The position numbers and the translations under genes are program-made. From Obelidium mucronatum (lineage: Eukaryota; Chytridiomycota; Chytridiomycetes; Chytridiales; Chytriomycetaceae): a stretch of 64,000 bases of DNA. The notes under the pieces are model-generated. The model ran no database searches. It was not told where the DNA came from and saw only the letters and a list, made by a program, of their open reading frames with translations. Below, piece after piece: positions 1-64,000 of this stretch (positions within the stretch are counted from its first letter, which is position 1; every line of letters begins with the position of its first letter). The stretch lies in assembly GCA_025765595.1 (NCBI GenBank), contig JAIVFH010000033.1, positions 124,001-188,000 of the forward strand, written 5' to 3'.

Positions 1-345
1 TGTTCGATTTTGCCAAGAGATTTCCACGTCACACCAGAATGGCGAACAAGTCACAAAAAGGAATACATTAATTTGGTTGTAAATCTGTCCAAAGGTGTCA
101 TCTGGTTTCTGGAATTGTTGGTGGACGGCAAGGAGGCAATTGAACACGAGAAGCGGTTTCTGTGTGGTGGGAAGTATTCTTCAAGTTTGAATCCAAAATC
201 CAAGTATGGGTTGATAGATTTTCGTGAGTCAGTGGCTGTTCGAAATGAGAAACCTGGTTTCACACATGTCTCTTTTGGCGATGGGTACAAAAAAGCCTTT
301 GTCAGCTGTCCATCTCAGGAAGTGAAGACAGTGTTCCCTTTGTAA
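1..345 (+). CDS. 3' end of an unidentified gene (partial)
   Basis: An open frame runs from the first base of the window to a TAA at 343-345, giving about 114 residues with no in-frame ATG, so this is the last exon or part of one from a gene starting outside the window. The peptide is mixed hydrophilic/hydrophobic with no repeat, membrane segment or motif I recognise. The stop is followed by A/T-rich DNA. I cannot assign a function. Confidence 0.5.
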   Translation, partial: CSILPRDFHVTPEWRTSHKKEYINLVVNLSKGVIWFLELLVDGKEAIEHEKRFLCGGKYSSSLNPKSKYGLIDFRESVAVRNEKPGFTHVSFGDGYKKAFVSCPSQEVKTVFPL

Positions 346-1434
346 CTATTAATTTTAAGATGTTGAACATCCTACCCAGTTTTTAATTGATATTCAATAT
401 CAAATCATGATGTCTGCATTACGTGGTTGAAAGTTATAATCCATTACATAAATGCTTCGATCCGTCATACAATCAATGCATTTTGCATAGTTTATTGAGT
501 CATTTATTCCTTGCCATCATGAGCAAAACTAGGACTACACCGTGCCATCATCAGATACAGAGCTCAGTTGGATACGAGTAAAAAACTTCACTTTGGACTG
601 TGATTCTTCAGTCGCGATAGGGCGTCGGCACCTGGCGTATTGTACAAAGTCTGAGTTTGTTTGATGCGTTTACGCAACGACGTAGAGCCCATCTACCTAT
701 TCAAACAGAGTAACCAAGATAACAGATGGATACGATACATTTCTTTGGCGAGATTATCGGTATTTAATATGGGCGGCCGTTTCAGCTTATTTGGTATGGT
801 TGACGTTATGCACCACTATGAACCCGACTAATCATGCGTAGAATCAATCATTCGTGCATTAAGCATGACTTTAAAATTAGCTGGAACAGCTGGACGGATT
901 GTGAGTTTTCTTGTTTGTTAGAAGTCATACTAACCACAACCAAACTCGTGCAGATAATTGATTCGATCCGAAAAACGAACTCTCTTATACTACCATTGAG
1001 CTGATTTGTTCTTCTAATAGTCGAGACTCAGAGATGCCAGGTTTGGATTCCCATTGTCCACTGGCGCCTACAGGCGCCTCCGACAGTACCCACAGCAACA
1101 CAGCAACAACCATATTGAAGACTTCAGCTTCAATCCATCTAAATAGAAATTGAAAAAAGAAATGTAAACAAAAACTCAATTCCCAACTTCTTCCTTGAGT
1201 GACTGTTCCACTGCTACCTAAAACTGCATTTACATAAGTGCCTGTAATAATTCGTGGCTTGAAGTTAGAAGAGAGTTTTCCCTGCGACATGATGCAGATA
1301 GTGATTTGTAATGGATGAAACAGGATTCAAATCCCGCTTGACCACAGAAATTGTCTACAAGTTTTTGAACTTTTGTTTTTTGAACTTTTTTTTCTATTTT
1401 TACAGAAAGAGTACACACCTGAAATCAAAGCATC
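346..1434. other. Intergenic stretch without a recognisable gene
   Basis: Both strands were read. Open frames here are short, lack splice-consistent partners and show no family motif. A T-rich tract lies just before the antiporter ATG (about 1371-1402). The stretch presumably holds the 3' flank of the first gene and the promoter of the antiporter, but no specific element can be named. Confidence 0.5.
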
Positions 1435-3603
1435 ATGGCTTGGACTGACTTGATTCCGCAAGAACCAGAGATTGTTGGCCCACATGTTGCTTACTTGGCT
1501 CTTGGTAATCATCCAACACAAAACCGCTTTCTGGCTTGCTCACACGTTTTTCAAAGGTGGCTTCATCACCATATTTGGTTTGATTTCCCTGATCATCAAA
1601 GATCGGCTGTACATGTCTGAAGCAATGGTGGCAATCGTATTTGGAGTCGTGCTGGGTCCTGTTGCTGCAAAACTTTTCGATCCCACGCATCTGTTTGAGC
1701 ATCATATCAATCACGTAACATTGGAGTTCACAAGGTGTGTGTGTATGGCTGTGCGTGCTGTGGAACAGTGTGTGTGTATGTGTGTGTGTGTGTGTGTGTG
1801 TGTTCGTTTTGGGATTCCGAATTATATCTTCTGACTTTTTTTTCACCGCGCAGAATCGTTATCGCAATTCAATGTATGGCGTGTGGTGTAGATCTTCCTG
1901 GAAACTATCTCTACAAGGAGTGGAAGAGCGTTGCCATGCTTTTGGGACCCGTGATGATTGTTAAATGGCTTGTGACTGGTCTAGGTGTATATTGGATCAT
2001 GGGACTGCCTTTTGTAAGTTCTTTCAAGTTTTATGTTCTAGCGTTCTGGGGATTTTTTTTGACCTATTTATGTCCTTTTCAGTTGGACGCCCTTGTGATT
2101 TCAGCTTGCATCACACCCACTGATCCTGTCCTGGCAAATAGTATCGTCAAAGGAAAATTCGCTGAGAGGCATGTTCCATTGAATGTGCGTTTGATTCTTT
2201 CCGCTGAAAGTGGCGCCAACGATGGGCTTGGAACACCGTTTTTGTTGTTGCCAATTTTTCTGATGCGTCTGGTATACTGCCCCCATTTTTTTCTTTTCTT
2301 TTTACGACAAAGATTGTAAGCTGAATTGTTTTTGCTTTTTGCACTTCAAAGCCTGTTGGCCAAGCGATTGGTGATTGGACGTGGAAAGTTGTCTTGTACC
2401 AAATTGCTATGGCCGCCGTTATTGGTGCTGTTGTTGCCTATGGTGGGAAACGACTTTTAAAGACGGCAGAACGTCGGGAATGGATCGACAAGGAATCGAT
2501 TTTGTCTTTCTCGATCGCGTTTGCAGTTAAGTTTTTTTTTTCTTCTTTTTTCCATCTATTTTTTACCACCTCAACTCATCCGATATACTTCCATAAAATA
2601 GCTTTTCGTCTTGGGTTTCGTTTCGTTGCTTGGCTCGGGCGATATTTTGGCAGTCTTTGTTGCGGGAAGTGTTTTGACCTGGGTGAGTTCGAAAAAAAAA
2701 ACCCCCACAATGACCAAGGCGCTTATAAAACTTTGGATTTCTCCCACCAGGATTCCTGGTTCAACAATAAAGTTGCTGCATCTCACTTCCAAGAAGTCAT
2801 TGACGCTCTAGTCAACCTAACGTATTTCATCTACATTGGCACAGTGGTACCATGGGGCTCCTTTGTTTCCGGGGGACAAGAAAATTTGGAGCTTTGGAGA
2901 TTGTTTCTGCTTGCTCTTTGGGTGATTGGTTTGAGACGTATACCAATTGTGATGGGTTTGTACCCGTGGATTCCCGCCTTAAAGGATCGACAGGAAGCGT
3001 TCTTTGCAGCAGTAAGTAGTGAGGCAGTCTACACACGGTTCCCAGGAAATCATTCAAACTTTTGACTTTCAAAAATTCTTACAGTGGTTTGGACCAATCG
3101 GAGCAGGTGCCATATTTTATGCACACATTGCCGTGATTTATTACGGCTACCCACCAAGTCCGATCCTCCCAATTATATTCTTTATCGTTCTTTCAAGTGT
3201 TGTCGTCCATGGTGGATCTGTTGCATTCTTCAACATGTCCTTGACAAGAACAACCACATACAGCCAATGGGCAGCGGCTCGTCAAAACTTGAGTTCAGCA
3301 GCAGGACCTCAACACGTTTTCAACAATAATCCTGAACACACGTTGATGGATAATAATCCTCCATTGGAAATTATTGGAGACGTTGTCTCAAACAATCAGA
3401 GAGATTTAGAGAAATCCGAGGTGATGGGGACAGTTTCGAAAAGAGAGGTTGCATTCATTCTTTCTGATTCTTCTACCCCTGCTGTTAAGGAGAACGATGC
3501 ATCTGTTGGTTGTGATTCGAGTGATTTGCCTGTGCTTGTTGATGGAAAGGAGAAGGACGAAGGGATCACGAAGGTCTCCAATAATAATGCAGTGGGAAGC
3601 TGA
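1435..3603 (+). CDS. NHA1: Plasma-membrane alkali cation/H+ antiporter, Nha1/Sod2 type
   Basis: Eight exons by splice signals: 1435-1504, 1557-1734, 1854-2013, 2083-2271, 2352-2525, 2602-2682, 2751-3011, 3085-3603, giving 543 residues in one frame. The N-terminus MAWTDL followed by VAYLALGG, the segment around CGVDLPGNYLYKEW, the PTDPVLANSIVKG block and SAESGANDG are hallmarks of fungal Nha1/Sod2 CPA1 antiporters, which exchange cytosolic Na+ or K+ for protons at the plasma membrane. About 12 hydrophobic segments are visible. The hydrophilic tail is short (about 140 residues), closer to S. pombe Sod2 than to the very long tail of budding yeast Nha1. Intron 2 consists largely of (TG)n. The next feature downstream is a tRNA-Gly on the other strand. 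Confidence 0.9.
1735..1804. repeat. (TG)n microsatellite in antiporter intron 2
   Basis: Imperfect TG/GT repeats fill the 5' part of intron 2, beginning at the splice donor itself, which reads GTGTGTGTG. Several shifted GT donors are therefore possible; only the first keeps the conserved reading frame across the junction. Confidence 0.85.
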
Positions 3604-3680
3604 AATAAACAGTTTTACTTCAAATAAATCTTGTGTTTGTAGAGTGCATTGGTGGAGATGTACGACATCCGTACAAAATA

Positions 3681-3752
3681 TGCAGTAGCCGGGATTCGAA
3701 CCCGGGTCGCATGCTTGGAAGGCAGGCATAATAACCACTATACAACTACTGC
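3681..3752 (-). tRNA. tRNA-Gly (anticodon UCC)
   Basis: A 72-nt cloverleaf on the minus strand. The 7-bp acceptor stem GCAGTAG pairs with CTACTGC, the discriminator is A, the anticodon loop is CTTCCAA (anticodon TCC), and the T arm has the B-box GGTTCGAATCC. The A-box region reads GTATAGTGG. The anticodon stem carries one C.U mismatch at its second pair. There is no intron. An identical copy in the opposite orientation lies at 26089-26160. Confidence 0.95.
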
Positions 3753-3824
3753 TATACTTCCTTTTACCAAAACTGGCAACTTAGTATCGATGACCATTCT
3801 TCACTATGGTACGGCGTGATAGCA

Positions 3825-4150
3825 AGGTTGAGAGAGCAGTGCTTCGATTCTTCCAAGGGATTTTACCGGAGGTTGATCCATATCACGTGCCAATGCCGAC
3901 ATTGTTGAAGTTCTTTTGAAAGACGAGCGCGTGGACCCTTCTGCGAATGAAAAGGATGCCTTGCCCGTTTGGATGCGTTCGAAAAACTTCTTGTGCGCAA
4001 GGAGAGTGATGCTGCTGTTGGCGCGGATGTATTCCTTCATTGCTCTTCCCCGCTACTCGACGCTTGTTGGAAAGTCATTGAGGTGCTGCTTGGAGATCCG
4101 CCTTGGATTAGACGAAAGAATCCGATGCCTATCTCGAAATGATCATCCCC
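3825..4150 (+). pseudogene. Decayed ankyrin-repeat gene fragment
   Basis: Two ankyrin-like modules can be read only by changing frame. Around 3890-3950 one frame reads ADIVEVLLKDERVDPSAN, the usual helix-loop-helix plus DPSAN turn of fungal ankyrin arrays. Around 4070-4110 another frame reads KVIEVLLGDP. Stops and frame changes between them mean no intact protein. Ankyrin relics are also seen at 13190-13294 and 24679-24900, so the family appears repeatedly in this region. Identification rests on repeat consensus only. Confidence 0.6.
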
Positions 4151-4256
4151 GCATCATTGAGTTGTTGGACGAGAGAAGAGAGAATGTGTCATTTTTTGAC
4201 CGGGAGAGAATCGATGTTTGACTTTTTTAATGGAAGAACGGTGCGATCGATGAGAG

Positions 4257-5380
4257 TTACTCAGTGATCTTCCTTCTTCCCAAATCAATACCTCCGTTTT
4301 CCCACAAGAATATCCAATCCACAATCCACCAGGGCAACGCCGCCTTCAATGCAATCACCAAATATCCCATCAACCCAACGACATACCGATCTGCCGGTGC
4401 TTTCAATCGAACTGCGTTCAGAATCACATTCACAACCTGTCGTGGATTCATTGTCATAAGGTCATTTCCAACCTGAGCAGCTTTCACCCTCCGTTCCTTA
4501 ATTGTAGGTTTGCCGTAAGCCGTTTTTACTTCCTCCGACGCCTTTTCAAACTCTGCATCCTGTTGTTCTGCTTGGTCTGCCACTAAAATCGGTGTCCGCG
4601 CAAAGCTGGGCTCAATCACTGTTGCCTTGATGCCAAACTGCGACAATTCCACTCTTGCGACTTCAGTCAATACACGAACAGCGTGTTTGGACGCGGAATA
4701 GGCAGATAACAAAGGTACTGGAATGCGACCAGCGATACTTGAGATTGTAATGATTCGTGGAAATATCATACGAGAGGTAGTTTGGTGGTGCTTTTGTGAA
4801 AGAGCAAACTGACGCAATGAGGGAATAAAAGCACGCATCATTCGCAGAACCCCAAAATAATTGACTTCCATGACGGATTTATGGGACTCGAATGATAAGA
4901 TTTCCAGCGGTAATGCGGCTGCAATCCCAGCGTTGTTTATCATACAATAGATGCCTTCTCGCGGGCAGGTTTCAAGAACTTTTGCTTTAAATTCAGCGAC
5001 GGATTCATTGCTTGTAACATCCAGTTTCAAGGCTACAAGAGTTCCTGTGTATTTGGTTGGATTTGCCATCACCTTTGCTTCAAGAGTTTGTCTTCCTTTA
5101 TCACAAGAGACCAAAATAGGCATAAGCGTTTCCTAGAGATAACCTTTCAAATCGAAGGCAATACCTGTGTTGGTATAGCATCCAGCGTAAACCGTCATTC
5201 CATTCGATAGGAGAGCCAGGGTTGTGTCATGTCCAAATCCAGTGTCACCTATAAAACCAGCATTCTCAATCTTCAAGAATTGAGTTGGGAAGATAGTTTC
5301 AAACAAACGCACATCCAGAGATAACAACAGCTTTCTTCTTGAGAAGCTGATGCGCAATCCAACGCCTTCCAAGTAGCCAT
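4257..5380 (-). CDS. Short-chain dehydrogenase/reductase, N-terminus damaged
   Basis: The main open frame (4257-5123) carries the classical SDR signatures in order: MINNAGI, a serine in the strand ending ITISSIAGR, and the catalytic YSASKHA (Tyr-x3-Lys). A C-terminal hydrophobic segment (ALPWWIVDWIF) may bind membrane. The family reduces or oxidises carbonyl/hydroxyl groups with NAD(P)H; the layout resembles retinol/hydroxybutyrate dehydrogenase-like SDRs. Upstream, 5160-5280 encodes the start of the Rossmann fold in another frame (GDTGFGHDTTLAL, then VYAGCYT). The usual TGxxxGxG loop is shortened there, and the possible intron at about 5134-5165 is only 32 nt and leaves the frames out of register. 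No in-frame ATG opens the upstream part. Either a pseudogene or a gene with one or more sequence errors. Confidence 0.6.
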
Positions 5381-5523
5381 CCAATTATCCAGAACATTTC
5401 AAACATTAAAATCCCTAATTATTTACCTATAGGAATAATTACTATTTTGTTCGTGCTTTATTCTAATAATGCAGCTCGGTCAGAACGATGAAAGACGTGC
5501 CCAGAATAGATCCTCCGCTGTCA

Positions 5524-7070
5524 TTAGACGTGATCCAAAAACTCAGTGGCAATAATTTGACTGACAAAGTCGTCACTCAAAGTTTGAACTTCAGCAGCAA
5601 CAAAATGTAGCATATCATCCAAAAGTTCATCGGCCATTCTGTAATTCAGTGGTAAAGATGATGCGTGAGTTTGGAGTAAAAGAAACCTAAATTCACACTC
5701 AACAGTTGAATGGCGTCTATCGGCTCAAATTCCGGATTTCCTAAATACCCTAAACTTTTGATTCTGTTAAATCTCTCTCTCCCTTTCCTGATTGATGTAG
5801 CTAGACGCGATGGAACCGTGATGCGTGTTGGTTGAGATATTGTGGTTTGCATTTCCGCGTCTTGTGTATTAAATGGAGGCTGTGGCGATGTCCCACGAGA
5901 CGGATGGGTTACATGCTGAATAATGATAGCTTCCTCGTCATTCTGGTCCAGAGCTTCATCTCCAGCGTGATTCAGTTGGTGATCTGGTTGGATATTTTCT
6001 GAAATTGTTGTATCTGTCAATCGATTTGCGGTTTGAGGCGCGATATCAAAGATTGTAATCTGTTGGTCTGTTTGGAGTTTCCAAGGTGTTGGTTTCCCTG
6101 TTGTTGGAGCGGTATAACTAGATGAGCCGTAGAGCTTCAAAATTCCATCCTCGTCGTCATCCTCTTGCTTCCGTGGGACAGATCGGACAGGCGAAGGGGA
6201 CCTGGGCACTTTGTACAATGCATTCATTCCTCGCGGAGGGCTCTGAGCAGATATATCCAAGTTCTGATTCGTTACTGAGGCCAAGAAATCATCCAACGCG
6301 TAATCAAGCGAAACACCCTCCTCATTCAACGCGTCCTGGTTGGGATCTCCAGTTTGATCCAGACTCCATGAAGCGATGGCCGCTTGATTCGTGAGACGCC
6401 GCTTCTCCTTCAACTTTTGAAGCCTTTTTTCCTTTTTGATTCTTTCTTGCAGGACAAGTTCTTGCAGCCGTAGTTTTTCAGCTTCCATTCTCCTAGTTGC
6501 TACAACAAGACGCGCATCAGATTCCTGTAGTTTCTGACGCGTTGTTGCGGCGTCTTTTGTTTTGTTTCTGGAAGTGAGTCCAGTTGAGGATGTTGTTGCA
6601 AGGGCTGTGAGAGACGACCGAGTTGTAGTGACAAAGTCATGCGGAGGTTTATGGCGGGTGACTCTGGCTGTGGGACCCAGAAGCACTGGAGACTTGTTTG
6701 AGTTTCTTGATGGAGCCCGCTGAGGAGACATAGATTGGCGGGTCGAGACTCGAGGTTGAGGCTGATGTTGTTTGAGAGCCTGTTTCGTCTTTGGAAAAAC
6801 ATTGATTGTTGTTGGGGCTGGTGTTATCACTGATACGACAGGAGGTTGTATTTCTGCCGGAAGAGCAGGGAGGGGAGTTTGATTCGCCTGCTTTTGAGGT
6901 GATGATTGTTTCTTTGGAGCTGTGACCTCAATGATGGACTGCTTGAGACTGTTCAGCTGAAGTGTCTCCAGCACAGATTTAGATGTTCGTTTCATGGAAG
7001 AGAGCACCGAAAGCTCCTTCTGGACTAATTCAACAGCGAGCTGCTGTTTGGTTTTGGTCACGCGTTTCAT
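5524..7070 (-). CDS. Hypothetical coiled-coil, low-complexity protein
   Basis: The first ATG at 7070 opens a long exon (7070-5749). A GTATTT donor and TTACAG acceptor join it in frame to a last exon (5638-5524), giving about 478 residues. The N-terminal third is rich in Lys, Gln, Pro and Thr. A charged coiled coil near residues 190-240 (alternating Glu, Lys, Arg, Leu) follows, then a Pro/Gln/Asp-rich linker. The last exon encodes a short acidic helix-prone segment (ADELLDDMLHFVAAEV). Without the splice the frame reads on to a stop at 5646. I recognise no family. The start lies only 29 nt downstream of the alcohol dehydrogenase stop on the same strand. Confidence 0.65.
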
Positions 7071-7099
7071 CAAATTGGAGCAAGTTTTATTTCCGATTA

Positions 7100-8480
<1,381 letters not shown>

Positions 8481-8676
8481 AATAACACACATTGACTTGA
8501 AACCAAACTTGTCCAATTGTGCTCATTTTTCGATCGTTTTTGAAAATGGGACTTTTGCGAATTTCAAAGCATCCACAGTCAGAAGCTTTCGAATCGAGTA
8601 GAAAGAACTCGTGTATTTATTTATTCCGAATGCATTCTCCCAACTCCGGCACAACCACATATTTTGCAAGTTGTAT

Positions 8677-9502
8677 TTAATAGGTACAACAGCTGTTTGT
8701 GCTCTTAGCGGTCTTGTAGAACATTTTACTCTGCGATGAGAGTTGGTCCGAACGTTGTACCAAGTCATCCAGGACCTCACCGCGGTTAAGAAGGGATTCC
8801 ATTGTCTTATGCTAAAGTTAAAATTGGATAAGCATACTCCCAAACAAAAAAAAAAGAAACAGTAACCCTCAATATACCAAAACAATCTTGGTCTCATCCA
8901 AGTCTCTCTGAACTCGCAGTAATGGATCCGCAGCATGTGGATCCTGAAACTTTGTCAACTGAGCCTTTAATTCGGGGTACTGAGTTCCCGTGCTTGCAGG
9001 ATTTAAGGTTCCCCACTGAGAGGAAGGGAAGCGGGTGCTGAATTCTTCCAGAACCTTGTTTACGATTGTAAACGCAGAACGGGTGGGATATTCAATATCG
9101 GTGACAATAACACCAGCCAGTCCATCGGATCGAACGTATACATGTCCAACGTACACTACGTAAAAACAGTGTTGAGCGCTGAGAGGGTCTTCCAAATAGT
9201 CTTTGAGTGGTAAATCTAAATTGCCACTAAACTGTTTTGCTCTTCAATCTTTTGTCGCTGGCCTCGCTGAGTTCTTTCGACGGCTGTTTTGATAAAGAAG
9301 CCCAAAAACTCTTGAACACTGAAGGATGGAGAGATTGCGGTGAGCAAAGGAGTGGTCAAATTAGAGACATGGTGGCTCTCTCAAGGCTGGTTGGGCCACT
9401 TTACCTTCCTCTCTGGAAATAGTTGAACGAAGTAAGATCATGTTCGGCAGCAAGCAGGCGACCGGTGCTGTCGGAGATGGCAAGGGAGAACACTTTAGGC
9501 AT
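8677..9502 (-). CDS. YKT6: R-SNARE YKT6 homologue
   Basis: Four exons (9502-9405, 9318-9233, 9155-8878, 8811-8677) give 198 residues, the same length as animal YKT6. It is a prenylated SNARE that moves between cytosol and Golgi/vacuole membranes. The longin domain begins [11 protein letters not shown] and continues through [12 protein letters not shown]. The SNARE motif runs from [15 protein letters not shown] to [10 protein letters not shown] with the zero-layer Arg in QRSDQL. The C-terminus ends NSCCTY rather than the usual CCAIM/CCIIM, so the last four residues (C-C-T-Y) are an unusual CaaX box. The gene diverges from tyrosyl-tRNA synthetase across about 320 bp. Confidence 0.92.
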
Positions 9503-9824
9503 TTTGACGTTGAATTTGAAACAGCTTTTCAAAAGTTCCACGCTGATGATGGTGATGAGTTTCCATCCTTACAGCACAGAGAGCGATTTGTGTGGTTTAG
9601 CAGGACGGCGATTCAGAATTTGAATTGAGCGTGATTCATTCCTGCTGGAGGCAATAAAATCATGTCTGAATTCTACTGGTCTGGCTGGGGTTGGACACTG
9701 ATAGGGAAAAGACTGTTGCAACAACCACATCTACCACCACATCAGCACAATCAACTATCGCTGGTAAATGCAAGCTGCTTGCGGTGATCGTGTTGCGTTA
9801 ACCTCTTCAATTTAAGCTCCCAAA
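9503..9824. promoter_or_regulatory. Shared upstream interval of YKT6 and tyrosyl-tRNA synthetase
   Basis: The two ATGs are 322 bp apart and face away from each other, so both promoters must lie in or overlap this interval. No TATA box or other defined site stands out. A purely positional inference. Confidence 0.45.
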
Positions 9825-11909
9825 ATGACACCAGAAGAAAAGTAAACGAACACTCTTGTCTGTCCGCCCAGCATCGAATTTGACACCCTCTGTTTTGCGC
9901 TTAGATTCGATTTGATTACTCGAAATCTGCAAGAATACTTGGGCGGCGATGAAATGAAGAAGATCCTTCAAGAGAGGTTGGTATTTCACTTTTTTTCGTT
10001 TCCTGGGGTATCTAACTGGGACTCTCAAAACAAAGGGACCTCAAAGTTTACTGGGGAACTGCTACAACTGGAAAGCCGCATATTGGATACTTTGTGCCGG
10101 TTCGGTTGAACCGTTTTGCTTAACAAATCAGGGGAACTCTAACAGTGCGACTACAATGAATTTTAACAGATGACAAAGCTGGCTGACTTTTTGCAGGCTG
10201 GATGTCATGTATGTTTGCATTGTTGCTGTGTTCATATGTCAAACCCGAGACATCATAAATAGGTGACTGTTCTTTTCGCGGACTTGCATGCCTACCTCGA
10301 TAACATGAAAGCTCCTTGGGAGCTCCTTCGTCTGCGTACAAAATACTATGAAGCTGCCATCAAGGCAATGCTCACAAGTATTGGTGTTCCAATTGACAAA
10401 TTGAAGTTTGTTGTTGGATCCAGTTATCAATTGAGTGAAAAGTACACTTTGGATGTTTACAAGATGCTTGCTCTCGTAACGGAGCGTGATGCCAAGAAGG
10501 CCGGGGCGGAAGTTGTCAAGCAGGTGGAAAGTCCTTACATGTCTGGTGAGTTTTGTTGCTGTGAAGTTTAAAAACTACTTATTCATTTCTAAATGTTTTA
10601 ACGGTGTCTTAAGGTCTGGTTTACCCTTTGTTGCAAGCCCTTGATGAGGAATACTTGGACGTTGATATGCAATTCGGTAACGCGAAAGAAATCGCTCATT
10701 GGCGTGGTATTGATAGTATTAACTGTATTTTTATAGGGGGTGTTGACCAGCGCAAGATCTTCACATTCGCTAGAGAATCTTTGCCTCTTCTTGGCTACAA
10801 GAAACGTTCCCACCTCATGAACGTAATGCTCGGTGGCCTCAGCGGCTCCAAAATGTCCTCCTCCGACCCCGACTCCAAAATCGATCTCCTTGATGACGAA
10901 AAATCCATCCGCAAGAAGCTTGCCAAAGCCTTCTGTGAGGAAGGAAACGTGGAAGACAACCCAATCTTGTCGTTTTTGAAAGTCGTTATTTTCCCGTTGA
11001 TGAGTTTGAAGGGAGAAGATACTTTTGTCATCAAGAGACCGGAGAAGTTTGGTGGTGACATTCGGTTTGTTGGGTTCAATGCTGTCTTTCAGGCGTTTCA
11101 GGACAAGAAGTTGCATCCGGCTGATTTGAAGAGCGGTGCTGCTGATGCTCTTTGTGCGCTGTTGGCGCCAATTCGAAAGACTTTTGAGGATCCTGAATTG
11201 GTTGAGTTGACAAAGAAAGCGTACCCACCAGCTGAGAAGGATAAGAAGGCTGCCGGTGGACCCAGTGCCAAGAAGGAGAAGAAGGATCCCGGTTCTCCAG
11301 CCGCTGGCAAAGTCAAAGCCCCGGCTGCTTCCACCGAAGATGATGAAGCATCTATTATCTCTAAGCTGGATATTGTCGTTGGAAAGATCATTGAAGTGCA
11401 AAATCATCCAGATGCAGACTCACTCTACGTGGAAAAGATTGATTGCGGGGAAGCCGAGCCACGGACTGTTGTTTCCGGGTTGCGAAAGTACATGACCACA
11501 GAAGAGATGCAAGACAAGCACATTCTTGTCTTGAAGAACTTGAAGCCAGCCAAGTATACAGCGCATATTTTTTGAAAAACTTTTCATTGCTGTAATTTCT
11601 AATCCTTTTTTCTTCAGCATGCGTGGTGTCAAATCTCAAGCTATGGTTCTTTGTGCCTCAAATGCGGATGGATCCAAAGTTGAATTCCTTGTTCCACCAG
11701 CCGGATCAGTCGCTGGTGACCGTGTTTACTTTGAAGGCCACGAAGGAAAACCAGACGATCAATTGAACCCAAAGAAGAAGATCTGGGAAACAGTTCAGCC
11801 TGAATTCAAGACCCGTGATGATCTTGTTGCTGTTTGGAAGGATGTTGAATTCAGAACCAGTAAGGGTGTTGTGAAATCGGCATCATTGGTCGCTGCAAAC
11901 ATCAAGTGA
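9825..11909 (+). CDS. Cytoplasmic tyrosyl-tRNA synthetase with C-terminal EMAPII-like domain
   Basis: Eight exons (9825-9841, 9905-9976, 10036-10099, 10170-10208, 10263-10545, 10614-10676, 10737-11553, 11618-11909) give 548 residues. It charges tRNA-Tyr. The class I catalytic core is seen in [15 protein letters not shown] (HIGH-type), [31 protein letters not shown] and [15 protein letters not shown] (KMSKS). After a Lys/Ala/Pro-rich linker (about residues 345-375), the last third is an OB-fold tRNA-binding domain of the EMAPII/Arc1 type: [48 protein letters not shown]. This architecture is that of animal YARS1; budding yeast Tys1 lacks the added domain. Confidence 0.95.
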
Positions 11910-12225
11910 GATATTATTTTGGATCGAATGTTGTTGTGGGTATTTCGTTGCGCATGATGATAAATAAAACAATTACAAAAAAAATGCTTGTTCTTGGAAC
12001 GTTACACAGACAATTGTTTTTGTCATAATTTATATTGAAGGCGGGTCTGTGAAGTTCTTTAAAGCTTCGGAGGTAACCCATAGGACTTCGATTTTCTCGA
12101 CACTTAAACCTTCTTTGTTTCAAGCTACTGTAGGTGCCAGTCAGAAGCAAGTTGACAAATTCAAAATTTTTGGATCAATAAATAGATCGATTTTGAGAGA
12201 ACTTCGAAACTCGGCCAGCACAAAC

Positions 12226-13167
12226 ATGATTGATTTTACTGGTGGCATGTCCCCATACTTGGCAGATGGATCGCTAAACTTCGCCCTTACTCCTTTTGGA
12301 ACAAAGCCAAAGATAGAGCTAGCGTATGCCGGAGCTGTCATTTTCTCTATAATTCTCTTTCTCCATGTCGGATTGGCTATACGATTCAAGACCAGATACA
12401 TGCTTGCAGCCATTGTGGGATGTACATTGGAGGCAGCCGGTTATATAGCCCGTGTCATTGCCATCAACGATCCATTTGCAACTGGCAAATATTCGATCCA
12501 ACAAGCCTTCATCATCCTAGGCCCAACACTCATTGCAGCCACCCAATACGTTATGCTGGAGAAAATCATCCACTTTTCGTACCCTGCCGCTTCTCCCATC
12601 AAACACCATTTAATTACTCGAATCTTTGTTATTTCCGACATCATCACCTTTATTGTTCAATGCGGGGGCTCTGTCTTTCTCCTCCTCCCAAACCCAACGA
12701 TGGACCAAGTCGACCTCGGAACCAACATCCTCCTTGCCGGTATCGTTATGCAAATGGTTTCTTTTGTGGCGTACATTTCTCTGGCCATCGTCTTTTACAA
12801 TCGTGCACTGGCTATCGAGAGTGGGAGTGCTCCTGAAATCACTGCAAGCAATATCGAAGTTGATAAAACTGCCGAACTTGTTTCCAACTGGAAACGCATA
12901 TATTTCACGCTCATGTTTTCTGGTGCCGCTGTTTGTTTGCGTTCGGGATTCAGAATTGTTGAATTCGCAAATGGATTCACGGGTCCGATTGCAACAAATG
13001 AGAATTACATGTACGTGTTTGATTTTCTGCTGATGGCTGTTGCGATGGTCGCATTTGTGGTTGTTCATCCTGGGTCGGTTTTGAGACATGCCGCTGATGT
13101 TGGAAAGATTGAGCCAGTTGTAGAAGGTGGTGAATCCAGTCCAGACGGAAGTAGTCCTGTCGTTTGA
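12226..13167 (+). CDS. RTA1-like seven-transmembrane protein
   Basis: An intronless 313-residue frame. The first in-frame ATG is at 12226; the frame stays open upstream but holds no earlier ATG. Seven hydrophobic segments are visible, with the family motifs GCTLEAAGYIARV, FIILGPTLIAATQYVML, DIITFIVQCGG and AGIVMQMVSF. RTA1-like proteins are fungal-specific membrane proteins implicated in lipid translocation and resistance to toxic amphiphiles (Rta1, Rsb1). The C-terminal about 30 residues are hydrophilic and Glu/Ser-rich. The stop is about 125 bp from the retrotransposon's 5' LTR. Confidence 0.85.
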   Translation: MIDFTGGMSPYLADGSLNFALTPFGTKPKIELAYAGAVIFSIILFLHVGLAIRFKTRYMLAAIVGCTLEAAGYIARVIAINDPFATGKYSIQQAFIILGPTLIAATQYVMLEKIIHFSYPAASPIKHHLITRIFVISDIITFIVQCGGSVFLLLPNPTMDQVDLGTNILLAGIVMQMVSFVAYISLAIVFYNRALAIESGSAPEITASNIEVDKTAELVSNWKRIYFTLMFSGAAVCLRSGFRIVEFANGFTGPIATNENYMYVFDFLLMAVAMVAFVVVHPGSVLRHAADVGKIEPVVEGGESSPDGSSPVV

Positions 13168-13189
13168 TTACATTTAAATAAAGATGAAA

Positions 13190-13294
13190 AGTACGCGTAG
13201 AATCGATGTTCATTCTTTTGCAGATTCACGCGTGGTTCAGATGCGAGAAATTGGACCACTGGCAATTGTCCATTCCTTGCAGCCCTCACAACAG
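13190..13294 (-). pseudogene. Ankyrin-repeat relic, part 1 (split by the LTR element)
   Basis: On the minus strand this segment encodes an ankyrin module (RAARNGQLPVVQFLAS, then EPRVNLQK). Joining it to the sequence beyond the 3' LTR (from 24682 downward) with one copy of the 4-bp duplication keeps the frame and completes the module with LLLSDSDVDGHDNLA. The element therefore landed inside ankyrin-coding DNA. The continuation on both sides shows stops and frame changes, so the host copy was probably already decayed. Confidence 0.65.
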
Positions 13295-14265
13295 TGTGAA
13301 GTTTACACCTTCACGGGAGGGGTTTTTGACTTTCCCGCCTAGACTACTAACTTTGACAGCATTTTTATTTATTAATTGTTATTTATTATTCTTTATTGAT
13401 TTATTTGTGATTCTCTGTTTTGGGATTGTCGCGTCGATCAATAAAGATTTGGAGTTGTTGAGAATTGAAATGACCGGCATGGCGTGATGGCGACCATGTC
13501 CTTCCCAGGTCGCGTCAGTGATCGCATCTCTCACGAGCGAACTTTATAAGAGAGGGCTACGTCCCTCCAAGGGGATCCTATTGTGAGTTGATCAGATTCG
13601 GTGAGTGAACGCGAGCGAAATCAGTTGTGCCAAAGGGTATTCCGGAAGATACCTGGGCTTTAGTAGCTAGCGAGTATAGCGGTCTCGAGTTGGGCGAAGT
13701 AGCGCATGGGAATGATCCCAGGAAGTCGACTAGGGAGCTTTAAAGAGTCGTAGTAGGTGTGCACCCAGTCGCTGTTGGAGAGCCTGCTATTGGGATGATG
13801 ACCCAGGGTAAAGGCGACGGGTCCCACAGATCGTGCAGCCGAGCAATCAAACTAGGAGTGAGATTTAGTTTAAGGGTTGTAGGTGCGTAGGGACTTAGAG
13901 GAGTAGGGCCACCGCAGATCTCAATCTGATTGACATGGATCCGGAAGGGGTTGCGCTGGACCGCAAACCCAATGGAACCAAAAACACTCGCGAGTGGGGT
14001 AACGTGAGTAAAGATAGGAAGATTTCATTTTATTTGGGATTCAGTTAAGTTCTGTTATTTCTTTTATTTTATTTCTTTTATTCTGTTCTTTCACTTGTTC
14101 TTCTTTTAGGATCATTATTATAATTATTCCTCGTGAGTACGCCATTGCCGCGAATTTTACTGATGAGTATCTGGGCCACTGGACCACTCATCAGGCTCAA
14201 CCAACGACCCATGCATCTGGACTATCTTTATTTAAACGATAAGGAAAGACTAGGAATGTGTGACA
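13295..14265 (+). repeat. 5' LTR (971 bp)
   Basis: Starts TGTGAAGTTTACACC and ends AATGTGTGACA (TG...CA). The stretches I compared, covering most of the length, match the copy at 23708-24678 base for base, and the lengths are equal. It contains an A/T-rich patch near 13360-13450, the string TTTATAAGAG at about 13542, and a GTAACGTGAGT...TTTTAG pair in its last third that could act as a leader intron. The flanks share ACAACAG, so the exact end is ambiguous by up to 3 nt; the TG...CA rule was used. Confidence 0.95.
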
Positions 14266-14970
14266 GGGGGGCCCAACCTTTAAAAGTGAGTCTTTTTATG
14301 ACTGAAACTAATGTTTTGCGTGTTTATTCCGCTTTTTTTGACGTGGTCTTTGTGCCCGTTGCCCTTCGTCGGCCCCATAACAGTTGACTTTATGTCCTGT
14401 TGCCCTTCGCGGCTTAATATAGATTATTAAAAACAGAAATAGGGGGAACCTATGCCCAAATTTTGGGAATTTTTCAATGATTTTTGTTGAGTTGGGTTAG
14501 TTTAAATATTATAAGTAAAATACCCGACGCGTTTTTACGCGTTTCGAAAGTGGAAATGCAATAAATAGTATATTATTAAGCTACTCTTAAAGTTTGGGAG
14601 CGATTGGAGCGTGTCTGACACGCGTTTCAGTGATTTGAAGTGTTGGTGGTTAGAAGAAATCTCACTTACTACTGAACCGCTCCATCAAAAGTTATGAAAC
14701 TTTGTAAATGTATTTGAAAAATAGTTTCTACTCATTTCGCTTTGTCGAGTAACGCGTTTTCTGGTTTTCAGAAGAGAGTAGTGTTTAGTTAAACTCACCC
14801 ACCTACAGAAAAGGAAATGATTGGGAATAACAACACAAAACACTCAACATAAATCTATTCATTTTTATTCATTCAAATTACTAAATTAAAGAAAGGGGAT
14901 AAAGGGGATTATATTGAGAGTGTTGTAGAGGAGTGATTGTCGCATTTCAGACAATTCCTAAGTCAAAACA
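14266..14970 (+). other. Retrotransposon leader between 5' LTR and first ORF
   Basis: About 700 bp of A/T-rich DNA starting with a run of G then CCCAACC. A primer-binding site is expected directly after the LTR, but I cannot match it to a tRNA 3' end. No convincing coding sequence is present before the ATG at 14971. Confidence 0.6.
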
Positions 14971-16658
14971 ATGATCGCTGGCATCCAGTCCCTTTTCCCC
15001 CCACTCCAACAGGATGATCGGGTCAATTTCCACCGCCTCTACGACGTCGTGTACCACCTCCGTTAAGTCCAGGCAACTCTGCTGGCCTGGGGAGAAAAAG
15101 ATGAGGACTTTGTTATTGCATGTGCAAAAGCTTACCCCGACTGGAGAGGCGAGGCCAAGGAGGCATTCCGCTTGGTGAAGACCTCGAAGGCGGCCGTATC
15201 GTTCCCCGAGAAGGAGAAGGCCCGTCGCTACCTGAGAACATGGAGAAACAACGAGGTTAAAAATGGTAGAGGTCCGCTTACCCGCGAGGCAGCCGCATCT
15301 GAGCGCGAGGCGCGCTTTGTCTCCCTCCAGCCGGGTGTTCCTGCTCCCCAACCTGTTCCCTCCGTTGTCGCCAGCCCAGAAGTGGAACTCAGCGAAGCTG
15401 AGCTCCACAACGTCCCACTACCCGAGGACTCGGCATCTTCAACGCCCCGGGCTGGATCTCCTGCTCCTGCTACCGCTGGATCCGTTGAAGAGGACGTGGT
15501 GATGGGGGAGAGCATCAACATCAACCCCCCCTCACATCCGGTCGCAACCGTCGATCCGGTGACCATCGACCTGACCGTCGAAGCTCCGAAATCCGTAGCC
15601 GCGCCCGATGCCGTCGCTGACTTGCGGCAGTTGGTCCAAACCCAGGCGCAGGCGTTGGAGGCTCTACGGCGCCAACTTGCCAACCTCCAACCTGCCCTGG
15701 GCGCTCGATCGGCTGTTGAGGCTGTTCCAGTTGTCAACGCGCCCGTGGCCGCTGTCGTTCCTACGGCCGGTCCTTCAACTGCTCCTCGCTTGATGTTTCC
15801 TGCTGTTGCTGCTGTACCATCCTCCGCTGCTCCGTCAAACGGCGCCGCTCCGATGGCGTGGGAACCACGCGCTGTACCCGCTGGAGCGAATGGAACCGGA
15901 AGTGGTCCTGGGTATCATAGAGTGGATGAGTGGGGAAGTGGTGCAAATGTGGAGTGCCACCAACAAAATTATGGTCACTCACCTGGTCGCCGAGGACGCC
16001 GCTTCAAACAAATGGCCTACCATGAGCGTGAGTATCCCTCAGCTATGGCGGTTGGAGACCAGGATGTGGTCTTGGGTTGTTTGCTGTTGGAGCATTTTTT
16101 ACATTTTACATTTTTTTATTTTATTTGCGAGACTTTGGCTTTTGCCCACTCGCTGGCCCGCTGTAAAGCTCGCCCCAGCCGCATATCTGCGCGCTTTAGT
16201 GCCCTCTCTATTGGGTTTTATTTCCGTTTATTAACGGATTTTTATTTTTGTGTAGGCATGGAGGCTCTTCGTGGGATCGAAGCGGCTAGGAAGCAGGAAA
16301 CCTTTCGCTTCCTCATGGGAGAGGCGACGCAATTCCGAGCCCAGACTGGAGTCGAGGCACCCCTGGACTACAACTTTCGTAGTGCGCAGGTCTACAAATC
16401 GATGGGTGTTGTTGACCAGCAACACCGCACGTATGCGGGGAGACAGCGCCAACAGCGACAGCAGCGCTTCGACGCCAACCAGCGCCCACCACCACCGCCC
16501 CCCAACTACCCGCCGCCCGAAGTCGCTGGAAACGGCAGTCGTGGAGGACGCGGACGCGGAGGACACCGTAAGTGTCCAATCGCTGTGTTGGGTTTTATTG
16601 ACCTTGACTTACAACAGACCCAACAATGGGCTACCGCCATCCCGAAGGAAGCCAATAA
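14971..16658 (+). CDS. Retrotransposon ORF1: Gag-like/RGG protein, spliced model
   Basis: The ATG at 14971 and splice pairs at 15062-15130, 16028-16255 and 16568-16617 give a 446-residue protein ending at 16658. The second intron is T-rich, 228 nt long (a multiple of three) and free of in-frame stops, so unspliced RNA would also read through it. The protein has a Pro/Ala/Val-rich middle, a short coiled coil (LRQLVQTQAQALEALRRQL), then a Gln/Arg-rich and poly-Pro stretch and an RGG box (GSRGGRGRGG). It is probably a structural, RNA-binding protein. No CCHC knuckle is seen. Base composition is clearly more G/C-rich than ORF3. Without any splicing this frame continues into ORF2. Confidence 0.6.
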
Positions 16659-16798
16659 TTATTTTGATAATTATCGGAGTTTTTCGCGATTAAATAAATT
16701 TATTTTATTTTTCTCTTATTTTCGAGAATTGTCTTATCATTTTTTTAGACAAATATTTTTATTTTCAATAATACAAGTGTCAACTGCCACCACCACCC

Positions 16799-18828
16799 AT
16801 GACGTCGAGAAAGACCAAGAAGACCGCTTCAGGCGAGAAGGGGTTAGTCGGAATCTCCCAATGCCTTTTATTTTGGTCATATGTATTGGAGTGATCGCTG
16901 TGGTTGGAGCGATGTTTTGGAAACAACTCACCTGGTGCATGCGATCGCTAACAGCGCTTGTTCACAGACGCGATACCCGCAGCCAGTCAATGATGCTGGA
17001 GATCGGCTTCGGTGAGAAGGTTGATCACTTTCGAATTAGTTTCGACTATGGCGTTGAGGTCCAGACAGTCTCTGGATACGAAGCAACTCCGCTCGCGATG
17101 CCATTTGTCTACGCGGCAGCGATCTACTCGGTCGAAAATATTGATGAAGAGTTGCCCACAAAGTACACAGATGCGAATTTCCGTTCGCTGGTAAAGTTGT
17201 TGAAAGCTTCCAGAGTTGCGGGCGCAGTCATCCGCTGCAGATTTCCCGAACGATTGACCCACCCCTCAATGGACTTTGTATCGTTCCTCGAAATGGCGCA
17301 AAGTGGTGGAGTTAGTGGCTCCACTTCAACCTACGGTACTCCATCGAAGCAGGTCTCTCAGACCCCATTCTTGCCTGGGCAGTTCCCCAAATCAGTCAAG
17401 CCTATGGAAAAACCGAAAATTAGTACGTTGGAAACAGTCAAACAAGAAGAGGGACTTGTGGAAAGCGCAAGTGGCAGTTCTTTGGCAGCACATCGCTCAG
17501 GTAGCACTGCTACATACACCGCGGTTAAAACAGAGTCGCCATCAAAGGCGCCTAGGTTATCACCCACAAAGTCAAAGACATCTACGAAAGCTTCTTCGAA
17601 AGGAAAGAAGGCGTTTATTGAATCGCTTAGTTTCCCTGAGGGCAGAGATGATTCTTTGGGGTTTAGTGATGACTCTGAAAATGATAGCGGGGATCGCAGT
17701 GACAAATCCTCCGAGCCTTCAGAGGCCATTAGTCCTTCTGGTAGTGACGGGAGCAGTAGCGGTAGCTCTGGTAGTGAGTCGGATGATTCTGGGGTTCTTA
17801 GACAGAACCGCGCTGTTAAACGTAAAACTGAAGGTGAATATAAACCTGACCATTTGTCAAAACTACTGTTTGATAAGTTAATATCTGCTAATATGGTAGG
17901 AAAATTGACAAGTGCCTTGAATAAAATGGCAAATGCGTCCAGTATTGATAAGCTGTCAGCCTCAGTGACGCCTCTTGCTTCACCTGCCAACGTGAAGAAC
18001 TGGTTCAGAGAAGTGGAAATTCTAAGAAATCGTCTGGTTCCGGAAACCTATGAGACTAACGATGATTTTGTTCGAAAATTCCTCACTATGGTGCGTTATG
18101 AGGGCGCGTTTGGAACGCGTATTCGCGATGCTATTCTTCGCTTTGATAAGAAAACGGATGCGTGGAAAAAGTTGCGTAAATTAACTCGTAGTGTGGAGGG
18201 TGCAGACTTTGAATATGCGGACAAGAATGAATTGAAGCTGTCCTACAAAATTGGTACCTATAACTCTGTGATGTTGGGTCAGGACCTGGAAAATCGAAAC
18301 TCAGATTTGAGTGAACGTTTATCTGAAGCTGAGTTGAAGGATGTGTTGGTTGGACGCATTCAGCTTCAGTCCAAGACGGATTCCTATGTGTATAGAGTCT
18401 ACCGGAAGTTCCTTAAGTCTCAAATCTTTGTTACCTCGAAGGATTCAAACACGGGGGAAAAGGTTAAAAGAAAAGTTTCTTGGGACTATCGTAAGGTCAC
18501 CTACGACCAAGTAGTTACTGCGCTGTTTGACGCTGGATTTGACCAACGCTTTGCTGATGAAAATGACTTCAAGTTAAGAGAGAGTGGGAAGCAGAAGGCG
18601 AAGAGTGAGTTTTATGAGGAGAGAAGAGGGGAGTTGGAAATGGAGTCTAGACGTCAAAGATCTCAGACCCCTCCTCCTAAGCCTATTCCACAAACACCCG
18701 CACCTGTTACTCGCCCTAATAAGCAGGCGCCTCCTTCTCGTATTCCACCTTTTGGGATTTACTTTGTGGATACTCATCTTTCTGACCCCGGCGATGTTTC
18801 AATGCCCAAAGAAGTTTGGATGATGTAG
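16799..18828 (+). CDS. Retrotransposon ORF2: capsid-like Gag region
   Basis: A second ATG (16799) with a 125-nt intron (16843-16967) gives about 634 residues ending at 18828. Order: a basic N-terminus, a folded region of about 100 residues, a Ser/Lys/Asp-rich disordered stretch (about 17400-17800), then an alpha-helical segment with a retrotransposon-Gag look (VKNWFREVEILRN, FVRKFLTMVRYEG). A Pro-rich tail follows. The frame stops at 18826-18828, overlapping the ORF3 frame in a different register. Normally a zinc knuckle, protease and reverse transcriptase would follow here; they are absent. Confidence 0.65.
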
Positions 18829-21800
18829 CTTGGAATTTTGATGAAAGCTGTGTGGAGTCTTTCAATCAACTAGTAAAACAACTATGCGTTGACATGGTGT
18901 TGCATAATCCAACAGAAACCGATGAATTCATCATTGAGTGTGACGCATCAGGGAAGGCTTTAGGAGCTGCCTTGTATGTTAAAGGCGAAACGAATGCAAA
19001 GAAGGATAGATTGCCAGTTGCATTCATCTCTAGAACACTGTCTGATGTTGAGCAAAGATATAGCAACACAGACCGGGAAGGTTTGGCAGTAGTTTGGTCC
19101 ATAAATTGTTTTGACAAGTTCATTTGGAATCGGCCCGTGACTGTTGAGACAGACCACTCAGCCCTTATTCCACTCTTTAAGAAGGGGGATCTTACTGGCC
19201 GTTTTGCTAGATGGGCTTACCAGCTGGCTGACTATGACATAACATTAGTTCATGTGCCCGGTAGCACGCAGGTTGCCGCGGATACGTTATCCAGATTGGA
19301 CTTAAGTACGGACAATGTCCTTTCTCTGCGGAGGGAGAAAGATCTCAAAAAGGGACCCAGTATTGGCCCAGAGGACCAAAATGGTTTGGAAGAGGGGAGT
19401 GAGTCAAAACACCCACCACTTGAAACTTTATTGGACACATACATCTATGGCCACATAGAACCAACACCAGAAAAAACGGCTTATGCCATCAAAGTTTTTG
19501 AGAACTTGTATCAATCCTTGAGGCAGGAGGAGAGAGAAACAACACATGCGCTGATGAGCGACATGTCTCGCAGAATCATGAAAAAGAAGAAAGTGGAAAA
19601 GATTTTGTCTCTGGATGACATCCGAGGAACTCTACGGAAAGATGGTGGTGAGAAATGCCCATCCGTGAATATAACCACTTACAACGTTAATGGTTTGAGA
19701 AACATCCTGAAAAAATATGTTGAAAAGGGGGACCTTAAAAAGGCACCACTGGTAGAACAGTTGGAGCATTTCTTTAATTCACTGAGATGTAGTATTGTTT
19801 GCATCCAGGAGACTCGACTGGGAAAGGATAGCAAGAGTTCAAAGCTCATTGAAGCACTCAGTAGCCTTCCTCAGTGGAACTGTTCTCTCAACGATACGCA
19901 GACAGGATATGCAGGTGTTACTATGCTCTGGAGGAAAGAGCTCCTGGGGAACGTTTCCTTAGATAAGGTTGAGGTTGACAAACTTCTAAATGGGGAGCCA
20001 GATGAAGAAGGTCGCATTTTGACACTAAAACTGGCTGATATAGCAATAGTCACAGTCTATGTCCCTAGCGGGATGCGAAAGGCAGAACGCCACGACTATA
20101 AGATGACCTTCCTGGACAAATTAAAGTCCCATTGTGAGAACCTTTTAGAGAGTCACTATGTGTTTTTGGTAGGAGATATTAACATTGCGCCTGCAGCCGA
20201 GGATGTTTTACCCTTTGTTAGCGGTGAAGGCTTGGAGTCAAGGTTCCCTTCCACAATAACTAAAGAGGAGCAAGACTGGTTTGCCTCAATGAAGGATAAC
20301 TTTGTGGATGGTTTCCGGATGAAACATCCAGGGAAGCTTGGAGCCACTTGGCTACTTAAAGGTTTGGACAGGAAAGAATATCCTTTCTGGCGCATTGACC
20401 ATGTGCTAGTGGACAAACGTATCTCACCTGGACACTATGATGTGAGAGTTGATAGCAGTAGTGATACTCTCAGTGACCATCTTAGATTAGAGTTTCATAT
20501 GAATCTCCAGAAGTATGGGCTACCTACCCTACCGGACACCAGCAGTTGGCTGACACCTGGCACTGAGGAATATTATGCCTTCTTCCACGAGTGCAACTTG
20601 GGATTACAGACTGCACCTCTGTTTGGTTATGATGTCAAAAGGATCCGTGAGTTACAGTCAAAGGACCCTTACTTTGGTCCTATACTTAGATATATTCAGA
20701 GTGGAGACATAGATCTTGAGCTAGATTTTGATGTGATGAAGGCTGCTCGTTATTTTGTCCTAGACAAGCAGGACTTATTGTTCAGAGTCGCAGATGTGAC
20801 GGCAAAGACTGTCAGAAGACAGCCAGGCCTTATACAGTTATGCGTTCCTGATGGAATGAGAGTGGAGCTCTTTAAGAGACACCATGATGACTTGTATGGT
20901 AGCCACTTGGGTTATTCAAAGATACTCCCCACATTGATTGATAGATTCTGGTGGCCTGATATTGTGAAGGACCTTAAGGCCTATGTGGAGTCTTGTGAGA
21001 CTTGCCAGAAGTCTAAAGACCAGAGAATTAAGGTGGGTTACATGAACCCCATTCCTTTGGGAAATTACCCTAACGAAAGGATGTTTGTGGACTTTGTTGG
21101 TCCCCTAAAAGAGGCCAGCCGCACTGGTCATAAGTACATTATGGTTTGTGTCGATAGTTTCACAAAGTGGGTTGAAGCTATTCCCATACCTGACCTTACA
21201 GCAGAGACTGTTTGTCATGCTTTAAGTGAAGTATTCTCTAGAACAGGAATTCCTGTTTTCCTTCACACAGATGGTGGACCACCTTTTAGTGATAACCTGA
21301 TAAGATACTTAGGTACTCTTTTGGGTTTTGAGAAAACATTTACAGCACCCTACTGGCCTAGAGCTAATGGACCTGTTGAGAGGGTTATAAAGACTCTATC
21401 CCAGGAGATCAGGGCTTATATAAACAAGTTTGACTTTGATGATTGGGATGTCATCTTACCTTTTGCATTATTTGCCTATAGGACTCATGTCCACTCCACT
21501 ACTGGAGAGACGCCATTCTACATGTGGTATGGAAGGGATGCTAGACTGCCCACAGATATGTTTTTTGGGGTCAGCCCCCATGATGAGTTGTATCCAGAGG
21601 AACTTAATTCCCCTGTAACTGAGTCCTTAGAGACAAATCTGTTGGACAATAAGGTAGAAGGGCCTTTCCCCTCAATTGCAGTGGCACAGTTCACTAGTTT
21701 GAGTCAGTTTAAAGATAAACTTCACCGAAAGATACATGGCTATCATAAGGATGTGCCGTTGTGGGACGCGCTGAGGGATGTTTTTGACACATATCAGTTG

Positions 21801-23528
21801 GACGTCCTATGTCTGGTATATGACCCTAAGAAGAAAACTAATGATAACCGAGAACACATCCCACAGAGATTCTTCTTGAAAGATGGAACCTGTGTGGCGC
21901 TGGAGGGGCGAGTGTCGAGATTTGACCCGTCTAAGAGAAACTCTAGTGTGAAGTTGGACCGGAGCCAGGCTCCTAGAACTGTGGCTATTTACAGCAGGGT
22001 AGGTTTGATAAGAAATGGACCTACTACTATTTGGAATGGCACCAATGCCACAGGGATGGGACCATTCTTATCTTACGAGACTGGTGTTCTGTCATGTTCC
22101 TATAAGAGACAGTCAGTTTTGACAGGAGACAAGGATCTTTGTACAAAGATCATCTTTGATCCACGTCCTCAACAATTATTGATGACAGTTGATAGACCAC
22201 TGTGGAGTAATTCTGGGAATTTAGTATTGATCCAGAAGCCATGTTGGAGCATTGAATATGAAGTTGGTGAGCATGTGCTTGAAACATTATTCCACTACAT
22301 GCCAGATGAGTTGGATTTTGAACTCAAGACATGTTTGGTGTCAGACGAAGCTGAGATCCCTCAGGAGACATCTGAAGAGATGCGAAAAACCATCCTTCAG
22401 TCTATAAGAGCTGGGCTTAGAAGTACTTATGATATTATTAAGGAAAAAGTGTTAGCAGCTCAGAAAAGGGCAAAAGAGAAGTCATTAGAAGACGATAGTC
22501 CTCCTTATGATTTTGAGATTGGGGATAGGGCTTGGCTGGCCGTCCCTTTGGAGGCTGAGGCACAAAGATTGCATGTGGCAAGGAAGTTTGTCTTTCGCTG
22601 GGTTGGTCCAGTGCGAATTATTGAGCAGTCAGGAGGTGACTCTAAATCCCACTTTACAGTGGTTGAGACCTTTCCGGGGGGAGAAATAACTTGCAGGCGT
22701 GTGCATGTGAGCCGCTTGAGGCCCTTTAAACATAGGAAGCCTATTGACTCAGCGGAGGATGCTGTTAAGCTGGCTGGGACCACCTTTGGCGAGGAAATTG
22801 AGACTTGGATGAAGTCTACCCTCCTCAGTCGCCGACCTAGTGGCTCATACCAACCTCTTGACTCAACTCATGAGATGCTTCAGAGGAAGTTCAACCCTGA
22901 GTGGACACCTATTGATATTACAGACCCAAAGTATGTGATTGAGAATGTTAAACAGGTTAAGTTTGAGGCCGGAACTTACCAGTACCTTGTTGATTGGTTG
23001 CATCAAAATAAAGCTCGAAATACTTCCTGGCAGTTACATGTGGATATGCCACCAGTTATTCTTGAGGATGTTTGGGAGAATTGTATTCGGAATCAGAACC
23101 CCGAATACTATCGAAACTACAAAAGTTGGGTCTCTGGCAAGTGGGCTAAGTCCAACCCTATGCCGCAACCAATTAAGGTTGACGACGAGTTATTATTGAC
23201 TCCTCAAGTAGTTAGAGGCTATGTTAAAACGAGCTCTAGGAGAAAGAAGGCTAAAGTTAGCCAGAGGGCGGAAAAACAGGCCCTGGGTACCTTTAAGGCC
23301 CCTTCAGAAGTTGAGCAGAGAGTTCGCGTTGTTACTCGAAAGGGTACAACAAAATCTGCTGCAGCTTCAGGGTTGTCTACTAAGGCAGTAGATATATCCC
23401 CCAGTGTTGGAGTATCTGGTACAAAGAAAGTTGTGAGGAAAAAGAGCACAGCGAAACCAGATACTTCTCCACTAATGACACGGCAGCATACCATGAGGAC
23501 AAGGAGTGGGAAGCCTACCACACCTTAA
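18786..23528 (+). CDS. Retrotransposon ORF3: RNase H - EEP nuclease - integrase - chromodomain-like
   Basis: An open frame of about 1,580 codons with no ATG at its 5' end; it opens at 18786 after an in-frame stop. It begins in the reverse transcriptase connection (VAWNFDESCVESF). RNase H follows: ECDASGKALGA, the DREGLAVVW glutamate, TDHSAL and ADTLSRL. Next is an ExoIII/AP-endonuclease-type EEP domain, about 19664-20510, with every catalytic motif: TYNVNGL, IQETR, VYVPSG, GDINIAP, RIDHVLV, LSDH. Integrase follows, about 20870-21580: HHCC finger (HHDDLYGSHLG, CETCQKS) and the D, D, E core (FVDFVGP, HTDGGPPF, RANGPVERV). An unknown insert of about 250 residues (21590-22370) then precedes the SH3-like C-terminal domain (GDRAWLAVP) and a chromodomain-like fold at 22930-23090 (YQYLVDWLHQN). 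Confidence 0.88.
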   Translation, partial: PRRCFNAQRSLDDVAWNFDESCVESFNQLVKQLCVDMVLHNPTETDEFIIECDASGKALGAALYVKGETNAKKDRLPVAFISRTLSDVEQRYSNTDREGLAVVWSINCFDKFIWNRPVTVETDHSALIPLFKKGDLTGRFARWAYQLADYDITLVHVPGSTQVAADTLSRLDLSTDNVLSLRREKDLKKGPSIGPEDQNGLEEGSESKHPPLETLLDTYIYGHIEPTPEKTAYAIKVFENLYQSLRQEERETTHALMSDMSRRIMKKKKVEKILSLDDIRGTLRKDGGEKCPSVNITTYNVNGLRNILKKYVEKGDLKKAPLVEQLEHFFNSLRCSIVCIQETRLGKDSKSSKLIEALSSLPQWNCSLNDTQTGYAGVTMLWRKELLGNVSLDKVEVDKLLNGEPDEEGRILTLKLADIAIVTVYVPSGMRKAERHDYKMTFLDKLKSHCENLLESHYVFLVGDINIAPAAEDVLPFVSGEGLESRFPSTITKEEQDWFASMKDNFVDGFRMKHPGKLGATWLLKGLDRKEYPFWRIDHVLVDKRISPGHYDVRVDSSSDTLSDHLRLEFHMNLQKYGLPTLPDTSSWLTPGTEEYYAFFHECNLGLQTAPLFGYDVKRIRELQSKDPYFGPILRYIQSGDIDLELDFDVMKAARYFVLDKQDLLFRVADVTAKTVRRQPGLIQLCVPDGMRVELFKRHHDDLYGSHLGYSKILPTLIDRFWWPDIVKDLKAYVESCETCQKSKDQRIKVGYMNPIPLGNYPNERMFVDFVGPLKEASRTGHKYIMVCVDSFTKWVEAIPIPDLTAETVCHALSEVFSRTGIPVFLHTDGGPPFSDNLIRYLGTLLGFEKTFTAPYWPRANGPVERVIKTLSQEIRAYINKFDFDDWDVILPFALFAYRTHVHSTTGETPFYMWYGRDARLPTDMFFGVSPHDELYPEELNSPVTESLETNLLDNKVEGPFPSIAVAQFTSLSQFKDKLHRKIHGYHKDVPLWDALRDVFDTYQLDVLCLVYDPKKKTNDNREHIPQRFFLKDGTCVALEGRVSRFDPSKRNSSVKLDRSQAPRTVAIYSRVGLIRNGPTTIWNGTNATGMGPFLSYETGVLSCSYKRQSVLTGDKDLCTKIIFDPRPQQLLMTVDRPLWSNSGNLVLIQKPCWSIEYEVGEHVLETLFHYMPDELDFELKTCLVSDEAEIPQETSEEMRKTILQSIRAGLRSTYDIIKEKVLAAQKRAKEKSLEDDSPPYDFEIGDRAWLAVPLEAEAQRLHVARKFVFRWVGPVRIIEQSGGDSKSHFTVVETFPGGEITCRRVHVSRLRPFKHRKPIDSAEDAVKLAGTTFGEEIETWMKSTLLSRRPSGSYQPLDSTHEMLQRKFNPEWTPIDITDPKYVIENVKQVKFEAGTYQYLVDWLHQNKARNTSWQLHVDMPPVILEDVWENCIRNQNPEYYRNYKSWVSGKWAKSNPMPQPIKVDDELLLTPQVVRGYVKTSSRRKKAKVSQRAEKQALGTFKAPSEVEQRVRVVTRKGTTKSAAASGLSTKAVDISPSVGVSGTKKVVRKKSTAKPDTSPLMTRQHTMRTRSGKPTTP

Positions 23529-23707
23529 TAATGTCCGTTGCCATGTTATCCTTTATTTTATTTTATTTTGTTTTGTTTTATTTTGGGTTTGAGGCTGTGG
23601 AGCTCTAGTTACTAGGACGTCACTAACCGAAACCGCGATCTTTGAGGGCTTCTTCTTGGTTGTACCCGTAGTTGACGGAGCAACTAGGAGGTGGTTTTTG
23701 GGGTCAC
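23529..23707 (+). other. Retrotransposon 3' untranslated part and polypurine-tract region
   Basis: About 180 bp between the ORF3 stop and the 3' LTR. It holds a TTTTATTTTA-type tract and, near the LTR, a mixed purine stretch (ACTAGGAGGTGG) that may serve as the plus-strand primer. No long uninterrupted polypurine tract is visible. Confidence 0.5.
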
Positions 23708-24678
23708 TGTGAAGTTTACACCTTCACGGGAGGGGTTTTTGACTTTCCCGCCTAGACTACTAACTTTGACAGCATTTTTATTTATTAATTGTTATTTATT
23801 ATTCTTTATTGATTTATTTGTGATTCTCTGTTTTGGGATTGTCGCGTCGATCAATAAAGATTTGGAGTTGTTGAGAATTGAAATGACCGGCATGGCGTGA
23901 TGGCGACCATGTCCTTCCCAGGTCGCGTCAGTGATCGCATCTCTCACGAGCGAACTTTATAAGAGAGGGCTACGTCCCTCCAAGGGGATCCTATTGTGAG
24001 TTGATCAGATTCGGTGAGTGAACGCGAGCGAAATCAGTTGTGCCAAAGGGTATTCCGGAAGATACCTGGGCTTTAGTAGCTAGCGAGTATAGCGGTCTCG
24101 AGTTGGGCGAAGTAGCGCATGGGAATGATCCCAGGAAGTCGACTAGGGAGCTTTAAAGAGTCGTAGTAGGTGTGCACCCAGTCGCTGTTGGAGAGCCTGC
24201 TATTGGGATGATGACCCAGGGTAAAGGCGACGGGTCCCACAGATCGTGCAGCCGAGCAATCAAACTAGGAGTGAGATTTAGTTTAAGGGTTGTAGGTGCG
24301 TAGGGACTTAGAGGAGTAGGGCCACCGCAGATCTCAATCTGATTGACATGGATCCGGAAGGGGTTGCGCTGGACCGCAAACCCAATGGAACCAAAAACAC
24401 TCGCGAGTGGGGTAACGTGAGTAAAGATAGGAAGATTTCATTTTATTTGGGATTCAGTTAAGTTCTGTTATTTCTTTTATTTTATTTCTTTTATTCTGTT
24501 CTTTCACTTGTTCTTCTTTTAGGATCATTATTATAATTATTCCTCGTGAGTACGCCATTGCCGCGAATTTTACTGATGAGTATCTGGGCCACTGGACCAC
24601 TCATCAGGCTCAACCAACGACCCATGCATCTGGACTATCTTTATTTAAACGATAAGGAAAGACTAGGAATGTGTGACA
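23708..24678 (+). repeat. 3' LTR (971 bp)
   Basis: Same length as and, where compared, identical to the 5' LTR. It is followed by ACAG, the duplicate of the 4 bp before the 5' LTR. Confidence 0.95.
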
Positions 24679-24900
24679 ACAGCTAGATTGTCATGCCCAT
24701 CAACGTCGGAATCTGAAAGCAGCAATCGCACTACATCAAAATTCCATCAAGAAAAGCTGAATCAGCGCGTGGATTTTGAAGGAATAGGTGTACAATCGAT
24801 GTATGGCCCAATTGACACGTCTAATTCAGAACGGCAGGATTTGCTTGCAGACCACCTTGACAACTTCCAATTGATTGCATCTGACTGCCCAAGTAAGTAA
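24679..24900 (-). pseudogene. Ankyrin-repeat relic, part 2 (beyond the 3' LTR)
   Basis: On the minus strand the DNA next to the LTR encodes FDVVRLLLSDSDVDG, an ankyrin outer helix and turn in frame with the segment at 13190-13294. Farther up, another ankyrin-like helix (CNQLEVVKVV) is in a different frame, with a stop between, so the gene is broken. On the plus strand a 75-codon frame ends at a GTAAGT, but it is probably the antisense shadow of this relic. Confidence 0.55.
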
Positions 24901-26088
24901 TCGTTTGTTGCACACTACAGAGTATGAGCGAGATTGCGAGAGCAGCGCTTTGATTCTTCAAAGAGAGATCTAACAGGATCCAAATTCCATCTGAGGGGAC
25001 GTATGTGATCCCTAAGAGGTAAAGGACTGTCTCTGTCGGGGTTTGAGAGAATCCACTTCGGTGCTCTCAAAAGCTCTCTGAGTATTACAGTCTGGTATTA
25101 ATAATTAAACGGCAAAGATGCGTAGCTGTACCTTTCGCGGATCAGAGCAAGGCAAAATAGTCCGGAATCATTGTTGTAGAGTTCAATGACTCTCAAAGAG
25201 TCCCAAATGTAGCTGGTGTAGGGGTGGTCATGGGACAAAGCTGGCGATGGAAGGACTTGACGCAAGTGCCACTACGCTTGTGATGAATGGCAAAAGTAGA
25301 CGAAGAAGGTGTGGGTGTATCGCATGTCAATTCTATGTCACGAGCACTGAATGCAGCCTCGAGTTCCAAACCAGCATGCGTCAAAGATAGTATTCAATGT
25401 GATCTTGAACTGAATCAACGCGCTTGTGAAACTACAACTGCATTACCATCTCAAGTCCAAAGTTTCCAGTCCCCTCCATTCTTGTCTCTGTCAGAAGGTA
25501 ATAAATAGTTTGGATATAATTTGACATACATGTCATCCGTTCTCGGCACACGAAGGCGGTTCTACTTCACGGCTGCTCAGACACGTGGGACAAAGTTGAT
25601 TGAGTTCTGAAGCTGTGAGATTATTTTTACGGCGGGTTGGAGGAGGAATTATCGAGTTGGCCGATGATGGCGTTCGAAGGAATTGCGTATTAAATTGAAT
25701 GAGTTTATGTTGCTCGTCGGACTGGTGATAGCTCATCCGGTGAGGCCTCGTAGACTCTGAAAAATGTTTCCGAAAGAGGCTGATCACCGCTACTTGTATA
25801 AATTTGTTAAGGCTTCGCGCCAGTCAATGTTGTTTCCAGTACCAAGTATCCAGAAGTCCGGCCAAATTGACTGAAGTCTTGATGAAGCTGAATGGAACGC
25901 GTCATATGTAAACTAAAAAAAAATAAACAGGATGAATAAGCTCTTTAAACTTTATCTCCTCCTTTGTGTATCCAAAATTCACAAAACAAAAGGTGAAAAC
26001 CTGTACGATTTTCATTAATATTCTACAATTATCCGACTTCGATACTTTTATTGCCATTATATACTACAATGTATACTACTTGTTACCA
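24901..26088. other. Gene-poor stretch with possible relics
   Basis: Near 24936-24960 a 26-nt string (GAGAGCAGCGCTTTGATTCT and onward) closely matches 3831-3856, which lies beside the first ankyrin relic, so a common repeat or gene-family remnant is likely. Frames at 25287-25508 (plus) and 25533-25787 (minus) are too short and motif-free to call. Nothing else is recognised. Confidence 0.4.
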
Positions 26089-26160
26089 GCAGTAGTTGTA
26101 TAGTGGTTATTATGCCTGCCTTCCAAGCATGCGACCCGGGTTCGAATCCCGGCTACTGCA
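26089..26160 (+). tRNA. tRNA-Gly (anticodon UCC), second copy
   Basis: Identical over all 72 nt to the gene at 3681-3752 but on the plus strand. Same acceptor stem, TCC anticodon, GGTTCGAATCC B-box and single C.U mismatch in the anticodon stem. It is followed within about 20 nt by a T-rich stretch (CGATTTTTTTC) suitable as an RNA polymerase III terminator. Confidence 0.95.
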
Positions 26161-26217
26161 CTTTTCGATTTTTTTCTTCGATGCATGTGAGATGATGGTT
26201 TTGAAGGAATGTGTTTT

Positions 26218-26285
26218 ATCACTCACTTCTCGAGGAGTGAGTCTCTGCAAAATCACTCACTTCTCGAGGAGTGAGTCTCTGCAAA
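26218..26285. repeat. Two tandem 34-bp units containing an inverted repeat
   Basis: The 34-bp unit is repeated exactly twice (26218-26251, 26252-26285). Each contains ACTCAC, TTCTCGAGGA, then GTGAGT, an imperfect palindrome centred on CTCGAG, followed by CTCTGCAAA. A related GAGTGAGT...CTCTGCA string marks both later boundaries of the adjacent ~900-bp duplication (about 27155-27183 and 28053-28082). Confidence 0.9.
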
Positions 26286-28082
26286 ATTTATTTTGATGAG
26301 GAGGAGGAGGAGGAGGAGGAAGCAAAAAATAAAGGTTTCACTGCATCCACACGGTCAGTCTCTTCCAAGGCATCAACGGCGGCCGTTTCTGCCGTTTCAA
26401 CACGGCGAAACAATGGTTTGGTGCCGGCTCCACCCATGGCGACTGTGGGTGATGTCCGTTCTTCTGTCCCAGCAATGCTGGTACCGTAAGTCCACACTCA
26501 AATCGAATCTACAAGTACATCTATCCAAGCCAGAACTGCGTTATTGCAGATGCGAGATTAAGTTAAACGGCTCCTTGAGCCGACGATTCTGCAGGTGCCC
26601 GGAAGCAGCGGCCGAATCATCCTCACCTTTCCAATAACAGCTGTGGATGATGTAGACCAACTCAGGACGATGACATCAGTAGAATTCTTGGAACACTTGG
26701 CGAAAAACAGCGAACCGCACAATCAGCTGCCGCTTGCGAATGATTGAGCTTGAGGACCTGAATTAGTCACCTGAGGTGAATACTGGACTCTCGCAGTGTA
26801 AAACAACAAAGACAGGTTTCTCTTACAGTAGCAGAAGTACTTTCCAGTTATTGAGGACCTTAGCTCGATCCAGCACTCTCGCATTGCGAAGCAGGCAATG
26901 CAATCAAACTCTAGACGAAGAACGTGAATAAAGAAATTTGCTTGCAACGTATTCCATCAGAAATACTTTCCATTACTCGGGTTGTATCTGAGACGATATC
27001 TTATGGACAGTTACAAGAACGCGACACAGTTGTCGTGCTAATGTTGTGCCCAAAAAACTTTACGTGACCAAACCGTCATTACCCACAACAAATAAAAAGA
27101 ACAAGATTGAATTGAAATCATGTCATAAATCTCATTTTTTTTAATCAGTGTAAAGAGTGAGTGATCCATAGGGAAACTCTGCATTTATTTTGATGAGGAG
27201 GAGGAGGAGGAGGAAGCAAAAAATAAAGGTTTCACTGCATCCACATGGTCAGTCTCTTCCAAGGCATCAACGGCGGCCGTTTCTGCCGTTTCAACACGGG
27301 GAAACAATGGTTTGGTGCCGGCTCCACCCATGGCGACTGTGGGTGATGTCCGTTCTTCTGTCCCAGCAATGCTGGTGCCGTAAGTCCACACTCAAATCGA
27401 ATCTACAAGTACATCTATCCAAGCCAGAACTGCGTTATTGCAGATGCGAGATTAAGTTAAACGGCTCCTTGAGCCGACGATTCTGCAGGTGCCCGGAAGC
27501 AGCGGCCGAATCATCCTCACCTTTCCAATAACAGCTGTGGATGATGTAGACCAACTCAGGACGATGACATCAGTAGAATTCTTGGAACACTTGGCGAAAA
27601 ACAGCGAACCGCACAATCAGCTGCCGCTTGCGAATGATTGAGCTTGAGGACCTGAATTAGTCACCTGAGGTGAATACTGGACTCTCGCAGTGTAAAACAA
27701 CAAAGACAGGTTTCTCTTACAGTAGCAGAAGTACTTTCCAGTTATGGAGGACCTTAGCTCGATCCAGCACTCTCGCATTGCGAAGCAGGCAATGCAATCA
27801 AACTCTAGACGAAGAACGTGAATAAAGAAATTTGCTTGCAACGTATTCCATCAGAAATACTTTCCATTACTCGGGTTGTATCTGAGACGATATCTTATGG
27901 ACAGTTACAAGAACGCGACACAGTTGTCGTGCTAATGTTGTGCCCAAAAACCTTTACGTGACCAAACTGTCATTACCCACAACAAATAAAAAGAACAAGA
28001 TTGAATTGAAATCATGTCATAAATCTCATTTTTTTATTTATTTTCTGTATAAAGAGTGAGTGATCCATAGGGAAACTCTGCA
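26286..28082. repeat. ~900-bp tandem duplication (copies 26286-27182 and 27183-28082)
   Basis: The two copies are nearly identical; differences seen include GAG-repeat length, a few substitutions and a T/A-r​ich length change near the right end. Each starts with ATTTATTTTGATGAGG and a (GAG)n run and ends at a GAGTGAGTGATCC...CTCTGCA string. Each copy contains coding-like stretches: an acidic then Ser/Ala-rich frame ending at a GTAAGT, and a downstream segment reading AVDDVDQLRTMTSVEF to a stop. No complete gene can be built. Copy 2 ends 8 bp before the PRMT5 ATG, so the PRMT5 upstream region has been duplicated. Confidence 0.85.
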
Positions 28083-28090
28083 TTTTGGAA

Positions 28091-30090
28091 ATGGGCTCCA
28101 AAACCCTTCAGATCGGTCTTGAGCTGACGGACCTTGACACAACAGCGTCCTCCACACAAGACATTGGACGGGCGAATGCTTACAGCTTTGGGAGTGTTCA
28201 AGTCCTGACTCAAAGTGCCCACTCGACTCGGGTTTCTTCTCAAGATTCAACTCCTTTTAAACCAAGAGAACTCTTGATTCCCAGCGCGGAAACAGCCCAC
28301 TATTCGGTCGCCAATATTGAATACACGTCAGAGGCTCTCGTGATTCAGCAGGCAAAGTGGGCTTCCCACTTGGGTCTGAGTGCGTTTGTTCTTTCTCCTT
28401 CAGATTCAACAAATATCCACCTGATGGCCCGTACTGTATCTTGTCTGATTCAATCGCTTGGTTATACGCAACTTTTTATAAGAGTGGCCGCGTCTGATAA
28501 GGGCTGGCAACAGTGGAACACCATCCGCAGTCTTGCAAACCATTCCTCCAAGCTACTGCTTGCTATTGAATTCACGTCTGTAGCCAGTGAGGAAGAAACA
28601 ACCGTGAATCGCTGGATGGCGGAGCCTGTTCGGCTGGTTGTTCTTCCGTCATCTGTCTTCCTAACAAACAAGAAAAACTACCCGGTCCTGAGCAAGAGGC
28701 ATCAGGCTTGGTTACACAGGCTCATGGATGTAAAGAATCATTTTTATATACATGTAGATGTGGTTAGTAACGTCCTTTCTTGTTTCAGCTCAGCGTGCAG
28801 TTTCTAGTCACCTCGCCAACTGTTCCTGTAATCTCCCAAGAAAACGGTGGAATCAGTGCTTACCGCGTTTACATTGAGCACTTGTCCAAGACACGTCCAC
28901 CTCTTTCCTCAGTTGACGAGTTTGCCCAAGGATACGATGACTACCTCCAAGCCCCTCTCCAACCCCTCATGGACAATCTTGAGAGCGCAACCTACGAAGT
29001 ATTTGAAAAATGTCCAACAAAGTATCAACAATACGAGCTCGCCATTTCAGAAGCCCTGAAGGACAGAATTTCAGCTAATGGGAAACGCGACTTTGTTGTA
29101 TGCGTGTTTGGTGCTGGGAGAGGGCCCTTAGTAGACTGTGCATTAAGAGCTGCTGATACCGCTGCCTGTTCTGTTCACGTGATTGCTTTGGAAAAGAACC
29201 CCAACGCGATTGTGATTTTGGAAACCAAAAAAGAGGAGAGGTGGGGAGATTTGGTGGACATTGTTCATGCTGATATGCGGCACTGGGTCCCCAATGTACA
29301 AGCAGATATTCTTGTTTCGGAGCTGCTGGGCTCTTTTGGAGGTGAGGCTCCTTGACAGTCATGTTGTAAAATCTCACAGCTCGGAACAGACAATGAACTC
29401 TCTCCTGAGTGCCTTGATGGAGCCCAAAAAGTACTCAAACCTGATGGAATCAGTATTCCTGAAAACTACACCGCCTTCATTTGTCCAATATCTTCCTCAA
29501 AGCTTCATAACGATGTTCTTTCGTACAAAGACCTCGAACACCTCGAGACCCCGTATGTTGTTAAACTCAAGGCCATTAATTCAATTGGCGGAGGCGAGCC
29601 AGTTCCAATTTGGAAGTTTACTCACCCCGTGAGAGAATTGGAAGTTCCACCGTTAGGATCCAAGAACTTTAACCTTCACAATACGCGATTCTCGAGTACT
29701 AGATTTGATGTGAAGGAAGATGTGTTGATGGTGAGTTTTCCCCCTCATTTTTCTGTGTTTTCAGAGATTTGTTTTAACAATGTTTATGGCAAGCATGGAA
29801 TCGCTGGATACTTTGAAAGCATTCTTTATCGTTCAACTCTTTTGAGCATCAACCCATCTACTCATTCACCAGATATGAGCTCTTGGTTCCCAATCTTTTT
29901 CCCAATTCAGACCCCAATTCATTTACGCCGAGGAATGAGCGTCGATATCTTGTTTTGGAGATGCACAGATGAAAGAAAGGTGTGGTACGAGTGGTGTGTG
30001 ATTCCTGTGGATGCGAATGGACATGAGGTTGTGGGTGGTGCCAGTTTAATTCATAATGTCGGAGGAAGAAGCTCGTGGATTGGTTTGTGA
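28091..30090 (+). CDS. PRMT5: Protein arginine N-methyltransferase 5 (PRMT5/Skb1)
   Basis: Four exons (28091-28729, 28789-29341, 29390-29730, 29794-30090) give 609 residues. It is a type II arginine methyltransferase making symmetric dimethylarginine on Sm, histone and other RGG proteins. The N-terminal TIM-barrel part ends near FLTNKKNYPVLSK. The Rossmann/methyltransferase core shows the active-site Phe in EFAQGYDDYLQ, the SAM motif VFGAGRGPLVD and the double-Glu loop SELLGSFGDNELSPE split by an intron. The C-terminal beta barrel shows HGIAGYFESILY, HSPDMSSWFPIFFP and FWRCTDERKVWYEW. All key residues are present, so it is expected to be active. Confidence 0.96.
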
Positions 30091-30264
30091 TAGGTTGGCA
30101 CCAATAAGATGATGAAAAACAGAGTAAACACAAGAATCATATTCCAAGGGTTGGCTTTCAAATTTGAATTCAACATGCATGAATCACGAAATCGTGTGTC
30201 CCAACTGGTTCAACAAAAGAATATTTATTAATATCAGCCTATTCAAAAAGCAAAACCAGCCCTG

Positions 30265-31026
30265 TCATAGTCTGGTCAGACGCAAATATGGCTTCACACT
30301 CTTGAACTCGGGGAACAGCTGATGGGACAAAAAACACCACGTTAAATCAACCACTGAGTTAATGAAAGCAAAACAATACATACTTTTGCGGCTTCCTCAT
30401 TGTTGAGCGAGTTGTGCACAATAACTTCATCGCCGGGTGTCCAGTTTGCGGGAGTAGCCACTTTTCTCTCATCACACAGTTGCAGACTGTCAATAACTCT
30501 CAAAATCTCGTTGAAGTTTCTCCCAGTGCTGGCTGGATACGAAATGATTGTTCGAATTACGTTCTTTGGATCCAACACAAAAACACTTCGAACAGTCAGT
30601 GGCATTCCTGCCTTGTCCACATTAGTTGAATCCTGATAATCAAGCATGTCGTATAGAGTAGCAATTGATCTGGATGGATCGGCAATGATGGGAAACTCAA
30701 CCGAGCAGTTCTGTTTTATCAATGAAAGCACAGTGTTAGTGCGTTTAGCCGCATCTCTCGCATCTCACCTGAGTCTCGTTTATGTCTTTAATCCACGAAT
30801 GATGGTCTTCGAGCGATGAACAGCTGAGTCCAAGCACTTTAACTCCTCTCATTGTCCATTCTGAGCTCAACCGAGCTACCGCTCCTAGCTCAGTAGTGCA
30901 CACTGGAGTAAAGTCTTCGGGATGCGAAAACAAAATTGCCCACGAGTCCTTCTTGAACGCGTGAAGCGTTAGTTCGCCTTTCGTTGTTTGGGCTGTGAAG
31001 TCTGGTGCAATATCTCCAAGTCTCAT
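30265..31026 (-). CDS. 1-Cys peroxiredoxin (Prx6 type)
   Basis: Three exons (31026-30769, 30710-30384, 30318-30265) give 212 residues. It reduces hydrogen peroxide and lipid hydroperoxides. The peroxidatic Cys sits in HPEDFTPVCTTELG; the family's Arg and extended C-terminal arm are seen in LRVIDSLQL and ATPANWTPGDEVIV. It starts directly with MRLGDIAPDF, without a mitochondrial presequence, so a cytosolic Prx6-like enzyme is favoured over a mitochondrial Prx1. The ATG is about 115 bp from the likely start of the divergent class C receptor gene. Confidence 0.93.
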
Positions 31027-31141
31027 TGAATTTATGTTCTATTTACTCAGGTCAATTATCATGTATACTAGAGAGAAATTCAATGATCTTAGACGTGTTT
31101 TTTGCAGATCTTTCGACAATTTCATACTGAAAGATCGTTCC

Positions 31142-34100
31142 ATGATGAGGGGAATGTCCATACTGACGGCTGTCTTAAGGTTGGCCGCGTTTCACAGAGT
31201 CTGTTTGCTTGCTTTGGCGGACAAGACTCAAACGTCGATTACTTTCGCTTTTGTTGGGCCTTATGCTATGTACGATATCAAATACTCCAGACTCCAGAGG
31301 AACTGCTCCTAACTATCAATCAGCTTACCTAATGTTGAAATGAATGGATCACTTGTCACCAATGATCCTAACTCTGGCTCCTTGATGGTGGAATATAGCA
31401 CGGAGTTTTCAGACTTGACTTTATTCTATTGGAACGACGTTTGTGCAAGAGTGAGTCTTAAACACGCTTGCCGCTCTGCCAAAAGGCCCAAAACTAACTT
31501 ATTGTGGTCACAGATAGCGGTGGACGCTATAAACGCGAATAATGAAGTACTTCCTGACACCACCATCAATATTAAGCGGTTCAACAACTTCCGTTCCATG
31601 AAGGGTGATAATGGTGGTTACGCAATGCAGATCGCGATGGATATCCAAAACAACCATCCAGGTTTCTCTCCACAAAGCCCAAAGGTTTAAAAGTTACAAT
31701 TATTGAAATTTTGTTAGACGTCGTGGCGGTATTCACAAGTGACCTTCAGGCAACAACGACAGTGTACGTCTATCAGTTCTATACTCGCTTATCGACAATA
31801 AATTTGCAGAATGCAGAGCCAGATTTACTCCCGTTTTCAACTTCCAACAATCTCAGCATCTCAAGTCTCGTCGAAATTCAACAACAAAAATGACTATCCC
31901 TATTATCTTTCAATGCTATCCAGTAAGGTCAAATGCTCTCTGCAACGGTGACATTATTAAAACTATCTTTTTTGCGGCAAGATTCTGGATGGTTTGAAGC
32001 AAGTTGTTTGCTACTGAATTCATGGGGAGTAAAACGTATTGCAGTCATTTGGCAAAGCTCGTTCTTGTCTGATCCGCAGGCAATGTTCGACACGCTTACC
32101 AAGTGCAATTTGAGCATTGTAACCTCTTTCAGAGTTTCTCTGGCAGAAGTTACGATGGAAAATGCTCAACGAATTGGCCAGGAAATTGAGTATTACGACG
32201 CCAGGTATACGCAGTCCCTCTTTGATATGCATTTTTAAGGCTAATGAGGCCTCTGGAATTGATAGATACGTTCTTATATTTGCAGAGTCTACCATGAGTG
32301 GCTTTTTCTACTTCACTTTGGGGCAGTTGGGTTTTAACTTTCTTGGAGAAAGAGTTTATAAACTGTAATTTTGGCTACAGAATGAAATTAGCAGTCGGTC
32401 CTGGATACGTTTGGCTTGGGGTCTGTATGCCCATGTCTCCTGGACCCTTGTACAATATGTCTTTAATCAATCATTTCATGGTAATTAATCAAAGTTATGT
32501 CGAATTATCTGAGCTTCTAACGAATGAATCAATAAGTTTGTATTTGGCAGCGAATTAGATATGCCAGTTTATTACGGAGAGCTTCTTCAAAGTATTTTGG
32601 ATGCCATCAATGTTTTCACGGAACCTTATAAGTATTGCTGTGAAAGTCCATTCCAAAGAAATTAAAATTCAAATCAGTTCTACTTTTTCCATCAACGATG
32701 GGAAGTTCACCGGTAATTGCGCACAAGCCTTTGATGCAATTGGCTTATTGGCTTCTGGTATCGATGCCGTCAGCAACTCAACTTCGCCAGAAACCGTTGC
32801 CCGTCGAAGTGCTCAAAGACTTCTGAATTTCACGGCTTTTATGAACACAGGATATCGAGGACTTGTCCAAGATCCTATCAGATTGTTTCCGTCTGGCGAC
32901 ATGGCTGTGTAAGCTGCCAGGCTCCTTTTGTCCTCTGTTTGACACGCATTCACGTTTAGACCATACTTGGGGTTGCAGATCGATGAAACCGGCTATGTCA
33001 TGCGTAAAACTATTTTTTCTCTTTTTTTCAGCTTTTGTTTTCTTAATCTTGTCTTCTTCCACAGCGTTTGCCGTTACTGATGCGCAATGGAAAACAATCA
33101 TTGCTATCCCAGGACTTCCTCCGCCTATTTTTGCTGGAGGAACGTCAATGCCACCTCCTGATGGCCGCGTATACGCTGATGCTATTTTGGATTTGACCAG
33201 TACGACAGGGCAAGTAACACGCGTTCTTCAGTTCATTGGATGGTTGGTTTGCAGTTGTGATATGATTCTTGTGGTGATGAATCGAAGCAATATCATTGTT
33301 CGATCCAGCTCTGTAAGTTTTACGGCATTAATTCTCGTTGGAGCCGCTATTGGATACGGCGGCAGCAGCTTTATTTACGGAAAGCCAACTCCGTCAAGCT
33401 GTCTTGGGTCAATGTGGCTTCCATCATTGTCCTTTTCGATTGTTGCATCAGCACTGATAGTTAAAAACGCACGAGTGGCTGTTATTTATGCAGCCAAAAC
33501 AAGGCTTCCGAAAATCATCTTGACTAATTGGCTGAGTCTGTTGGTATTTGGATGTTTCATGGGAGTAGAGATGGTAGTTTCATCATTCTTCATGGATATT
33601 TGGGACTGACAGTTTCGACTTTTGCGTCCAGATCCTGTTGGCTTTTTGGTCTAGTCTGTCTAAAATTCACATCAAAACCATTCACACCACATCGCTTCAA
33701 AGAGAATTTCTGTGTTCATACGGCTCAACAGCTGGTACAATTTTGGAGAAGTCCATTTTGGTCTATCATGTCCTCCTTGTCCTAACTGGAATATGCATTT
33801 GTGTTGTGATTCGGAACTTGAATGGAATTCATTCAGAAATGACATATCTCACTGTCATACTGGCCTCAACTTCTTTATTTACCATCATCAATTGGTTACT
33901 ACAAGCATCTTCGCCGTCTGGATACACTCAGCGCCTGTCGCAGGCACTTACCACATGGTTAATCTTGACAGTAGTAATTGGCTTAAAGTTTGGGTCGCGA
34001 GCGATCGAGCTTTGGTATGAAAGTACTTTTACTATGCAATCACTGTTGTCCAGTCTGAGTTCAACGGCCCAATTATCAATCGGCACCCAGAAAACTGCAT

Positions 34101-34501
34101 CTAAATATAGCCCTGTTAAACCTGATACATCAAGCTGTAATAATGGTACCAATACAGTGCTAATCATTTCAACGACTACAGAGCGGCGTAAGAAAAAGAG
34201 GACAACTGTTACAGCTATGAAAGTTGTTTATAGGATCGACGAAGGGATGTTTTCGAAATGGATGGAAGCACTCTGCACTGTCCAAAAGAATCGGGAAAAA
34301 ACATTGGCTTTATTCTTTCCTTGTGAACATGGGTCTTCTCGAGCATTTAATATTAGAAAAGAGTCGTTTCATGAAGTTTCGGCGAAGAGCCCTGTTAGGC
34401 TTGCGGGCAATGTTTTGGTGGCCGGTGGACACGTGCGACAGGTGTTAGTGGACTTCACGTCGGCGGAGCAAATGTCAAACTTTCAACAGTCTCTAGAATA
34501 A
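31142..34501 (+). CDS. Class C GPCR-like receptor (periplasmic-binding ectodomain plus 7TM)
   Basis: A many-exon gene. Junctions I could fix by frame: donors at 31451, 31662, 31764, 31923, 32205, 32331 and 33574 with acceptors ending 31513, 31717, 31809, 31981, 32265, 32391 and 33631. The ectodomain has the ANF/PBP1 fold pattern: ARIAVDAINANN, VAVFTSDLQ, NDYPYYLSMLS, WGVKRIAVIWQ, ARYVLIFAES, AVGPGYVWLG. A short juxtamembrane linker (PIFAGGTSMPPPDG) precedes seven hydrophobic segments with GKPTPSSCLGSMWL and a cytosolic tail rich in Ser/Lys. GABA-B/glutamate receptor-like proteins of this layout would signal through G proteins; the ligand cannot be told. The start and the exons between 32440 and 33000 are not resolved. 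Confidence 0.82.
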
Positions 34502-34526
34502 TTAATTGAATAAATAATCGATTAAC

Positions 34527-35158
34527 ATGAAACAGCCATTCCCTGGATCATGCCACTGCGGAACCATCAAGTACATTGTAATGCTCGATGTTCCTACAGG
34601 CTTTACATCAGGTGGTACCGAATGTTATCCGGTCGATGAGTTTAGGACTTTTCAACTCCAAAAATGCAACTGTTCAATCTGTCACAAATCTGGGCTTTTA
34701 CATCTGCGACTGGCTGATTCGGTGAAAGACTTTTTCCTTCTGAGACCCGAGCCAGTGATTGACAAGAACGGGTTTGCCTCCTTGACAGCAACTGGCCTCA
34801 TGAGCGACTACACCTGCAACGAAGGACACATAAGCTTCTTGTTTTGCAGGAAATGCGGAGTACGATGCTTCAGTCTTGCCGCAAATCTAAATCGCGTGGA
34901 GTTGCCGACGGAATTATCAGCAGTTGGGGTTGGACCGCAGACAGAAGGATGGACTGTCAAACCATGGAACCCCAATGTGGAATGGGACATCAAAAGACTG
35001 GATACCTTGCAATTAATGCCTTGACGCTCGATGATCCCTCAGAACGCGGCTTTGATTTACGAAAGTGTTGGGAAACGAAAAGCGTCAAGTACATTGACGG
35101 GCGATCGTGGAGAGGGAAAGTACAGACCGACAGACCGCACGACAATGGGGCTTATTAG
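34527..35158 (+). CDS. GFA/CENP-V domain protein (one frame break)
   Basis: The first frame (34527-35024) carries the zinc-binding cysteines of the glutathione-dependent formaldehyde-activating (GFA)/CENP-V fold: SCHCGTIKY, CNCSICHKSG and CRKCGVRCF. The family's usual C-terminal segment appears in the next register (GYLAINALTLDD, then YIDGRSWRGK) to a stop at 35158. Total length is one base short of a multiple of three, so a single-base deletion near 34990 explains it. An intron is less likely, since the only in-phase option uses a poor donor. Many fungal members are uncharacterised small-molecule or glutathione-adduct enzymes rather than true formaldehyde enzymes. About 210 residues if restored to one frame. 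Confidence 0.75.
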
Positions 35159-35462
35159 CATATTGGTTCCATATTTCTTGTCCCACTGCCCATTGCCCAA
35201 TAAAAGCTCTCACGCATAATAACGCAACATATGATATCGACTGGACATCATAAGACGGTATCTATGCACATGACGCATATGATAGAGAGTGGTGGTTCAA
35301 AGACGTATGAGTCACACCAGCCTCCAGGGCTTCGAACCACCACTAACCCTGTCCATCTTTCTCACAAACTGTGATCACACACAGCGAGCCAGCTACGAAA
35401 CATACGATCAAATCCAGATCCTTTTATTTTTCTTCGTATTTTTGAAGCGACGCAATTTAGAA

Positions 35463-35854
35463 TCAGTGTTCAGCGCCCTCCTGAGTCTTCAAGTACGCCT
35501 TGGTGTGGTAGTAGTTGTTCTTCTTCACAGCCCAGTCGCCAAGGTAGTAGTAGAAGGCCAATGGTGGCAGAATAAAGACAGACAGGCGACCAATTCTGAT
35601 GGCAAACTTCTTTGCACCGGGGTTAAAGAAGCCCTTAAAGAGATTCTGCTGGAACGGCGAGATTTGGTGCTCTGCGAGAGGTAAAGAGTTAGACTAAGAC
35701 TCTTCAGGCTGTCGATGGGCTCTCGTTACCGTAGTATCCATTCATTCTGCTCAAGTTTCCAAACCAAGCACTGTTGATTGATGTGCGATTTAGTATCCCT
35801 ATCCAATCATAATAAGCCCGGTGCGAGAAGGAGGTGTACGTACTGGCCACCCAT
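35463..35854 (-). CDS. QCR8: Cytochrome bc1 complex subunit 8 (Qcr8)
   Basis: Three small exons starting at 35854 (11 nt, MGGH) join in frame to an 86-residue protein ending GAEH. Recognised by HAWFGNLSRMNGYYEH, then SPFQQNLFKGFF and a single transmembrane helix around VFILPPLAFYYYLGDW. This matches the ubiquinone-binding subunit VII/Qcr8 of mitochondrial complex III, usually 80-95 residues. It lies 68 nt downstream of the SAMHD1 stop on the same strand. It is split by introns into frames too short to stand out alone. Confidence 0.88.
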
Positions 35855-35922
35855 TTTTAGACTTTGTGTTGAGGAAAAAGTGAAAATGCCTTCATTCTAT
35901 AAAAACACAAAACATCAATAGT

Positions 35923-38301
35923 CTATCTCCTTTCTGGCTTTCGTATCTTCTGAGGACTTTGGTTCCTAAAAGACGTATTGTAATCATCAGGGAGCTCATT
36001 CGCCCGTGACACGGCATCACTGCCTGATCCTGATGAAAATTGATCACGTCCACTACTCCCTTTAATCCCCACAAAGTCTTCATTTTCATCATCAGAAGGG
36101 TAATAAACTTTCCGAATCTTCGCATCTGCAGACGAAACAGATCCATTGCTCCCTGATCTTCGTGCACGCTTTCCAGAATCAATTGCTGAACTGGCAGGTT
36201 TCGTTGGTGTCTTGAATGCAGAGTTTGTACTCTCTTCTAGCGGCCCCACTTCGGAATGAAAGCCAAATGAAGACGACGCTTCCACGGAAGTCTCAGATGG
36301 AATCGCCAACACAGAGGTCCCACCAAATGCTCCAAACTTTTCTCTCGACGCACCGGTAAAACCACCAAAGCTCTGCATCACACCATGAAATGTTCCATTA
36401 TCTATAGAATCCAAGGAATCCCTGGCTAATACACTTGCATCCGACATACTTGTTGAAGGGTACTCAAATTCCAGCTTGTTTATAAACCGGTGAAATATTT
36501 TTTGAACAGGTACCCTCATGGAGTCTTGTTTCACGTATATCCGAAGAGTGATTTCTTGTGGATTTGATGGAATCAGGTGAGAAAGTTGAGACTTTGGTAG
36601 ATCCTTGAAAAAAAAGGAATGAGGGACGAATCAGATTGCTAAAATTGACGAAGAAGAACAACTCACAAAGTTCTGGTTTTTGTTGAACTTGTTGAAAAAT
36701 CTGCACTTGTCAATTGGATTTTCAGTTTTGAAGCACCAGTCCAGAACGAGATACTCTGGAAAAATGTCGTCCTCTTTGATTTCTTTGCGCTCAGAGGCGG
36801 TTGCATAACTTAAAATCCGCTCTGCGGTAAAATTATGTTTCGTGACCCGGTGAGCCATATGACTGGGAAGTAGATACGACTCCGCACATCTATGAAACAA
36901 AAAAGTCAGGTGGCGAGTAAAAATAACCTAAAATACCTATACAAATCTCTCAACCGAATGCGTTTTAAAATATCTCGCGAAGCTGCAAGCGCTGGTGTTC
37001 TGCTGCGTTCAATTTCCTTAAGAATAGCATCCGTCAAGTGAGTGTATTGTTCAGGAGAATCAATTGCCGACCCAATATCAAGGTGATCATCAGCCAAACA
37101 AAGGGCTTCAATAAGCATCAACTCAATCGCCTTTCCAACTCTACAATAACTGTTTCAAAATAGAATAACTTAAAACGACATGATTGGGAATGGACGGTCA
37201 CACACTTGTGAGTATAAATCTGCTTGAAACATATTGAAGCGCGTTTGAAAAAGCTGGAGGAAGGACACAAGAGATGAGCGAATAAACTAGTTGTCCTAAA
37301 AAAAACGGCATACCAAACTTAAATTCAAAGCCTCATTCTTGTTCCAGCAAATCTGATCATTGATCACTCGCGTAAATTGCATGGACCTCTGATGATCAAA
37401 TCCGACTTTGACCCCACAATGATAAGAATCACGCGCAAGATAATCAAACTGTTCGTTGCGGTGGTTTTTTAGAGCATCTAGCACCAGCACGAAGCAAATA
37501 CCTTATCCACATCTACACTATTCCGCTTGTTATTCACAATATCAAAGAGGAAACGTTTGTGTGGTTTGTAATCGCCATGGCCGCGAATCAATGCTTTGAT
37601 GAATTTCACGTCCTCTTCGCTACATTGCTCAGCTGTAAGACCATTCGAATCAACCAAATATTCGAGCATCGATTCAGACGCGTCTTCGTGTGACCATTGA
37701 ACAGTAGGTCTCAGTCTTGGGATGACGTGCTATTATTGAGGAAAAGAACTTCAGGACGGACGACTCAATGCGAAAGGAGTGAGCGACAAAAAATTAATAC
37801 CAACCGAGTCAAAAATATGAGAGAAGGGACCATGTCCCAAATCGTGAGTCAATCCAGCCAGAGTCACAGTTTTCACGTCAAAATTATCAATTTCAAGTTC
37901 CGGTTGTTCATACTTCAAGTGAGTTATCAAATGGTTTGAAAGATGCGAGACTCCAAGTGAATGTTCAAATCGGTTGTGACTAGCGCCTTAGGTGGTTTTT
38001 GTAGTGATCGAAGTCAGTCGTGTCAGTGAGGTCAATTTAAAACCCGAATCAGCAGCTATAGTGATCAGATACCAGGAAAAACAAAGTAAGCCGATCCGAG
38101 CTGCTTCAAGTCTCGGAGTCTGTATTTGATGTCGGCAGACTGCGGTCAGTTGCTTGGATATGTTTGCGAAGAGACCATGCACTACAAGCACACAAACCTC
38201 TGGAACTGCGGAGTATCGATCAACGCCCAGCAGAATGCATCGATTCGCATTTGGCCGTGAATTGGATCAGTCACAATCTTGTCGTAACTCGACTTCAACA
38301 T
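35923..38301 (-). CDS. SAMHD1: SAMHD1-like dNTP triphosphohydrolase (HD domain, no SAM domain)
   Basis: A multi-exon gene starting [18 protein letters not shown]. The HD-domain path is complete: [31 protein letters not shown] (first His), [15 protein letters not shown] (His-Asp pair), [29 protein letters not shown] (last Asp). SAMHD1-specific helices follow ([16 protein letters not shown], then a Cys-Ala-Glu-Ser segment) and a C-terminal lobe ([19 protein letters not shown]). The enzyme cleaves dNTPs to nucleoside and triphosphate. The animal SAM domain is missing; instead there is a Ser-rich tail of about 150 residues. It sits 29 nt downstream of the aconitase stop and 68 nt upstream of QCR8. 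Catalytic residues look intact. Confidence 0.92.
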
Positions 38302-38330
38302 GGTTTTTATGACAGAAAATACCCGTTTTT

Positions 38331-40897
38331 TTATTTCGCAACAGAATCTCGGATCAAATTCAACGCAGATCCAGCTTTAATCCAGGCAATTTGGTCGGCA
38401 CTCAATGTGTGGTTTACAGCAACGACATTCACCTTTCCGTCTTTACCAACAACCTTCAGCGTGACTTGGCTGCCAGGAGCTAATTCACTCAGTCCTTGAG
38501 TTGAGACAGAGCATCCATCGGTAATCAAGTCGTAATCATCCGGGTTAGCAAAAGTGACTGGGATCACACCTTGCTTCTTCAAATTTGTTTCGTGGATTCT
38601 TGCAAACGATCTTGAAACGATCAATGGACAACCGAGAAATCGCGGCTGCAAAGCTGCGTGCTCACGCGCCGATCCTTCTCCATAGTTCCAGTCTCCAATC
38701 ACAGTCCACGCCGCATTTTGAGACTTGTAGTAACGGGCAACATTGGGGATGGTGTCTTCCTTGTTTGTGAATTCGTTAGTAACCAAATTGGTCTTTCCAG
38801 TGTGCGCATTAACAGCTCCGATCAAAGTGTTATTGGCGAGGTTATCCAAATGTCCTTTATACTTCAACCAAGCCCCAGCTGCAGAGATGTGGTCGGTGGT
38901 ACATTTGCCGGACACTTTGACAAGAACTTTAAGGTCTTCAAAGTCCTTTCCGTTCCATGGAGCAAATGGTTCAAGAACTTGAAGACGTTGGGAGTCTGGG
39001 CTGATAGTGATTTCGACAGATTCATCGGGTTGAGGGGAGGCGGCTGGTTTGAATTCTACGCGTCCCGCATCGAATCCGTTGGCTGGTAAGGAGTCGCCAG
39101 AGGGTGGTGCGAGTTTGAAGGGCTTTCCATCCTTGTCGTTGAGTGTGTCAGTTGCTGGGTTAAAGCTCAATCGTCCGGCCAAGGCCAAAGATGTGACGAT
39201 CTAAAAGCAGCACATAAGGGATTGTTCTTGACAAAAAAGTTTGAACGTACTTCAGGTGAGGCCAAGAAGTTCATGGTCTTGCTGGATCCATCGTTTCTCG
39301 CCTTGAAGTTTCTGTTGAAGGATGTCAAGATGGAGTTGTCTTCGTTCTTGACAGGGTCAGTTCTGTTCCATTGTCCAATACCTTTGTCAAAGCCAAAATT
39401 AGTGCCAACTCAACTTCGGGCGGAGAATGTGAAATCACATACATGGTCCACATGCGTTGGCAAGTACCTTTCCACCAATGTCTTCCAAATTCTGCGTAAT
39501 TCCATCGCGAGCAATGGTGGCTCTGACTTGCTCTGATCCTGGAGTGACAAGGAACTCAGCAGCGGTCTTGATACCGTGAGCCTTTGCCTGACGAGCGATC
39601 GAAGCCACGCGACTCCTGAACATCACATTAACAACTTTTAAAAATTAAGAAAGGATACAAAAGGATATACACACATGTCCTCATATGAAGAGTTGGTACA
39701 CGATCCAATAAGGCCGGCAGAAACGACATCGTTCCAACCATTCTTCTTGACAAGTTCTCCAAACTTGGAAATAGGAGTAGCCGCATCAGGAGTGAAAGGG
39801 CCATTGATATGCGGCTCGACAGTGGACAAGTCGATTTCAATGACTTTGTCATATTCACAACCAGCATCCGCCTTCAACAAGCCATCGGCCAAAGCCCTGT
39901 CAGAAGCTTCTGCAGTTTCTGCACGACCAGTGGCCCGAAGATACTTGGCCATACCTTCATTGTATGGGAAGAAAGAAGTGGTGGCACCAACTTCGGCACC
40001 CATGTTGCAGATGGTGGCCATTCCAGTGCATCCCAAGCTTTCAGTTCCAGGACCAAAGTACTCAATAATGTAGTTGGTTCCACCGCGAACAGTCAACTTT
40101 CCAGCAAGCGCCAAGATCACATCCTTTGGCGTCGCCCATCCACTCAACTTTCCAGTCAATCGAACACCCAACACCTTGGGTGCCTTCAACTCCCACGGAA
40201 TATTGGCCATACCATCAACGGCATCGGCACCTTGCGTAAAGTTAACAAACGCGTTGGCACGTGGAAATGGTGTCAACAAAAAGTCAAAAATCCCTTACCA
40301 CCAACACCAATAGCAAGCATTCCCAAACCACCAGCATTTGGGGTGTGAGAATCAGTTCCCAACATCAAAGTTCCAGGAGCGGCATAGTTTTCCAACACAA
40401 TTTGGTGGATAATTCCAGATCCTGGTCCCCAAAAGGCAATTCCATACTTTTTGGCTGAAGACTCTAAGAACGAAAAGATTTCCTTCTCTTTAATTTTCGA
40501 AGCGTCCAAATCCGCTTCTGCTCCATTGTGCGCTTGGATAAGGTGGTCACAATGGATGCTTGATGGAACTTTTTGAAAGTGAAAAATGCAACTTTAGATA
40601 ACCAAGTGATAAGGAGACTAGGAACAAACCTGCAGTGGTCTTGCGGCCACAGAGCATAAACTGAAGAATGGCCATTTGAGCCGACGCATCCTGCATGGCA
40701 ACTCTGTCTGGTCTGAGCTTGAGGTATGTTTCACCGCGAGTAATCTTCTGGGCAAGTTCTTCGGGGGTTCCAGTCAAGTGGCCATACAGAATCTTTTCAG
40801 CCAAAGTCAGTTTAGCTGAAGGCGAAACACCGCCGTGGCTGCGAACTGTTTTGAGAGTCTCAGTGACTCTGGCAAGGATTTGTGCTGGTCGCAACAT
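38331..40897 (-). CDS. ACO1: Mitochondrial aconitate hydratase
   Basis: Six exons (40897-40630, 40568-40299, 40230-39675, 39615-39443, about 39381-39251, 39200-38331) sum to 755 residues. It isomerises citrate to isocitrate in the TCA cycle using a 4Fe-4S cluster. Motifs: [33 protein letters not shown], the first cluster cysteine in [13 protein letters not shown] and the other two in ANACGPCIGQW, then DHISAAGAW and [12 protein letters not shown]. The first about 25 residues ([16 protein letters not shown]) are basic and suit a mitochondrial presequence. It diverges from BioF across 142 bp. Confidence 0.96.
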
Positions 40898-41039
40898 TCT
40901 TGGAAGAAAAAAGGAGTTGGTGATCGGAGAGCAAAAACAAAAAACATAACATAAAAGTTGAACAGTGAATATCTTGAAATACAGAAAAACGACTCTATCC
41001 TGAATCCTGATACCCAAATACGGCTCGATTCGCTAGACT
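40898..41039. promoter_or_regulatory. Shared upstream interval of aconitase and BioF
   Basis: Only 142 bp separate the two divergent ATGs, so promoters and 5' UTRs of both genes must share it. No specific binding site is recognised. Confidence 0.45.
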
Positions 41040-42453
41040 ATGAGTCCCAACAGTCTGCTTGAAGCGGCACTTTCCCGTCGAAGGCACTCTGGCCTCCTGA
41101 GATCCCTCACTGTTCCTCCAATAGACTCTTGTGATTTTTCATCGAACGACTATCTGTCATTGGCCAGAAATGAATGCATTCATGCTCATGTCATGCAACA
41201 ACTGCAGTCATCGCACCTGCTTGGTGGTAGTACAGGGTCCCGACTTCTCTCGGGAAACTCAAAGACGGCTGTAGAACTAGAAGACTACCTGGCAACATAC
41301 CACAATGCGAAATCAGCGCTTCTCTTCAATTCAGGATATGATGCTAACGTTGGCCTGTTTGAGACACTGCCTCATCCTGGATGCGCTGTATTGTACGATG
41401 AACTAGTTCATGCCAGTGTCCATGATGGTTTGAGAAGATCGCGGCCAGGCGTTGTTAGGCTGGCTTGGAAACACAACAATATTCAACACTTGGAGGAACT
41501 TGTGTGGAAACAGATTGAAAGGATAGAAACCTCCGTTTCGGGTGACGCTGACTTAATGCCTGGCATTCTTATTGTCGTGGAGGCAATTTACAGCATGGAT
41601 GGTGATAAGGCTCCGCTTGTAGAAATTGTAAACTTGACAGATCGGGTTGGAATGCGGGCAGGAGGTGTTCATTTAATTGTGGATGAGGCTCATTCAACCG
41701 GAGTTTGCGGCTCGGGTGGACGTGGCCTAGTTGCCGAGCTTGGATTGGAGGACAGAGTTTTTGTGCGTTTGCATACTTTTGGAAAAGGCGTTGGAGCCCA
41801 TGGAGGTTTGTAATGGATTTTATTTCTACTTTGGATGTACGACCTACTTACAGTCATGATTCAGCTGTCGTATTGGGTCCGTCTGTGGTGCGGGAGTATT
41901 TGATAAACTATGCACGGCCGCTTATATATTCTACATCCCTTCCTGCGCATTCTCTGATTACTATTCAATGCGCGTATCATTATTTGGAAATGGAAGCAAA
42001 TCAGGTTCAAGGCTTTGTTGCATAGCTCTTTCTCTTTACTGATCTTCGTCTTTCTTGACTATAGTTGCAAAAGCAGTTGACTCAAACAATATCTCATTTC
42101 CGAAGCGCTTTGAAGTCTCTTCCGAATGATATCCACGCCATCGACTCCCAAACAGCGATTCAAGGCATTATTGTTCCAGGTACATACAATCGTAAAAACC
42201 ATCTTAAAGTAGGTTAAAGCATTCGATCTTTTTTTAAAAACTTCAAGGAAACAAGCGCGTGTCTAAAGTGTGCGAATACCTTCGAGAAAGCGGTTATGAC
42301 GTACGACCTATTCGCTCACCCACTGTTCCCAAAGGGTCCGAACGCTTACGTGTTTGCTTACATATTCATAACTCCAAGCATGAAATCAATGGATTGATTC
42401 GAGAAATTGGAATCGCGTGTCGCAATACTGGAGAGGAGTTGTCAAAGCTGTAG
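41040..42453 (+). CDS. bioF: 8-amino-7-oxononanoate synthase-like PLP enzyme (BioF)
   Basis: Four exons (41040-41805, 41865-42004, 42065-42179, 42248-42453) give 408 residues. An alpha-oxoamine synthase fold: FSSNDYLSLARN, GGSTGSRLLSGN, LFNSGYDANVG, VDEAHSTGVCGSGGRG and the PLP lysine in HTFGKGVGAHGG, followed by TSLPAHSL. Sequence order and length fit BioF, which joins pimeloyl-thioester and alanine in biotin synthesis. The paralogous serine palmitoyltransferase and ALA synthase are longer and carry extra N-terminal sequence. No strong presequence is visible. Confidence 0.87.
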
Positions 42454-42554
42454 GTGAGGCAAGTTCTTACCTCTGGAAGCCTTATATTGGATATTTCACA
42501 AGTTATCAATGGAAGTCTTTAATTTTAAATCTAATAAAGCGAACATCTTTTCGT

Positions 42555-45500
42555 CTAGCATTTTCCCCAAACACTCCAAGCAATGAAACACATGTACAAC
42601 TTGGAATTGACACATTTAGTGGCAAACCATGGAACACAGAGTCCGCTTGGTGGTTTCACAGTTGGGGTTGGGGTTGGGGTTTTACTTGCCGTCGTTGTCG
42701 TTGTTGTTTTGGTTGTAGTCTTGGTTGGAGTAGTGGTTGTAGTGGTTGTGGTTGTGGACTTTGTGGTAGTTGTAGTAGTAGTGGTAGTCGTAGTGGTAGT
42801 AGTGGTTGTCGTCGCCGTCGAAGTCGTTGTGATTAGAATTGCTGGGCCAAACTTGATGGAGATGGGAGCAGAATTAGCAGTAAGCGGAACCCAAACCGTA
42901 ACAGAATCGATCCCGATTTGCTCCACAGTAGCGCCAGCTGGCAAGGAAGAAATATTTCGCGCGCCAATCGAAGGAGGAAGTGTGATTGGAGCAATACAAT
43001 TTTTGACTGCAGTTACGTTGAATCCAGCGATAGCAACACCACCAGCATCCACGCTCACAAGCTGAACTACAGTCACACCAGCAGTTTCATAAATCTGACG
43101 ATTGATAAACTTTTGAGTCAAATCGTCTTGCTTGATTGAGATTATGGGCCAATTTGCAACTTGGGTAAAGTTTCCAAAAACGGCTTCAACCCATTGTTGC
43201 ATAAGTCCCAATTTTCCTGTCTTGGAGCCGACTGTAACAACTGGCAAATCAGCGTTGCGCAAGTTAGCTTGATGGAACATTGCTGACGCCCAATTTAAGA
43301 GTGCAAAGTTACGAAGATTGCGGTCTACTTCCGCCTTGAGAATGAAAGCAAAGTCTTTTGCGTTCGATCCGAAGTGCTTGTAAATATTGTTGTAGAGGAT
43401 TGCGTTGTATTCCGGATTTGTTGCATTGAAGTAGATTGCTAACGATTGGCGAGGAATCACTGTGAACCCATCAAATCCATTGCTGGTCGCTGTGGTTTTT
43501 AAAGGCCACCATAATGGACGATCTGTATTCAAAGTCTTTGCGCGGGAAGAATCTCCAACAACGGCAGTGATTCCAAAATCGGAAAGTGCTCTCAAAGCAT
43601 CACCGTTGAAAATTCCAGAGATTCCTGGCGTCACCATGGACTTGTTACTCCAAAACGACTGCCCATCAAGACCCCAGTATTTTTTGCTTGCCAGATCAAA
43701 GTTGAACGTGATTTCATTCATCGTATCACTGTACGAATTATTGTTGAAGATTTCGTGGGTAAAAGTGTGGGAGCACCAAAGGAATTTGCTTGATACAGTA
43801 GACAGGTTTCCAGGAGAAGAAAAGAAATTATACAATGGATCTTGTGCCAAAGCAGAAACCGCCCAGGTTCGGTTAATAGTGGCCAAATCAGGCCAGATTG
43901 TCTTTCCTGTTCCAAGTGGCTTAACCCAGTCTAATCCAGTGTCGGTCAAATCAGGATCGAGATTCACATAATAATCAGTCGTGTTGGAAATGACTTCCAA
44001 GACACCGTTACCTGGTAGTCAGAGAAAAATGAGTTAAAAGTTGCATTAAGCCGTTGTAAACGCCTTTTAACCAGTACCGTTGAAAGCCATTTCGATAGTG
44101 ACATTTGAACCAGACGGCAAGCGTTTGTTTAAATCGGGCATCCAATCAAGCAATCCCTGGATATCTGCCGGGCTTGTGCGGAACGCATTGAACTGGCCAA
44201 ACTCGTTGTTGCCATCGGTATTCAAAAAGACATCATCGATTTGAGGAGTGAAATAAATTCTGCGAATTCCAGTGTATAATCCTTTAGTAGCCCATTGGAA
44301 CCAAATGTGGCTGATGGTGGTGCAAGTAATTGACCACGATCCGCAAGGAAGGAAGAACGACATTTGCTGTTGGTTGCGACCAAAATCGACAACTGCGGCG
44401 GCCACTCCATTTGAAGTGAAGTTTAAAACCGGCGTGACTGCCGACGCGTCGACAATAGTTGCTGGAAAGTTACAAGATCCTTGAGCAACACCGTCACCAG
44501 CAGTTAGCGACCAGGAAGATTTCAATCCAGCGGGCTCAGTAAAATGAGTAGACACCGGGAAAAGATTTAACGTTGCTGTGTTGCAACCTGAGGAGCCTCC
44601 GACTGAAGACAGCTTCCCGGCGAAAACGCCAGCAGTGGGAGCGTCGTTGATGGCAACCAAGCGAACACCATAATATTGCTGGTAGCTATAAATTTGTTTC
44701 CATTGTGCTCCACTTAAAGTGGACAGATACAGTCCATTGGCAAACTCGGCAATCATTTGGCCACTTGCCAGAACAATGACACTGTACTTTCCAAGTACAT
44801 TTGGAGTGACTTCCAATGGCAACGGGGAACTTGACATGGTTTCATTTGTGAACACCAAAGTATCATAGTCCATCCCATAGCTCTTGAAGGTCATTTGGGG
44901 ATACTCCTCGGAACTATCACCTGGAGAAAGAATAAGTGCTCGGGTTTGGACATGGGCACTGTGGGCGACAACTGGAGATGGAACCAAGCTGTAGAGGCCT
45001 CGCGATGCCCAACTAATCCAAATCTCGTTGGTGTATCTTGAGATTCCGTGAGGATTCGCAGTGGCATCCCATTCTGCAGTTTGGTAGAAAAAGGAAAGCT
45101 GTTCTTGTTCTGGACCAAACTTGTAAACAACTGCGGCAGTACTGGAGACCCCATTACTGGAGAAGCTCAAAATTGGAGTGACACTGGTAGCGCTCAAGAC
45201 AGTGGCAGGATAGACACGGTCAAACCTATTTTCAGAGATCACGTGAAATCAAGAATTTTTTTAGAATTTGTTGCAGGCACAGGGCAATCACACTTACGCG
45301 GCTGTATCCATGTTTACTGCAAATTCAGCTCCCAATCCCGCTAAAGTGGATCCAATAGCATTCGCCGGTGTAACGGTAAAAGCACCAAATGCTTCTGCTC
45401 CCGTCACAAGTCCGGCAGACACACCTTCGCCTGGGTGATCATACAAAGTAACCACACGGACCCTGTTAGTGCTCTGATACGCACGCAGCTGATCAAATTG

Positions 45501-45827
45501 ACTGGCCGAGAAACGTGCAGATCCCAGGCCATTGCAAATAAGAATCATAGAGAAGTTGGCCACATTTTCCATGTAAAGTGGAAGTGTAGAAAAGGCAGCA
45601 CTTGACGCAGAATCATATTGTACATAAGGCACGTTGTAAGAAAGAAGAGCAGAAATGACTGATCCACCGGATGGCGTTTCGCTTCCTGTTTAACCATTCA
45701 GCATGATTGACGCACAAGCACAGAAACTGGAAAGGCTCTCACCAAAGACAACGGCCTGATTTACTGGAGCGGCAGAGGCTGAGTTCCATACTACAGACAG
45801 TAACGGCAATACAAAAAATGGTATCAT
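42555..45827 (-). CDS. Secreted Agd3-like polysaccharide deacetylase (CE18-type) with Thr-rich linker
   Basis: Four exons (45827-45743, 45685-45298, 45225-44072, 44011-42555) sum to 1,027 residues. A signal peptide (MIPFFVLPLLSVVWNSASA) starts the protein. The N-terminal half is beta-rich and carbohydrate-binding-like. The catalytic part shows an Asp motif (YFTPQIDDVFLN) and a metal-binding pair (WCSHTFTHEIF), as in Agd3, the fungal enzyme that deacetylates galactosaminogalactan. A 70-residue Thr/Ser/Lys/Pro linker follows, then a short Cys/Trp-rich end (CVPWFATKCVN, then AWSVWGKC) that may bind wall polysaccharide. Substrate is inferred, not shown. It converges with BioF across about 100 bp. 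Confidence 0.78.
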
Positions 45828-46298
45828 TTTTTGAGTTTTGGAAGTTAGAAGTTATTTTCCAAAACAAAACAAATGAGCAGTTCACCAAATTGAAATTTTT
45901 CAAGAGTTTGCGCGACACAAGCCCTCTCAACTGTGATGTGGATCCTGATCTGAGTGATTATGACAGTAGTGACAGAGAGATATAGAATAAAGCGTAGTTT
46001 GAGTGCACCTCAAATTCGCCAACAAAGATATCATACCCGTTGGATTTAATATTCATGTAGACACAATCTTAAGGGGTTGACGCCACTACATACAATATTA
46101 CTTCAATCTCAGATCCCGCACTTCGCCTGTTGAACATACCTGAAATCCATTGAAGTGCCGCAGGATTTTTTCTTGTAAAGTACGAAGGTCAATAACAGTG
46201 CATATTACGATACAAAGACGGAAACATATAGGACCGTTCAAAGGATCTCAGGATTTGAAGCATACGTCTACGAAGATCAACAGATTTCTTCACCAAAA
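45828..46298. other. Divergent intergenic interval
   Basis: 470 bp between the starts of the deacetylase and decarboxylase genes. No ORF, RNA or repeat of note. Both promoters presumably lie here. Confidence 0.5.
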
Positions 46299-46613
46299 AT
46301 GACAGTTCTGGCTGAATCAGATCTCCTTGATCTTGTCTCTCTCTTGGACCTTCTAAGACCAACCTTATCCGCGTATTTCGAAGCCCTTCCAAACGATAAA
46401 GTCACTTTGGCAGCAGCACCATCTGTAGTTCGATCCAATCTTCAGTTTGGCGATGAATTGACACCAACTTCATCCGGCACAGTCAATAGCCAATCAAGAA
46501 ACCAGGACATCATTCAGCTGTTTCAATCGATTCTAGATAATAGCACTAAGACAGCGTCTCCGCGCTTCTTGGATAAACTATACACGGGAAGTGACGCAAT
46601 CGGTACAGATATC

Positions 46614-46662
<49 letters not shown>

Positions 46663-48078
46663 AACTGCAACATTTTATCGTTGTAGGCCAAGCATCCGAA
46701 CTGCTTTTAGCGATCTTGAATACAAACAGTCATGTATTCTCCGTCAGTCCAGTTGCGACCCTCATGGAACACGAATGCATTGCGGCATTGTCTGCTTTGG
46801 TTGGATTCCCCACACTCTGCTCCGGTATATTCTTGCCGGGTGGATCTCATTCAAACTTGACAGCAATGACGTCGGCTCGAAACCTTTTGTACCCTCAAAT
46901 CAAATTGAAAGGTGCTGTTCGGGCAGGAATTTCTTTGTCAATTTTCACAAGTGTTGAGAGTCATTATTCGATTGACAAGGCAGCAATTGCTCTCGGTTTG
47001 GGACTAGAGGGATTAATTAAGCTGCCTGTTTCGGGCGTTGGCCTCGGTATGGATCCTGCTGCGTTGCATCGGGCGATGATTAATTCTGTCGAGAATGGGG
47101 ACACTCCGTTTTTCGTGAATTTAACTGCTGGAACAACTATTTTCAGCACATATGACGCCATTCAAGAATGTCTTAATGTTGTGCGGGCCGTGGAAGACCA
47201 ATATGGGATTCGCGTTTGGTTTGACTTCCACCCTTCCAAGGACTCAATGTTAACATTATTATAGGGTTCATGTTGACGGTTCTTATGGTGGGCCCGCCAT
47301 TTTTTCACCCACTCATCGAAAGGCTCTGCTCAACGGCCTCGAATGTGTTGACTCGTTTACAATCAGTCCCCACAAGATTCTTGGCGTACCATTGCAATGC
47401 TCTCTTTTGTTGGTCAATTCCCATCGGGGTAACGGAAGAGACGCACTTTGGCGTGCCAATGGCTTAAGTGCAGACTATCTGTTTCACGATTCAATTGCAC
47501 CCGAATCCTCAGCGGCAAAACCAACATTCAAGATAAGGGAAGGAGAAGAAGACTGCGGGTTTATGATGGGTTTGGGGGATGCCACAATTGGATGTGGTCG
47601 TCGAACGGATTCTATCAAATTGTATATCTCGTGGAAATATCATGGCTCGTTGGGATTTCAGAAACGAGTGGAAAACGCATTCTCCAGTGTGGATTATCTT
47701 GCACGAAAGTTGAACGAAAGTCCATATTTCCATCTCGTTCTTCCGCTTTCGTCATTACCCAGATTGAGTGTATCATTTTGGTGTGTACCTCCATCCATAC
47801 TTGCAAATTACGGCTCTGGACGATCATTATTGGAATCTCAATCCAGCATTCTTCTGAAAAATATTACTGCGGCTGTACATTCCGAACTCAGCAAACGGGG
47901 AACATACATGATCGACTATATGGGGCTATCCTCCCAGAATCTACCTCCATTCCTGAGAGTGTCCATGAGCCACCCGAGAATCGATGAGTCGTTTGTAAAT
48001 GGGTTGGTCGAAGAGTTGGAGGGAATTGTGCTCACATGCCGAGTTACCGGTGAAGACTGCGTTGTGGACCTGCAATGA
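46299..48078 (+). CDS. Group II PLP-dependent decarboxylase
   Basis: Three exons (46299-46602, 46687-47218, 47265-48078) give 549 residues. Related to glutamate, cysteine-sulfinate and diaminobutyrate decarboxylases: LPGGSHSNLTAM, VHVDGSYGGPAIF with the cofactor-binding Asp, and the PLP lysine in TISPHKILGVPLQCS, then ADYLFHD and GCGRRTDSIKLYISWK. The product cannot be told from motifs alone; the overall order is closest to cysteine-sulfinate/glutamate decarboxylase-like proteins of fungi. The first intron contains an uninterrupted run of 46 T. No presequence is evident. Confidence 0.88.
46615..46660 (+). repeat. Homopolymer T46 inside the decarboxylase's first intron
   Basis: 46 consecutive T between donor GTACAG (46603) and the acceptor TTGTAG, which ends at 46686. 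It may act as an extreme polypyrimidine tract; its true length is uncertain in any assembly. Confidence 0.9.
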
Positions 48079-48173
48079 TATGTTGAATAAATCCATAAAT
48101 TGAAGAAATACAGATAATAATACAGAATATACAATTGATACTTGTAATTTTTAATCTTCAATTACTTTGTCTT

Positions 48174-49690
48174 ATGCGAACATCAATCATCACAGTTCTC
48201 ATTGCCCTCGTGGCCATAATTGCCGCCTCTTCACAGCCTCAAGTTGTTGTTGAAGAACTTAAATCAATGGCAAAGGCTGAAGAGTTGGCTGGCGGGTTCT
48301 TTTCTAAACATGGCTCTAGCCGAGGGCACACAAACAACTGGGCGGTCTTGGTTAGGTCAATTTTTGAAAAAGTCCTCGATTACGGATTCTTATCTTGTTT
48401 CATCATTCAAGGTGTGCACTTCTCGCTTCTGGTTCAACTATCGTCACATTGCAAATACCCTATCGATGTACAGGTTATACCTCCGCCTGCGGCGCTGCCG
48501 AGACGCTTTTTTAACCTTCTAAAATAGAACTGTGAAGCGTCTGGGTATCCCTGACTCCAACATCATTCTCATGCTTGCAGATGATGTCGCTTGTAATTCC
48601 AGAAACCACTTTCCTGCGACTGTCTTCAATAATGCTGGGAGACTCCTGGATTTATATGGATCTAATATCGAAGTGGATTACCGCGGATATGAAGTCACAG
48701 TGGAGAATTTTATTCGTGTCTTGACCGGTAAGTGGACTTGGGACTAGGAGTTTTTTTTGTTTCCAACGCTTACCTCAGGACGGCATGAGAAGCACGTACC
48801 GAGATCCAAACGTCTGCTGACAGATGATCGCAGCAATGTTCTTATCTTCATGACAGGACACGGCGGAAAGGAGTTTCTCAAGTTCCAGGATGCAGAGGAA
48901 ATCGGATCGCATGATATTGGTGATGCTATTGCTCAAATGCACGAGAAAAAGAGGTAATTAGTCAAAAACGTAAATTGCTTTTCGTTTGGTTGTGAAAGAG
49001 TTGTTCATGTAGATACAACGAAATCTTTTTCATGATTGACACTTGCCAAGCTGCGTCCATGTACAAGCACATCTACTCTCCCAACGTAGTTGCTGCCGCA
49101 TCCAGTCTCGTAGGACAGAGCTCATATTCACACCATCATGATTCAGAAATCGGAACAGCTGTTATTGATCGATGGACATTCTCTAACTTGGAAACGTTGG
49201 AGAACTTAAAACGACAGGATAGAGAAACGCTTGGAAATTTGGTGAGGTTTAGGATTTTTTTTAATATTCTTCTTTAACATGATGGCAGTTTGCTACCTAT
49301 AATCCTGAAGTCATTCTATCAACTCCTGGAATTCGAACTGATTTGTTTCCTCGAGGGGTGGACAATGTGAGAAATTTTTTTTTTGCTGGGATGGATTATT
49401 CAAATGGTATCAAATAGGCGCTTGTCACTGACTTCTTTGGTGCTGTTCAAACGGTGGAACTAACACATTCGGGATACAAACATGATAAATCTGCTGCGAA
49501 ACGCGAATCGCTAAAACCTGACATCAAAGTTGACTGGGATACTATTCATAGCCAATTAGATTCTGATGAGAAAAAAGTTAAGAGTAACTTGCGCATTGTA
49601 ACTCCTCAAGCGTACCTGATCAATGCGCCTTTCTGCTTGGCCCTCTTTGCCTTTTTGGGTGGCATTCTGGCATTAGGATCAATGCAATAA
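48174..49690 (+). CDS. GPI8: GPI-anchor transamidase catalytic subunit (Gpi8/PIG-K)
   Basis: Seven exons (48174-48350, 48412-48473, 48528-48727, 48779-48953, 49013-49241, 49289-49366, 49418-49690) give 397 residues. A C13 cysteine peptidase-like enzyme in the ER that cuts the C-terminal signal of proteins and transfers them to GPI. Signal peptide at the start ([14 protein letters not shown]), then [27 protein letters not shown], the catalytic His in [10 protein letters not shown] and Cys in [11 protein letters not shown]. The C-terminus has one transmembrane helix ([15 protein letters not shown]), as in the family. Confidence 0.96.
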
Positions 49691-49757
49691 TAAAACCAAA
49701 CTTCCGGAGACTACGCTCTTGCATTTATCATCTTATTATCATTAAATACTGTCATAA

Positions 49758-52280
49758 TTATATCGAGCTCGCAAGCTTTCTCAAGTTTACGAAAAGAGTG
49801 TGGTCTTCGCCTCGAATACCCCTCTGCTTCATCTCATCCAACAGCCACGCTGCCGTCGCTTTGCGTTGATCAAAATCACCACTAATACCAGCACTACTAG
49901 CCGAATACCACGCCTTGTTACCATCAACAAGAGTTTTTGCGAGAGCTCGAAACACTCGCACATCAGGCTCCCACCCACACCGCAAAATTCCTTCATACAC
50001 GCCTCTCAAATTGCATTCTACAGTCTCAATGCAACCGTTTGCCAAACGAATCGGAAGTCGCGTATTGGCAGGTTTCGGTGGCAGTACAGATAAGATCAGT
50101 ATCAGAATAGTAAAAGTTTGAACGGTTGGCACCATATTCCCCTCAACTTTTTCAACCATATACTTGTAAGTCGCAAGCGCTTGTTCGGCTTGGTTGAGTC
50201 GCCAGTACCCAGCCATAAGACTGTTGAAGCAAATCACATCTGGTTTCAGGTGGGTATGAGATATAAGGCTGAAGAAAAGATTTACAAAGTGTGAAAACTG
50301 GGTCGAGTTTTGATGGGTTTTTGATGTGAGGGCTGTGAAAAGTACAGTGAAGAATATGCTGTCGAATGAGTTCGGGGGGGTAAGATTATCAGTCGACGTT
50401 GCAGTATCTGATGGGGTGGGTATCATTACGGCGGATGTTATTCTCTTGAAGTCGGATTCAAGCATAGTTGGAGATACTAGTTTGAGGAGTATGGTGTATG
50501 TGATGATGTTGGGTTGAAAATCAAACTTTTCAAGAAAACGGAAGGCGAGATCCTTGGTTTGAACCAAAAGTAAAGAAGCAAGGATTGTGTTGTAGGTGTC
50601 TGTAGTAGGAAGAATAGACTGCGCCTTCATTTCTGTGAAGATATCTTGAATCAAATTTGATAGCCCCACTTCTGGGTCTTCGTAAAAGTCTAAATTTCGT
50701 ATCCTGGCTGCTAGGAGACTGTGGTATGTGCCGAGTGCCCCAACCACATCAGATTGTTGCATCTGTTCAAATAATTTTATGGCATAGCCAGAGTGCCCTT
50801 GATGGATAAGAGACTTCATCAGGATTTCATATGTAAATCTCCTGGGGTATACTCCGCAAGCCGTTTGGGACTTTGCGTGTGCAATCGCAGATTGAACTTG
50901 CCCTTTAGTCACTAGGCGCTTTAAATATAGTGAATGGAAATATTGATCTGAGTTCAGTTGCGCTACTGATGATCCCTCAATCTCTTGAAAATGCTTATCA
51001 AACGCTCCAATATCGTCGGATTTGAGCAGTGAGAGAAAGAGAATGTGCCACATACGAGTACTCAGCATAAAACCCCTATTCAAGGCTTCGATGCACTGTT
51101 TACCGGCTTGGATGATGTCGTTTTGGCTCGCCAGAACCTCCATCAAGGCGTAGAATGTACCGACGTCAGGCTCCACACCTCGCGAAACAAGACCCATCAA
51201 GTCAATAGGTCCAGCCCCATAACATCCATCTTTGAACGACAGAATGTACATATTCCAAGCTCGTACATTTGGTACAATCGCGTCTTCCCCCCATGCCAGC
51301 ATTCTCTCAAACACAGCCCTCACATCCTCCCCTCGTCCAGACTTTTCAAGACGAATCATCAAGAGTATATACATGTCCAAATTGGCTGGGCGCAAATGCA
51401 TCCGCTCATATTCCATCAAGCACCAAATTGCCATATCCAGATCCCTCATCAAAAACCCCTTCATCAACGTCCGAAATATCCGAATTCCAGGAAGTTCCTG
51501 TATTCTTCCGTCGCACAGAAGCCGATGATACCACTTCAAAGCCACCCCCATAGATCCAGTAGGTAGAGCACCCGCCTGTATCATCATCCAATATGCTTCT
51601 CTTGAAACTGCACCAGCAGATTCCAACGCCAAAAAATAAGAGAGCGCCGCATTAAAGTTTCCGCGTCGTGAATGCAGCGAAAGTAATGCAAACAAGTCCC
51701 CAACTGTCAGCTTTTCGTTTAACATCGACACAATCGTGCATTCCACAAGCCCGGCAATAGCGAGATCCAGATTCAGCAATAACCGTGAATTCTCTTTCAA
51801 CAGTTGCGATTCGAGAGACGCAAATTTGGGTTTGTTTTTGTTCGCGACTGAAACCCATCTTTTGACAAAGGAGCGCCATTCGGAGGTTGAGTATTCGTCT
51901 ATTGGGTCATTCACAAAGACGGAAAGATTTCGTTTTGAGGGTATATGGTCGGCTGCAATTTGGAGAAGGAGGTGGAGAGATTCGAGTGACAGCGAGGATT
52001 TTTCCTTGTGCGCAAGAAACATACGATAAGCTGTGTATTTGCAGATACGTTCCGTAAATTGATGCGTTAGAATTTCTTCTATCGCTGGTTTCGGAGTTTG
52101 AACTGGGGTAACAAGTGTTGGTAGTGGAGGATGATGCAATTCGTGAACAGCCTGCGCCGCTATCGATGAACTCCGGCACTGGACTCCTTGCAGGTTATGG
52201 GTATTTGGCTTAATAATACAGAGTTTTGGATGAATCAGCCCCAGCAGCTGCAGTCGTAATGGTGGGTGAAATCTTCGCAT
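49758..52280 (-). CDS. Pentatricopeptide-repeat (PPR) protein, probably mitochondrial
   Basis: An intronless 840-residue frame; the first ATG is at 52280. The N-terminus (MRRFHPPLRLQLLGLIHPK) is basic and lacks acidic residues, suiting mitochondrial import. From about residue 200 it is a series of 35-residue helical pairs typical of PPR arrays, for example TYEILMKSLIHQGH, TYNTILASLLLVQTKD, TYTILLKLV and CFNSLMAGYWRLNQAEQAL. Such proteins bind organellar RNA; the target cannot be predicted. It converges with GPI8 across 67 bp and diverges from the DJ-1 gene across 278 bp. Confidence 0.88.
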   Translation of the reverse strand: MRRFHPPLRLQLLGLIHPKLCIIKPNTHNLQGVQCRSSSIAAQAVHELHHPPLPTLVTPVQTPKPAIEEILTHQFTERICKYTAYRMFLAHKEKSSLSLESLHLLLQIAADHIPSKRNLSVFVNDPIDEYSTSEWRSFVKRWVSVANKNKPKFASLESQLLKENSRLLLNLDLAIAGLVECTIVSMLNEKLTVGDLFALLSLHSRRGNFNAALSYFLALESAGAVSREAYWMMIQAGALPTGSMGVALKWYHRLLCDGRIQELPGIRIFRTLMKGFLMRDLDMAIWCLMEYERMHLRPANLDMYILLMIRLEKSGRGEDVRAVFERMLAWGEDAIVPNVRAWNMYILSFKDGCYGAGPIDLMGLVSRGVEPDVGTFYALMEVLASQNDIIQAGKQCIEALNRGFMLSTRMWHILFLSLLKSDDIGAFDKHFQEIEGSSVAQLNSDQYFHSLYLKRLVTKGQVQSAIAHAKSQTACGVYPRRFTYEILMKSLIHQGHSGYAIKLFEQMQQSDVVGALGTYHSLLAARIRNLDFYEDPEVGLSNLIQDIFTEMKAQSILPTTDTYNTILASLLLVQTKDLAFRFLEKFDFQPNIITYTILLKLVSPTMLESDFKRITSAVMIPTPSDTATSTDNLTPPNSFDSIFFTVLFTALTSKTHQNSTQFSHFVNLFFSLISHTHLKPDVICFNSLMAGYWRLNQAEQALATYKYMVEKVEGNMVPTVQTFTILILILSVLPPKPANTRLPIRLANGCIETVECNLRGVYEGILRCGWEPDVRVFRALAKTLVDGNKAWYSASSAGISGDFDQRKATAAWLLDEMKQRGIRGEDHTLFVNLRKLASSI

Positions 52281-52558
52281 GTTGGATTTCTTTTCTTTTT
52301 TTGCCAATGCCTTGCATACTTTTTGTCTAACTATTTCTACTTTCTACGTTCTGCCTTGAGCAATTAGTTAATATTCCTTCTTCATTTCATATTGCGCGAA
52401 AAGGGATAAATATTAATTTAATATTTAGGAACACCTTTTGACTCAACGGCCTTGTATATAATAAGTTGCAATAGTACGATATTTAATAGGATCTTTGACT
52501 GCGCTTGATTGTATTCTTAATTGATTTCCTTTTTAAATACTCATCGTTAATCAACAAA

Positions 52559-53152
52559 ATGGTATCACCACGAAAGATCCTCATGATCGTTGGTGACTTC
52601 TCCGAAGACTACGAAGTAATGGTCCCCTTCCAAACCCTGGAGACGTTTGGCTTCCAAGTGGATACAGTCTGCCCAAACAAGAAGAAGGGAGACACCGTTG
52701 CCACGTGTGTTCACGACTTTGTTGGATTCCAAACCTACGCGGAGTCGAGAGGGCACAACTTTGGCATTACCGCTGACTTTGATGCTATTAATCTCGATGA
52801 ATACGATGGCCTTTTCCTTCCGGGAGGTCGTGCCCCTGAGTATCTTCGCTTGAACGAACGTGTGCTTGACATGACGCGTCACTTCTTTGTCCACAACAAA
52901 CCCGTGGCAAGTGTTTGTCATGGAATCCAAATCCTGACAGCCGCCAACCTGGTGAAGGGAGTTGAAGCTACCTGCTACCCTGCTTGTTCCCCTGAACTCT
53001 CGTTGATGGGGGGAAAGTATGTGTCTGTGGGAGCACATGAGGCTGTCATTAGTGGTAATTTGGTGACGTCGCCTGCCTGGCCTGGACACCAGGCAATGCT
53101 GAGAGAGTTCGTCAAGTTGCTTGGTGTCGAAATTGTTCACAGACGAGTTTGA
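52559..53152 (+). CDS. DJ-1/PfpI family protein
   Basis: A single exon of 197 residues. The class I glutamine-amidotransferase-like fold is evident from KILMIVGDFSEDYEV, DGLFLPGGRAPEYLR, the nucleophile elbow SVCHGIQILTAAN (Cys) and WPGHQAML. Family members act as glyoxalase III/deglycase-like or stress-related enzymes; the conserved Cys elbow and the Glu/His context suggest an active protein. It is followed by the thiolase gene 57 bp downstream on the same strand. Confidence 0.92.
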   Translation: MVSPRKILMIVGDFSEDYEVMVPFQTLETFGFQVDTVCPNKKKGDTVATCVHDFVGFQTYAESRGHNFGITADFDAINLDEYDGLFLPGGRAPEYLRLNERVLDMTRHFFVHNKPVASVCHGIQILTAANLVKGVEATCYPACSPELSLMGGKYVSVGAHEAVISGNLVTSPAWPGHQAMLREFVKLLGVEIVHRRV

Positions 53153-53209
53153 TTTTTTATTCGGAGGAAGTCGGAAGGCGAATAAAACAAATAACGAAGT
53201 TCCAAAAAG

Positions 53210-54768
<1,559 letters not shown>

Positions 54769-54845
54769 CTCTGAAAATGAAACTCGAACAAATCAAACAA
54801 ATGCAAATAATTTTAAAGAGATGTTTAATCAATAATAATGTCTTT

Positions 54846-56169
54846 TCATTTTCTCAATCCAAAAGCACAGTTATAACCAATACAAGTTGGAAGAACAATT
54901 GGAGGTGTTGGGCTTGGGGGAACTTCTTCGACTGGTGCAGTTTCTGGGACGACTTCAGTGGGATCTGGGACAGCAGCGGTGGCGGTTGGCGCTGGGACCT
55001 CTTGAATCACCTCCGTTGTAGCTACTGCAGAGGTCGTGGGTGCAAGTTGAGTTGTGGTTGTAGTGACGACAACGATTTCAGTTGATGTTGGAACGGAACC
55101 TGCGTCAGTTGTTGGAATAGTAGTTGTCTTGGCAATTGTAGCTTCTTCAGGGACGTATACTGGCTTGGTTGACACTTCTGGAGAAGCAATAGAGCTTGTG
55201 GTGGTTGGAACATTTCCAGCTGGTGGAGGTGGAGCACCAGTGATTGGTTTCACTTGAATTTCCGTGGTACAAGAGGTAGAAACAGGGGCCGGTGCTGGTT
55301 TTACAGCAGACACTTGAGAGGTGCAAATGGTAGTAGTAGCTGGTGCGATTGGAATATTACCAGCTGGAATTGTAGCGGGTGCAATAGATGAGCTGCTATT
55401 AGTCTTTTTTGCTGAACACTTCTTCTTGGTTTTTGGAATAGTTGGAGTTGCTGGAGCAGCCGTTGGAGCTACTGAAGGGGTCGTCATCACCGGAATGGTT
55501 CCAGAAGGTGGTGTGGGGGCGATATAGATAGCTGAGCTAGCAGTTTTAGTGGAGTGTGACAGCTGGAAGAGTCATGGTACTAGCAGTCGGTTGAGTGCAA
55601 GTAGTCGTAGTAGAAGGAGCCACTGGAGCAACAGAACTAGCAATTGGTGTTTTTATAGGAAGACTTCCACTTGGTGGAGTAGGCGCAATGTAAATTGCTG
55701 GGGTGGTGGCAATGTTGGCAGCCGATGTCGCAATGCAGGTTGGAATCACTGGAACTGGGACAACAATTGGTGCAACCGAGGAAGTAACAATTGGGGTTGC
55801 CGCGGGAGTTTTCACTGGAGTGTTGCTGGCTGGAGGAGTCGGCGCAATATAAATGGCCGGGGAATTGACGGCAGGAGACAACGTACTTGGAGAGCATGTT
55901 GGAATAACTGGAATTGGAACAGTTGCTGGGGCAACTGAACTGACTCTGGGTGTGGTGCCGGCCGGAGGTGTAGGGGCAATGTAAATGGCTGGTGTCGTTA
56001 ATGTCGGAGAATTGATAGCTGGGACAGCAGAGGATTGAACGCAAGTGGGAATCACGGGAACAGCCACAGTTGCCGGTGCAACAGCCGAAGAAGACGGAGT
56101 CGGTGCGACATAAACTGGACGTGAAAGGACAACCGAAGCCGCAAGCGTTATGACTGCAATGATCTGCAT
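54846..56169 (-). CDS. Secreted Pro/Thr/Val-rich repeat protein (one frame break)
   Basis: The ATG at 56169 opens a signal peptide (MQIIAVITLAASVVLS). The rest is a low-complexity wall-like protein. A unit of about 45 residues recurs three to four times, each with a PAIYIAPTPP-type core and a SVAPATVPIPVIPTC-type end holding one Cys. The tail is Thr/Glu/Pro-rich and ends CIGYNCAFGLRK. At about 55550 the frame ends, and the next repeat core (SSAIYIAPTPP) continues in another register; total length is one base over a multiple of three, so a single inserted base is the simplest account. About 440 residues if in one frame. Probably a cell-wall or surface protein; no known family. Confidence 0.7.
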
Positions 56170-56394
56170 GGTCTATCTATAAATCTAATAGTGTTTTGGG
56201 AGTTCTTTTTCTTCAGGCTGTTTCACCATTTCAAAGGGGAAATCTCATTCCGTGAAACTGAATTGAAACAAAATATTGAAACAAAAACACACGGTGTTAT
56301 TATCAAAAAATTCCATCCCGTTGCCTAAAAGCAACAATGGGTTAATTGAATCAAAAGACACCAAGCCATCGCTTCTTTTATGAAACTAAAAACC

Positions 56395-59148
56395 TCAAAT
56401 TACAACCCCACAGATTTTTGCGACCTTACGAATGATATTTCCGTTGGTTTCATCTTCCTTCGATTCTTCAAGAATTCCCTTAAGAGCGGCCTCTTCGCCG
56501 TGAGTATCCAAAACCCTCGCCACGTTTGTTAAATCACTGACAACACCAACATCCATCGCTTCCACCACTTTAATAATATAGTCGACAGTCCGTCGCTAGC
56601 TGCCGAACACCAAAATGCCCCAACCGCACAATTCCAAGCACACGTTTCACAACCAGTTCCATACAACTTCGAGCCAATGAAGTGATCCAGAGATGAATAA
56701 TATCATCTTGTTCCAATCCTTTTCTTGACTTTTGATCACTAGCGACCTCTTCAGCTTCAGTGTCTTCAAAAATAAAATCAGCGGGTACTAAATTGGGCAA
56801 CCCACGAACTCCAAGTTCCAAAGCGGCTTCAATAAGGGTATCACCCAAGCCATCATCTCTGTTGCGATTATTGCTTGTGGTAGAAATGCTTAAATGCATA
56901 TCAAATCTCTGAGGAAGGGTCAACAATGATTCGCCAACACGCGTTATGAAAACACTTGGACTTAAACTAAATCGTGGAATGTCCGCCACGGATTTTCCGA
57001 TGTTGGTCGGGTCGACATCGAGGGTCCATAGGGGAAGAGTGCTAATAGACTCGGGGAGGTGCTTTCCAATGGGCCCAAATACCATTTGAAAAAGCACTGC
57101 TTGAGTTTGAGATGTGATGATTTCAAGATTGTGCGCTGAGTTCGTGAACAATGGGGAGGGCAGAGGAGGTGAGAACAATAAAAGTTGAAGTTTTGGGGTG
57201 TTGAGAGAAGACGATTCTAGCAGCGACAATGATGATTTGCTGGAGAATACGGGTGGTGTTTTGGATAAGTCCAAGATTGCTTGACTGACTGGAGAAGCCA
57301 GGTCCACAGATTTGCCAGCTTCGAGTCTTTTAGAAACTTCCATCACGGTCTTCAAGACATTGGCTTCTTGCCCACGAATTCCGTCGTGAATTGATTTGAT
57401 GACAGTCAAAAATTTGATCCCCAGCTCAAACGTAACCCATTCTTGGCCATCGTCCAATTTTGACGCCGTGAGTCCATATTCTTCATCATCGTCGTTTTCT
57501 TGTCCTTTTGCACCGGAAGTTCTGAAAGTAACTACGTTTGTACCTGAAACTGCAGGGGCGGCGGAATTCTCACTGCCACTGAGTGCGTTCAGATCGAAAA
57601 CTACACCCTCGACCCTTTTGACAACATTCACAAGAAACAAGTCCGCAGCTTCAATATATCCTTCAAATCCAAATCCAGCAGTAAAATCAACTGTTCTCGC
57701 GCAAGCAGTTTGTAAACTTTCAAAGACGCTCGGAAGAACATGATCAACAAGAACATCGAGCGTTAGTGTCAGTTTTCCAAGAGAGGTCATCGTCGGCGGA
57801 AGATATCTTGGGCTGGAAAATATTCCAGGAAGTGTTGAAGACAAATAGGAGGATTCCAGTTTGGCGTAAGTTTGGTGATAAGGGGAAAAAGTCTCAAGGA
57901 TGGGATAAGCCCAACCTGCCATGTCGAATTTAGACTGGATGAGTGGCGCTGGTACAAGAAGTTGAGTTGAAGATGGTTTTTTAACTACGATATGCTGAGA
58001 AGCGGTTGATTGAGGTGCCGGAATTATGTTGGAGTGAGATGCGAGTTCAATTTCGACGGTTGTGCACCAGGACACACAGGCTCGAAAACACTGGGAAATT
58101 ATAAGAACGAAAGAATTTTTCTGATTTGTTTTGAGACGGTCCAATGAGAAGCGAAGCGATGGTTTCAACGAATTGAAAGTTTGGTGAATCAATTTGACCA
58201 TATTAGCTACTGCATTGCCGGGAAATAACTCCTTTGCCCAACTAAAATCAGCAGTGAAAGTTAAACGTCGAAGTCAGCCTTGGAAATGAAACGTACTCAA
58301 GCTCATGTCTCAGCACCGATAAAAACGCATCCAGAAATTTCTGAAGGGAAAGCAAGAACACAGATGCATCATTCACATTGGCGGTGATAGCAGTGGCAGT
58401 TTTTAGGTTTCCGTCTGGCTCCATGATTGGCAGCGAACCCACAAGTTCCCTCCACAGAACCAACAAAGGAGCTTTAGTGGCCTTAAAATAAGCGGCAGCA
58501 AAATCGGTGGAGCGATTTATCTGTTCAAAGACAAGTTTCAGCTCAATTACTGTCTTGATATCCTTGTTAGCAAAAGCATTTGCAAGGGATGGGGATACTG
58601 CAGATTCAAGCTGGTTCTGCAATTGATGTAGCATAGATCTGCGGTCTTCATACTCTGGAGTGCCTTGGAGAAGAGCGAGGGAGCGCGTTGCTTCAGATAG
58701 ACGAAGGGCGGCTTTTGCAAAGTCTTTCGACTCAAAGAGCGGATCCATGTCCTGAGCCAGTAGAGTCCAATTTTCGGCATCTGGAAAGAAAGGTTTAACG
58801 CCAAATAGCGATGCATAGATCTCAGTAACCTCGCAAAGCCTCCCGTGCAGCCAACATCCGCCTGCGAATTTTATCTGCCAAAGACAACCGATCAAAGGCA
58901 TCGTTCTTACTGTGATTTCGCGTGCTTTCTTCGAGTTCTTTAAGTTCTTTGAGGTCATTTTTGGCGAGTGCCAAATCAACCGTCAGCAGAGGAAGTGTTG
59001 TTGTGGCTGTTGATATGTTTCTCTCGAGATCCTTCGCCAGCGTTAGAGCGGAAATGTTCCAGCGAGCAACGAGAGAATCCAAGTCGACAGGTGGCGTCTG
59101 TTGTAGCTGGGCATTTACCCATGCCTTTGTTTGTGTCAGTGTTGGCAT
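56395..59148 (-). CDS. COG7: Conserved oligomeric Golgi complex subunit 7 (one frame break)
   Basis: Three exons (59148-58830, 58780-58297, 58241-56395). COG is the tethering complex for retrograde vesicles at the Golgi. N-terminal heptad-rich helices (AKNDLKELKELEEST) lead to LLQGTPEYEDRR and LESAVSPSLANAF, which match the COG7 pattern, then WAKELFPGNAV. At about 56590 one extra base ends the frame after QLATD, while the conserved continuation (DYIIKVVEAMDV) is in the next register and runs to 56395. With that base discounted the three exons sum exactly to 882 residues. The break is probably a sequence error. Confidence 0.85.
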
Positions 59149-59224
59149 TACAGCTGATTTCAAAATAAATGGACACGAATCTCGTAAAGAGCAATGACCG
59201 TTTATTTCAAATTAAAAATTAAAA

Positions 59225-59560
59225 TCAAGAACAGGTACTTTGACACTGCCCCGACTTCTGTCCCGAAACCAAGTAACTTTGAGCAACTGCCACATTCTCC
59301 TTCACCATGACTTCATGACCATTGCGAACATCTCGCGTCTTCACAAGGGTGTGAATAAAAAAAGATTCCAGCTCATTGGATTCCACTGCTTCAGGCAGAT
59401 TCACTTCGTAGACAAACTCTTCAGTTCCAGGATTGTTTCCAAAATACCAAATGATGGCTTGAGTTGAAACCTTTGTCACGTGGGTCAACGTAGAAAGAAG
59501 ACTCTGAATGTTGGACAGTGATGTTGTACAGCAGCTTTCTGCCATCAGGTCAGACTGAAA
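59225..59560 (-). CDS. 3' part of an unidentified gene, cut off by transposon-rich DNA
   Basis: A frame ending at 59225 encodes about 75 plausible residues (for example IIWYFGNNPGTEEF and FFIHTLVKTRDVRNG). Just upstream, a different frame reads DGRKLLYNITVQHSES and then YVDPRDKG, which looks like the same protein displaced by one base near 59480. Beyond about 59560 the sequence changes character to repeats, so the 5' end seems lost or separated. No family recognised. The stop is 76 bp from the COG7 start on the same strand. Confidence 0.45.
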   Translation of the reverse strand, partial: FQSDLMAESCCTTSLSNIQSLLSTLTHVTKVSTQAIIWYFGNNPGTEEFVYEVNLPEAVESNELESFFIHTLVKTRDVRNGHEVMVKENVAVAQSYLVSGQKSGQCQSTCS

Positions 59561-61300
59561 TTAACCCCTTGACTCCCGGGATTTTTCAGAAAAGAGGAAA
59601 TTTTTTATTGCTTAACAAATCCAAGAGGATGACAACGTCCTGTCAGGCATGTGTCAGCCATATTCCTGCCCACAGCGGCATGTTACTCACAGCTAACCAC
59701 GTAAAAGACCTGTCATACCCATCATTAAAAGGTAACAGGGAATACTAAGGAACTGTCGATGCCTCACAACTGGTCAGACCTGGATGACTCCCAATACTCA
59801 GAAATTACAGACGCCAACAGTGACAACTTTCACTCAGATTAGAATGGACCTGATTACAAAGAGGACAAAGAAGCCCATTTATGTTGTGTATGCGGGGAAA
59901 CAGAAGAAAGTTCAAACTTCACTTTCAAGAACTTTGGCAGAGTAATGGTATGCCTGAAAACAGCGCAGCTTATCAGCCAGCGCTGCGTCATCTTTGAGAA
60001 TACCCCTTTTAGAGATCCATTTTTTTTTATGGTCCTCAGTGATACAGGGGCCTGGACAGGTACAGTATGCATTGTTCGTATCATAGGTCATCTGGGTACA
60101 AAACAACACTTAGCTCAGGAACTACGAAAGTTAACCTGATGGGGTCAACGGATTCAGATTTGCTTCTCACAAATCTTCTTATCTTGAAAGTTACAAGAAG
60201 TTTCCTTTCGTTTTGGGGGAGTGCAATGATATGGAACAGCTTTTTTTCTTGAAAAAAATTGGACCAAAACATGATCACCTTCCACCGCTTCAATCCTGCA
60301 TCATAGAACTGTATAACCTCATGAAGACAAAAGTTGGATTAAAAGTTCTTTGCTGCTTTAACTCTTGCTTTTGAATAGACCAATGATTGCAGGTCTTGCA
60401 TTGTACTCATGGATTTCTTGAGCACAATACTTCTTCCAGTTATTGCCACCCATAACACGTTGAATAAGAAACAGATCTTCACCAGTAAACTTAGGACTGC
60501 CTGGGATGGGACCAGTTGGGGCAGTATGGCAGCGTTGGAGGGGGCTTGGCGGCGGCGCCATAGACTTCCTGACGCAGAGATGATCCAAAGCATCCTAATC
60601 CCAATCAAAAGTCACATTGCCTCTGTTGATGTCAAGAAGTATAACCAGAACTTGTCATTGAAGGCTTTAGTCTATGAATGGTCAGTTGAAGGATTTCCAA
60701 ATCTTGTGAAATTGTATAGTGGAAGCCAATCAGAGCACCATCAAATTGATATTCACGTGCTCTCCAGCATATTTATGTGGCATGGGAGGGCTCTTATGGG
60801 CAGGTCCTTCAAGATTCAGAATCCCACTATCACGGTACTATGTGGCTGAAGCTGGATATGGGCTGAGAAGATAGGTCTGGTTTCATCATTGATTACCAGC
60901 CTGAGACGGAAAAAGGGGTTGGTGGTCAAGAAGAAGCAGTGGGTGGTGCAAGAGGTGGGGATCAAGATGCCAAGGCTTGGAGGGACTCAATTGCAGAGGC
61001 AATGTGGCGGAACTATCAGCATCGAGTGGGAAACAAATGAAATTTTTAGAAATTTTATAGAATAGGTGATTTCAAAGTTGCCATTTTTCAAAGACAACAA
61101 TTGAAGTCTTGTTGGCAAGAAAACTCACTTTTTTTGATCAAGGTCTCTTCAAAAAACTTTTCCTCCAATTTTTTCCTCGATTTCTTCAAAAAAACTGAGT
61201 TTTTTCTACTCAAACTACAAAACAGGAAGAGCTCCAGCTAATTCAGATGACACAGCACTTTTCTTTATTTTGTTTGATATAATACAGATCTACAACAACA
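59561..61300. other. Degenerate, transposon-like DNA of unknown family
   Basis: Coding-like stretches in several frames and both strands, each broken by stops: on the minus strand about 60080-59930 (CPGPCITEDHKKKW, then DDAALADKLRCFQAYH), and minus about 60540-60370 (SPKFTGEDLFLIQRVMGG, then EIHEYNARPAIIGLF). I cannot match them to a transposase family. No clean terminal repeats were found by eye. Confidence 0.4.
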
Positions 61301-62260
61301 ATCCTGATGATGTCAACTATCAACTGGCTTTTGGGATACAAACCTTGATATGGTTCAAGCAGAAAAAAAAAGCACCCTGTTCACCAGGCAGATTGAAATT
61401 ACAACCGCTGATCACCCTCAAACAAATGGCAGTGTGAGAAAGAGAGGTAAATCCATCTCTGATGTACAAGTGTCCTAGCAGCAGCTTGTCAATTGTGAGG
61501 ACAGCCTCAACTCCAGACAAAGCTCTGGACCTTGTGGCCAACGCGTCAACCCCTTTGAACACTCCTAAAAGACTAATGCAGTCAGCTTGCTAGAGGTATT
61601 AAAGAGCCAACCAGACTGGCCTTTTGTGCAGAAGAAGAAAGAACAAGAGCAAAAGAAGAAGGAGGCAGAGGAAAAGCAGGTGAAACAAGCTTAAGCAACA
61701 AATTACACCTGAGGACTTGGTATTCTTGGATTGCTGCAATATCAAGACTTATCGTCCTTCTCAAAAGATAGATAAAAACTTGGTCCTTCTAAAGTCAAAC
61801 GTGTCATCAACGCAGTAACCTTTGAGCTTGCCTTACCTTCAACCATGTGTATTCATCCAGTATTCCATGTGTCTTTGCTTCATCCCAAGACTAAGAAAAT
61901 TGGCGCCGCGTTTACCCAACCTCCGCCTCCACCAGTTATCGTGGACAACTGTGAAAAATGGGAAGTTCAAGAAATAAAAAATAAAGAAAAAAAACTTCAA
62001 TATTTAGTTCATTGGATGGGTTATTCTAACTCTGACTGCTCCTGGGAGCCTGCTGACAATGTTTCTGGTTCTGCTGAGTTGGTTTCTGAATTCCATGCCA
62101 AATATCCAGGACGCCTGGACCTGGTGCAATTGCTGCAAGTGTTTGCAATCACAAGAAAAGAAGGGGATGATATTAGCCAGAAGGGCACAATGGGTTGGTC
62201 AACAAACTCACTGGCAATGCTGCCAGCAAAGATGAGGAGGGTAGTCAAGAAAGATTAACA
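61300..62260 (+). pseudogene. Ty3/Gypsy pol relic: integrase end and chromodomain
   Basis: Around 61395-61430 a frame reads TADHPQTNGSV, the A-x-H-P-Q-T-x-G integrase signature. After several stops, about 61780-62258 encodes the typical Gypsy tail: VKRVINAVTFELALP, HPVFHVSLLHP, PPPVIVDNCEKWEVQEI, then the chromodomain YLVHWMGYSNSDCSWEP and ELVSEFHAKYPGR. The chromodomain part is an uninterrupted 137-codon frame; upstream is broken. It is unrelated in detail to the element at 13.3-24.7 kb. Confidence 0.8.
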
Positions 62261-62619
62261 AGCTTTCAAACAGATGTTGGAGCAGACGCAAATCATGCAG
62301 CATCCATTGCTAACGCCAGTTGAATAGTGGGTTTTCATCCTCCCAGCAAACAAGTGTGTTCTCACAGCCACATCCGTGCCACATCAAACACATCCCTCAT
62401 TTGCAAGTTCAAACTCAAATCAAGTTGCAGAACAGGAAACTTAAGAATCAGAAAATTGAAGTTATTTAATAAGCTTGGATTTTATTCATAATATAGCTTG
62501 TCTGCAAGCAATTGACGACAAGCTGCCATTGCATTTCTTTCTTCAACAAGTGTGGCATTCACATTGGAGGTAGTAATCGGAATAGGAGAGTGTAGTTTGC
62601 TTCTTGGTGTTCATAGTTG

Positions 62620-62790
62620 TCTCATGTATCCAAAAAAACAGAGTCTGCATGGCTTTTACAGATATTGTGAAGGATGGCACAGGCAAAGAAGACTTGCATG
62701 CTCATTTGGGGGAGGCTTTTTGAACAGTAATAGAATTCTCCATTGTTGCTTCAACGTCCCAAACGTTCTTTCAATGACCACTGCTCATTG
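62620..62790 (-). pseudogene. PIF/Harbinger-type (DDE_4) transposase relic
   Basis: On the minus strand the end of a Harbinger transposase is readable in two frames: VIERTFGTLKQQWRIL (the E-R-x-F-G-x-L-K-x-R/Q-W-R-I block), then, after a shift, FFACAILHNICKSH (the C-x-x-L-H-N motif). Stops follow. No terminal inverted repeat or 3-bp target duplication could be located by eye. Confidence 0.7.
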
Positions 62791-62793
62791 AAA

Positions 62794-63270
62794 TTTCAAA
62801 TGGAAAGTACGTACCTTTTTGCAATATACTAGTATTTTATCACAAACGCTGTCGCAAAAGAGGAAGTAGACGGGAGGTCTACAAGGGGGGTTGGGGTGCA
62901 CAGTCACTTGCTGTCCAGAATGTGAGCCGGGCCTAACTATACTGTTCTAAGAAATTGGGGAGAAGTAGTTGTTCGACAAAGTGTTAATTACAAAATACAT
63001 TCACATCAAAAAAAAAAAAATTATCGCAAACGCCGTCACTGCCAAAATAACATCAACGACTCAGCCAACCGGAAAGTAATGGAGGGCAGGCAAACACTGA
63101 GTTATTTTCAAATGGAAAGTACGTACCTTTTTGCAATAAACTCCTATTTTATCACAAACGCCGTCGCCGCCAAGGCAGGGGATTGTAAGTCTGGTTGGCA
63201 ATAACATCAACAACTCAGCCGACCAGAGTAATGGAGGGCAGGCAAACGCTGAGGCAAACGAAATTTTGTT
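62794..63270. repeat. Interspersed direct repeats (two alternating modules)
   Basis: Module A (TTCAAATGGAAAGTACGTAC and onward through ACAAACGCYGTCG) occurs at about 62794-62860 and 63107-63170. Module B (AATAACATCAACRACTCAGC onward through GGAGGGCAGGCAAACRCTGAG) occurs at about 63047-63101 and 63200-63254. Copies differ by a few bases. They look like fragments of one repeat family arranged in tandem. Confidence 0.75.
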
Positions 63271-64000
63271 CAAAAAAAATGGATAGGACTGGTGGGGCAG
63301 AAGCAAGGTGCAACAAACCCATCCACTCCGATTCCGGAACTCTTAAAACGACTGTAATGCAGCAAGTGGAAGGAGCTACCGCCGCAACAGGTAGTGCTGG
63401 GTCATATCTTTTGTTGCCCCCTTTTACTTACCTTTTTTACCAGCTCCCCAACAGCGACTTTGAAGGAGGACAAGACACTGGGTACAACACGCCCTCAAGA
63501 GAGCTGTGAGGCTTGCTGACGCCCCGAAGATGTTTGCACTTCTGTTGTGCTCAATAACGACAGCACCACTCTATCACATGCTTGGTATTACTGTTTTCCT
63601 GTGTTTGTTGTTTTGCATATGGGATTTTGACAGTGTGATTCAGGTTTGTCATGGATCCTGTGAAGTATACTGCTGTTCGACACCATTTGGCCAGGCTGTC
63701 AAACTTTGGCAATCAACCAAGTGTCGAAACGGAATGGAATTACTATGTCTGTGGAGAAAAGTACGAGACGGCATTTGGTGTTACTTTGCTTTTGCCGGTT
63801 TGAAGTTGATGTTTTTTGCGTTATTATTCAGGTGGACATCCACTATGACGCCAGCATAACCAAACCAAATGCATCAGTAAAGCAAGCCACACTGAGTGGC
63901 AAGTAATTTAGCTTGGAAGGGCACTTGAATCCTGAGTTGGCAGAGTGTATACCTGGACTTCGGCCATTGGTTGAAGAAACCCAGAGTGTTCATGGGGCAG
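63271..64000 (+). other. Unidentified sequence to window end, weakly coding-like
   Basis: From about 63650 one frame reads MDPVKYTAVRHHLARL and then ETEWNYYVCGEKYETAF. After a GT-rich stretch another reads VDIHYDASITKPNAS to a stop at 63906, and downstream GHLNPELAECIPGLRPL. These may be exons or transposon fragments; there is no recognised family, and the window ends inside the region. Confidence 0.3.

What the first reader, a model, noticed from the sequence alone, without database searches (positions are those of the whole stretch)
19664..20510. AP-endonuclease-type (EEP) domain between RNase H and integrase of an LTR retrotransposon
Seen: within the uninterrupted third frame, directly after RNase H and before the HHCC integrase finger, about 280 residues carry all motifs of the ExoIII/APE EEP fold in order (NVNGL, QETR, YVPSG, GDINIA, RIDH, SDH). 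Known: Ty3/Gypsy pol order is PR-RT-RNaseH-IN, and APE-type nucleases belong to LINE-type non-LTR elements or DNA repair. Inference: a captured nuclease has become part of a Gypsy polyprotein and has been kept under selection, since its catalytic residues are intact. It could nick targets, process cDNA ends, or repair abasic sites in cDNA. I know of no described LTR family with this layout.
Basis: partly seen in the sequence, partly recalled or inferred. Interest (0 to 1): 0.88.

Follow-up and report, generated by a model that had tools for sequence, protein, structure and literature searches.

The report
DNA-repair nuclease inside LTR retrotransposon polyprotein
A family of jumping genes in this genome carries, inside its own protein chain between RNase H and integrase, a nuclease domain of the DNA-repair (exonuclease III / AP endonuclease) family, which likely repairs or trims the element's DNA copy before it is inserted; related proteins occur in other public sequences, and I found no description of this layout in the papers I could search.

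Summary
Window 19668-20483 encodes a complete ExoIII/AP-endonuclease (Xth) domain between RNase H and integrase of a Ty3/Gypsy-type element with identical 971-bp LTRs and a 4-bp TSD. Pfam, NCBIfam, PDB and structure searches agree. It is no assembly join: the genome holds diverged lineages with the same layout (53-60% identity in the domain), and three unnamed database proteins have the domain directly after RNase H (35-42% identity; integrase follows in two, the third ends before it). A second retroelement lineage here carries an Xth domain in front of RT or, in C579, again after RNase H; in its front-placed copies dN/dS is 0.03-0.14. A widely sampled RT tree rejects one clade for the carriers, so the domain was probably gained, or exchanged, more than once. 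Correction: this copy lost zinc knuckle, protease and RT by a deletion of about 3.2 kb that sister copies do not have; it is a recent non-autonomous derivative. Likely role: repairing or trimming cDNA, as lentiviral dUTPase in the same slot protects cDNA. Activity is untested. New variant of a known kind.

The parts
13295..14265 (+). 5' LTR (971 bp, TG...CA), identical to the 3' LTR
   Evidence: 971 of 971 identical; flanked by ACAG
13291..13294 (.). Target-site duplication ACAG, left copy (right copy 24679-24682)
   Evidence: sister C183 has TAAT/TAAT, type-B L022 has TTAG/TTAG
15067..18828 (+). gag-side frame of the element (no Pfam hit), ended by TAG just after the deletion junction
   Evidence: 97.5-98.4% identical to the C183 and C77 sister copies
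18818..18825 (.). Junction of an internal deletion of about 3.2 kb (8-bp microhomology GGATGATG); zinc knuckle, protease and RT lost from this copy
   Evidence: L009 474 and 3720 meet here; L009/L010 carry CCHC, Asp_protease_2 (below cut-off) and RVT_1 in the missing stretch
18918..19235 (+). RNase H of the reverse transcriptase (PF17917)
   Evidence: E 5.9e-27
19236..19667 (+). Linker of about 144 aa between RNase H and the nuclease
19668..20483 (+). ExoIII/AP-endonuclease (Xth, EEP) domain with intact catalytic residues
20844..21020 (+). Integrase HHCC zinc domain (PF17921)
   Evidence: E 1.3e-18
21069..21380 (+). Integrase core (PF00665) with intact D,D35E (codons at 21090, 21270, 21378)
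21657..22355 (+). Insert of about 230 aa of unknown function between integrase core and the integrase C-terminal part (bounds by eye)
   Evidence: alignment; no Pfam hit
22524..22730 (+). Integrase C-terminal part (GPY/F-like, by eye)
   Evidence: conserved in C33, C601, C625; label recalled
22926..23051 (+). Chromodomain-like C-terminus
   Evidence: By eye; no Pfam hit here; the C-terminal region of P0022 hits PF00385 at 23.8 bits, just below the cut-off of 25.1
23708..24678 (+). 3' LTR (971 bp)

Best explanation
This is a Ty3/Gypsy LTR retrotransposon whose Pol polyprotein contains an ExoIII/AP-endonuclease (Xth) domain between RNase H and integrase, and the domain likely acts inside the particle on the element's own cDNA, cutting at abasic sites and clearing blocked or surplus 3' ends so that reverse transcription finishes with ends the integrase can use. 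Shown: domain identity, catalytic residues, predicted fold, constant position in this family, occurrence in outside proteins, purifying selection on the related domain of a second lineage, intact integrase catalytic triad, 4-bp TSDs. Inferred: that the protein is made and cut out of Pol, that it is active, and that its substrate is the cDNA. The window copy is a recently inserted deletion derivative that was probably moved with enzymes supplied by intact relatives.
For: Domain: Pfam, NCBIfam, PDB, fold. The tryptophan next to the catalytic RxD, which lines the abasic pocket in APE1/ExoIII (role recalled), is kept in 7 of 8 type-A rows and in 21 of 21 database ExoIII-like proteins, and is absent from 2 of 2 LINE endonucleases of this genome. 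7 of 7 LTR-element domains scanned pass the TIGR00633 cut-off; the 1 LINE domain scanned does not. Type-A layout in own genome: 11 of 11 tabulated copies; outside: P0022, P0023 (ends before IN), P0024. Integration looks integrase-made: LTRs, D,D35E, and 4-bp TSDs in 2 of 2 type-A copies for which both full LTR flanks were read. Precedent for a cDNA-guarding enzyme in exactly this slot: dUTPase lies between RNase H and IN in non-primate lentiviruses (PMC4531489, passages); a DEDDy 3' exonuclease is carried as ORF3 by bdelloid LTR elements (PMC5408684, passages).
Against: No biochemical, expression or particle data. For type A the dN/dS between lineages could not be computed (dS saturated); the near-identical C625/C128/C182 trio gives 0.77, 1.02 and no value on 8, 10 and 2 changes, which does not show constraint. 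Type B/C domains other than P0028 have Met or Phe in place of the tryptophan (5 of 5 B, 2 of 2 C) and P0024 has Leu, so abasic-site specificity is less likely there. The same eight catalytic residues are also present in the two LINE endonucleases, so they alone do not tell repair from nicking. Protease sites around the domain were not looked for.
Confidence: 0.45

Rival explanations
1. The domain mainly works as a 3'-5' exonuclease on cDNA termini, removing the few bases beyond TG/CA or primer remnants so that integrase receives correct ends; lesion repair is secondary.
For: By eye, the type-A purine-rich tract ends about 4 bases before the 3' LTR (GGGGTCAC|TGTG) and in type B one extra base lies between U5 and TGG, so ends may need trimming. 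3' exonuclease activity is common in this family (recalled). The neighbour in Pol is integrase.
Against: Ordinary Gypsy elements manage without it, since integrase processes its own ends (recalled); the exact cDNA ends here are unknown.
Confidence: 0.22
2. The domain nicks host DNA, as in LINEs, so that the element can insert by target-primed reverse transcription or at pre-existing lesions, beside or instead of integrase.
For: Same fold as LINE endonucleases (established knowledge); catalytic residues intact.
Against: Full LTRs, intact D,D35E and 4-bp TSDs are the signature of integrase insertion; the domain passes the Xth model while the LINE domain scanned does not, and LINE domains are remote in the trees.
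Confidence: 0.1
3. The domain counters a host defence acting on cDNA, for example uracil or abasic sites made by host deamination and glycosylase.
For: dUTPase in the same slot keeps uracil out of lentiviral cDNA (PMC4531489); the carriers' RTs are not one clade, as expected if unrelated elements met a shared pressure.
Against: No such host defence was looked for or identified; an AP endonuclease without re-synthesis could destroy rather than save cDNA; exchange of the domain between elements would explain the pattern as well.
Confidence: 0.12
4. Chance chimera, nested insertion or assembly join.
For: The window copy is itself rearranged (deletion at 18818-18825).
Against: Diverged copies on other contigs and three outside proteins have the domain at this place, in continuous frames in C601 and P0022-P0024; the deletion lies outside the nuclease.
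Confidence: 0.01

Closest known systems
Ty3/Gypsy LTR retrotransposons, chromovirus-like
   Same: LTRs, zinc knuckle-PR-RT-RNase H-IN order in sister copies, HHCC and D,D35E integrase, likely chromodomain
   Different: An Xth nuclease domain and a linker between RNase H and IN, and a further insert of about 230 aa after the IN core; no tRNA-type primer site recognised
Non-primate lentiviruses with dUTPase between RNase H and IN (PMC4531489, passages read)
   Same: Extra DNA-quality enzyme in the same slot of Pol
   Different: dUTPase cleans the nucleotide pool; here the domain is a nuclease predicted to act on DNA itself; unrelated fold (recalled)
LINE-type APE endonucleases (non-LTR retrotransposons)
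   Same: EEP family and the eight catalytic residues
   Different: Element has LTRs, integrase and short TSDs; the domain passes the Xth model, the LINE domain scanned does not, and LINE domains of this genome are remote in the trees
KnitGypsy-Dnmt3, a Gypsy element with a DNA methyltransferase in Pol (PMC5890265, passages read)
   Same: DNA-modifying enzyme captured into Gypsy Pol and reported under purifying selection (Ka/Ks < 0.2)
   Different: Methyltransferase, not a nuclease
Bdelloid rotifer LTR elements with DEDDy exonuclease ORF3 (PMC5408684, passages read)
   Same: LTR element carrying a 3'-processing nuclease
   Different: Separate third ORF and a different (DnaQ-like) nuclease; here EEP fold inside Pol
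Cellular ExoIII / APE1 / ARP AP endonucleases
   Same: Xth family model, fold, catalytic residues, tryptophan beside RxD
   Different: 25-31% identity to the ExoIII-like proteins found; part of a retrotransposon polyprotein

Membership tests
Ty3/Gypsy LTR retrotransposon | Two LTRs and a short target-site duplication | tested here: met
   971-bp identical LTRs, ACAG/ACAG
Ty3/Gypsy LTR retrotransposon | PR-RT-RNase H-IN order | tested here: met
   Met for the family: zinc knuckle, RT and RNase H above cut-off in L009, L010 and L016, IN behind them; the protease hits are below cut-off (20.8, 19.5 and 14.7 bits against 24.3). In the window copy zinc knuckle, PR and RT are deleted
Ty3/Gypsy LTR retrotransposon | Gypsy-type RNase H and HHCC + D,D35E integrase | tested here: met
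   PF17917, PF17921, PF00665; D759, D819, E855, spacing 35
Ty3/Gypsy LTR retrotransposon | tRNA-type primer binding site after the 5' LTR | tested here: inconclusive
   GGGGGGCCCAACC follows the LTR, no TGG start; other priming not examined. Type B has TGGCGAGCGTACC one base after the LTR
Chromovirus branch | Chromodomain at the C-terminus of IN | tested here: inconclusive
   No Pfam hit in the window; 23.8 bits against a cut-off of 25.1 in relative P0022
ExoIII/AP endonuclease (Xth) family | Score above the TIGR00633 cut-off | tested here: met
   118.6 bits against 99.05; the narrower models are not passed (TIGR00195 100.6 against 182.55; NF010489 66.1 against 503; NF008733 39.5 against 280)
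ExoIII/AP endonuclease (Xth) family | Catalytic residues and fold | tested here: met
ExoIII/AP endonuclease (Xth) family | AP endonuclease / 3' exonuclease activity | not testable with these tools
   Needs enzyme assays
Non-LTR (LINE) retrotransposon | No LTRs, no integrase; APE-RT in one ORF | tested here: not met
   LTRs and integrase present

The most novel reading that the evidence does not exclude
LTR retrotransposons have repeatedly captured an ExoIII-type nuclease, in three separate RT lineages and at two places in Pol, forming dual-endonuclease elements that pair an integrase with a lesion-reading nuclease, so that cDNA repair, or even the choice of insertion site at abasic lesions, is encoded by the element itself.
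Probability: 0.15. Interest if true: 0.92.

Novelty: new variant of a known kind. Interest (0 to 1): 0.75.

Why it matters
APE-type nucleases are commonly taken as a mark of non-LTR elements; a screen of 1237 fungal genomes, read in passages, assigns Exo_endo_phos to the LINE order (PMC10799480). LTR elements with an ExoIII domain break that rule and can be mis-annotated. They also offer a natural test of whether reverse transcription in particles is limited by abasic or blocked cDNA ends, a question so far approached through lentiviral dUTPase. Gain or exchange of the same enzyme by distant Pol lineages in one genome suggests a shared selective need.

Tried and rejected
LINE origin of the domain: rejected; it passes the Xth model, the LINE domain scanned does not, and both LINE domains are remote in the trees. 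The low-identity own-genome matches (27-33%) were first taken for LINEs; Pfam on five of their frames from four loci showed LTR-type Pol with EEP before RT in 3 of 3 long Pol frames, a partial one in L026, and no clear domain in one ORF1.

Single origin of all carriers: not rejected by the domain trees (p-AU 0.199; 0.26 and 0.307) nor by the small RT tree (0.185), but rejected by the RT tree with 50 of 58 outside proteins added (p-AU 0.004 with P0028, 0.0014 without, a 'quick' tree). The domain could have been exchanged between lineages, so the number of captures stays open; P0028 against type A alone was not tested. C579 branches outside type B in the RT trees but inside it in the larger domain tree, an unexplained disagreement.

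Searches that led nowhere: whole Pol scored on the EEP region alone, 2841 candidates, 0 hits (the later profile search did find relatives, so one search was not sensitive); viral contigs with the type-A domain, 52 stretches, 0 relatives; with the type-B domain, 1 locus, by eye an ExoIII-like gene in a prokaryotic or phage contig. Not every own-genome copy of type B was fetched. The second structure job was not used. Metagenome and other eukaryote genomes could not be scanned.

Literature: ten searches of open-licence PMC papers: nine for the layout and one on dUTPase. Several lists were capped (searches show 20 of 38, 21 and 36). Passages were read in 11 papers; the other listed papers were seen as titles and, in part, starts of abstracts. 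None of what I saw describes an EEP domain in an LTR element. PMC3248453 mentions fungal 'complex transposons' with many additional domains, shown in a supplementary figure I could not see. Repbase notes, supplements and subscription journals were not searchable, so prior description cannot be excluded.

Full report
What is there. The window holds one LTR element, 13295-24678: two 971-bp LTRs, identical in all 971 positions, starting TG and ending CA, flanked by ACAG on both sides. The frame 18816-23528 encodes RNase H, an Exo_endo_phos domain, the integrase zinc domain and the integrase core, each above its Pfam cut-off. The nuclease domain spans 19668-20483 in the NCBIfam Xth model, 118.6 bits against a cut-off of 99.05.

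State of this copy. No RT, protease or zinc knuckle is found in the two long frames of the window element. Sister copies on C183 and C77 (97.5-99.8% identical by stretch) have zinc knuckle, RT and a protease hit below its cut-off in a stretch of about 3.2 kb that is missing here; the two ends meet at 18818-18825, an 8-bp microhomology. The deletion shifts the frame and the gag-side frame ends in TAG at 18828. With identical LTRs and a TSD this is a recent, non-autonomous insertion (inference). The C183 copy has TAAT on both sides and LTRs 99.79% identical.

The same layout elsewhere in this genome (type A). The domain search of the genome gave 28 matches. From the coordinates of RT/RNase H and integrase matches I tabulated 34 copies by hand, out of 111 and 114 matches: the gap from RNase H to integrase is 1530-1601 nt in 9 type-A copies, 1109 nt in 2 (C191, C132, which have a deletion inside the domain), and 201-422 nt in 23 ordinary Gypsy copies. 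The C77 copy (1534 nt by the same coordinates) and the broken C140 and C473 copies were not in that table. The domains of C601, C625 and C128 are 60, 54 and 53% identical to the window's. C191 and C132 may be two haplotypes of one copy, so copy counts are upper limits.

Elsewhere in sequence space. A profile search with three type-A Pol frames against 5.8 billion proteins scored 7992 candidates and gave 58 hits, of which 4 carry PF03372: P0022 (RNase H-EEP-H2C2-rve-chromodomain-like), P0023 (RT-RNase H-EEP, then it ends) and P0024 (RNase H-EEP-H2C2-rve), with 42, 40 and 35% identity; and P0028, with EEP at the N-terminus before RT-RNase H-IN. A sensitive scan of the 58 with a home-made domain profile, which had these four among its rows, found no fifth (next best E 0.17). 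The sources are unnamed contigs of 4.9-11.8 kb; their organisms are unknown.

A second lineage (types B and C). In L022, L024 and L025 the order is EEP-RT-RNase H-integrase zinc domain, with rve also found in L024 and L025. L022 has 1007-bp identical LTRs and a 4-bp TSD; L024 has long terminal repeats but no matching TSD at the ends read. In C579 one 865-aa frame reads RT-RNase H-EEP and the integrase zinc domain follows in another frame; no rve was found there. This is the type-A order, though its RT and EEP go with type B. Further copies of both layouts are suggested by coordinates alone.

Selection. In type B, NG86 dN/dS of the domain is 0.121, 0.138 and 0.108 for C93/C151/C295 and 0.031 for C26-C196 (112 synonymous, 26 non-synonymous changes). 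For type A, synonymous sites are saturated (dN 0.38-0.40); the near-identical C625/C128/C182 trio gives 0.77, 1.02 or no value on 2-10 changes, which is uninformative or points to recent decay.

Origin. In the domain trees type A including P0022-P0024 is one group (100/98), type B+C without P0028 another (95/89), both among ExoIII-like proteins; neither joins the LINE endonucleases, and long branches limit finer statements. One common group of all carriers is not rejected by the domain trees (p 0.199, 0.26, 0.307) nor by the small RT tree (0.185). With 50 outside proteins added, the RT tree rejects it (p 0.004 with P0028, 0.0014 without). Hence the Pol backbones are at least two, probably three, separate lineages, and the domain was captured repeatedly or exchanged.

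How it probably works. The integrase triad is intact (D759, D819, E855) and the TSDs read are 4 bp, so insertion is most likely by integrase. A nuclease of DNA-repair type in the slot between RNase H and integrase is best read as acting on the cDNA in the particle: cutting at abasic sites and clearing 3' ends. Non-primate lentiviruses put dUTPase, another guard of cDNA, in exactly this slot (PMC4531489, passages). Expression, processing, activity and substrate are all untested.

Known or new. Nine searches of open PMC papers for the layout, and passages of eleven papers, showed no LTR element with an EEP domain; Exo_endo_phos is assigned to the LINE order in a 1237-genome fungal screen (PMC10799480, passages). 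Enzyme capture as such has precedents: DNA methyltransferase in a Gypsy Pol (PMC5890265, passages) and a DEDDy exonuclease ORF3 (PMC5408684, passages). I therefore call it a new variant of a known kind.

Noticed in passing
window 21657-22355: Insert of about 230 aa between integrase core and C-terminal part, alignable among three type-A lineages, without Pfam hit; P0022 has a longer one there (by eye).
   Followed up: partly
window 14266-14300: The sequence after the 5' LTR (GGGGGGCCCAACC) is no recognisable tRNA primer site, unlike type B (TGGCGAGCGTACC one base after the LTR); priming of type A is unexplained.
   Followed up: no
L022 and L023 (C93, C151): Two type-B copies differ unevenly along their length: dS 0.293 in EEP, 0.144 in RT, 0.007 in IN, which suggests recombination between elements.
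   Followed up: no
window 26286-28085: Tandem duplication of about 905 bp, 98.1% identical, preceded by a tRNA-Gly at 26089-26161 and a 34-bp tandem repeat at 26218-26287.
   Followed up: partly
L022-L024: Type-B LTRs hold repeated units of roughly 75-85 bp.
   Followed up: no
L055, L056 (C150, C51): Two near-identical host APN2-like genes, by eye with introns, possibly two haplotypes kept apart in the assembly.
   Followed up: no
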